Below the pieces are notes generated by a model that was given only the letters and a program-made list of their open reading frames with translations, was not told the origin of the DNA and did no database searches. From NCBI RefSeq assembly GCF_024345975.1, contig NZ_JAGQCD010000031.1, positions 1 to 34,269 on the forward strand: a stretch of 34,269 bases of DNA. The letters are read 5' to 3'. How positions within the stretch are numbered: position 1 is the first letter of the stretch; every line of letters starts with the position of its first letter. Source of the DNA: Cyanobium sp. Cruz-8D1. Its GTDB lineage: Bacteria > Cyanobacteriota > Cyanobacteriia > PCC-6307 > Cyanobiaceae. Below are positions 1-34,269 of the stretch, one piece after another. The translations under genes and the position numbers were made by a program.

Positions 1-4
1 CCTA

Positions 5-122
5 TCCTGGTGTCCATGGCGCTGTGGAACCACACCGATCCATCTCGAACTCGGTTGTGAAACGCAGCAGCGGCGACGATAGTTGGGGGGAAGCCCCCTG
101 CGAAAATAGCTCGATGCCAGGT
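5..122 (+). rRNA. rrf: 5S ribosomal RNA
   Basis: The segment has the typical cyanobacterial 5S primary structure: a 5' arm (TCCTGGTGTC) that pairs with the 3' arm (GCCAGGT), the conserved GGAACCACACCGATCC and CGAACTCGGTTGTGAAACG blocks, and the AATAGCTCGATGCCAGG end. Only a few bases precede it, so the 16S and 23S genes should lie just outside the window. The exact ends are good to a few bases. It is the last gene of the rRNA operon, since an intrinsic terminator follows within 70 bases. Confidence 0.95.
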
Positions 123-188
123 AAAAAATCCGCTCCACAGTTGCCGTCAGGCCATGTGTGAGCCAGCAGCTCTTCTCTGAGCTGTAGG

Positions 189-214
189 AAAAGCCACCCG
201 AGAGGGTGGCTTTT
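189..214 (+). terminator. Intrinsic terminator of the rRNA operon
   Basis: An 11-bp perfect stem (AAAAGCCACCC / GGGTGGCTTTT) encloses a GAGA tetraloop and ends in a T run. It lies about 65 bases after the 5S rRNA. A second, weaker inverted repeat (GTTGGCT at 217-223, AGCCAAC at 235-241) follows directly. No gene is seen from 215 to 327. Confidence 0.9.
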
Positions 215-327
215 CTGTTGGCTGGCTGTGGGATAGCCAACGCCACAGCGGGGCCAGCGGCCGTTGGCGTGGCGGTGGGCAGAATGCTTCGGAGAAACCG
301 CTCGATACCCATGACATTGGTCCTGCC

Positions 328-1233
328 GTGAACTGGCGTCGTCGCTTTCGTCCCATCTGGAAGGCCTATGCGCTTTGGCTGCGGGCAGATTGCGTCGATC
401 TCAGTGCCGCCTTCGCTTACCACACCCTCCAATCCTTCTTCCCTGCCCTGCTGATTGCGCTGTCGGTGGCTTCAAGGCTTCTCGGTCGTGATGTGGAGCG
501 CTTCGAACGCCTGCTCATCTACGTGGCACAGGTGCTGCCGCCCTCAGCCCTGCCCGGCTTCGAGGCCACCTTGCGGCGCTTCACGAATCAGGGCTTCGGC
601 GCCGGCCTCCTTGGTCTTGTGCTGCTCGCCCTCAGCGCCAGCAACATCTATCTGACGCTCCAGCGCGGAGCCGACCGTCTCTGGTGGAATCGCCCCTTCG
701 GACTCGACAACCTGCGCTGGCAGCAGCACGTCATTCGTTTTCTCGCCTTGCGCTTGAAAGCCCTGTCGCTCATCCTGTTCGTCGGGGTCCTGATCGTTGT
801 TGACCAGCTCTTCAGCACCGTGCGTCTGTTCAGTTCCAGGGGGTTCCAAGAGCAGCTCCAGCTCTACCTGCCCAAGCCGTTGCTTTGGCTGAGTTCCCTG
901 TCCTATGGCCTGGATTTACTCCTTTCCCTACTGATCAGCTTCGCCGCCGCGCTGTTTTTTCTCTGGATGTTGCCGTCGCGCCGGATCCCTTTCCGTTCCC
1001 TGATTCCCGGCGCCTTGCTCGTGAGTGGCAGCCTCAGCCTGTCAAATCTTCTGCTGGGCAGAAGCCTGCTGGCCCTCGGCTTGCGATTCCAGGCCTATGG
1101 GGTGGTTGGTGGCGTCTTGCTGCTGACGCTCTGGGTCTGGATGGTGGGGGTGATTCTGTATTTCGGCCAGTGTTTCAGTGTGGTGCTTTCCGGTGGTGCG
1201 GCAGGGGGGCCATCGACACCTCTACCGCGCTGA
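328..1233 (+). CDS. YihY/BrkB (UPF0761) family inner-membrane protein
   Basis: This is a 301-aa polytopic membrane protein with a GTG start. The N-terminal pattern (ADCVDLSAAFAYHTLQSFFP, about residues 20-39) is the hallmark of the YihY/BrkB family, in which a D-x-S/A-x-x-A-F/A-x-Y motif precedes the first membrane segment. Six hydrophobic segments follow, at about 40-50, 90-110, 140-165, 195-215, 225-250 and 255-285. The C terminus WVWMVGVILYFGQCFSVVL is also typical. The family's biochemical role is unsettled; the old ribonuclease BN assignment was withdrawn. It is the first of three + strand genes that end at 1942 and are 0-23 bases apart. The family call is firm but the function is not known. 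Confidence 0.9.
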   Translation: MNWRRRFRPIWKAYALWLRADCVDLSAAFAYHTLQSFFPALLIALSVASRLLGRDVERFERLLIYVAQVLPPSALPGFEATLRRFTNQGFGAGLLGLVLLALSASNIYLTLQRGADRLWWNRPFGLDNLRWQQHVIRFLALRLKALSLILFVGVLIVVDQLFSTVRLFSSRGFQEQLQLYLPKPLLWLSSLSYGLDLLLSLLISFAAALFFLWMLPSRRIPFRSLIPGALLVSGSLSLSNLLLGRSLLALGLRFQAYGVVGGVLLLTLWVWMVGVILYFGQCFSVVLSGGAAGGPSTPLPR

Positions 1234-1256
1234 GGTCGGGCCCGTTTCGGGTCAGG

Positions 1257-1520
1257 ATGGAGGTCGCTTCGTTGGATGGACCCTTGGCCAAGCCTGCCCT
1301 CCGGATCCCACCTCTGCCGGCCAGCCTCGCTCTCGTCTGCATGGCTGTGGGCGCCGTCGTTGTGATCGGTCTGACCACCCTGGCGTTGGTGCCGCTGCTG
1401 CTCGGTCTCGGCTTGCTGGCGGCCTGGCTCGTGGCGGCGTTGCTGCTGGGCTGGGCCGGCCTTGAGGGTCTGGCGGCGATCGAACGATGGATCGAGAATG
1501 ACCCGCGCTTCCAGCGTTGA
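1257..1520 (+). CDS. Small two-helix membrane protein, unknown function
   Basis: The ATG at 1257 gives 87 aa. A short polar N-terminal part is followed by two strongly hydrophobic segments (about residues 23-50 and 52-68). The charged tail contains IERWIENDPRFQR. The reading frame is open well upstream, but that part lies antisense or out of frame inside the YihY gene, so the ATG just after the YihY stop is preferred. The stop codon TGA overlaps the ATG of the next gene (TGATG), which suggests translational coupling. I recognise no family. Its position suggests it works with the zinc-ribbon membrane protein that follows. Confidence 0.7.
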   Translation: MEVASLDGPLAKPALRIPPLPASLALVCMAVGAVVVIGLTTLALVPLLLGLGLLAAWLVAALLLGWAGLEGLAAIERWIENDPRFQR

Positions 1521-1942
1521 TGGAGCGCCGTATTCCCTGGCTCTGGATCGGCGTGGCGGCGGCCATACTCCTTGTGCCCACATCGGTGGGCCGGATCCTG
1601 CTGGATGTTGTCGGGGGACTCACACTTACCCTGCTGTTGCTGCCGCTGCTGCTCGCAGGGGTGGTTCTGATCGGCTGGCAGGTGCTCCGCCGCCGCCTGC
1701 GCACCTGTCCAAACTGTGGCTTCACCAGCCTGGGCAGCGAGGCCTGTCCAGCGTGCGGCAGCGCCTTCGATAGCGCCGAAGCGCCTGGCTCGGAGCCCAC
1801 TGCCGCCTCCGGAGCGTTTTTCTGGGGATCGAGGCCTGACGCAGAGGTCGATGCACGCGACGTGACCATCAACGTGGAGGCTGTCGATCTGGGGGCTTCC
1901 GGCCCCGCTGAGGGTGCCATCCGAGAGAGCGAAACCCCCTGA
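1520..1942 (+). CDS. Membrane protein with a C-terminal zinc ribbon
   Basis: This 140-aa protein starts at the ATG sharing its first base with the preceding TGA. An in-frame TTG one codon earlier is less likely. Two membrane segments (about residues 8-25 and 30-55) are followed by a basic stretch (RRRLR). A rubredoxin-like knuckle pair CPNCGF...CPACGS (about residues 65-84) should bind one Zn ion on the cytoplasmic side. The tail is acidic and low in complexity, with no further domain. Many small zinc-ribbon membrane proteins are annotated only as hypothetical, and I cannot assign a function. The topology and metal site are read from the sequence. Confidence 0.8.
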   Translation: MERRIPWLWIGVAAAILLVPTSVGRILLDVVGGLTLTLLLLPLLLAGVVLIGWQVLRRRLRTCPNCGFTSLGSEACPACGSAFDSAEAPGSEPTAASGAFFWGSRPDAEVDARDVTINVEAVDLGASGPAEGAIRESETP

Positions 1943-1951
1943 GGCATCGGC

Positions 1952-2359
1952 TCATCCGGTGACGGCCGGACCTTCCTGGCTAAGGCGGGACAGCTCCAGC
2001 AGGCGTCGTTCGCGCAGATGCAGGAACAGGGGCGCGCCAAAGGCAAAGGCGATCGTGACGCAGCTGAGCAGCACCCAGCCGAGTCCCCGCATGCCGAGAC
2101 GGCGACTTTCGCGCACCATCCAGATCGTGACGGCCGTGGCCCCGATGGCCAGATCACGGGACAGGGAGCGGGCCGCCGGATTGGCATTCGCCTGGCGAAG
2201 GAACAGACCTATGTCAAAGGCCGCCCCCTCGCTGTGGATGAAATCCAGATTGGCCAGCCAGGGCAGGACTCCACCCGCCACGGCCAGGGCCAGATAGAGC
2301 CAGGCGATCCAGCTGAGGTCGCCAGGTCCTTGTCGGGTCGGGAGTGCTTCTTCGCTCAT
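1952..2359 (-). CDS. DUF2834 family membrane protein
   Basis: The protein has 135 aa and starts at the ATG at 2359. Three to four hydrophobic helices are visible. The pattern LPW...FIHSEGAAFDIGLFLRQANANPA...DLAIGATAVTIWMVRESRRLGMR matches DUF2834, which often has a four-helix fold ending in an ESRRLGM-type turn. The ATG overlaps the stop codon of xseB (ATGA), so the two are probably translated from one message. The function of DUF2834 is unknown. The link to exonuclease VII may be only positional. An open frame extends 15 codons further upstream but is not needed. Confidence 0.85.
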   Translation of the reverse strand: MSEEALPTRQGPGDLSWIAWLYLALAVAGGVLPWLANLDFIHSEGAAFDIGLFLRQANANPAARSLSRDLAIGATAVTIWMVRESRRLGMRGLGWVLLSCVTIAFAFGAPLFLHLRERRLLELSRLSQEGPAVTG

Positions 2360-2658
2360 GGGCTGTAGGGCGTAGGGGGATGTTCTGGCTGGTTCGGATC
2401 CCATTGCATCACCTGCTGTTCCACCTGCGCCAGCACCGACGCGCAGCGCTCCGCGTAAGCCAGAGCCCTTCGGTACAGATCGGCCATCGCCTCCACATCC
2501 AGCTCCTGGTCCTGCAGCTGGGCCAGGCAGAGCTCGAGAGCCGTCTGGGATTCGCGGAAACTCAGATCCTCGGCCCCATGCGACGCCAATGGAGGTTTGG
2601 ACGTTGCGCCGGAGGGATCTTGAGGCGGAGAGACGGATTTGGGGGTGGTCCTGGCCAT
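2356..2658 (-). CDS. xseB: Exodeoxyribonuclease VII small subunit
   Basis: This 100-aa protein carries the short helical XseB domain (about residues 35-85). Its pattern SFRESQTALELCLAQLQDQELDVEAMADLYRRALAYAERC is the typical L-E..V..LE.G.L.LEE...LY..G..L...C layout. The domain forms the long helices that wrap around XseA. It is preceded by about 30 polar, proline-rich residues. The start at the ATG at 2658 fits the usual family length of 70-100 aa. It lies 34 bases downstream of xseA on the same strand, the usual partner arrangement, and its TGA overlaps the ATG of the DUF2834 gene. Confidence 0.92.
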   Translation of the reverse strand: MARTTPKSVSPPQDPSGATSKPPLASHGAEDLSFRESQTALELCLAQLQDQELDVEAMADLYRRALAYAERCASVLAQVEQQVMQWDPNQPEHPPTPYSP

Positions 2659-2692
2659 CGGTTGAAACAGGGATGGGATGGGTGGTAGAGAC

Positions 2693-3940
2693 TCAGCTGT
2701 GTGGTTCGGCGGTGTAGCCAGGGGGAACGGCCGTCGGATCGGGGGTCTCGGAGGACTCCGGGCCAGGTCCGTCCCATTCGGTCCCTTGCACCCGCATGGC
2801 CACCCGGCCATCGGCCAGCTCGGCGATGACCTCGGCGTCCGGCCGCAGCTGGCTCACCGAGCGCAGCAGGCGTCCGTCGCCGTCCCGCAGCAGGCTGAAG
2901 CCCCTGGCCAGCAGGTGCTGGGGAGAAAGCGCCTGCAGCAACTGGCGTTGCCGTGCCAGCCACTGCTGCTGTTGCTCCAGCAGCCGTCGCGGGTGCAGCC
3001 GCAGCAGCTGCTCCTGTCGGCTGGTCAGCCGTTGCCTGGCTGAGGCCAGGCGCAACGACAGGGTGCGCTGCAGATGGTCGCGCTCCTGGGCCAGGGACCG
3101 GAGCACCTGGCTGCGGTCCGGCAGCACGGCCACCAGGGCGGCTGTCGGTGTGGCGGCCCTGTAGTCGGCCACCAGATCAGCAATGGTGACGTCATCTTCG
3201 TGGCCGATGCCACAGACGACAGGCCACGGCGACGCCGCCAGGCAGCGAGCCAGCTGCTCGCCGTCGAAGACGGCCAGATCCTCCCGGCTGCCCCCGCCAC
3301 GGGCCAGCACCAGGGCTTCGAGGCCCAGGCTGGCGTGTTGCTGGCCAAGGCTGTCGATGGCACTGATGATCTGGGACTCCACATTCCCCTGAACGGGGAT
3401 CGGCACCACGAGCAGCTCCGTGGCAGGCCAGCGTTCTCGTGCCGTACGCAGCATGTCGGCCAGGGCGGCGCTGGGCACGCTGGTGAGCAGGGCGATACGA
3501 CGAGGCCAGGCCGGCAGCGAACGCTTCCGCTCGGGGTCGAACAGACCTTCCGGCTCCAGGCGGTCGCGGACCTGCTCAAACTGGCGCAGCACCGTGGTCA
3601 GGCTGGGGCGCAGATCGAGCACCTGCACCGTGAGGCTGGCCCGGGCGGCCCAGAAGTTGAGCTTGCCAACCACCACCACCCCATCGCCTTCCTGGGGAAC
3701 GAAGCTGAGTTTCTGCAGCTGGGAGGCCCAGATCACCCCCTGGATGCTGGCCTGGCCGTCGAGGAGGCTGAGCCAGAGATGGCCTTTCTTCTGCTGGGGA
3801 CGCCCCACGGTGGCCTCCAGCAGGAAGCGGGGCGCGAAGCCACGCTCAATCAGGGTTCCGATGGCTTGGTTCAGCTCGGAGACCGTGAAACGGGGAAGGC
3901 TGTCGTTCTGGCGGGCAGCCGCGGTGCTGCCAGGGGCCAT
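2693..3940 (-). CDS. xseA: Exodeoxyribonuclease VII large subunit
   Basis: XseA is the catalytic subunit of exonuclease VII, which degrades single-stranded DNA from both ends into oligonucleotides. The protein (415 aa) has an N-terminal OB fold (about residues 15-110, with FTVSELN at its start and WASQ and VVVVGKL strands). The catalytic domain follows, with RIALLTS, VVPIPVQG, LVLARGGGSREDL and VVCGIGHEDDVTIADLVADYRAATPTAA. A long coiled-coil-like region is rich in Arg, Gln and Leu. It ends with the typical ARGFSLLRD and the DG..L.S..QL.PD..V...LADG strand pattern. Starts at 3940 and 3946 are both possible. It is followed by xseB. A proline-rich tail of about 30 residues is clade-specific. 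Confidence 0.96.
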   Translation of the reverse strand: MAPGSTAAARQNDSLPRFTVSELNQAIGTLIERGFAPRFLLEATVGRPQQKKGHLWLSLLDGQASIQGVIWASQLQKLSFVPQEGDGVVVVGKLNFWAARASLTVQVLDLRPSLTTVLRQFEQVRDRLEPEGLFDPERKRSLPAWPRRIALLTSVPSAALADMLRTARERWPATELLVVPIPVQGNVESQIISAIDSLGQQHASLGLEALVLARGGGSREDLAVFDGEQLARCLAASPWPVVCGIGHEDDVTIADLVADYRAATPTAALVAVLPDRSQVLRSLAQERDHLQRTLSLRLASARQRLTSRQEQLLRLHPRRLLEQQQQWLARQRQLLQALSPQHLLARGFSLLRDGDGRLLRSVSQLRPDAEVIAELADGRVAMRVQGTEWDGPGPESSETPDPTAVPPGYTAEPHS

Positions 3941-3950
3941 GAGCATGGAG

Positions 3951-4145
3951 TCAGTGCTGGAGCTTGCGATAGCAGAGCCACCAATAGAGGCTAAGCAGGC
4001 CTGCGACCAGGGCCACGGCCCGTCCAACGGGATGGTCCAGGCGGATCAGGCCGGCCCCGGTGATCACCAGGGCGCTGCTCAGCAGCCTGGACCCATCGCG
4101 ACGGTTGCCGACATAGAAGCGGGAAACAGTGGCGGTCGGTGCCAT
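3951..4145 (-). CDS. Small membrane protein, unknown function
   Basis: This 64-aa protein starts at the ATG at 4145. After a polar N-terminal part (APTATVSRFYVGNRRDGSR) come two hydrophobic segments: LLSSALVITGAGLIRL and AVALVAGLLSLYWWLCY. The stop lies about 5-10 bases before xseA on the same strand, so the two are very likely co-transcribed. The pattern PVGRAVALVAGLLSLYWW resembles the many short conserved proteins of picocyanobacteria, but I cannot name a family. Confidence 0.72.
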   Translation of the reverse strand: MAPTATVSRFYVGNRRDGSRLLSSALVITGAGLIRLDHPVGRAVALVAGLLSLYWWLCYRKLQH

Positions 4146-4199
4146 GGGGGGGACGCAACCCAGGAAGAACCCCAACCTAGGACCGCCGCTGGGGCCATG

Positions 4200-4225
4200 A
4201 AAAAGCCGCCGGATGAGCCGGCGGC
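4200..4225 (-). terminator. Intrinsic terminator after hli
   Basis: Read on the minus strand, GCCGCCGG / CCGGCGGC forms an 8-bp perfect stem with a five-base loop, followed by TTTTT. It lies 52 bases after the hli stop and before the small membrane gene at 3951-4145. It therefore ends the hli message and separates it from the xseA group. Confidence 0.88.
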
Positions 4226-4276
4226 CACGGCCACGGAGGCGATTCAACTGTTGGTGGGCGCGTTGGTGCCAGGGCT

Positions 4277-4423
4277 TCAGCCGAGGCCAACCTGGGCCAG
4301 AATGCCTTGGCCGGTGAGAACTTCGGTCGCGAGGCCGATCACAAAGCCCATCATGGCCAGGCGGCCATTCCAGGTTTCGGCGAAGTTGACGAAACCGAAG
4401 CGGGGCTGGGAAGCGTCAGACAT
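4277..4423 (-). CDS. hli: High-light-inducible protein (one-helix CAB-like)
   Basis: This 48-aa protein has the one-helix chlorophyll-binding signature: F-A-E-T-W-N-G-R-L-A-M-M-G-F, about residues 14-27. The E-x-x-N-G-R part gives the Glu, Asn and Arg that bind chlorophyll and pair two helices. The helix continues VIGLATEVLTGQGILAQVGL. Such HliPs (Scp proteins) sit in thylakoids, dissipate excess energy and associate with photosystem II assembly under high light. The ATG at 4423 gives the usual short length. The gene is monocistronic: a terminator follows and a divergent gene lies upstream. The 5' region holds TTACAG, which resembles half of an HLR1-type box, but a full direct repeat is not visible. 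Confidence 0.95.
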   Translation of the reverse strand: MSDASQPRFGFVNFAETWNGRLAMMGFVIGLATEVLTGQGILAQVGLG

Positions 4424-4624
4424 GGAAGGAACATTCGGAAGAGACTTCACTGTAACGAAACGTGGAGGGATCTTGACAGTGGCGGAGGATACAAACCCGG
4501 GTGTGGGTTGCACGGTTGACAGGAGTGGCCTGTGATGGGAGAGAGTCCGTTGACGGCCTTCGGTTTCGGGCGGGGTTCCCCCTGGGGGCCCGGCACGGAA
4601 GAGCAGCGGCGGGCTCCCCGGGCC

Positions 4625-4662
4625 CGCTGGGCAGCAGCACCTGGCGGCGCCGCTGCCCAGCG
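4625..4662 (+). repeat. 11-bp perfect inverted repeat overlapping a start codon
   Basis: CGCTGGGCAGC (4625-4635) and GCTGCCCAGCG (4652-4662) are perfect reverse complements with a 16-base spacer. The second arm ends on the first base of the GTG start codon (4662) of the downstream HAD phosphatase. In mRNA this would form a strong GC hairpin over the ribosome-binding area. No T run follows, so it is not a standard terminator. Confidence 0.65.
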
Positions 4663-5411
4663 TGATCGATCTGGTGCTGGTCACCGACCTCGATGGGACC
4701 TTGCTGGAAGGGACTATCCCGACCCGCTGCCGCCTGTATGGCTGGCTGGCCTCCCAGCGCCACAGAATCCTGCAGGTCTTCAGCACGGGAAGGGATCTGC
4801 GTTCCGTCGCCCGGCTGCTGGTTGAGGAGGCCGCCCATGGCCTCCATCCGCCCCACCTGGTGATCGGCGATGTGGGCTGCACCGTGGCCTGCGGCGCTTC
4901 CCTCACTCCCTCGCCCCTGGCGCTGGAGCCGATCGAGGCCCTCTGGCGTGGACGGGCGGAGCAGGTTCTTCCCCTGCTGGCGAGCCTCCCCGGTCTCTCT
5001 GCCAAGCCGCTCAGCACGGTTCGGCGCCTGGCCTACGGCATCGATCCCCTCAGGCTCGACCTCAGCCGACTGCCGGCGATCGAGGCCCATGGGGTGGATT
5101 GTCTCGTGTCCGGCGACAAGTACCTCGACGTGCTGCCGGCCGGTGTCAACAAGGGCAGCACCCTGCTGGGGTTACTCGAATGGCTGGAGTTGGAAGCCGC
5201 CCTGGTGGTCACGGCGGGGGATTCCCTCAACGATCTGGCCATGTTCGAGACGGGTCTTCAGAGCGTGATGGTGGGCAATGCTGAGCCCGGACTGGTGCGG
5301 GCCCTGCCGGGCCTGGCCCGCACCTACCGCGCCCGCGGCCATGGCTGCGAGGGCATCCTCGAGGGATTGCGCCATTTCGGTTACGGCCATCTGCTGCACG
5401 GACTGATCTGA
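4662..5411 (+). CDS. HAD-IIB family sugar-phosphate phosphatase
   Basis: This 249-aa protein has all four HAD motifs. Motif I is DLDGT with nucleophile D9 and acid/base D11. Motif II is STGR (S41-T42), motif III is the Lys of VNKG (K164), and motif IV is GDSLND (D187, D191). The central insert between motifs II and III is of the C2B cap type, so this is a COF / sucrose-phosphate phosphatase-like enzyme. The LDVLPAGVNKG segment resembles sucrose-6-phosphate and mannosyl- or glucosyl-3-phosphoglycerate phosphatases, which cyanobacteria use for compatible solutes. The exact substrate cannot be told from sequence. The GTG start is the earliest reasonable one and lies at the edge of an inverted repeat. 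It is transcribed divergently from hli. Confidence 0.9.
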   Translation: MIDLVLVTDLDGTLLEGTIPTRCRLYGWLASQRHRILQVFSTGRDLRSVARLLVEEAAHGLHPPHLVIGDVGCTVACGASLTPSPLALEPIEALWRGRAEQVLPLLASLPGLSAKPLSTVRRLAYGIDPLRLDLSRLPAIEAHGVDCLVSGDKYLDVLPAGVNKGSTLLGLLEWLELEAALVVTAGDSLNDLAMFETGLQSVMVGNAEPGLVRALPGLARTYRARGHGCEGILEGLRHFGYGHLLHGLI

Positions 5412-5446
5412 CCGACACCTGACCTGGGCTGATCCGATCGGCTGGA

Positions 5447-8020
5447 TCAGCGTTCCTGGGCCTGGTCGCGACGCTCCCGCGCCAGTCCGGCCTTGGTGCG
5501 GGCAGTGGCAATACCCTGGCGGGGGTCCTCAGGCCAGGGGTGGCGCGGGTAACGGCCGCGCAGCTCCCGGCGCACCTCGGCGTAGCCCTGGCTCCAGAAG
5601 CCGGCCAGGTCACTGGTGACCGCCGCCGGGCGTCCCGCCGGTGACAACAGCTCCACCCGCACCGCCAGCCGGCCATCCAGGACCTTCGGCCCTTCGAGGC
5701 AGCCGAACATTTCCTGCAGCTTCACCGCCAGCATCGGGGTGCCGTTCCCGTAGTCCAACGGCACCCGACGGCCGGATGGGACCGTCTGGGTGAGGGGCAA
5801 CAGCCGATCCAGTTCCCGGCGCAGGGACCAGTCCAGATCACCCCAGAGCAGTTCCGCAAGGTCCAACCGCTGCAGATTCTGAAGACTGCGCAGACCGCCC
5901 AGGTGGGGACCCAGCCACGTCTCCAGATCCTGCTGCAGCCGCTCCGGCGACCGGTCGGGCCAGGGTGAACCGAGGTGCTGGTGGGCCAGCATCAGCCGCT
6001 GCTGCAGCTGGCGGCTGGTGTGGCACCAGGGCAGTGCCTCCAACCCCAGCTCCTTCAGCCCTTCCAGCAGAGCCCGCTCCACCAGTTCCCCGCTGGCGTC
6101 GGGCCAGGGGCGGCGCTCCAGCACCAGGGCCCCGGCGCGCCGCAGCTGTTCGCAGCGCACCCGCTGGTCGGCGCTATCCCAGCGGGCTTCGGCGCACGCC
6201 TCGATCCTGTCCGTCAGCAGCTCCTCCAGGCCCCGGCGGGAGAGGGCCACCGCCAACCGCACCCGGGCTTCCTGGCCCTGGCCGTCGACGCTGGCGATCG
6301 CCAGGGCTTCGGCGCCGGCAAGGGGGTCCCCTGGGGGAAGGAAGGCGCCGCGACCGCTGCGCATCAGAAAGTGCCCATCGCCCCGGCCCCGGCCCAGGGC
6401 CAGCCGTTCCGGATAGGCCCAGCCCAGCAGCTGGGCCGCCCGGGCATCGTCGCCATCGGAGGCGGCATCGCGGCCGGAGCGGCTCGGCGCTGGTGCGCCA
6501 ATGGAGCGCCCGTCCGTAAGCTGGCGCCGTAGCTGGGATTGGAGCTCTCGCCAGGGGCCCCGTGCCCCTGCACGGTCATGGCCGCCAGGGCCTGCGGAAC
6601 TTCGCCGCAGCCAGTCGAGGCGCCGCATCAGATCGCTGCCGGCCTCGCGGCGATCGAGGGGATCCCGTTCGCTCAGCAGCACCGCCACGGCGCTGGCCAG
6701 GTCTTCCCAGCCCCGTTCCCGGGCCCGCAGCAGCATGTGGGCCAGGCGGGGATGGACCCCCAGCCGGGCCATTGCCCGCCCATGGCCGGTGATGCGTCCG
6801 CCAGCATCAATGGCGCCCAGCTGCAGCAGCAGGTTGCGGGCCTCTGCGAGGGAACGGCGGGGCGGCGCCGTGAGCCAGGGGAGCGTGTCGTCCGCCGCAG
6901 AGCCCCATTCGGCCAGTTGCAGGGCGATCGGCAGGGGATCGACTTCGAGCAGTTCCGGGGGATCGAAGGCGGGGCGACGCTGCTGTTCCGCCGGAGACCA
7001 CAGCCGCAGGCAGTGTCCGGGTCCGAGCCGCCCGGCCCGGCCGCGTCGCTGCTCAGCACTGGCCTGACTGGCGGGCTGGGTGACCAGGCCATCCATGCCC
7101 GTGGCCGGGTCAAAGCGGCTGAGACGGCTCAGGCCGCTGTCGATGACCAGGGTCACGCCGGCGATCGTGAGCGAGCTCTCCGCCACCGCCGTGGCCAGTA
7201 CCAGCTTGCCGGCCGCCTGGCTGGTCGCCGCGATGGCCCGACCCTGGGCCGCCAGCGGCAGCTGGCCATGCAGGAGAGCGCAGTCCACTTCGTCCCCCCA
7301 GGGGGTGGCTTCGATGGCCCGTCGCGCCGTCTCCAGCTCCCCGAGGCCCGGCAGGAAGACGAGCACGGTGCCCCGTGGCTGGGGCTGGTCGAGCCAGTGG
7401 CCCTCGAGGGCCCGCAGCACCTGGCGCTCGAGCCGCTCCTCCTGTCGCGGCGGTTGGTAGGCGACCGTGACCGGATGACCGCGGCCCTCACAGCTGATCA
7501 CGGTGGCCCCATCCAGCTCGGCGGCCAGGGGTTCCAGATCGAGGGTGGCCGACATCACCAGCAGCCGCAGCTCGGGGCGCAGCAGGCTGCGGGCCTGGCG
7601 CACCAGGGCCAGGGCCAGATCCGCCTCGGCCTGGCGCTCATGGAATTCGTCGAAGATCACGCAGGCCACCCCCTCCAGGGCGGGATCGGCCTGGAGCCGG
7701 CGCAGGAACAGGCCAGCGGTGACCACCTCCAGACGGGTGGCCGTCGAGGTGCGTGACTCCAGCCGCACGCTGTAGCCGACCCGACCACCGAGGGGTTCGC
7801 CGAGGTTGGCCGCCAGGCGCTCGGCGGCGGCGCGGGCCGCGAGCCGGCGCGGCTCCAGCATCAGGAGCCGGCCCTCCTGGCCGAAGCTCTCGAGCAGGGC
7901 CAGGGGGACCCGGGTGGTTTTGCCCGCTCCGGGTTCGGCCTGGAGCAGCATGGTGGCCCCGGGCCCGAGGGCGGCGGTGATGGCCGCGAGGCGGCCATCA
8001 ATGGGCAGGGACGGATTCAG
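5447..8020 (-). CDS. hrpB: ATP-dependent RNA helicase HrpB
   Basis: HrpB is a DEAH-type (DExH) helicase of unknown precise role. Motifs seen in order are Walker A AEPGAGKTT, Ia LEPRRLAARAAA, Walker B with DEFHE, III MSATLD, IV VLVFLPGLGE, V AVAESSLTIAGVTLVIDSG and VI QRRGRAGR. The HA2/HrpB C-terminal domain follows, with the typical PLDYGNGTPMLAVKLQEMFG and RPAAVTSDLAGFW near the end. The first ATG is at 7951, only eight codons before the Walker A, but 23 more in-frame codons read LNPSLPIDGRLAAITAALGP, which resembles the family N terminus. The only plausible start there is CTG at 8018-8020, overlapping the TGA of the upstream gene. The length would be 857 aa, or 834 aa from ATG. Confidence 0.95.
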   Translation of the reverse strand: MNPSLPIDGRLAAITAALGPGATMLLQAEPGAGKTTRVPLALLESFGQEGRLLMLEPRRLAARAAAERLAANLGEPLGGRVGYSVRLESRTSTATRLEVVTAGLFLRRLQADPALEGVACVIFDEFHERQAEADLALALVRQARSLLRPELRLLVMSATLDLEPLAAELDGATVISCEGRGHPVTVAYQPPRQEERLERQVLRALEGHWLDQPQPRGTVLVFLPGLGELETARRAIEATPWGDEVDCALLHGQLPLAAQGRAIAATSQAAGKLVLATAVAESSLTIAGVTLVIDSGLSRLSRFDPATGMDGLVTQPASQASAEQRRGRAGRLGPGHCLRLWSPAEQQRRPAFDPPELLEVDPLPIALQLAEWGSAADDTLPWLTAPPRRSLAEARNLLLQLGAIDAGGRITGHGRAMARLGVHPRLAHMLLRARERGWEDLASAVAVLLSERDPLDRREAGSDLMRRLDWLRRSSAGPGGHDRAGARGPWRELQSQLRRQLTDGRSIGAPAPSRSGRDAASDGDDARAAQLLGWAYPERLALGRGRGDGHFLMRSGRGAFLPPGDPLAGAEALAIASVDGQGQEARVRLAVALSRRGLEELLTDRIEACAEARWDSADQRVRCEQLRRAGALVLERRPWPDASGELVERALLEGLKELGLEALPWCHTSRQLQQRLMLAHQHLGSPWPDRSPERLQQDLETWLGPHLGGLRSLQNLQRLDLAELLWGDLDWSLRRELDRLLPLTQTVPSGRRVPLDYGNGTPMLAVKLQEMFGCLEGPKVLDGRLAVRVELLSPAGRPAAVTSDLAGFWSQGYAEVRRELRGRYPRHPWPEDPRQGIATARTKAGLARERRDQAQER

Positions 8021-8403
8021 CGCACGTGGCGGAGGCCATCCACCGGGTGGTAAGCCTCGCCTGTGGTTTCCTCGTAGACGATGGCCGGCAGACCCGTTTC
8101 GAACATGGTCTGCAGGGCCTCTTTCAGGTAGGGGTTCCAGCCGCCGGTGGTGACCTTGCCATGACGCACTGTCCAGTCCCAGGTGCCCTGGAGATCGCGG
8201 GGAATGCGGCCCTCCCGATCCCGACGGGCCACCAGGTCCTGGGATTCGACGATGCCGACCAGAATCGGATCTTTCCCGTAGGACGGGGTGATGCTCAGCT
8301 CGAGCCGGATGGGATCGTCCTTCACCATTTTGAGGCGAAAACGAGGCGGCAACTTCAGTGCTCCGAGCACGGCCGCCACGATTCGCGTTCTCTGATCCAC
8401 CAT
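8017..8403 (-). CDS. Conserved-looking cyanobacterial protein, unknown function
   Basis: This 128-aa soluble protein has no membrane segment. It appears mixed alpha/beta, with an N-terminal helix (RTRIVAAVLGAL), beta-rich parts (RLELSITPSY, PILVGIVES), and a Trp-containing middle (GTWDWTVRHGKVTTGGWNPYLKEALQTMFETGLPAIVYEE). I do not recognise the family. The codon usage and the clean ATG at 8403 support a real gene. It stops on the TGA that overlaps the presumed CTG start of hrpB, so the two genes are probably translationally coupled. It may be a helicase partner or an unrelated neighbour. Confidence 0.75.
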   Translation of the reverse strand: MVDQRTRIVAAVLGALKLPPRFRLKMVKDDPIRLELSITPSYGKDPILVGIVESQDLVARRDREGRIPRDLQGTWDWTVRHGKVTTGGWNPYLKEALQTMFETGLPAIVYEETTGEAYHPVDGLRHVR

Positions 8404-8464
8404 CGATCTCCGCCTTTGAGCGCGTTCACCTCAGGGAGCCTATTCAGCGGCCGGCCGGACGCGG

Positions 8465-8755
8465 TCAGTTCGGATCGGCAGGAAAGGCGGGCTGTTCGTT
8501 GTCGCCGCTGAACCGAACCGTCAGCAGGTCCTCCTGGGTGAGCTGCCCGTCGGCGTCGAGGAGCTCAGGATGGATGGTGAGCCGCCCGGTGCGATCAGCC
8601 GAAGCCCCACCCGGATCGGTCGCGGCCGCCCCGGGGTCGCCCGGTCGTGGAACCGCTCGGAATCCCTGTGCCATCACCCGGAACGCCTGCCAGAGAAGCA
8701 GAACAAAGCAGGCCCCGTAGAGGATCGGAAAGATCTGCGAGAGGAGGGAGGTCAT
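8465..8755 (-). CDS. DUF2973-like small membrane protein
   Basis: This 96-aa protein starts at the ATG at 8755. One N-terminal membrane helix (SLLSQIFPILYGACFVLLLWQAFRVM, residues 3-28) is followed by a cytoplasmic tail with the block RLTIHPELLDADGQLTQEDLLTVRF. That HPELLD-x-x-G-x-x-x-x-E-x-L-L-x-V-R block is the mark of DUF2973, a cyanobacterial family of unknown function. The linker between the two is low in complexity (Gly, Asp, Ala, Pro). An open frame extends seven codons upstream but this ATG is the more likely start. Confidence 0.8.
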   Translation of the reverse strand: MTSLLSQIFPILYGACFVLLLWQAFRVMAQGFRAVPRPGDPGAAATDPGGASADRTGRLTIHPELLDADGQLTQEDLLTVRFSGDNEQPAFPADPN

Positions 8756-8797
8756 GGCGCGATGGGAACCCCGCATGCCGCGGACTCTCCCCCATCA

Positions 8798-8902
8798 TCA
8801 CCCTTCCGACGGAGCCGTGGTGGTGGCCAGCATCCAGGCCCATAGGGTGGTGCAGGCGGCTCCGAAGGCGAGAAAGGCGAGAAGCAGGTGGCTTGTGTCC
8901 AT
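8798..8902 (-). CDS. 34-aa single-helix membrane peptide, unknown function
   Basis: A short ATG-started frame of 34 codons. The product reads MDTSHLLLAFLAFGAACTTL, then WAWMLATTTAPSEG. It has one hydrophobic helix at residues 6-27 and a short polar tail. It lies 42 bases upstream of the DUF2973 gene on the same strand, so the two probably form one operon. Its size and topology resemble small photosystem or cytochrome subunits, but it matches none that I recognise (PetM, PetL, PsbX, PsbY and Psb30 differ). Coding status rests on its clean frame, hydrophobicity and placement in a non-coding gap. Confidence 0.5.
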   Translation of the reverse strand: MDTSHLLLAFLAFGAACTTLWAWMLATTTAPSEG

Positions 8903-9008
8903 GACTCGATAAGAAAGTTTACAAATCATAGCCGATCAGGTCGGTTTGCCTCCCCTTCCTGCTGGGGGGATGACGTGTCTACGGTTTTGTTAATGACGAG
9001 TTTTTGCG

Positions 9009-10169
9009 ATGCGTTCCTCCCGCGTTCTTGCCGCCGCCGCCGCCGGGCTTGCGACGGCCACGGCGGCGGCTACAGCCACGGTCATGGCCACCACCACCCT
9101 CATCAGCCCGACCCTCACCTCCCCAGGCCTTGCCCAGCCGGCCGGGGCGGTGCTCGGGCGGCAATCCTTCGTGGCGGAAGCGATCCGCCGGGCGGGCCCG
9201 GCTGTGGTCACCATTGACACGGAGCGCACGGTGCAATCGGCCGGTGGCGGTGGCGGGCTGCCCCGGGGGCTGATGAATGACCCCCTGTTCCGTCAGTTCT
9301 TCGGCATCCCGCAGCAGGGAGCTCCCTCGCGGCGCATCGAACGCGGTCAGGGCAGCGGTGTGATCCTGCAGTCCGATGGCTTGGTGCTCACCAATGCCCA
9401 CGTGGTGGATCAGATCGACCGGGTGACGGTGGGTCTGGAGAACGGCCGGCGCTATGAGGGTCGGGTCGTGGGACTCGACAAGCTCACCGATCTGGCGGTG
9501 GTGCGGCTGGTGGGGGCAGGCCCCTGGCCCGTGGCGCCCCTGGGCAATTCCGATGCCCTGCAGGTGGGCGATTGGGCGATCGCGGTTGGGAACCCCTTCG
9601 GCCTCGACAACACCGTCACCCTTGGGATCATCAGCAGCCTGAACCGCAACGCCAGCAAGCTGGGCATCACCGACAAGCGGCTGGATCTGATCCAGACCGA
9701 TGCCGCCATCAACCCCGGCAACTCCGGCGGACCACTGCTTAATGCCGATGGTGAGGTGGTGGGAATCAACACCCTGGTGCGCTCGGGGCCGGGGGCGGGA
9801 TTGGGCTTCGCCATCCCGATCAACCGGGCCCGCAGCATCGTCAGTCAACTGGTGGCGACCGGCCGTGCCACCCACCCGATGATCGGGGTTGGGCTGGATG
9901 AGGTCAGGGCGGCCAGTGGCCAGGGCGCGGCCCGAGGGGCGGTTGTGGTTTCCGTGCAACCGAACGGCCCGGCGGATCGGGGCGGTCTCAGGACCGGTGA
10001 CGTGATCGTTGCGGCCCAGGGGGCTGTGGTGAAAGATCCCTCCCAGGTGATCACCGCCGTCGAACGGGCTGGGGTGGGAGGAACGCTCAACCTGACGGTG
10101 AATCGTCAGGGGGCGACGGTCAACCTGCGGCTTGTCCCTGGCGATATGGCCCTAATGCGTCAGGGGTGA
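9009..10169 (+). CDS. htrA: HtrA/DegP-type trypsin-like serine protease with one PDZ domain
   Basis: This 386-aa exported protease has an N-terminal signal peptide or anchor ([28 protein letters not shown], residues 2-29) and probably cuts damaged proteins in the periplasm or thylakoid lumen. The trypsin fold holds the catalytic triad H131 (TNAHVV), D161 (LTDLAVV) and S239 ([10 protein letters not shown]). One PDZ domain (about residues 290-380) follows, with [24 protein letters not shown]. One PDZ domain and this layout match the cyanobacterial HtrA/HhoA/HhoB group rather than DegP with two. The segment from about 74 to 112 holds FFGIP, typical of the group's LA loop. It is divergent from the 34-aa gene. 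A strong hairpin follows its stop. Confidence 0.95.
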
Positions 10170-10174
10170 GCGGG

Positions 10175-10208
10175 GTGGCCCGACCCCGCCACCTCGGGGC
10201 CGGGCCAC
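10175..10208. terminator. Hairpin between convergent genes, likely bidirectional terminator
   Basis: GTGGCCCGaCCCCG and CGGGGcCGGGCCAC form a 14-bp stem with one mismatch and a six-base loop. It lies six bases after the htrA stop and 22 bases after the stop of the convergent gene at 10231. No U run follows on either side, so termination efficiency is uncertain, but its placement is that of a shared terminator. Confidence 0.6.
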
Positions 10209-10230
10209 GGCGTTAGCAAAGGGGCAGCGT

Positions 10231-10500
10231 TCAGAGGATGTCCATGCCTCCTTTGCCGCCGTCCGGACGGATGGCGTCGTGCAGGCCGGCATCGACGGCG
10301 AGTTCACCGCCAAAACGGGCCGGTGCGCCCAGTTGCTGCCGCATGACCCACTGCGTGGCGGCTTTCTGGCTCTGCCAGGCCTGAAGCAATTGCTTGGCCA
10401 GACCACGCAGGACCTGCGGATCCCCAGTGGCGTCAATGGCCCGGGTCATGCGCTCAAGCTCGAATTTCTGACCGAGGCTGAGGGCGAGGGGTTCGGACAT
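10231..10500 (-). CDS. Small helical protein, unknown; weak NblA-like pattern
   Basis: This 89-aa protein is almost entirely helical over residues 5-60: LALSLGQKFELERMTRAIDA, then QVLRGLAKQLLQAWQSQKAATQWVMRQQLG, followed by a Gly-rich tail ending KGGMDIL. The N-terminal order (L-S-L-x-Q-x-F-E-L-x-R, then a helix with an L..L...W pattern, then a second helix) recalls the phycobilisome degradation protein NblA, but key NblA residues are not clearly present. It could equally be an unrelated cyanobacterial family. The ATG at 10500 is the only reasonable start. It is convergent with htrA. Confidence 0.7.
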   Translation of the reverse strand: MSEPLALSLGQKFELERMTRAIDATGDPQVLRGLAKQLLQAWQSQKAATQWVMRQQLGAPARFGGELAVDAGLHDAIRPDGGKGGMDIL

Positions 10501-10654
10501 GGTGGGAGGCGCGACGGGGCGTTTCTGACCGGCCCAAAGCTACAAACTGTTTCAAGATGTCACGTAGCGGCTGTTACAGGGCCTAAGCCCCGGTCAGGAA
10601 ATCCGCTCAACATCCTGAACAGGGTCCCACGCCCTGGCCTGGTCCCTGGGCAGA

Positions 10655-10819
10655 TCAGTGGCGCTCGCGCAGCTCTTCCACGCAGCGGGTGACGCACTCC
10701 CCATCCTCCAGGGAGCAGGTGGTGATGCATTCGAAATACACCTCCATCGCATCGCTGGTGCTGGCCGTCTCTTCCCGCTCCGCGTTCCAACCGTCGGTGA
10801 CGACGTTCTGGATGGTCAT
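10655..10819 (-). CDS. 54-aa Cys-rich protein with twin CX3C motifs, unknown
   Basis: The ATG at 10819 opens 54 codons. The N-terminal half is polar (MTIQNVVTDGWNAEREETAS), and the second half is helical (DAMEVYFECITTCSLEDGEC, then VTRCVEELRERH). Four cysteines fall as C31-X3-C35 and C42-X3-C46, a twin CX3C arrangement in a helical hairpin, which could form two disulphides or bind one metal ion. It has no signal peptide. The gene stands alone between the 89-aa gene and the ABC-F gene, on the same strand. I do not know the family. The highly regular Cys spacing and ordered sequence make it very likely real. Confidence 0.7.
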   Translation of the reverse strand: MTIQNVVTDGWNAEREETASTSDAMEVYFECITTCSLEDGECVTRCVEELRERH

Positions 10820-10930
10820 CGCTGCTCCTGGATGGGTGACCCTGTCAGCCTATGCACACAGAACCCACGGCACCAGAAAATTGAGTCTTCCTGCCTAGGG
10901 ATTCATGAAGTTGTATTTTCAGCCGCTGCG

Positions 10931-12694
10931 TCAGCTGCCGTTCCCGGACTCCCCAGCCACTCCGCCCTTGGCCTTGGCACCGGCCTTCTCGGCTGATTTG
11001 GTCCGCTGTTTCTGTCGCTGCTCCTCCCGTTTGGCGGCCAGCTTGCGCTCCTGCTCCAGGCGCTCATTCTCCTCGGCCTCCTCGCGTTTCTTTTCCTGGT
11101 AGTAGGCGTAGTCACCGCGATAGAGCACCAGTTCGCCGTCGCGCACCTCGACGATCCGGTTGGCCACACGGCCAATGAAGAAGCGGTCGTGGGAGACCAC
11201 CAGGGCCGCCCCCTCGTAGGCCATCAGGGCCTCCTCCAGCATCTGTTTAGCGGGGATGTCGAGGTGGTTGGTGGGCTCATCGAGCACCAGCAGGTTGCAG
11301 GGGGTGAGCAGCATCAGGGCCAGCGCCAGCCGGGCTTTCTCCCCGCCACTCAGCTTGGCCACCGGCTTGAAGACCGAATCGTTGCTGAAGCCGAAGCTGC
11401 CCAGCATGGAGCGCACCTGGGTCTGGGTCCAGTCGGGAACGGCCTCAAACAGGGTGTTGATCACGGTCTTGGCCAGATCGAGGGCTTCGGCCTGGTTCTG
11501 CTCGAAGTAGCCCGCCACCACGTGGTGCTCCCCCAGGCCGGCCTGACCCTCCAGGGGGAGCTCGTAGCCCATCACCAGCCGCAGCAGGGTGGATTTGCCG
11601 GCTCCGTTCGGGCCGACGAAGGCGATCCGATCGCCCCGTTCCACCTCCAGATTCGCCCCCAGGAACAGGATCTGGTCGTCGTAGCCATGGGTGAGGTTCT
11701 CGATCGCCGCCACCAGGCGGCCCGAGCGGGGGGCGGGGGGGAAGGCGAAACGCGGCCCGCTCACCGATTCCAGCGGAGCCTCGATCCGCTCCACCTTGTC
11801 GAGCAGCTTCTCGCGGCTCTTGGCCTGGGTGCTGCGCGTCGCGCTGGCCCGGAAGCGGTCGATGTAGGCCTGCTGGCTGCTCAGTTCCTTCTGCTGGCGC
11901 TCGAAGGCCGCCTGGCCGGCCTCCCGCTCCAGGGCCTTCTGCTCGAGGTGCTGGCTGTAGTTGCCCAGGTAGGTCCGTGAGACGCCGCGCTCCGTCTCCA
12001 CGATCTGGTTGCAGACCCGATCGAGAAAGGCCCGGTCGTGGCTGATCACCACCAGGGGAACCGTCTGATCCACCAGATAGCTCTCCAGCCACTGGATCGT
12101 TTCGACGTCGAGGTGGTTGGTGGGTTCGTCGAGCAGCAGCAGATCCGGCTCCTGCAGGAGGATCTTGCCCAGGGCGATCCGCATCTGCCAGCCGCCGGAG
12201 TAGTCCCCGACCACCCGTTCGGCCGTCTCGGGCGTGAAGCCGATGCTGGGCAGCAGCTTGTCGATGCGGGCATCGAGCTCGTAGCCGTGCAGGGCCTCGA
12301 AACGGCTCTGCAGCTGGCCGAGTTCGTCGATCAGCCGGTCGAGCAGGGCTGGATCGGCGGCGGCCTCCTCGGTGGCCATCGCCTCCTCCACCTGGCGCTG
12401 ACGGTTGAGCACCAGGGCGGCTTCGCCGAAGGCCTGGAACAGTTCCTGGCGGACGCTGCGGACGAGATCGACATCGAACTCCTGTTGCAGGTAGGCGATG
12501 CGGGGATCCCCTTGGCGCACCACCTGGCCGCTGGTCGGTTCCTCCAGCCCGGCGATGATGCGCATCTGGGTGGATTTACCGGCTCCGTTGACCCCCACCA
12601 GGCCGATCCGATCCCCTGCCTTGACTTCCCAGGTGATGTCCTTGAGCACCTCTCCGGTGGGGTAGATCTTGCCGATGCGTTCGAGGCGCAGCAC
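10931..12694 (-). CDS. ABC-F family ATPase (ribosome-associated)
   Basis: Two nucleotide-binding domains lie in one chain with no membrane part. The first has Walker [10 protein letters not shown], signature [13 protein letters not shown] and Walker [13 protein letters not shown]. The second has GPNGAGKST, signature [13 protein letters not shown] and [12 protein letters not shown]. The linker between them (about 80 residues with [20 protein letters not shown]) is the P-site tRNA-interaction motif region. A charged coiled-coil tail of about 60 residues follows the second domain. ABC-F proteins of this type act on stalled or non-optimal ribosomes. The subgroup (EttA, Uup, YheS, YbiT) cannot be fixed from here. 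GTG at 12694 (before [13 protein letters not shown]) is the best start; GTG at 12712 and ATG at 12787 are alternatives. The length is about 587 aa. Confidence 0.95.
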
Positions 12695-12779
12695 GGAGCG
12701 GATGACGGTCACAGTGAGCGCATCATCCCCTGTCGGGGCGTCCTGCAGACTGGCAGCCCTGTTCGGTCGTGTCGTCAGA

Positions 12780-13106
12780 ATGATCAAGCGACTCGAGCAG
12801 ATCGCTGCCCTGGTGGTGGCGGCGGGCCTGGCGCTGACGAGCTACTGGCTGTTTTTCAGCTGGGCCCAGGGGGGAGGCTCCGAGCGTCGCCAACAGCCAG
12901 GCCGGCCCCAGCAGGAGGGACGCCGTCCTCCGGCTTCAGAGTCCGCCCCGGGCCTTGATCAGCCATTGTTTGGTGTCGCCGTCATCAAGACCGGCCAGGT
13001 GGGCCTTGACCTCCTCCGGGCTGACCGGCAGGCCCGCCTCCTCTCCGAGGGAGACGATCCTGCTGAGGGCTCCGCTCGGATCCTGAAGAGCCTGGCGAAA
13101 CAGTGA
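12780..13106 (+). CDS. Possible small single-helix membrane protein
   Basis: The ATG at 12780 begins MIKRLEQIAALVVAAGLALT, then SYWLFFSW, a basic residue pair and a single good membrane helix. A low-complexity Gln/Arg/Pro/Gly tail follows. The rest of the frame (to 108 aa) is antisense to the Nif11 gene at 12936-13181. Either the frame is real and its 3' part overlaps the Nif11 gene, or only the N-terminal part is meaningful, or it is spurious. It diverges from the ABC-F gene with under 90 bases between starts. The evidence is limited to the helix. Confidence 0.35.
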   Translation: MIKRLEQIAALVVAAGLALTSYWLFFSWAQGGGSERRQQPGRPQQEGRRPPASESAPGLDQPLFGVAVIKTGQVGLDLLRADRQARLLSEGDDPAEGSARILKSLAKQ

Positions 13107-13181
13107 CTGGGTGAGCTCCCCATCGTTGCTGATGCGTCTGTAGAGCTCTGCGGCGTTATCGGTGGCGTTGTTGGTGGTCAT
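12936..13181 (-). CDS. Nif11-like domain protein ending in Gly-Gly-Leu
   Basis: This 81-aa protein matches the Nif11/N11P leader-type domain: AAELYRRISNDGELTQSLFRQALQDP (first helices), then LGEEAGLPVSPEEVKAHL (the conserved A-x-x-x-G-x-x-x-S-x-E-E/D-x turn). Nif11 domains serve as stand-alone proteins in cyanobacteria and as leaders of RiPP precursors such as the prochlorosins. This one stops directly after RGGL, the place where such leaders carry the Gly-Gly cleavage motif, but no core peptide follows. No modification enzyme or peptidase gene lies nearby. It may therefore be a stand-alone Nif11 or a remnant of a leader. ATG at 13181 is clear. Confidence 0.85.
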   Translation of the reverse strand: MTTNNATDNAAELYRRISNDGELTQSLFRQALQDPSGALSRIVSLGEEAGLPVSPEEVKAHLAGLDDGDTKQWLIKARGGL

Positions 13182-13254
13182 CCTGGCCGGGATTCTTCCC
13201 TGACCTTATGGGCTGGGGGGGCATCGGCGCAGCCCCCTGGAGTTGATCTTCAGG

Positions 13255-13280
13255 GGCGTTGAGGAGTGGCGTTGAGGAGT
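13255..13280 (+). repeat. Two tandem copies of a 13-bp unit
   Basis: GGCGTTGAGGAGT occurs twice back to back, and a partial third copy (GGCGATG) follows. It lies between the Nif11 gene and the convergent end of the 13296-13604 gene. It is a short repeat of no clear role. Confidence 0.8.
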
Positions 13281-13295
13281 GGCGATGGGGCTGGA

Positions 13296-13604
13296 TCAGG
13301 CCACGCGCGGACTGGTGTCCTCCTCGGCGCCGCTGGCGGAAGCATCTTCCATGCTGCGGGCATCGAGACAGAGCACCTTGCGCAGCTGGGCGTAGTTGGC
13401 GGCCAGGGGTTGACGTCCCTCCTGCTGGGCGCCGAACTCGGCGCGCTGCAGCACATGGTGCAGATGGGTGAGCAGGTACGTGCTGATCACGGCCGAAACC
13501 AGCACATCGCTGGGTTCCGCCGTGCTGCGCCGCCGGCTCTGACGGCTTTTGGGCTGCAGGGGGGTCTCGGAACCTATGGGGCGGGACTGGGTGGATCGGG
13601 CCAT
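13296..13604 (-). CDS. Conserved-looking small protein, unknown function
   Basis: This 102-aa protein has a basic, disordered N-terminal third (RSTQSRPIGSETPLQPKSRQSRRRS), then an ordered helical core: SDVLVSAVISTYLLTHLHHV, LQRAEFGAQQEGRQPLAANYAQLRKVLCLDARSMEDA. The His-rich HLHHVLQRAE stretch could be functional, but no motif is recognised. No membrane helix is certain, although VSAVISTYLL is hydrophobic. The ATG at 13604 is used. It is divergent from the RHH-like gene at 13826, with a G-rich then AT-richer 221-base gap. Function unknown. Confidence 0.75.
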   Translation of the reverse strand: MARSTQSRPIGSETPLQPKSRQSRRRSTAEPSDVLVSAVISTYLLTHLHHVLQRAEFGAQQEGRQPLAANYAQLRKVLCLDARSMEDASASGAEEDTSPRVA

Positions 13605-13667
13605 GGCAGAAGCGGCCGGTGGGCCGTCGGAGGGGACGGGGGGCGTGGAAGCAGTGGGCTAAGGCTT

Positions 13668-13697
13668 GGGGGAAAGGGGGGATCTGGGGGGGCCGGG
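13668..13697 (+). repeat. G-quadruplex-type run of four G tracts
   Basis: The + strand shows G5-AAA-G6-ATCT-G7-CC-G3, a textbook intramolecular G-quadruplex pattern. It lies in the 221-base divergent gap between the 13296-13604 (-) and 13826-14158 (+) genes. The rest of that gap (about 13700-13790) is richer in A and T and should hold the promoters. I cannot place one with certainty. Confidence 0.6.
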
Positions 13698-13825
13698 ATG
13701 GCCCTCAAACCAAATCTTGGTCCACAAACCTACTTTTGGATACTACCCATGACAGCCACTGTACACTTTTTCCTATCTCGCCGTACCCCCGCGGCGCCCG
13801 CTGACCGGCACCCCCCAGAGGCACC

Positions 13826-14158
13826 GTGCCCACCCGCCAGACCTCCTCCAGCGGCAAGCCCAAGTCGCCGCGGATCCAGGTCGTCCTGCCGGAGGAGCTC
13901 TGTGCCCGCCTCGCCGCCCTGGCGGAGAGCGAATCGCGCACGGTCAGCAACATGGCCAAGGTGCTCATCCAGCAGGGGGTGGAACGGCTCGAGCGGCAGC
14001 GCCCCATGGCGCCCACCCAGGCGCCCTGCCCGGGCGGGCCCGCCGCTGTCGCCGATCGTTTCCGCCGGGAACTCGAGCAGCAGGAACAGGGCGGTACCCG
14101 GCGGCTGCGGGGGGCGCCACGTCGGCTGCGCCTGCGTCAGCCCCCCCTATCCCCCTGA
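13826..14158 (+). CDS. Ribbon-helix-helix (CopG-like) putative DNA-binding protein
   Basis: GTG at 13826 gives 110 aa. Residues about 14-55 (PRIQVVLPEELCARLAALAE, then SESRTVSNMAKVLIQQGVERLERQ) form the strand-helix-helix pattern of RHH regulators: a short beta strand (RIQVVLP), helix 1 (EELCARLAALAE), a turn with S-R-T-V-S-N, and helix 2 (MAKVLIQQGVERL). The C-terminal half is rich in Arg, Pro and Gln with no domain. RHH proteins often regulate their own gene or a toxin, but no toxin neighbour is seen. Its 3' end overlaps the last 12 bases of convergent anmK. A role in regulating the divergent gene is inference. Confidence 0.7.
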   Translation: MPTRQTSSSGKPKSPRIQVVLPEELCARLAALAESESRTVSNMAKVLIQQGVERLERQRPMAPTQAPCPGGPAAVADRFRRELEQQEQGGTRRLRGAPRRLRLRQPPLSP

Positions 14159-15286
14159 CGGGGGAGGGACGGCGATCACGCCGAGAACTGCGGCCTGGCG
14201 GGCCCCTGTGACCGAGGGCAGCGACCCTGGGTGACCCCGCCAGCGCCACCAGGCCAGCAGGGCAAAGGCCAGGGCTTCCCGCTGGTCATCGGCGATGCCA
14301 TGGCCGGCCAGGCTGCTCACCACCATGCCGCGGCACCGGCGCTGCAGCTGCTCCATCAGGAAGCCATTGCGGGTGCCGCCTCCGGCCACCAGCAGCTCCA
14401 GGGGACGGGGACCCCGGGCCAGGTCCTGGCCCACCACCGCTGCGCTGAAGGCCGTCAGGGTGGCCAGGGCATCGGCCGGATCCACACCGGTGCCGAGCTC
14501 CGCCAGGCGCCGTTCCAGATCGGCGGCCCCGAACAGTTCGCGTCCGGTGGATTTCGGCGGTGCCGCCTGGAGGTAGGGCTCCCGCAGCCACTGCTGCAAC
14601 CGCCCCTCGTCGATGCGGCCCTGCCGTGCCCAGGCACCATCGGCATCGAAGTGCAGGCGTCCGTTGCTGAAGCGGGCCACGGCCAGATCCAGCAGCGTGT
14701 TGGCCGGTCCGCAGTCCCAGCCCTGGACCGGCGCCTTCCGATCGGGGCCCACAGGCGGGGGAAGCAGGGTGAGGTTGGCAATGCCGCCCAGGTTGAGCAG
14801 GGCCCGCCAGCCGCCGATTCGCCCCAGCAGGGCAGCGTCGGTGGCTGGAACCAGGGGCGCGCCATGGCCGCCGAGGGCCAGATCGACGCTGCGGAAGTCG
14901 AAGACCACTGGCCTGCCAAGCAGTTCCGCCAGCAACGGCCCCTGCAGCAGTTGCCAGCTGGCCCCGCGACGTTCCCCGTCCGGCGGGCGGTGCCAGAGGG
15001 TCTGCCCGTGGCAGCCCACCAGTTCGGCCCGGCCCTCCGGATCACAGGCCCGGGCCGCCATGGCCTGGTGCTCGGTGAGGTCTTCGGCCAGGGTGAGCAG
15101 GGCGTCGGCATCCAGGGGTATCCCCTGGCCGACGGCCACCAGGCGCTCGCGCAGGTCCGGCGGGTAGGGGGTGTGGGCGCCCGCGAGGATCCGCCAGCGC
15201 GGCCGGGGGGAACGACCCTCCAGGCGTACCAGCACCGCGTCCACCCCGTCGGCGCTGGTGCCGCTCATCAGGCCCAGCACGCGCAT
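14147..15286 (-). CDS. anmK: Anhydro-N-acetylmuramic acid kinase
   Basis: AnmK phosphorylates and opens 1,6-anhydro-MurNAc from peptidoglycan turnover, giving MurNAc-6-phosphate. The 379-aa protein has the ATP-binding start GLMSGTSADGVDAVLV (residues 5-20), the CHGQTLWHRP segment, DFRSVDLALGGHGAPLVP, LNLGGIANLTLL, GWDCGPANTLLD and the C-terminal VAGGGTRNGFLMEQL. All are standard for the ASKHA kinase fold. ATG at 15286 is clear. It is the last gene of the minus-strand cluster that begins with ndbB, five bases after ktrA. No MurQ etherase gene is in the window. Confidence 0.96.
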   Translation of the reverse strand: MRVLGLMSGTSADGVDAVLVRLEGRSPRPRWRILAGAHTPYPPDLRERLVAVGQGIPLDADALLTLAEDLTEHQAMAARACDPEGRAELVGCHGQTLWHRPPDGERRGASWQLLQGPLLAELLGRPVVFDFRSVDLALGGHGAPLVPATDAALLGRIGGWRALLNLGGIANLTLLPPPVGPDRKAPVQGWDCGPANTLLDLAVARFSNGRLHFDADGAWARQGRIDEGRLQQWLREPYLQAAPPKSTGRELFGAADLERRLAELGTGVDPADALATLTAFSAAVVGQDLARGPRPLELLVAGGGTRNGFLMEQLQRRCRGMVVSSLAGHGIADDQREALAFALLAWWRWRGHPGSLPSVTGARQAAVLGVIAVPPPSGG

Positions 15287-15291
15287 GCTCG

Positions 15292-15996
15292 TCAGTGGGA
15301 GGGCAAGGCTTCGAGGGCTTCGCTGCTGCCCATCACCACCAGCAGCTCGGAGGCGTTGAGCACGTGGGAGGCGGGGGGGTTGACCGTGAGTTGATTGGAG
15401 GGGCCGGCGGCCAGCACGCTGACGTTGTAGTTCTTGCGCAGGTTCAGATCCCGCAGCGACTGGCCGACGAAGGAGCTGGGAACCCTGATCTCCTCGATGC
15501 TGTTGCGGTCGTCGAGGCGGAGCCGCTCGAGCAGGTTGGGCCGGATCAACTCCATGCCCAGCCGTGTTCCCTGCATCTTCGAAGGGAAGACCACCTTGTC
15601 GGCGCCGACCCGCCGCAACATCTTTTCGTGCAGGTCGCTGGTGGCCCTGGCGATCACCTGCCGGACCCGGCTGCCTTCGCCGTCCCTGACGATCAGGGTG
15701 GCGGTGATGCTGGCGCCGATCGGTTCGCTGATGGCCACCACCACCGTGCCGACATCCAAGGCACCGGCGGCCCTCAGGGCTTCTTCGTCGGTGCAGTCCA
15801 CCACGCGGGCCTCTATGGCGGTATCCATCTGGCGCAGCTCATCGATGGCCCGCTGGTTGTTGTCGATGGCCAGCACCTCGGCCCCGTGGCGCAGCAGCTC
15901 CTTGCAGACGGCACTGCCGAAGCGACCGACACCGATCACGGCATAGCTGTTGGAGGTGTCGGCTTCGCTGCCCTGCCATTGCCACCACTGATTCAT
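15292..15996 (-). CDS. ktrA: Potassium uptake regulatory protein KtrA (RCK domain)
   Basis: This 234-aa cytoplasmic regulator gates the KtrB channel by binding nucleotides. An N-terminal Rossmann fold has G-x-G-x-F-G (VIGVGRFGSAV, residues about 20-30), LAIDNN and DCTDEEALRAAG. The C-terminal RCK_C domain holds IEEIRVPSSFVGQSLRDLNLRKNYNVSVLA. The acidic Rossmann end (AIDN) binds NAD(H)/ADP-type nucleotides. An in-frame extension upstream of the ATG at 15996 overlaps ktrB and is not needed. It follows ktrB, so both subunits are made together. The third cyanobacterial subunit KtrE is not in the window. Confidence 0.94.
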   Translation of the reverse strand: MNQWWQWQGSEADTSNSYAVIGVGRFGSAVCKELLRHGAEVLAIDNNQRAIDELRQMDTAIEARVVDCTDEEALRAAGALDVGTVVVAISEPIGASITATLIVRDGEGSRVRQVIARATSDLHEKMLRRVGADKVVFPSKMQGTRLGMELIRPNLLERLRLDDRNSIEEIRVPSSFVGQSLRDLNLRKNYNVSVLAAGPSNQLTVNPPASHVLNASELLVVMGSSEALEALPSH

Positions 15997-16072
15997 GGGA
16001 CCAACGTCGAAAGAGTCATGGATGCAGCTGGGGGCAAGGGGCCTCTGGGCGCGGGGACGGCAGAGCCGGAGG

Positions 16073-17452
16073 TCAGATGTACAGCTCTTCGCGGGGATAA
16101 CCCACACGATTCTGGGGCCGGCTGCCATAAACAGCCGAAAGCAATAGGAGAATACCGATCCGGCCCACGAACATGCCGATCATCAGCACCAGCTGCCCCC
16201 AACGGTTGAGCTGGCTGGTGACCCCCACGTCAAGGCCCACGGTGCCGAAGGCGGACACGCAGGTGAACAGTTTTTCCAGGAAGGTGAAGGCCTCACTCCC
16301 CGGGGTCCCGGCGGTGGTGTCGCCCAGCCCCAGCAGCAACGCCATCAACAGGATGAAAAGGCCCGAGCCGAGGGTGACACCCACGGCTTTGAGGATGACC
16401 TTGAGGGGGATCTCCCGGTTCCTCACGACCACTTGGTCATGGCCGCGGAGGGTGGAACGGGTGGCGGCGATCAGGGCCGCGAAGGTGGTGGTCTTGATGC
16501 CTCCACCGGTGCCACCGGGACTGGCGCCGATGAACATCAGGATGATCATCAACAGGATGCCCGAGTCGGAGATTGTTTCCACACTGATGGGAATGGTGTT
16601 GAAACCAGCGGTGCGGGTGGTGATCGACTGGAACAGGGTGACCTGAATTTTTTCCCAGAGGTTCATCTGTCGCACCATTTCCTCTGTGGCGAAGTGTTCG
16701 GTGAACAGCAGACCCACGGCCCCCAACACGATCAGCAGGATGGTGGTGCGAATCACCAGCCGGGTGTGCAGGCTGAGGCGGCGGAGGCGCTCCAGGCGGA
16801 AGCGGTTGACCCAGATGTCGTTGGTGACGCGCCAGCCGATGCCGCCCATGACGATGAGCAGACCGATCACCCCGTTAACGACGGGTTGGCCCTGGTAACC
16901 CACCAGGCTGTCGCGCCACAGCCCGAAACCGGCGTTGTTATAGGCGCTGATGCAATGAAACAGGGCAGCCCAGAGCCGCTGGCCCTTGTCGGGGATATCG
17001 GTGAAGCCGAAGTTGTAGAGAATCAGTGTGCCGATCCCGATCACGATGGCGGCGATCAGCAGAATCTGGTTCAGGGTGGGGCCGATGCCGCCGACACCGA
17101 AGTCGTCCAGGGCGCGCCCCTTATCGAGCCGCTGGCGCAGGCCCGAGCGGCCCTGGACGAAGCCCTGAAGGAAGGTGGTGATGGCCATCAACCCCAGGCC
17201 GCCGGTGAGGATCAGCCCGGCCAGGGCCACCTGGCCGGCAAAGGTGAGATCGACGCCCACATCGATGATCGACAGGCCCGTGACGGTGATGGCGGAGGTG
17301 ACGGTGAAGAGGGCCTCCCAGAGGCCCACCTCATCGCTGGAGCAGAGCGGGCTGGCCAGCAGCAGCGTGCCGAAGGCGATCACCAGCACGCCAGTGACCA
17401 ACGTGAACTGCGGCACCGTCAGACGATGCCGCCAACTCTGCAGTCGCCTCAT
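16073..17452 (-). CDS. ktrB: Ktr potassium channel subunit KtrB (TrkH/NtpJ type)
   Basis: This 459-aa membrane protein has the four M-P-M repeats of the superfamily of K+ transporters. The pore loops are ITVTGLSI, SAYNNAGFGL, ITTRTAGFNTI and SAFGTVGLDV, each with the central Gly of the filter. The segment FIGASPGGTGGGIKTTTFAAL is the intramembrane loop that gates the pore. It takes up K+, with Na+ dependence in cyanobacterial Ktr. Its ATG overlaps the TGA of the peroxiredoxin gene (ATGA), suggesting coupled translation, and ktrA lies 76 bases downstream. Confidence 0.97.
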   Translation of the reverse strand: MRRLQSWRHRLTVPQFTLVTGVLVIAFGTLLLASPLCSSDEVGLWEALFTVTSAITVTGLSIIDVGVDLTFAGQVALAGLILTGGLGLMAITTFLQGFVQGRSGLRQRLDKGRALDDFGVGGIGPTLNQILLIAAIVIGIGTLILYNFGFTDIPDKGQRLWAALFHCISAYNNAGFGLWRDSLVGYQGQPVVNGVIGLLIVMGGIGWRVTNDIWVNRFRLERLRRLSLHTRLVIRTTILLIVLGAVGLLFTEHFATEEMVRQMNLWEKIQVTLFQSITTRTAGFNTIPISVETISDSGILLMIILMFIGASPGGTGGGIKTTTFAALIAATRSTLRGHDQVVVRNREIPLKVILKAVGVTLGSGLFILLMALLLGLGDTTAGTPGSEAFTFLEKLFTCVSAFGTVGLDVGVTSQLNRWGQLVLMIGMFVGRIGILLLLSAVYGSRPQNRVGYPREELYI

Positions 17453-18084
17453 TTGTTGGGCTGGGGGGTCATCCGGAGATAGGGACGGATTTCAGTGACA
17501 CCCTTGGGGAACTTCGCCCGGGCTTCGTCGGTGGGGATCGAGGGCACCACCACACAGTCCTCGCCGTCCTTCCAGTTCACAGGAGTGGCCACCTGGTGGT
17601 GGTCGGTGAGCTGGAGGGAATCGATCACGCGCAGAATCTCATCGAAATTGCGGCCCGTGCTGGCGGGATAGGTGATCTGCAGACGCAGCTTCTTGTTGGG
17701 GTCGATGATGAACACCGAGCGAACTGTGAGGTTGCTGAGGGCATTGGGGTGGATCATGCCGTACAGGCTGCTCACCTTCTTATCGCTGTCCGCCAGGATC
17801 GGATAGTCGACGGTGGTGTTCTGGGTCTCGTTGATGTCGCCGATCCAGCCCTTGTGGCTCTCGGCGGAATCGACGCTCAGGGCGATGGTCTTGACGTTGC
17901 GCTTCTCCCATTCGGCACGCAGCCGGGAGACTTCGCCCAGCTCCGTCGTGCAGACGGGGGTGTAGTCAGCGGGGTGGGAGAACAGCACCACCCAGCTGTC
18001 GCCGGCGAAGTCGTAGAGATTGATCGGGCCGAGCTGGGATTCCTGAGTGAAATCAGGAACGGTGTCGCCCAGTTGCAGGGTCAT
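17449..18084 (-). CDS. 1-Cys peroxiredoxin (Prx6 type)
   Basis: This 211-aa thiol peroxidase reduces H2O2 and alkyl hydroperoxides. The peroxidatic Cys is C45 in HPADYTPVCTTELG. The Prx6 C-terminal domain holds FDEILRVIDSLQLTDHHQVATPVNW, then EDCVVVPSIPTDEA, and ends with RPYLRMTPQP. There is no canonical resolving Cys, which fits the 1-Cys group. The ATG at 18084 matches the family N terminus (LQLGDTVPDFT). However, the reading frame is open upstream into hflX with no stop codon between, so this may be made as part of a fused protein as well as alone. No Shine-Dalgarno sequence is seen before the ATG. The gene overlaps ktrB (ATGA). Confidence 0.95.
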   Translation of the reverse strand: MTLQLGDTVPDFTQESQLGPINLYDFAGDSWVVLFSHPADYTPVCTTELGEVSRLRAEWEKRNVKTIALSVDSAESHKGWIGDINETQNTTVDYPILADSDKKVSSLYGMIHPNALSNLTVRSVFIIDPNKKLRLQITYPASTGRNFDEILRVIDSLQLTDHHQVATPVNWKDGEDCVVVPSIPTDEARAKFPKGVTEIRPYLRMTPQPNK

Positions 18085-19788
18085 CGGAGAAGAATTGGCG
18101 CCGGTTGATGCTGGCACAGCCTTGGGGCCGCCCGTCGTGGTGGCGGTGGGCCAGGACTGCAGCTCCTGGCGCAGGTGCTGGAGACCCAGGTCCGCCGTGG
18201 CCGAAACGAACAGCATGGCCGGATCCACGGCCCTGGCCCGTTCCAGTTCGCCGCTGGCGCAGCGGTCGATCTGGTTGCCGATCACCCGCCTCGGCATGGT
18301 GGCCTGCAGCGAATCGAGGATCGCCTGCACGGTGGTGAGCTGCTCGGGCCAGGCCGGATCGGCCAGGTCGACGACGATCAGCAGGCCGTCGGCATCGAGG
18401 GCCTCCTCGAAGGTGGAGCGGAACGCCTCCATCAGCTGGGGGGGCAGCTCGCGGATGAACCCCACCGTGTCGGTGACCAGCAGCGGCTGGCCGCCTGTGC
18501 TGCTGTCTGCTGCCCACTCGATCCGGCGGGTGGTGGGATCGAGGGTGGCGAAGAGCTTGTCCTCGGCCAGCACGGCCTGGCTGCCACTGGCCCCGGTGAG
18601 GGCGTTGAGCAGGGAGCTCTTGCCCGCATTGGTGTAGCCCACCAGGGCCAGTCGCGGCAGGTCGCGGCGTCCCTCCCGCAGGCGGGCCCGGTGGGCCCCG
18701 AGCCGCTGCACCTCCCGCTGCAGCCGTTCGATGCGCCGGGCGATGGCGCGCCGGTCCTTCTCCAGTTGGGTTTCGCCCGGGCCACGGGTGCCGATGCCGC
18801 CCCCCTGCCGCGACAGGCTCAGTCCCCGGCCGGTGAGCCGCGGCAGGCGATAGCGCAGCTGGGCCAGCTCCACCTGCAGCCGTCCGGCGCCGCTCGCCGC
18901 CCGCTGGGCAAAGATGTCGAGAATCAGCTCGCTGCGATCACTCACCGGCAGGTCGAGCAGTCCCTCCAGGTCGCGGGCCTGGCCCGGGGTGAGTTCCCGA
19001 TCGGCCACCACCAGGCTGGCGCCGACGCGGCGCGCCTCCAGGGCCGCCTCCCGCAGCTTGCCTTCCCCCCAGGGGCTACGGGAGACGGGGCCATGGCGGC
19101 GCTGCTCCACCCGGCCTACGGGAATGGCACCGGCACTGCGCACCAGGCCTTCCAGTTCGGCGATGCGCCGGTCGCTCAGGGCCCGGTCGCCGCTGGTCTG
19201 CACCAGCAGCAGCACCCGCTCGGGGCCCTCCAGGGCGGGGGCTGGTTCGGCATTCGGCGGCTCCGCCGCGGCGAGGGCGACGGGGTCCAGGTCACAGAGT
19301 TCGGCCAGATCCCCTCCTAGGACGCAGTTCCAGGCGCGAGCACCGCTGCCGGCCGGGGTGTGGATCGCCGCCGGCCAGCGTCCGCCGGTGTCCGGTTGCT
19401 GGCCGAAGCGCAGCCAGAGGTCAGGTGCCACGTCCATGCCCACCACGGCCTCCTGGGCTGAGGGCTGCAGGTGCGCCTGGCGTCCAGCCCCTGCGCTGGT
19501 GAGCAGTCGCAGGTTGTGACCCTGACGCCTGGAGGGACCGGGAAGTTTCTCCAGCAGGCGCGCCGAATGGTCCAGCTCCCCCACCCAGAGCAGACGGCAG
19601 AGGCCGCGCCCGTCCACCACCAGGGTGAGGGGCAAGTTCAGGTCGCGGCCCTCGGCCGCCAGGCGCTGCAGGGTGAGCAGATCCGCCACCGCATCGCCCG
19701 GGTGGCGGCGGTGGCAGATCTGCTCCAGCCGGCGCCGCTCCGCGGGCCGCAGGCCCACTGTTTTACCGGCCAGCACCCCTTGCCTCAA
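17449..19788 (-). CDS. hflX: Ribosome-associated GTPase HflX, in frame with peroxiredoxin
   Basis: HflX splits stalled ribosomes. The N-terminal HflX domain contains VLLLVQTSGDRALSD, the subdomain-II helices follow with GGGIGTRGPGETQLEKDRR, and the GTPase domain has G1 GYTNAGKSS, G3 DTVGFIRELP and G4 NQID (usual NKID or NKxD). The TTG at 19788 overlaps the TGA of the upstream HAD gene (TTGA); a GTG four codons later is an alternative. HflX should end near LRQELQSWP at about 18140. Instead the frame continues through a Pro/Ala/Thr-rich linker (18085-18150) into the complete Prx. A 779-aa HflX-Prx fusion is therefore encoded. Whether it is made, or Prx starts separately, is open. HflX alone would be about 550-568 aa. 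Confidence 0.92.
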   Translation of the reverse strand: MRQGVLAGKTVGLRPAERRRLEQICHRRHPGDAVADLLTLQRLAAEGRDLNLPLTLVVDGRGLCRLLWVGELDHSARLLEKLPGPSRRQGHNLRLLTSAGAGRQAHLQPSAQEAVVGMDVAPDLWLRFGQQPDTGGRWPAAIHTPAGSGARAWNCVLGGDLAELCDLDPVALAAAEPPNAEPAPALEGPERVLLLVQTSGDRALSDRRIAELEGLVRSAGAIPVGRVEQRRHGPVSRSPWGEGKLREAALEARRVGASLVVADRELTPGQARDLEGLLDLPVSDRSELILDIFAQRAASGAGRLQVELAQLRYRLPRLTGRGLSLSRQGGGIGTRGPGETQLEKDRRAIARRIERLQREVQRLGAHRARLREGRRDLPRLALVGYTNAGKSSLLNALTGASGSQAVLAEDKLFATLDPTTRRIEWAADSSTGGQPLLVTDTVGFIRELPPQLMEAFRSTFEEALDADGLLIVVDLADPAWPEQLTTVQAILDSLQATMPRRVIGNQIDRCASGELERARAVDPAMLFVSATADLGLQHLRQELQSWPTATTTGGPKAVPASTGANSSPMTLQLGDTVPDFTQESQLGPINLYDFAGDSWVVLFSHPADYTPVCTTELGEVSRLRAEWEKRNVKTIALSVDSAESHKGWIGDINETQNTTVDYPILADSDKKVSSLYGMIHPNALSNLTVRSVFIIDPNKKLRLQITYPASTGRNFDEILRVIDSLQLTDHHQVATPVNWKDGEDCVVVPSIPTDEARAKFPKGVTEIRPYLRMTPQPNK

Positions 19789-20447
19789 GGACGCCGCACC
19801 AGCAGACAGCGCACGCCGGCGGCTCTGGCGCCGGCCCCATCCTCTGGGCTGTCGCCCACGTGCCAGACCTGGGAGGGCGTCAGAGCGAGCGACTCCAGGG
19901 CGGCCTGGAAGGGCACCGGCGACGGCTTGGCGGCTCCGGCGCTGCTGGAGACCACCACCGCCTCGAACAGATCTGCCAGGCCCAGGCCCTCCAGCAGCGG
20001 TTGCAGCCGCCGGTCGAAGTTGCTGACCACGGCCAGGCGCAGGCCCGCCCCATGCCAGCGGCGCAGAACGGTAGGCACATCGGCATAGACATGCCACAAC
20101 GTTGGGTCGGCGAAGCGATCGAACAGGGCGTCATGCAGCGCCGCCGGGGCCACCGCCGCGCCGGCCGCCACCAGGACGGCGTCGATGCGCTCCCCCCACC
20201 AGTGGCGCTCTGCCTGAAGCAGGCTGTCGCTGTCGAGGCCGGGGAAGGCCAGGGCAGGGGCCTGACGCAGGATGCCAGGGAAGGCCTGGTCGATGGCGTC
20301 AGCGGCGACGCTGAGGCCGTGCTCAGCCGCCATGGCGGCATAGGTATGGCCCACCGAGCGGCGCAGTCCGATCAAGGTGCCCATGGCATCCAGCAGCAGG
20401 CCCCGGGGACGGGGCCAGGTCGACGGCGAAACCGTCATGGCCGTCAT
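19785..20447 (-). CDS. HAD-IA family hydrolase with altered second motif I residue
   Basis: This 220-aa protein has the HAD fold: motif I LLLDAMGTLI (nucleophile D20), motif II VVSNFD, motif III lysine in GAAKPSP, motif IV HVGDSPEDGAGARAAG. The cap is the C1 helical type. The second Asp of motif I (D-x-D) is replaced by Met (DAMGT), as also in some REG-2-like/HDHD3 members, which often have DAxGT. That Asp is the general acid/base, so classical phosphatase activity may be weak. The substrate is unknown. ATG at 20447 overlaps the ndbB stop (ATGA), and its own stop overlaps the TTG of hflX (TTGA). Confidence 0.88.
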   Translation of the reverse strand: MTAMTVSPSTWPRPRGLLLDAMGTLIGLRRSVGHTYAAMAAEHGLSVAADAIDQAFPGILRQAPALAFPGLDSDSLLQAERHWWGERIDAVLVAAGAAVAPAALHDALFDRFADPTLWHVYADVPTVLRRWHGAGLRLAVVSNFDRRLQPLLEGLGLADLFEAVVVSSSAGAAKPSPVPFQAALESLALTPSQVWHVGDSPEDGAGARAAGVRCLLVRRP

Positions 20448-21658
20448 GGCTTCCAGTCGGCCAGCCAGCCGGCGGCCACCCGCAGCTGGTGGGGCCGGCC
20501 CGGCAGGCGGGCCAGGTAGGCCAGACGGCGCAGCTGGTAGGCGGCAGGGCCGGCCAGGGTGACACCGGCGGCGGTCAGGCTGGCTTCGCCGACGCCGAGA
20601 CTCATCATTTCGCCCAGGTCATTCCACTGGAAGGGCTCCAGGGGTTCGCCCCGGAGGGAGCGGATCAGGTTGGTGGCCAGCACCGAGGCTTGCTGAAAGG
20701 CCACCTGGGCCGTGGCTGGAGTGGCGGCGCCGGGGGCCTCGCCGGCCGTTCCGTCAGGATCCACAGGGGCGGCGAGATCTCCCGCCACGAACAGATCCCC
20801 ATGGTTCTGCAGGCACAGATCGGGCCCGCAGAGCAGGCGGCCGCGGCTGTCGCAGGCGGGAGCGGGGTCGATCCTGGGCGCAGCGAAGCTCAGACCGGCG
20901 GTCCAGACCACCGCCCGAACGGCGAGGGACTCGCTGTGGACGGTGCTGTCACCGTCCGGGTGGCACTGGAGCGTGATTGCTTCGGCCTCGACCGCCTGCA
21001 CGCGGGTACGGGTCCGCAGCCGCACGTCACGGCGCCGGAGGGCAAGGGCGGCCTGTTCGCGGTTGAAGGCCCTGGACTGGGGCAGCAACTGCGGCCCCTG
21101 CTCGATCAGCTCGATCACAGCACTGCCCTCGGCCATGTCAGCGAGCTTGCAGGCCAGTTCCACCCCAGTCGGCCCTGCCCCCACCACGGCGATGCGCTGC
21201 AGGGGCTTCCGCAGGCTTTTCAGGTCAGCCACCAGGCACTGGAGCCGCTCCACATCGGCCAGGCTGCGGAAGCCCAGGCTGTGGCGGTCGGCCCCTGGCA
21301 CCGCGAAGGTGTTGCTCTGGGCCCCCGTGGCGATCACCAGTCGGCCAAAAGAGAGCGTGCGGCCCGCCGCCGTGTGCAGCTGCTGGTGGTCGGCATCGAT
21401 CCGCTCCACCCGGTCCTGCAGCCAGGCCACGCCACGGCCCGCCAGCAGGCCGTCGTAGCGGGGGGCAATCTCCCAGCGGCGCAACTCGCCGCTGAGCAAT
21501 TCATACAGAAGCGGCAGAAACAGGAACCGGTCGTTCGGCTCAATCAGCAGGACAGGGGGATGGTCCTTTTGCTGAGCCAGCGCCAGAGCCGTGTACAGCC
21601 CCCCGAAGCCACCCCCGACGATGACGACGTTCTGGGCCTTTTGCCGTTGCCCTTGCAT
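20444..21658 (-). CDS. ndbB: NdbB-type NAD(P)H quinone oxidoreductase
   Basis: This 404-aa flavoprotein has two Rossmann folds. The FAD-binding part has VVIVGGGFGGLYTALAL, FRFLFLPLLYEL-type residues and VIATGAQSN; the NAD(P)H part has IAVVGAGPTGVELA; and near the C terminus VAGDLAAP binds FAD. The tail DLGEMMSLGVGEASLTAAGV, TLAGPAAYQLRRLAYLARLPG is typical of the cyanobacterial NdbB / plant NDC1 group. These reduce demethylphylloquinone and take part in phylloquinone synthesis, besides acting as type 2 NADH dehydrogenase. The membrane-associated C-terminal helix fits. It leads a tight minus-strand cluster and is divergent from cysH with only 51 bases between starts. Confidence 0.9.
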   Translation of the reverse strand: MQGQRQKAQNVVIVGGGFGGLYTALALAQQKDHPPVLLIEPNDRFLFLPLLYELLSGELRRWEIAPRYDGLLAGRGVAWLQDRVERIDADHQQLHTAAGRTLSFGRLVIATGAQSNTFAVPGADRHSLGFRSLADVERLQCLVADLKSLRKPLQRIAVVGAGPTGVELACKLADMAEGSAVIELIEQGPQLLPQSRAFNREQAALALRRRDVRLRTRTRVQAVEAEAITLQCHPDGDSTVHSESLAVRAVVWTAGLSFAAPRIDPAPACDSRGRLLCGPDLCLQNHGDLFVAGDLAAPVDPDGTAGEAPGAATPATAQVAFQQASVLATNLIRSLRGEPLEPFQWNDLGEMMSLGVGEASLTAAGVTLAGPAAYQLRRLAYLARLPGRPHQLRVAAGWLADWKP

Positions 21659-21709
21659 GCCTTCACCCTAACCACAATCACCTGATCCCTGAAAGGCGAT
21701 GATGGGCTG

Positions 21710-22531
21710 ATGGTGTCCTTCCCCCTCACGGCGTCCATCAGCCCCGAGGGCAGCGCGGCGGGTCTGGATGCGGCCCACCAGGCCCTGCCCCGCGATCACC
21801 ATGGATCCGCCATCGACCTCGGTGCCGCCCGCTCCGAACTGGAGCCCCTGGATGCCATCGGCCGGATGCGCTGGGCCCAGGAGGCGTTCGCCGGTCACTT
21901 CGCCGTCACCACCAGTTTTGGCATCCAGTCGGCGGTGATGCTGCACATGGTGAGTGCGCTCGACGGCTCCGGAGCCTGGCCAGCGATCCCCGTGCTCTGG
22001 GTCGACACCGGCTACCTGCCCCCCGAGACCTATCGCTACGCCAACGAGCTCTGCGACCGCCTCAAGATCGACCTGCATGTGCTGCAGGCCGATCTCAGTC
22101 CGGCCCGGATGGAGGCTCTGCACGGCCGGCTGTGGGAAACGGAGAATCGCGACGACATGTTCACCTACAACCGGCTGCGCAAGGTCGAACCCCTCGACCG
22201 GGGGCTGCAACGGTTGGAGGTGCACTGCTGGGCCAGCGGTGTGCGTTCCGGCCAGACGGATCACCGGGGAGCGATGCACTGTCTGGATCCGGTGCGGGAG
22301 CGCTGGTCGCTGCGGCCGCTGCTCGCCTGGAGCCGCCGCGACATCTATTACTACATGCAGGAGCACGACCTGCCCCAGCACCCGCTCTTCGAGCAGGGCT
22401 ATTCCACCGTGGGCGACTGGCACACCAGCGCCCCCGACGACGGCACCACCCATGGCCGAGCCACCCGTTTCGGCGGGCTGCAGCAGGAGTGCGGCATCCA
22501 CATGCCCGGGCTGATGGGCGAGGGCATCTGA
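21710..22531 (+). CDS. cysH: Phosphoadenylyl-sulfate reductase (thioredoxin dependent)
   Basis: CysH reduces PAPS to sulfite in assimilatory sulfate reduction. The 273-aa protein has the PP-loop fold with TTSFGIQSAVMLHMV (SGGKDS-like loop), VDTGYLPPETYRYANEL, the SGVRSGQT substrate loop, RPLLAWSRRDIYYYMQEHDLPQHPLFEQGYSTVGDWHT, and the catalytic ECGIH at the C terminus (Cys about 264). It lacks the extra CC...C..C ligands of the Fe-S type APS reductase, so PAPS with thioredoxin is the expected route. The first 40 residues are a non-conserved extension. The start ATG at 21710 could be later. It is followed within two bases by coaX. Confidence 0.94.
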   Translation: MVSFPLTASISPEGSAAGLDAAHQALPRDHHGSAIDLGAARSELEPLDAIGRMRWAQEAFAGHFAVTTSFGIQSAVMLHMVSALDGSGAWPAIPVLWVDTGYLPPETYRYANELCDRLKIDLHVLQADLSPARMEALHGRLWETENRDDMFTYNRLRKVEPLDRGLQRLEVHCWASGVRSGQTDHRGAMHCLDPVRERWSLRPLLAWSRRDIYYYMQEHDLPQHPLFEQGYSTVGDWHTSAPDDGTTHGRATRFGGLQQECGIHMPGLMGEGI

Positions 22532-22532
22532 G

Positions 22533-23306
22533 GTGCAGGCTTGCCAGCTTCGCTGGCTGCTGATCGGCAACAGCCGCTGGCACTGGGCTCTGGCCCAGAA
22601 CGGCGAAAGCGGTGCCGACCAGCCGCAGCAGTTCCTGCACCTGCCCCCACCGACGTCACCCCTGACGGCGGCGGTGGACCTTCCCCTGGTCTGGGCTGCG
22701 GTGGGGCCGGTCCCACCCTGCGCCGGTCTACCGGCCGAGACGCGCCTGGCTCTGGACGATGTGCCGCTGGCTGAGGCCCCCCCCTGGCTGGGCATCGATC
22801 GAGCCCTGGCCGGTTGGTGGGCGGCGCAGCTTGCAGGCGGCCCGGTGCTGGTGGCCGATGCCGGCACCGTGCTGAGCCTCACCCGGGTGGACGGCTGCGG
22901 CCGATTCGCCGGCGGCCGGCTGATGGCGGGTGCCGCCCTGCAACTGAGGGCCATGGGCGCTGGCACCCAGGCCTTGCCTTCCCTGGAGGGGGGCCTGGCG
23001 AGTGCCGGTGGCGGGGAGCCCTGGCCCCGGGCCACCGACGCGGCGATGCGATTGGGGGTGGCCGAAGGCCTGGCCGCCGCGGTGCTGGAGGCCGGACGCC
23101 AGGCCCGGGCGCTGGATGACAAGTGCCGGATTGTGCTCACCGGTGGGGATGGGCCGACCCTGTGGCCGCTCCTGCGCAGGCCGTCCGGGCTGGGGGAGGA
23201 GGGTCTTCAGCACCGTCCCGAGCTCTGCCTGGAGGCCCTGATGGCCCTGCGTCCCGCTCCGCCGATCGGGGTCGCTCAGGCCAGGCCCAGATCCTCAAGA
23301 ATCTGA
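22533..23306 (+). CDS. coaX: Type III pantothenate kinase, PHOS1 aspartate altered
   Basis: CoaX phosphorylates pantothenate in the first step of CoA synthesis. The 257-aa protein has the type III layout: N-terminal LLIGNSRWHW (normally D-x-G-N-T/S), a G-x-D block WLGIDRALAGWWA, the pantothenate/phosphate motif VADAGTVLSLTRVDGCGRFAGGRLMAGAAL, and C-terminal CRIVLTGGDG. The Asp of the first phosphate-binding motif is Ile here. GTG at 22533 is one base after the cysH stop, and the end overlaps the end of the convergent prxQ gene by 31 bases. The family call is secure but activity needs testing because of the missing Asp. Confidence 0.85.
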   Translation: MQACQLRWLLIGNSRWHWALAQNGESGADQPQQFLHLPPPTSPLTAAVDLPLVWAAVGPVPPCAGLPAETRLALDDVPLAEAPPWLGIDRALAGWWAAQLAGGPVLVADAGTVLSLTRVDGCGRFAGGRLMAGAALQLRAMGAGTQALPSLEGGLASAGGGEPWPRATDAAMRLGVAEGLAAAVLEAGRQARALDDKCRIVLTGGDGPTLWPLLRRPSGLGEEGLQHRPELCLEALMALRPAPPIGVAQARPRSSRI

Positions 23307-23743
23307 TCCGCCATGGTTTCGGCCTTCACCTTGAGATAAAGGCGTTCCAACTTGCCCTCGGCATCGATCATGAAGGTGTGCCGCATCATGCCCATATACT
23401 CCTTGCCCATGAACTTCTTGAGCCCATAGCTTCCGTACGACTCAGCCACGGGGCAGGGCTCGGCATCGGTGAGCAGGGTGAAGGGCAGGTCGTATTTGGC
23501 GACGAACTTGCCGTGGCTGGCCGCGCCGTCCTTGCTGATTCCCAGCACCCGGATGCCGTGGGTTTCGAAGCCACTCCACCGATCCCTGAAATTGCAGGCC
23601 TCCTTGGTGCAGCCCGGAGTGTCGTCCTTGGGGTAAAAGTAAATCACAACACGCTGCCCCCTCAGGGCGGACAGGGACACGGCCTCACCCTTCTGGTCGG
23701 GGAGGGTGAAATCGGGGGCTGGATCTCCCACCTGCAGGGCCAT
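23276..23743 (-). CDS. bcp: Peroxiredoxin Q / Bcp
   Basis: This 155-aa thioredoxin-dependent thiol peroxidase removes H2O2 and lipid hydroperoxides. It has the Bcp fold: PAPDFTLPDQKGE, YFYPKDDTPGCTKEACNFRD with peroxidatic C45 and resolving C50 (the PrxQ alpha2-helix spacing of four), GISKDGAASHGKFVAKYDLPFTLLTD, and KEYMGMMRHTFMID. Both cysteines are present, so it is an atypical 2-Cys enzyme. ATG at 23743 is clear. It is convergent with coaX with a 31-base 3' overlap. A second peroxiredoxin lies at 17449-18084. Confidence 0.96.
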   Translation of the reverse strand: MALQVGDPAPDFTLPDQKGEAVSLSALRGQRVVIYFYPKDDTPGCTKEACNFRDRWSGFETHGIRVLGISKDGAASHGKFVAKYDLPFTLLTDAEPCPVAESYGSYGLKKFMGKEYMGMMRHTFMIDAEGKLERLYLKVKAETMADQILEDLGLA

Positions 23744-23906
23744 GGGTCGAACCTTGAAGACGATGAAGGCGCTTGCAGCCTAGAGGCACTGGCTTGAATG
23801 GCTCCACCAAGACCGCGCCGGGACGGCCCGGTTGGCGCCTCCGTCCTGCCGGTCTGTGTGGAGAGGCAAAGAAACTGCACACGCGAAGTAGGCAGGACCA
23901 CCCTTA

Positions 23907-24620
23907 ATGGCTAGGTTGATACTGAAGTCAACATCCTCTCCCGTGTTCAAGCGAATTCTCACCGCTCTCTTCGTGGGAACGGCTCTTTCCACCTCCGTGC
24001 TGCCCGCCTCGGCTGCCGTGGACAACGACTTGCCCGTGCGTTGGAACACCGGCGGTGCCGTGTGGTCCACCAACCAGGCGGCCTTCGACACCTTCCTGGG
24101 TTCCGGCGACATCACCGATCGTGGCCTGGAAGGCGGTCTCGCCCGCTCCGGCTGGACGTCCGACGAAGTCAAGTCGGGCATGACCAAGACCTATGCCGTC
24201 AACCTCGTCGGGGTCTCGCGCTTCCTTTACTCCGACGCCGGTGTCAAGTTCCTCAAGAACGCGACCAGCAGCTACTTCCCCTACTACAGCATGAATACCT
24301 ATGCTGTACAGGCTCTGCGGTCGGCGATCATCTCCGATTCCAAGGACGGTTCGATCTCCTCGGCAGGCATCATGAAGGCCCTGCCCACCGACTTCCGTCT
24401 GGCTGATTTCTGCAACACCTACACCGGTTCCCAGAACATCTGCGCCGAGGGTCGTTGCCAGCCCGGCACCGCCCAGTGCACCTCGCTGCTGTCCTGGTAT
24501 GTCTTCCTGCCCGCCTGCATCCAGGCCAACCAGATGGCCGACCCCGTCGCCATGGTTCGGGACACCCCCGGCCCCGCCCCTGCGCCAATGATGGATCAGC
24601 CGGTTCGCGGCCTCTGGTGA
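23907..24620 (+). CDS. Secreted DUF1400-type protein with a Cys-rich tail
   Basis: This 237-aa protein has a signal peptide: FKRILTALFVGTALSTSVLPASA (cleavage after ASA, near residue 36). The mature part resembles DUF1400, the N-terminal domain of some cyanobacterial alpha/beta hydrolases: AFDTFLGSGDITDRGLEGGL, then VGVSRFLYSDAGVKFLKNAT, SYFPYYSMNTYAVQALRSAI, and ISSAGIMKALPTDFRLADF. No hydrolase domain or catalytic GxSxG follows. Instead there is a short tail with five cysteines (NTYTGSQNICAEGRCQPGTA, QCTSLLSWYVFLPAC). ATG at 23907 or GTG at 23943 may be the start. A terminator follows. Function unknown; a periplasmic role is likely. Confidence 0.85.
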   Translation: MARLILKSTSSPVFKRILTALFVGTALSTSVLPASAAVDNDLPVRWNTGGAVWSTNQAAFDTFLGSGDITDRGLEGGLARSGWTSDEVKSGMTKTYAVNLVGVSRFLYSDAGVKFLKNATSSYFPYYSMNTYAVQALRSAIISDSKDGSISSAGIMKALPTDFRLADFCNTYTGSQNICAEGRCQPGTAQCTSLLSWYVFLPACIQANQMADPVAMVRDTPGPAPAPMMDQPVRGLW

Positions 24621-24651
24621 TCGATCGGGGAGATCTCTCCCCATCTTTTCC

Positions 24652-24676
24652 AGCCCCGGCAATGCCGGGGCTTTTT
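24652..24676 (+). terminator. Intrinsic terminator after the DUF1400 gene
   Basis: A 9-bp perfect stem (AGCCCCGGC / GCCGGGGCT) with an AAT loop is followed by TTTT. It lies 32 bases after the stop of the secreted protein. The convergent rarA stop codon overlaps its T run. Confidence 0.9.
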
Positions 24677-26910
24677 CATGGCTCTGCGCTCCACTGGGCC
24701 AGGAGCAGGGTGTGCCCAAGGGGCTGGGGCAGGGTGGTACCCCGTCGCTCCCGGAACTGGGCTTCGAGGCTCTTGCGGCCAGCGGCAGGAAGCGCTGCCG
24801 CCAGATGCTTCCGGTAGCTGGCCTCAGCGCCGAACCAGCGCTCCAGCAGGGCGTCGCTCAGGGGAAGGTCGAGCCCCTCCTCCCAGAAGCGGCGCTGCAC
24901 ATGCCAGCCGAGGGCTTCCAGCCCCTCCTGCACCCGATCGGCCAGCTCGGCGTCGCCCGCCAGCCACTCCTGTTCCCTGGTGGCCGCGCGCTCAAGAACG
25001 GCCGGCACGTCGCCTGCGGCGCGGCTGAGCAGGTGGGCGCGCAGGCTGCCCGCCGGTCCCAGCAAGGGATGGGTGAACAGCAGGCGGGCCCGGGCTCCCG
25101 GGGCCGCCAGGGCCGTGAGCTGCTCCAGCCAGGCCAGTCGTTGCGCCGCGGAACTGTGGCGCCAGGGCTGGCGCGCGGCGATCCACTCAAAACGACCCTT
25201 CCCCTGGGGCGGACCGGCCAGTTGCGTCTGAAGCTGCTCGGGGGCGTCGCTGGCCACGGCCAGCAAGCGAGGTCGCCGCAACTGATCCAGCAGCTGCAGC
25301 TGGGCCTGCAGGCGATCGAGCACCGCCGCGCTCGGCGTGGTCAGCACCACTTCCCCCTCGCTGGCAGCTTCCAGCGGATCGAGGGCCCAGAGCAGGGAGT
25401 GGGCTTCGACCACCAGCACCCGGTCCAGGCGCCCGATGGCGGCGTCCTGCCAGAAGCGCTGGCGCAGCCGGTCGAGCCGCTCCCCCTCCGCCCCGGCCTG
25501 GCGTTGCAGCCAGCGGTTCAGCAGGGGGTCGTCCGGACTGCTGCTGAGCAGGTCGCCCCGGCCGTCCGCTGCCGTTTCGGCCGCGGCGGCCAACTGGGCG
25601 GCCCGGCGCTGCTGCAGCCGTTTGCGCAGCCCCCCTTCCCAGCCCAGGGATCCCGGCTGCCAGAACACCTCCCCCTGCAACGCCTGGGGCAGGTACTGCT
25701 GGGCGACCCAGTGGTCGGCATAGGCGTGGGGATAGCGGTAGCCCACCCCATCCCCAAAGGCCTGGCCATCCCTGTTGGCATCGCGCAGATGGGCCGGCAC
25801 CTGCTGGCGGCGGCTCTCGCGCACCGCCTTGACCGCATCAAAGAAGCCCAGGCTGCTGTTGCTCTTTTCGGTTCCGGCCAGATACAGAGCGGCATGGGCC
25901 AGGGGATAGAGCCCCTCCGGCAGGCCCACCCGGTCGAAGGCGGCGGCGCAGGCTTCCACCACCACCATCGCCTGGGGATCGGCCAGGCCGATGTCCTCGC
26001 CGGCGGAGATCAGCAGGCGCCGCAGGATGAAGCGAGGGTTCTCGCCGGCTTCCACCATCCGCGCCAGCCAGAACAGGGCCGCATCGGGGTCGGAGCCCCG
26101 GATCGACTTGATGAAGGCGCTGATGGTGTCGAAGTGGGCATCGCCCTGCTTGTCGTAGAGCACCGCCCGCTGCTGGATCGATTCCTCGGCAATGGCCAGG
26201 TCGATGCGGATGACGCCGTCGGCGTCGGCTTCGGTGGTTTCCACCGCCAGTTCCAGGGCATTGAGCAGGCTGCGCGCGTCGCCCCCCGCCACGTCCAGCA
26301 AATGGGCGCCCGCTGGTTCGGAGAGCTCGACGGAGCGTTGGCCGTAGCCATGTTCGGGATCGGCCAGGGCCCGCTCCAGCAGCAGGCGCAGATCTTCCGG
26401 TTCCAGGGGTTGAAGACGGAACAGACGGGAGCGGCTGACCAGGGCCTTGTTGACTTCGAAGTAGGGGTTTTCGGTGGTGGCGCCGATCAGGGTCACGGTG
26501 CCGTTCTCGACCCAGGGCAGCAGGGCATCCTGCTGGGCACTGTTGAACCGATGCACCTCGTCGATGAACAGGATCGTGCGCAGACCGTGGTGCTCGAGGC
26601 GCAACTTGGCGGCGTCCACCTCGGCCCGCAGATCCTTCACCCCGGCCAGCACGGCGTTGAGGCTGCTGAAGTGGGCCCGGGTGCTGCCGGCGATGATCCG
26701 CGCCAGGGTCGTCTTGCCGGTGCCGGGGGGGCCGTGCAGGATCAGGTTGCCGACCCGGTCGGCGGCGATGGCACGGCGCAGCAGCCGCCCCGGACCCAGG
26801 ATTGCCGCCTGACCCACGAAGTCGTCGAGGCTGCGCGGCCGCAGGCGATCGGCCAGCGGGGCGATCCTGCGCCTGGCTTGCTCGCCTTGATGGCTGAACA
26901 GATCACTCAC
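24676..26910 (-). CDS. rarA: RarA/MgsA AAA ATPase with a long C-terminal extension
   Basis: RarA acts at stalled replication forks. GTG at 26910 gives 744 aa, against about 440 in most bacteria. The AAA part shows Walker A GPPGTGKTT (60-68), Walker B LFIDEVHRF (115-122), sensor 1 GATTENP, and the Arg-rich SRSRLFRL. The RarA clamp-type C-terminal domain runs from about 240 to 415 (ALFWLARMVEAGENPRFILRR, SAGEDIGLADPQA, KSNSSLGFFDAV). From about 440 to 744 there is an extra region of about 300 residues with no membrane segment (for example RLDRVLVVEAHSLLWALDPLEAA). It may be a degenerate methyltransferase-like domain: V-L-V-V-E-A-H and G-E-V-V-L-T-T patterns are Rossmann-like, but no SAM GxGxG is seen. 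Such fusions occur in cyanobacteria. Confidence 0.94.
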   Translation of the reverse strand: MSDLFSHQGEQARRRIAPLADRLRPRSLDDFVGQAAILGPGRLLRRAIAADRVGNLILHGPPGTGKTTLARIIAGSTRAHFSSLNAVLAGVKDLRAEVDAAKLRLEHHGLRTILFIDEVHRFNSAQQDALLPWVENGTVTLIGATTENPYFEVNKALVSRSRLFRLQPLEPEDLRLLLERALADPEHGYGQRSVELSEPAGAHLLDVAGGDARSLLNALELAVETTEADADGVIRIDLAIAEESIQQRAVLYDKQGDAHFDTISAFIKSIRGSDPDAALFWLARMVEAGENPRFILRRLLISAGEDIGLADPQAMVVVEACAAAFDRVGLPEGLYPLAHAALYLAGTEKSNSSLGFFDAVKAVRESRRQQVPAHLRDANRDGQAFGDGVGYRYPHAYADHWVAQQYLPQALQGEVFWQPGSLGWEGGLRKRLQQRRAAQLAAAAETAADGRGDLLSSSPDDPLLNRWLQRQAGAEGERLDRLRQRFWQDAAIGRLDRVLVVEAHSLLWALDPLEAASEGEVVLTTPSAAVLDRLQAQLQLLDQLRRPRLLAVASDAPEQLQTQLAGPPQGKGRFEWIAARQPWRHSSAAQRLAWLEQLTALAAPGARARLLFTHPLLGPAGSLRAHLLSRAAGDVPAVLERAATREQEWLAGDAELADRVQEGLEALGWHVQRRFWEEGLDLPLSDALLERWFGAEASYRKHLAAALPAAGRKSLEAQFRERRGTTLPQPLGHTLLLAQWSAEP

Positions 26911-26926
26911 TGTTGCGTGCCTTGAC

Positions 26927-27571
26927 TCACTCCACCCGTGGATGGAAGCGGGAGCTGAAGGCCAGCAGGTCAAACCCGCTGAACAGGAAGCTGATCCCCA
27001 CCAGCAGACCGATCACCGAGAGCAGGCTGGCCGGACTCATCGTCAGGATCAGCAAGCCAAGAGCGAGGGTGACGATGCCGTTGGCCAGTCCCCATCCCCA
27101 GCCCCTGGTGGTGCGGTGGCTGAGGGAGACGATCGCCATCACGACACCCTCCACAAGGAACACCAGGCCGAGTGCTGTGGCCAGCGCCTTCACCTGCAGG
27201 GCGGCAGGAACCACCCCGGATTTGAATTGCAGCAGCATCCAGATGCCGGTGACCAGGAACAGGGTGGACACCACCAGCCTCCAGAAGCAGTGCCAGCGGC
27301 CGAGGCGTCGGGCACGCGAGAGGTTGTCGATCCAGCCCATGAGGCCACTCACCAGGAAGGCGATCGCCACCATCACGGTGACGGAGGCTGAGGCCACCAC
27401 AGGAAAGCTGAGGGCCAGAAGCCCCAGCACGATCATGATGATTCCCTCGGCCTGGGTGAGGCCCTGGAGCCGGCCCGCTTCGGCCGCTGTGCGATCCAGG
27501 GGAAGGCCGGAGGAATCCTCCGCGTCGGGAGAGTTGAAGGTGGCGCCGGAAGGCATAAGACCCATGGACAC
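26927..27571 (-). CDS. HdeD/DUF308-family membrane protein
   Basis: This 214-aa protein has a polar N-terminal region (about 40 residues), then six membrane helices in three pairs with the DUF308 pattern: GLTQAEGIIMIVLGLLALSFP, AIAFLVSGLMGWIDNL, FWRLVVSTLFLVTGIWMLL, LATALGLVFLVEGVVMAIVSL, GWGWGLANGIVTLALGLLIL and VIGLLVGISFLFSGFDLLAF. HdeD is linked to acid resistance in E. coli. In cyanobacteria the role is not established. ATG at 27571 or at 27565 is used. Its stop is 17 bases before the rarA start. Confidence 0.88.
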   Translation of the reverse strand: MSMGLMPSGATFNSPDAEDSSGLPLDRTAAEAGRLQGLTQAEGIIMIVLGLLALSFPVVASASVTVMVAIAFLVSGLMGWIDNLSRARRLGRWHCFWRLVVSTLFLVTGIWMLLQFKSGVVPAALQVKALATALGLVFLVEGVVMAIVSLSHRTTRGWGWGLANGIVTLALGLLILTMSPASLLSVIGLLVGISFLFSGFDLLAFSSRFHPRVE

Positions 27572-27702
27572 ATCCTTGGCAACGTAGGCAAGGGAAAACT
27601 TGCCGTGGCTTCCCCGTCATGGTCTGAGATTGACGCGCTGGGTGGCTTGGTAGCGAATCAAGGCCTCGTAGGTGCCGGATTCTTGGCAGCGTCTGCTACT
27701 TC

Positions 27703-27888
27703 ATGGTCATCGTTGGTGCCATTGATGGCTTTTGGCTGATGGAGGCACTGCTGCTGATGACCGTGTTCACGGGCCTGGTGGGTCTGCTGCTGCGCCGCAG
27801 CCTCTTCCTCAAGGGGATGGGAATGGATGGGATGGCGACGGGGGCTGGGCGGCGCCAACAACCGAGAGCGAACCTGAGATCTGCGTGA
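27703..27888 (+). pseudogene. Truncated duplicate of mnhC
   Basis: From 27703 the frame reads MVIVGAIDGFWLMEALLLMT, then VFTGLVGLLLRRSLFLKGMGMDG. It is nearly the same as residues 1-43 of the intact mnhC at 29598 (MAIIDAIDGFRLMEALMLLT, VFTGLVGLLFRRNLFLKVMGMD). The match also covers about 30 bases upstream of the ATG. After about 27840 it departs into an unrelated, GC-rich stretch ending at 27888 (or 27941 in another frame). The catalytic part of the subunit is missing, so this is a broken copy. Together with the intact copy it brackets the gltS gene. Confidence 0.75.
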
Positions 27889-27968
27889 TCGCCCCGCGGG
27901 TGGAGAGCGACGCCGATGGACGGGGGTGGCTGAGCCGCTGAAGGCAGCGCCTGATGGTGGCGGCAGGC

Positions 27969-29189
27969 TCAGAGGCGGCGCAGAAAGAAGGGGATCAGCA
28001 CGGCGTTGAACAGATCGATGAGGAACGCCGACACCAGTGGCAGCACGATGAAGGCCTTGTACGAAGGCCCGAATCGTTGGGTCACCGCCGTCATGTTGGC
28101 CATGGCGGTGGGGGTGGAGCCCAGCGAGATGCCGCCGAAGCCGGCGGCGATCACGGCAGCGTCGTAGGTGCCACCGAGCAGCGGAAACACCAGGAAAAGA
28201 TTGATCACCAGGGCCAGCAGGAACTGGGCGATCAGGATCAGCACAAGGGGCCCCGCCAGATCCACCAGCGTCCAGAACTGCAAGGCCATCAGGGACATCG
28301 CCAGGAACGCCCCGAGCGAGATCTCGGCGATCAGGGCCAGGGCCGGTGTTCTGGAGGGCCAGCGGAACCCTGCCTTTGGCCCTGGCCTGGGCAGCAGGTT
28401 GCTGAGCAGGATGCCCACGATCAGGCAGGGCACGAACAATGGCAGGAACAGCCCGAGGTCGCGCATCAGCTTCTGCAGAATCGAGCCGAGGATGATGCAG
28501 ATGTTGATCGCCAGCACCGCTCCCAGAAAATCGAGGTGACCCATCACCTCCCCGCCGCCCCTGGGGCTTGCCCGCACGGGCGTCTCCTCGGAGCCGGGGG
28601 TTGCCAGACGGTGGCGGCGGATCAGGTACTGGGCGATGGGTCCCCCAGTGGCACTGGCGATGATCAGGCCGAAGGTGGCGGCCGCAATGCCGATCTCCAG
28701 GGCGTTGGCTACGCCGTGTCCGGTGGCGAACTTCGGTGCCCAGGCGATCGTGGTGCCATGGCCGCCGATCAACGACACCGTGCCCACCAGCAGTCCGGTG
28801 GCGGCCGGCAATCCACTCCAGCGGGCCAGGCCGATTCCCAGCAGGTTCTGCGCCACCATCAGCACGATGCTCAGCACCAGCAGCACCACCAAGGACCGGC
28901 CACCACGGCGCAGGTCGGCGAAGCTGGCATTCATGCCCACCGTGGTGAAGAAGTAGACGAGCAGCACATCACGGGCCCGCATGCCGAAGTTGATCTCAAA
29001 ACCGAAGGCGAAATGCAGCAGGGTGATCAGCAGAGCCACCAGCAGGCCGCCACTTACGGGCTCAGGAATGGTGAATTCCTGCAGCAATCGAAAGCGACTG
29101 TTGAGACTCTTACCGAGGAAAAGAACGAGAATCGCCAGGGTAACAGTAAGGAACGACTGCACCTCAATCGCTCCATTCACAACGTTCAT
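27969..29189 (-). CDS. gltS: Sodium/glutamate symporter GltS
   Basis: GltS imports glutamate with Na+. The 406-aa protein has about 10 membrane segments and two inverted pore motifs: the first near FTTVGMNASFADLRRG and GTVSLIGGHGTTIAW, the second near EISLGAFLAMSLMALQFWTL and AAGFGGISLGSTPTAMANM. The latter Gly/Ser-rich re-entrant loop is the GltS signature. The N terminus MNVVNGAIEVQSFLTVTLAI is a clean start. It lies on the minus strand between the truncated and intact mnhC copies, opposite to the antiporter operon. Its base composition is not clearly different from neighbours. Confidence 0.95.
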   Translation of the reverse strand: MNVVNGAIEVQSFLTVTLAILVLFLGKSLNSRFRLLQEFTIPEPVSGGLLVALLITLLHFAFGFEINFGMRARDVLLVYFFTTVGMNASFADLRRGGRSLVVLLVLSIVLMVAQNLLGIGLARWSGLPAATGLLVGTVSLIGGHGTTIAWAPKFATGHGVANALEIGIAAATFGLIIASATGGPIAQYLIRRHRLATPGSEETPVRASPRGGGEVMGHLDFLGAVLAINICIILGSILQKLMRDLGLFLPLFVPCLIVGILLSNLLPRPGPKAGFRWPSRTPALALIAEISLGAFLAMSLMALQFWTLVDLAGPLVLILIAQFLLALVINLFLVFPLLGGTYDAAVIAAGFGGISLGSTPTAMANMTAVTQRFGPSYKAFIVLPLVSAFLIDLFNAVLIPFFLRRL

Positions 29190-29597
29190 CTTCGTTGACC
29201 TGGGTGGAAACGAACCTGTTGGTAGGGAGCTTACTCCACACGATCAGAAGCAAGAAGATATTCAGCAGACGGATCCGAGTGGCCAGTCCTCAAGCGAGGC
29301 CGGAGTCCGCACGGCCATCGGATGGCTGGTGAACGCAACAGGTCGTGGCCCCAGCCGGCGCTGATCGAGGGGATCCAGCTGTCCGTTGAAGGCTGCCCAT
29401 AGCCGGCCATCGACCAGGAGCCGCTCTGCCGGTCTTGGGAGCGGGCGGCGAGTTGGCTGGCCAGGGCGGTCAGCGCTTCATTCGTCCCATGTCGGTGGGA
29501 CAAGGTTGTGAAGGAGAGACCCTGGCAGAGAGCTGCGCTGCTCAGTGCGGAAGACGTCCTCGATAGATTGCGGATCTTCCGCAATGTCTGAGAATCC
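29190..29597. other. Intergenic region between gltS and the Mrp operon
   Basis: This 408-base stretch must hold the divergent promoters of gltS and the antiporter operon. No gene is convincing: open frames are short and lack a sensible start or composition. Near 29567-29585 there is a hairpin just before mnhC. Its last 30 bases share sequence with the segment before the truncated mnhC copy (27675-27702), so that segment belongs to the duplicated block. No insertion sequence ends are visible. Confidence 0.6.
29567..29585 (+). promoter_or_regulatory. Hairpin in the 5' region of mnhC
   Basis: ATTGCGGA / TCCGCAAT is an 8-bp perfect stem with a TCT loop, ending 12 bases before the mnhC ATG. It could be an mRNA structure at the leader or a protein-binding site. 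The equivalent place before the truncated copy (27678-27691) retains only a partial match. No T run follows, so it is not a usual terminator. Confidence 0.5.
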
Positions 29598-29978
29598 ATG
29601 GCCATCATTGATGCCATCGATGGCTTTCGGTTGATGGAGGCGCTGATGCTGCTCACCGTGTTCACGGGCCTGGTGGGTCTGCTGTTTCGCCGTAACCTTT
29701 TCCTCAAGGTGATGGGAATGGATGTAATGGGCACCGGGGTGATCTCCTTCTTCGTGCTCGTTGCGGCGCGCAGCGGGTTTCGCACCCCGATCCTCGACGG
29801 CACTGTGGCGTTTCCAGGCGGCAACGACTGGGCCGATCCGATTCCCCAGGCCGTGATCCTTACCGCTGTGGTGATTGGTCTTTCGATTCAGGCGCTGCTG
29901 CTTGTGGCGATCACCCGCCTGGCCAGCGTTGATCCCAGCCTTGATGGGGGCCAGCTCGATCAGCTGGGCCGCGACTGA
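29598..29978 (+). CDS. mnhC: Mrp/Mnh antiporter subunit C (NuoK-like)
   Basis: This 126-aa subunit belongs to the Mrp Na+(K+)/H+ antiporter. It has three membrane helices and resembles NuoK: MEALMLLTVFTGLVGLLFRRNLFLKVMGMDVMGTGVISFFV, then WADPIPQAVILTAVVIGLSIQALLLVAI. The D-P-I-P-Q-A-(V/L)-I-L-T-A-(I/V)-V-I-G motif is the MrpC mark. It is the first gene of the operon mnhC-D-E-F-G-(MbhD)-B on the + strand. It is nine bases ahead of mnhD. A truncated copy lies 1.9 kb upstream. Confidence 0.95.
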   Translation: MAIIDAIDGFRLMEALMLLTVFTGLVGLLFRRNLFLKVMGMDVMGTGVISFFVLVAARSGFRTPILDGTVAFPGGNDWADPIPQAVILTAVVIGLSIQALLLVAITRLASVDPSLDGGQLDQLGRD

Positions 29979-29987
29979 GGGTCACGG

Positions 29988-31508
29988 ATGTCTCCCCTTT
30001 CCCTGGTGTCCTGGAACCCGAGTGGTTCACTCCTGACGGTCGCCTGGCTGCTTCTGCCTTTCCTGGCGGCGTTCCTGGCGGCTCTGGTGCCGCGGCTGGC
30101 GCGTCCCCTGATCCTGCTGGTGGTGGCCACGACGCTGGCGATGGCCCTGGCGGCCTGGCAGGGCTGGCTGCCGGCGGATCTGCTCCTGCTCGGGCCCCTC
30201 GGGGTTCGCCTGCAACTCGATCCGCTCGCCTCGCCCCTGCTCCTGCTGACGGGCCTGGTGCACGGGGCCGTGCTGTTGGAGGGCTGGGGCCGCGAACTGG
30301 AGAAGCCCTTTCTGCTGTTACTGCTGCTCCTGCAGGGCGGCATCCATTCAGCGATCGTGGCCAGCGATCTGATCAGCATCTATGTGGCTCAGGAGGTGGT
30401 GGGGATCAGCACCTTTCTGCTGCTGGTGCAGGGCAATCGGGCTCCCCAGCTCTGGATCGGTTTGCGGTACCTGCTGATCGGCAACAGCGTGATGCTTCTG
30501 TATCTGCTCGGTGCGGCGCTGGTGTACCGCGAGCAGGGCAGTTTCGCGCTGGCGGGTCTGGAGCGGAGCAGTGGCATGGCCCTGGCCCTGCTGCTGCTGG
30601 CCCTCTTCACCAAGGCTGAGGTGTTCATCTCCGGGCTGTGGCTGCCCCGCACCAACGCCGTGGCTCCGGCCGCCGTCTCCGCCCTGATCTCGGGAGGCGT
30701 GGTGTGCGCAGGGCTCGCTCCCTTGCTGCGCATCGCGGCGACGGTGGAGAGTGCGGGTTCCCTGCTGCGCTGGATCGGTCTGGCCAGTGCCCTGCTGGGG
30801 CTGATCTTCGCCCTGGCTGAGCGCCGGGTCGCCCGGTTGCTGGCCTGGAGCACCATCTCCCAGATGGGCATGGTGTTGGTGGTGCCGGCGGTCGGTGGGC
30901 TGTATGCCCTGGCCCATGGTCTGGCCAAAGCGGCGCTGTTCCTGGTCTGCGAGCGGCTGCCCGCCGTTTCTCTCGACGGCTGGCGTTCCCAGGCGTTCCC
31001 GTGGCGGCACGGCGCTCCGCTGCTGCTGGCCTCCCTTTCGATCGCCGGGGCGCCCCCCCTGCTCGGCTTTCTGGCCAAGGAGCAGCTGGGCCTGGCCCTC
31101 TCTGGCCCGCCGGCGGGGTTGCTTCCTGGGGCCGCGCTGCCTGCCGCCGTCCTGCTCCTGTCGGTGGGCACGGCGGCTGTGTATGCCCGCCTGTGGCGCC
31201 TGCCCGGCAACGACGCCGCCACGGCGCAGGCCCAACCGGGCTCGCCGGGTGCGCTGCTGCTGGTGGCGGCACTGCTGTTGCTGAATCTCTCCCCCTGGGC
31301 CCTGGAGGGCTGGCGGACGCTGGTGGCCCAGGGAAGCAGCGAGGCCCTGCTCAAGTCGGCTGGCCTGCTGCTCGCCGGACTGGGCCTTCAGCGTCTGTGG
31401 CCCAAGGGCCCGGATGGTGCGCGCCTGCCCGATCTGGAGGGCCTCGATGATCTGCTCGGTGGCGCCGTGCTGGTCGGGGCCGCGTTGGTGCTGCTGCTCG
31501 GCCGATGA
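29988..31508 (+). CDS. mnhD: Mrp/Mnh antiporter subunit D (NuoN/NuoM-like)
   Basis: This 506-aa subunit has about 14 membrane helices and is the proton-translocating type of the NADH dehydrogenase family. Key charged residues are E136 (IYVAQEVVGISTF, in place of the Y-E-L segment) and K209 (LFTKAEVFISGLWLP, the conserved helix-7 Lys). It continues TNAVAPAAVSALISGGVV, the standard S-A-L-x-S motif, and RRVARLLAWSTISQMGMVL with an LAWSTISQ-type helix. Its TGA overlaps the mnhE ATG (ATGA). It is the only large D-type subunit in the operon. Confidence 0.95.
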   Translation: MSPLSLVSWNPSGSLLTVAWLLLPFLAAFLAALVPRLARPLILLVVATTLAMALAAWQGWLPADLLLLGPLGVRLQLDPLASPLLLLTGLVHGAVLLEGWGRELEKPFLLLLLLLQGGIHSAIVASDLISIYVAQEVVGISTFLLLVQGNRAPQLWIGLRYLLIGNSVMLLYLLGAALVYREQGSFALAGLERSSGMALALLLLALFTKAEVFISGLWLPRTNAVAPAAVSALISGGVVCAGLAPLLRIAATVESAGSLLRWIGLASALLGLIFALAERRVARLLAWSTISQMGMVLVVPAVGGLYALAHGLAKAALFLVCERLPAVSLDGWRSQAFPWRHGAPLLLASLSIAGAPPLLGFLAKEQLGLALSGPPAGLLPGAALPAAVLLLSVGTAAVYARLWRLPGNDAATAQAQPGSPGALLLVAALLLLNLSPWALEGWRTLVAQGSSEALLKSAGLLLAGLGLQRLWPKGPDGARLPDLEGLDDLLGGAVLVGAALVLLLGR

Positions 31509-31945
31509 CACCGTCCCTCACCATCGCCTTCCGTCTGGTGCTGTGGTGCCTGCTGACCGCCGATCTGCGGCCGGTGAACCTGGCGATCGGCCTGATCGTG
31601 GCGCTCCTGCTGCCCATCGATCGCGGCTCTGGCCTGACACCGCGGCAGCTGGCGGTCGCCGTGGGCCGCACCCTGCGGGTGATTCCCCAGGGCTACGCCG
31701 AAGCCTTCCGCATGATGCGGGTCCGCCACGGACAGGAGCGGCTGGTGGAGACGCCGGCCAGCGAGCCGGTGGGGCCTGGGAGGGCGCGGGGCGCCCACGG
31801 GCTGCTGGTGTTCCTGGAAATCTTCCGGATCAGCTTCACGCCCCTGACGCTCGTACTGGGGATCAGCGGCGATGGTCGCCGTTACCGCCTGCATCGGCTC
31901 GAGCCCAACCGTCAGACTGCCCCTGAGGAGCACCTGAAGCCATGA
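31505..31945 (+). CDS. mnhE: Mrp/Mnh antiporter subunit E
   Basis: This 146-aa protein has two N-terminal hydrophobic segments and a long cytoplasmic part with the MrpE pattern VIPQGYAEAFRMMR...LEIFRISFTPLTLVLGISGDGRRYRLHRLE. The usual MrpE ends near the ITLTPGT-type motif, here weaker. The ATG overlaps the mnhD stop and its stop overlaps mnhF (ATGA). It is shorter and more diverged than in Bacillus. MrpE is thought to help assemble the complex. Confidence 0.88.
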   Translation: MTPSLTIAFRLVLWCLLTADLRPVNLAIGLIVALLLPIDRGSGLTPRQLAVAVGRTLRVIPQGYAEAFRMMRVRHGQERLVETPASEPVGPGRARGAHGLLVFLEIFRISFTPLTLVLGISGDGRRYRLHRLEPNRQTAPEEHLKP

Positions 31946-32190
31946 TTGCCCTGGTTTACGGCATGGTGCTGGCGCTGCTGATTCCGATCGCGGTGGCCTG
32001 CCGACGCACCGATGTCTGGCATCTGCTGGCCGGCTTCACCAGCCTCTCCACCAAGGTGGCGGTGTTGATGCTGGTGGTGTCCGTGGTGCGGGACGACTGG
32101 ATGATCGGCCTGGTGGGCGTCATCATCCTCAGTGTGGGCAACGCCGGGCTCATGCTGCTGGCCAACCTGCTCTGGGGCAGCGAGCCTTGA
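31942..32190 (+). CDS. mnhF: Mrp/Mnh antiporter subunit F
   Basis: This 82-aa protein has three membrane helices: LVYGMVLALLIPIAVAC, AGFTSLSTKVAVLMLVVSVV and IGLVGVIILSVGNAGLMLLAN. The order and the R-x-x-D-V-W-H-x-L pattern match MrpF. Its ATG overlaps the mnhE stop, and its stop overlaps the TTG start of mnhG (TTGA). It lies between E and G, as in the usual order. Confidence 0.9.
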   Translation: MIALVYGMVLALLIPIAVACRRTDVWHLLAGFTSLSTKVAVLMLVVSVVRDDWMIGLVGVIILSVGNAGLMLLANLLWGSEP

Positions 32191-32468
32191 ACCTGCTCAG
32201 CCTGCTGCTGATTGCTCTGGGCCTGGTGTTCTGGTTCTGGGGAAGCTGGCCCCTGCTCGGCAGCGACAGCTACCTGAGCAAGCTGCACAGCCTCTCGGTG
32301 GCCGACAACCTGGGCTCCGCGCTGATTCTGGTGGGTCTGCTGCTGAAATTGCCGCGGGAATGGCCTCTGCTGACGATGGCGCTGCTGATGCTCGTGATCT
32401 GGAACACGATCCTGGGCTACGTCCTGGCGGCCTGCTCCCAGCCGCGACCGCGGCGTGGATCCCAGTGA
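32187..32468 (+). CDS. mnhG: Mrp/Mnh antiporter subunit G
   Basis: This 93-aa protein has three hydrophobic segments (LLSLLLIALGLVFWFWGSWP, NLGSALILVGLLL, LLTMALLMLVIWNTILGYVL). The block DSYLSKLHSLSVADNLGSAL matches MrpG, in which R/S-Y-x-R-L-H-A...D-x-x-G is conserved. The start is TTG overlapping the mnhF stop (TTGA). The last codons overlap the GTG of the next gene (GTGA). Confidence 0.9.
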   Translation: MNLLSLLLIALGLVFWFWGSWPLLGSDSYLSKLHSLSVADNLGSALILVGLLLKLPREWPLLTMALLMLVIWNTILGYVLAACSQPRPRRGSQ

Positions 32469-32995
32469 ACGACTTCTACCTGCTGCTGCCGGTCACGGCG
32501 CTGCTGCCGTTGACGGCCTTGCTGCTGGTGAGCCGGGCCGACCCGTACCAGGTGTTGATCCTGCGGGGGGTCCTGGGGGTGGTGGCCGCCCTTGTTTACG
32601 TGCTCCTGGGGGCGGCGGATGTGGCCCTCACCGAGGCGATGGTGGGCACGCTGCTGTCCACCACCCTCTACGCCGTGGCGCTGCGCTCCTCGATGGTGCT
32701 GCGTCTGGCGGTGGCCGCCGATGAGCCGGTGGAGGAGGAGGCGGCGGAACTGCTGACCAGCTGGCTGAAGCCGGCCAGGTTGCGCCTTCAGCTGGTGCCC
32801 TCGGCAGCGAAGGGGACATCCAAGCCAGCCATGGCGGCTGATCTGCACGGTGAGCTGGTCGGCAGCCGAAGCCTGCGGCTGCACAACGACCGGCTGCGGC
32901 AACGGTTGCTGGCCCTGGAGGGCGCCCAGCGCTGGCGGAGCTGGGGTGGGGAGATCGGCCGACTGGATGCGGCGGGGCAAGCGAGCGAACCGTGA
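32465..32995 (+). CDS. MbhD-domain (DUF4040) protein, part of split MrpA
   Basis: This 176-aa protein starts with GTG. Residues about 3-76 have three hydrophobic helices: FYLLLPVTALLPLTALLLVS, LILRGVLGVVAALVYVLLGAADVALTEAMVGTLLSTTLYAVAL. This G-A-A-D-V-A-L-T-E-A-(M)-V-G block is the MbhD (DUF4040) domain found in the C-terminal part of MrpA. A polar tail of about 100 residues follows, rich in Arg and Leu with no domain. The N-terminal NuoL-like half of MrpA is absent. The GTG overlaps the mnhG stop, and the stop overlaps mnhB (GTGA). Confidence 0.88.
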   Translation: MNDFYLLLPVTALLPLTALLLVSRADPYQVLILRGVLGVVAALVYVLLGAADVALTEAMVGTLLSTTLYAVALRSSMVLRLAVAADEPVEEEAAELLTSWLKPARLRLQLVPSAAKGTSKPAMAADLHGELVGSRSLRLHNDRLRQRLLALEGAQRWRSWGGEIGRLDAAGQASEP

Positions 32996-33651
32996 AGATC
33001 CTGGTCCTCATTGCTGCGGCCATCCTCTGCCTGGCACCCCTGCTCGCCGGCAGGGACAGCTCGGTGGATTCGGTCCAGCTGATCAGCCTTCTGGTGAGTC
33101 AGAGCGGTATCCCGAACACGGTGTCCGCCGTGATCCTGCAGGCCCGCCTGTACTACACCATCGGCGAGGTGGTGGTGTTCACCTTGGCCTCGCTGGGGGT
33201 GCGCTGGCTGCTCAGTGACGCCCGCCCGGAGCGGCAGATCGAGGCGTTGAGGGATACGGCCTCGGTGGTGCTCTGCCGGCTCGGGGCCACGGTGGCGGCC
33301 ATGGTGGCGGTGGAGCTGGCGCTGCGGGGCCATCTCACCCCAGGGGGTGGCTTCGCGGCCGGTGTTGCCGGCGGCACGGCCTTCGGCCTGGTGGTGATCA
33401 GCGGCTCCGCCAGGCTGGCGGATCGCTTTTACAGAAGGGTGCACGCCGATCTGTGGGAGAAGCTGGCAGTGCTGGTCTTCATCGTCGTCGCCATCATTAG
33501 CTTCGAGGGGATCGTGCCGGTGAGCGGCCGCTTCGGCACGGTGGAAAGCGGCGGCTGGATCCCCCTGCTGAACGTGCTGATGGCCATCAAGGTGACCCTG
33601 GGCTCCTGGACGATGGTGCAGTTGTTCGTGCGTTACCGGGGCCTGCTATGA
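32992..33651 (+). CDS. mnhB: MbhE-like domain fused to antiporter subunit B
   Basis: This 219-aa protein starts with GTG. The first about 75 residues (SGIPNTVSAVILQARLYYTI, GEVVVFTLASLGVRWLL) resemble MbhE, the last part of MrpA (N-x-V-N-x-I-L-x-D-x-R-x-x-D-T-x-G-E-x-x-V). From about residue 90 the MnhB domain follows: ATVAAMVAVELALRGHLTPGGGFAAGVAGGTAFGLVVI, with the P-G-G-G-F motif, then LWEKLAVLVFIVVAIISFE and IPLLNVLMAIKVTLGSWTMVQ. It is longer than the usual MnhB (about 140 aa). It is the last gene of the operon. It overlaps the preceding stop. Confidence 0.9.
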   Translation: MKILVLIAAAILCLAPLLAGRDSSVDSVQLISLLVSQSGIPNTVSAVILQARLYYTIGEVVVFTLASLGVRWLLSDARPERQIEALRDTASVVLCRLGATVAAMVAVELALRGHLTPGGGFAAGVAGGTAFGLVVISGSARLADRFYRRVHADLWEKLAVLVFIVVAIISFEGIVPVSGRFGTVESGGWIPLLNVLMAIKVTLGSWTMVQLFVRYRGLL

Positions 33652-33676
33652 GGGGCCGGGGCACTCTGCAGGCGGT

Positions 33677-34150
33677 TCAGCCAGCTCCCGGGAAGGTGCG
33701 CTGGGGCGGCACCCAATTGACAGGCCAACGGTTAGCGAGAAGAGCCACCAGCAGCATCGGTGTTGCCAGGCCGAAGCAAGCCAGCCATTGGTTGGCCGTC
33801 ATCGGCGTGGTCTCAAACAGCAGATTCATCACGCGCCACTGACTGAACATCACTTGCAGCAGAAAAGCGGCAAGGATGCCGAAGCCGATGCGTGAGACGT
33901 TCCCCAGAACCACCTGGCGTCCCCGCAGCCGTGCCATCAGTGAGGACCAGAACTGGCTAAGGCTGAACAGGTAGATCACCAGGCCCGTAACCAGGGTCTG
34001 GATCGCCATCGTTCGGGCGAGGGCGAGATCGCCACTGGAATCGCGGATCCAGGCGAAGACGCCGAAGATGAAGATCAGGTTGAGCGTGGAAATCAGGGCG
34101 ATCCGCACCAGCAGTGGACGCGACAGCAGGGGCTGCTGGGGAGCTGACTG
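33677..34150 (-). pseudogene. C-terminal remnant of a P-type cation ATPase
   Basis: Read on the minus strand, the frame gives LLSRPLLVRIALISTLNLIF, FGVFAWIRDSSGDLALARTM, AIQTLVTGLVIYLFSLSQF. This resembles the C-terminal membrane region (last four helices) of P2-type ATPases, where the L-A-R-T-x-A-x-x-T-L-V segment is typical. The ATP-binding and catalytic parts are missing. Upstream, an in-frame TGA lies within about 60 bases (about 34190), and homology ends near 34145. It is therefore a truncated, probably non-functional fragment, convergent with mnhB. Confidence 0.75.
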
Positions 34151-34162
34151 CCCGACACAAGT

Positions 34163-34193
34163 CTGAGAACCCTTGCGACAGAATGGGTCTCAG
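34163..34193. repeat. Imperfect inverted repeat at the ATPase breakpoint
   Basis: CTGAGAaCCC (34163-34172) and GGGTCTCAG (34185-34193) form a nine-pair stem with one bulged A and a 12-base loop. It lies just outside the point where ATPase homology stops. It could be a remnant of a mobile element end, a terminator or a chance structure. Confidence 0.45.
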
Positions 34194-34269
34194 TCAATGG
34201 GGTGGGCAGGGAGCCATGGGAGCTTGGGGCTGCGAAACCAATCCAATCCCCTGTGGATCCCCAGACCCG

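Follow-up and report, generated by a model that had tools for sequence, protein, structure and literature searches.

Gene organization of the hflX-prx locus

The window, i.e. the whole stretch of DNA that was analysed, comprises 34,269 nucleotides of Cyanobium sp. Cruz-8D1. On its minus strand, hflX and a gene for a 1-Cys peroxiredoxin (prx) form one reading frame of 779 residues (17449..19788), which runs from a TTG at 19788 to a TGA at 17449 with no internal stop over its 779 codons. A single unbroken frame had been proposed in the first-pass annotation, which named no strand, and is borne out here; the computed masses of 84.7 kDa for the fusion and 23.7 kDa for Prx agree with the approximately 85 and 23 kDa given there. 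The frame consists of the HflX part (18151..19788, codons 1-546), a linker of exactly 22 residues, previously put at about 22 (18085..18150, codons 547-568, after Trp546), which corresponds to the intergenic spacer of relatives, and the peroxiredoxin with its own ATG at 18084 (17449..18084). The mechanical ORF extends farther 5', to a GTG at 20097 (882 aa). The TTG at 19788 overlaps the stop, at 19785, of an upstream gene for a HAD-family hydrolase (19785..20447, minus strand), and this TTGA overlap recurs in three relatives (L096, L107 and L120). Downstream, the start of trkH (16073..17452, minus strand) overlaps the prx stop in an ATGA, and trkA and then anmK follow in the same orientation. 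The run of minus-strand genes is therefore NADH dehydrogenase-like flavoprotein, HAD, hflX, prx, trkH, trkA and anmK.

The HflX and peroxiredoxin parts

The profile matches and motifs of the N-terminal part point to the ribosome-splitting GTPase HflX. It matches TIGR03156, GTP-bdg_N, GTP-bdg_M and MMR_HSR1, the profile search placing TIGR03156 (GTPase HflX) at residues 195-544 with 382.8 bits against a cut-off of 216.75, and its translation contains GYTNAGKSS, DPTTR, DTVGFI, NQID and SAT, which we take to be the GTPase motifs, Walker A among them. It has both the above-cut-off profile and the GTPase motifs in common with solved HflX relatives (PDB 5ady, 8a57 and 8vkw), but the matches to these stop at residue 544-550, short of the C-terminal domain that E. 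coli HflX carries; the match to the E. coli chain spans 8-358 of 426, whereas the chain studied here runs on into Prx. NF008280, the profile for E. coli-type HflX with the C-terminal domain, scored 259.4 bits, below its cut-off of 441, and its alignment covers only positions 10-358 of the 426 in the profile. The fused gene itself is the one HflX match in its genome.

A complete Prx6-type peroxiredoxin starting at 18084, with its peroxidatic cysteine at position 45, had also been predicted, and the domain matches and Cys45 support it. AhpC-TSA (residues 574-702, 105.5 bits) and 1-cysPrx_C (residues 724-763, 37.5 bits) both exceed their cut-offs, and the NCBIfam equivalog NF009668, with 207.2 bits, falls marginally below its cut-off of 211. 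The cysteines of Prx are Cys45, within HPADYTPVC, and Cys177; the segment PADYTPVC, ending at Cys45, follows PxxxTxxC, presumably the peroxidatic motif. Residues 569-779 match Prx6-type 1-Cys peroxiredoxins (PDB 6p0w, 7kuu and 1prx; E 1.7e-90), with which the C-terminal 1-Cys domain and Cys45 are shared; unlike in these known proteins, no stop precedes the Prx, which is encoded as the C-terminal part of HflX. All remaining Prx matches in the same genome have at most 34% identity.

The Prx ATG, located by requiring a Met no more than 7 residues from the LGD motif (0 of 82 loci were dropped for want of one), is at the same place in 20/20 fused loci, and it is also conserved in all 3 genomes of a fourth fused lineage (clade D). 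The leader is pyrimidine-rich and lacks a Shine-Dalgarno sequence. This absence had been remarked upon before, but it is uninformative, since none of the 82 loci, fused or unfused, has such a sequence ahead of the ATG.

An AlphaFold model of the fusion, built on a 62-row alignment, was moderate for HflX, mostly below pLDDT 50 for Prx and had a pTM of 0.43; it was set aside.

Distribution of the fused frame among relatives

The uninterrupted frame is present in 15 genomes of one clade (Cruz-8D1 and 14 others; branch support 99/91), all with a spacer of identical length. Two fused genomes make up clade B, clade C holds three fused genomes with one stop-bearing member (L080) nested inside, and clade D, added by a survey of 121 genomes of the family, contains three fused genomes of another genus, each in 1-2 contigs. 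On the tree, this history takes five changes, all forced by starred branches. With the fused frame carried by four lineages of the family, and by strains such as Synechococcus sp. BO 8801 and Microcystis elabens FACHB-917, the natural HflX-Prx fusion frame envisaged earlier is supported and is more widespread than could then be foreseen. Two genomes with long frames, G117 and G152, were considered as further candidates and proved unfused. A search of 145 genomes of the class gave, among the matches listed, a match across both parts only in Cruz-8D1 and one congener, and a literature search of titles and abstract openings gave no report of an HflX-Prx fusion among the matches listed.

Comparison of the junction with that of relatives, as the first-pass annotation had proposed, gave a divided answer: in 51 of 85 loci hflX and prx are neighbours that do not form one frame, whereas a stop after HflX is found nowhere in the close clade of 15, and for this reason the stops of other relatives do not refute the fusion. 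The HflX stop lies 9 nt before the Prx ATG in L060 and 18 nt before it in L061-L065, and in L037, L085 and L088 HflX ends 56, 82 or 325 nt upstream of it.

That a simple one-base sequencing slip hides an early stop had been discounted on the grounds that neither of the other two frames has a stop ahead of the Prx ATG. That observation is correct, but the +1 frame stops exactly on the ATG (A-TGA), so that slipping by one base in that direction would yield an ordinary ATGA overlap. A sequencing or assembly error that erased the hflX stop is nevertheless scarcely conceivable: the frame is kept with its identical spacer in 15 genomes, which argues against a sequencing slip, and it also occurs in G023, a genome in a single contig, and in the three genomes of 1-2 contigs from the other genus.

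A conserved DNA element inside the linker

The linker codons contain a conserved DNA element, CTRTGNCARSATC (here CTGTGCCAGCATC; 18107..18119, minus strand), which lies 23 nt 5' of the Prx ATG, is similar to an extended -10 and is presumed to be the prx promoter. Its core, T[AG]TGNCANNAT, was found no more than 70 nt from the Prx ATG in 62 of the 71 adjacent hflX-prx loci, where the form TRTGNCANNAT stands 22-41 nt ahead of the ATG. By class, and with a pattern derived from the same loci in which it was counted, the core is present in 17/20 fused loci, 45/51 unfused adjacent loci and 1/11 loci with prx elsewhere; the control, 49.2 kb of hflX coding sequence, contained no match. Element and ATG are also found where HflX terminates farther upstream, and in L060 the element is present with one mismatch. 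The CCA codon of the element is fixed in 15/15 genomes of the clade, and none of 117 comparable fourfold sites (98 in Prx and 19 in the HflX C-terminus) is fixed as A. What is conserved in the linker thus appears to be DNA, not protein, and resembles an extended -10 promoter.

In an extended -10, TRTGN adjoins the -10 hexamer, and -10 boxes favour T at the first position. The element reads TGTGC-CAGCAT here and TRTGN-CARSAT as a consensus of loci that were selected by a similar pattern, i.e. it has TRTGN and a hexamer with A at position 2 and T at position 6. Position 1 of the hexamer, however, is C and not T in 95% of the weighted sequences, the pattern having allowed only C or G there (68/71 adjacent loci fit it). 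The column profile has ten columns above 1 bit and no -35 signal. A sigma-70 consensus scan from 17900 to 18400, which also demands a -35, found no promoter, and a terminator scan gave one weak hit only, inside hflX, where 0.3 was expected by chance. The Rfam search, which bears only on known RNA families, returned no match at the gathering score. The genome has no surplus of the element (8 matches versus 9 for the reversed control), so that a special promoter or an operator, and not a general -10, may be what it represents; one of its 7 other sites is followed, after 31 nt, by a frame of 62 codons. A stricter form, which overlooks the TGTGGCACGAT variant, was found together with a Prx start in 35/400 genomes of the family, in 3/59 genera.

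The element could tentatively be read as an operator or an RNA element for the control of prx instead of a promoter. Its ten informative columns with C where T is preferred, the missing -35 and its rarity in the genome are consistent with this reading, which we regard as possible but doubtful, as the TRTG-N-CANNAT layout and its distance from the ATG match those of an extended -10. Moreover, promoters of cyanobacteria commonly lack a strong -35 according to PMC3219970.

Variation of the linker

The linker is Pro/Ala/Thr-rich and highly variable. Its pN/pS is 0.95 in the first 10 codons, ahead of the element, 0.47 within the element codons and 0.37 in the last 7 codons, past it. When the element codons are left out it is 0.70 (interval 0.38-1.46), compared with 0.13 for the HflX C-terminus (last 48 codons) and 0.02 for Prx in the 15-genome clade, and there is little sign of protein-level constraint, although the values of 0.70 and 0.37 may reflect partial constraint that acts on the leader or on the joined frame. 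A drift simulation left all 15 linkers free of stops in 82-97% of runs (P 0.82-0.97); as it predicts an open linker, the stop-free frame was ruled out as evidence of selection. Against a reading by drift, the constant length of the spacer is a weak hint of selection on the fusion: no length change was observed in the 15 genomes, where unfused clades would lead one to expect 2.8 (P 0.06; P 0.14 when only changes of frame are considered). Codon adaptation, calculated against a rough set of ten reference sequences (rpoA plus nine ribosomal proteins; the starts of two of the ten are approximate), is 0.35 for codons 545-568, which include the linker, versus 0.62 for HflX and 0.67 for Prx, and the similarity of the latter two led us to drop it as a sign of Prx expression far above that of HflX.

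Origin and products of the fused gene

The explanation that we consider probable is that stop loss joined two genes of an operon, such that HflX gains a tail of Prx, and free Prx continues to be produced separately. The hflX stop, which near relatives have a few codons ahead of the Prx ATG, would have been lost in frame, and a ribosome starting at hflX must therefore continue into Prx. The frame itself is present in the DNA, and its product should be HflX-Prx: HflX from this gene, the sole HflX match of the genome, would bear Prx on a loose 22-residue tail. The prx gene appears to retain the ATG, pyrimidine-rich leader and extended -10-like element that it has in relatives, the element now within the linker codons; with these kept, Prx of 23.7 kDa is most likely produced in free form as well, from its own transcript, and this is probably the main form of Prx. 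Between a fusion made alone and one made besides separate Prx, both envisaged in the first-pass annotation, the conserved element and ATG would favour the second. The merger, which seems to have happened about four times, may be a tolerated by-product of tight gene packing in genomes that are rich in GC and seldom have stops by chance; it seems tolerated and not purposeful because prx seems to retain its own start signals.

Selection for the fusion itself, with HflX ferrying Prx to stalled or splitting ribosomes to remove peroxide, or the redox state of Prx controlling HflX, is unlikely in our estimation. About four separate origins, the linkers without change in length or frame, the lower pN/pS past the element and purifying selection on both domains would suit it; however, the linker drifts freely over its first 10 codons, chance alone predicts the open frame, L080 of clade C has a stop, the genes stay separate in most relatives and prx retains its element and ATG as if still read alone. 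The link between ribosome rescue and oxidative stress suggested earlier is unsupported, with one weak hint to the contrary in the spacer length, and tethering of Prx to the ribosome is a possible selected function for which there is no support. Improbable, too, is the more elaborate scenario in which HflX of these picocyanobacteria exists solely as an obligate chimera with Prx and so delivers a peroxidase to stalled ribosomes, the join having arisen independently in four lineages on account of a benefit under photo-oxidative stress, with a promoter in the linker supplying free Prx. Synthesis of the fused chain followed by cleavage in the loose linker into HflX and Prx would find a plausible protease target in a variable Pro/Ala/Thr-rich segment, but the one stretch conserved there is that of the DNA element, which occurs outside coding frames too, and we give cleavage little credence. 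The loss of the hflX stop with continued separate production of Prx thus remains our preferred reading. For fused strains such as BO 8801 and FACHB-917, it predicts HflX at approximately 85 kDa and Prx at both 85 and 24 kDa. The locus offers a clean and recurrent case of operon genes fused by stop loss, for which stop-bearing relatives serve as controls, and of a regulatory-looking DNA element captured within coding sequence. In annotation, the Prx start of such genes may be overlooked and the whole gene labelled only as HflX.

Comparison with known fusions and overlaps

Natural peroxiredoxin fusions exist, such as the Prx5-glutaredoxin of Haemophilus, in which Prx is likewise joined to another protein; there the partner is its reductant, whereas here it is a translation GTPase. 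Stop-loss overlaps between adjacent genes on the same strand, as outlined in a part of PMC10666635, arise when the upstream stop is converted to sense and the next stop falls in the downstream gene. The upstream stop was likewise turned to sense at hflX-prx; in contrast to the overlaps as outlined there, the next stop is that of prx itself, which puts two complete proteins into one frame, and the join recurs repeatedly in one family.

Gene context of the fused frame

The hflX-prx frame (17449-19788, minus strand) is one uninterrupted stretch of 779 codons, from TTG 19788 to TGA 17449, within a tightly packed run of minus-strand genes that includes a NADH-dehydrogenase-like flavoprotein (20444-21658), a HAD hydrolase (19785-20447) whose stop is overlapped by the hflX start, trkH (16073-17452), whose ATG overlaps the hflX-prx TGA, and then trkA and anmK. 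A profile search matched TIGR03156 (HflX) to residues 195-544 of the fused frame, and a domain search identified a complete peroxiredoxin (Prx) of the 1-Cys type (AhpC-TSA, 574-702; 1-cysPrx_C, 724-763); codons 547-568 connect the two. HflX is matched once in this genome, and the best of its other Prx matches has at most 34% identity. A 155-residue protein, which we take to be a PrxQ/Bcp-like peroxiredoxin, is encoded about 5 kb from the fusion (23276-23743, minus strand).

Recurrence of the fusion among relatives

The junction was compared with 36 other genomes of the genus. Twelve, from the nearest group, aligned over the whole protein without a stop, and four further stop-free genomes belonged to two other groups (G032, G001 and G005 over the whole protein, G034 from residue 189); others show a stop or frame change immediately ahead of Prx. 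Among 85 classified loci, from these genomes and from relatives recorded as Cyanobium, Synechococcus, Aphanothece, Microcystis elabens or MAGs, 20 were fused, 51 adjacent but unfused, 11 had a distant prx (> 900 nt) and 3 had no prx in the stretch covered. Three of the 51 overlap out of frame: at L094, L098 and L111, the hflX frame passes the Prx ATG out of frame and overlaps prx by ~30 nt, which is an alternative outcome of stop loss. A sample of 145 genomes of the class was also searched; among the matches listed, those spanning both HflX and Prx came from this genome and one congener only.

The tree comprised 92 rows from 93 loci, the long row L111 being omitted; L113 and L189 are apparently from the same contig, and a prx was here scored as far beyond 450 nt. 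The fused state changes five times, each change being forced by starred branches, as four gains and one loss or as five gains. Clade A (support 99/91) contains 15 fused genomes, including that of the window, clade B (100/100) L078 and L083, and clade C (100/100) L074, L075 and L084 with the stop-bearing L080 nested within. Clade D (L184-L186; 100/98), three fused genomes from a different genus of the family, came from a search of 121 family genomes. Since the fused frame recurs in these supported clades, a sequencing slip as the source of the open frame is excluded. The natural HflX-Prx frame proposed by the first-pass annotation is thus real: the same open frame occurs throughout clade A, and again in B, C and D, whereas in other relatives a stop or frame change precedes Prx.

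The record at L061 is labelled Bifidobacterium breve MAG, yet its hflX-prx is cyanobacterial-looking, with 76% identity to the window; it sits among uncultured cyanobacterial records in the tree and is probably misnamed. A second Prx6-type gene is present in G005, G010, G011 and G015 (L045-L048); no hflX was found beside it at three of these loci, the fourth, L045, falling outside the pattern used.

Start signals and a conserved element upstream of Prx

The Prx ATG (18084) occupies the same position in 20/20 fused loci and all three of clade D; the search demanded a Met near the LGD motif, which cost none of 82 loci, made up of 20 fused, 51 unfused and 11 distant ones. None of these 82 has a Shine-Dalgarno-like word (GGAGG, AGGAG, GAGG, GGAG, AAGG or AGGA) at -16 to -4, and the prx leader is pyrimidine-rich (69-79%). 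The absence reported in the first-pass annotation is therefore correct but is no argument for fusion, as unfused loci lack the signal too.

An element, CTRTGNCARSATC (18107-18119, minus strand), is kept upstream of 1-Cys prx across relatives and occupies the equivalent position in 62 of the 71 adjacent loci. Its core is T[AG]TGNCANNAT, found no more than 70 nt from the Prx ATG in 17/20 fused, 45/51 unfused and 1/11 distant loci, counts that describe conservation and are no independent test, the pattern having been built from the same loci. Six of the nine adjacent loci without the core fit a loosened pattern, and L095, L122 and L126 fit neither; the hflX coding sequence further upstream (49.2 kb) gave no match to the core. 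Motif-anchored alignment of 69 loci (~33 effective), picked with a relaxed version of this motif, yielded the block C-T-R-T-G-N-C-A-R-S-A-T-C with ten columns above 1 bit. In clade D, where the linker is longer, the element lies 50-62 nt ahead of the ATG.

The element is retained in every frame relation of Prx to HflX and where HflX stops 56, 82 or 325 nt upstream (L037, L085, L088), which argues for a feature of the DNA or RNA. In L120, too, prx has the core ahead of it, with the end of hflX 2.7 kb away. The element is missing ahead of prx in 10 of 11 far loci, among them L096, L107 and L113, where a gene of 613-615 codons, transporter-like by eye, separates hflX from prx. In clade A the element's rare codon CCA is fixed in 15/15 genomes, compared with 0/117 comparable fourfold sites of Prx and the HflX C-terminus fixed as A. 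Another TGTGCCAGCAT in this genome (L173, motif at 1501) lies 31 nt ahead of a 62-codon frame.

An extended -10 promoter has TRTGN beside the -10 hexamer. The element reads TRTGN followed by CANNAT, with C in place of T at the first hexamer base, and by this layout looks regulatory, as a putative promoter of that type. It could instead be an operator, as a consensus promoter scan found no promoter there and the motif is not overrepresented in this genome (8 matches vs 9 in the control). The alignment likewise contained no -35 signal, the top column outside the block reaching 0.80 bits, but cyanobacteria commonly do without a strong -35 (PMC3219970), and the promoter-like layout speaks against an operator.

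Constraint on the linker

In clade A, pN/pS was 0.95 for the 10 linker codons preceding the element, 0.47 for its 5 codons (where pS is just 0.085) and 0.37 for the 7 following, giving 0.69 for the entire linker and 0.70 without the element (bootstrap 0.38-1.46), compared with 0.13 (0.06-0.26) for the final 48 HflX codons and 0.018 for the first 70 Prx codons. Codon adaptation was 0.35 in the linker vs 0.62 in HflX and 0.67 in Prx. The first part of the linker is thus under little protein constraint. When drift of the linker was simulated along the clade A tree with the element fixed, under six settings, all 15 sequences stayed stop-free in 82-97% of runs; that every clade A genome keeps the frame open is therefore no evidence for selection. 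Hints of selection come from the constant spacer length (0 changes vs 2.8 expected from unfused clades, P 0.06; frame changes, P 0.14) and the low ratio in the last seven linker codons, which may equally be explained by the prx leader.

A fusion of operon neighbours

The fusion is real and repeated: stop loss has recurrently joined the frames, and the join encloses the conserved element and the ATG. Once the upstream hflX stop was lost, ribosomes would continue in frame into prx; HflX would always bear Prx. Free Prx is probably made separately, as the predominant form, and the fusion is probably tolerated. HflX is a stress-related ribosome-splitting factor (PMC10784650); the words peroxiredoxin and fusion are absent from the available portion of that article, and among the papers listed in our literature search, no earlier report of an HflX-Prx fusion was found. 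Extension of a gene into its neighbour by mutation of the upstream stop is described in PMC10666635. HflX-Prx is best filed as a stop-loss fusion of operon neighbours whose linker has captured a regulatory-looking element.
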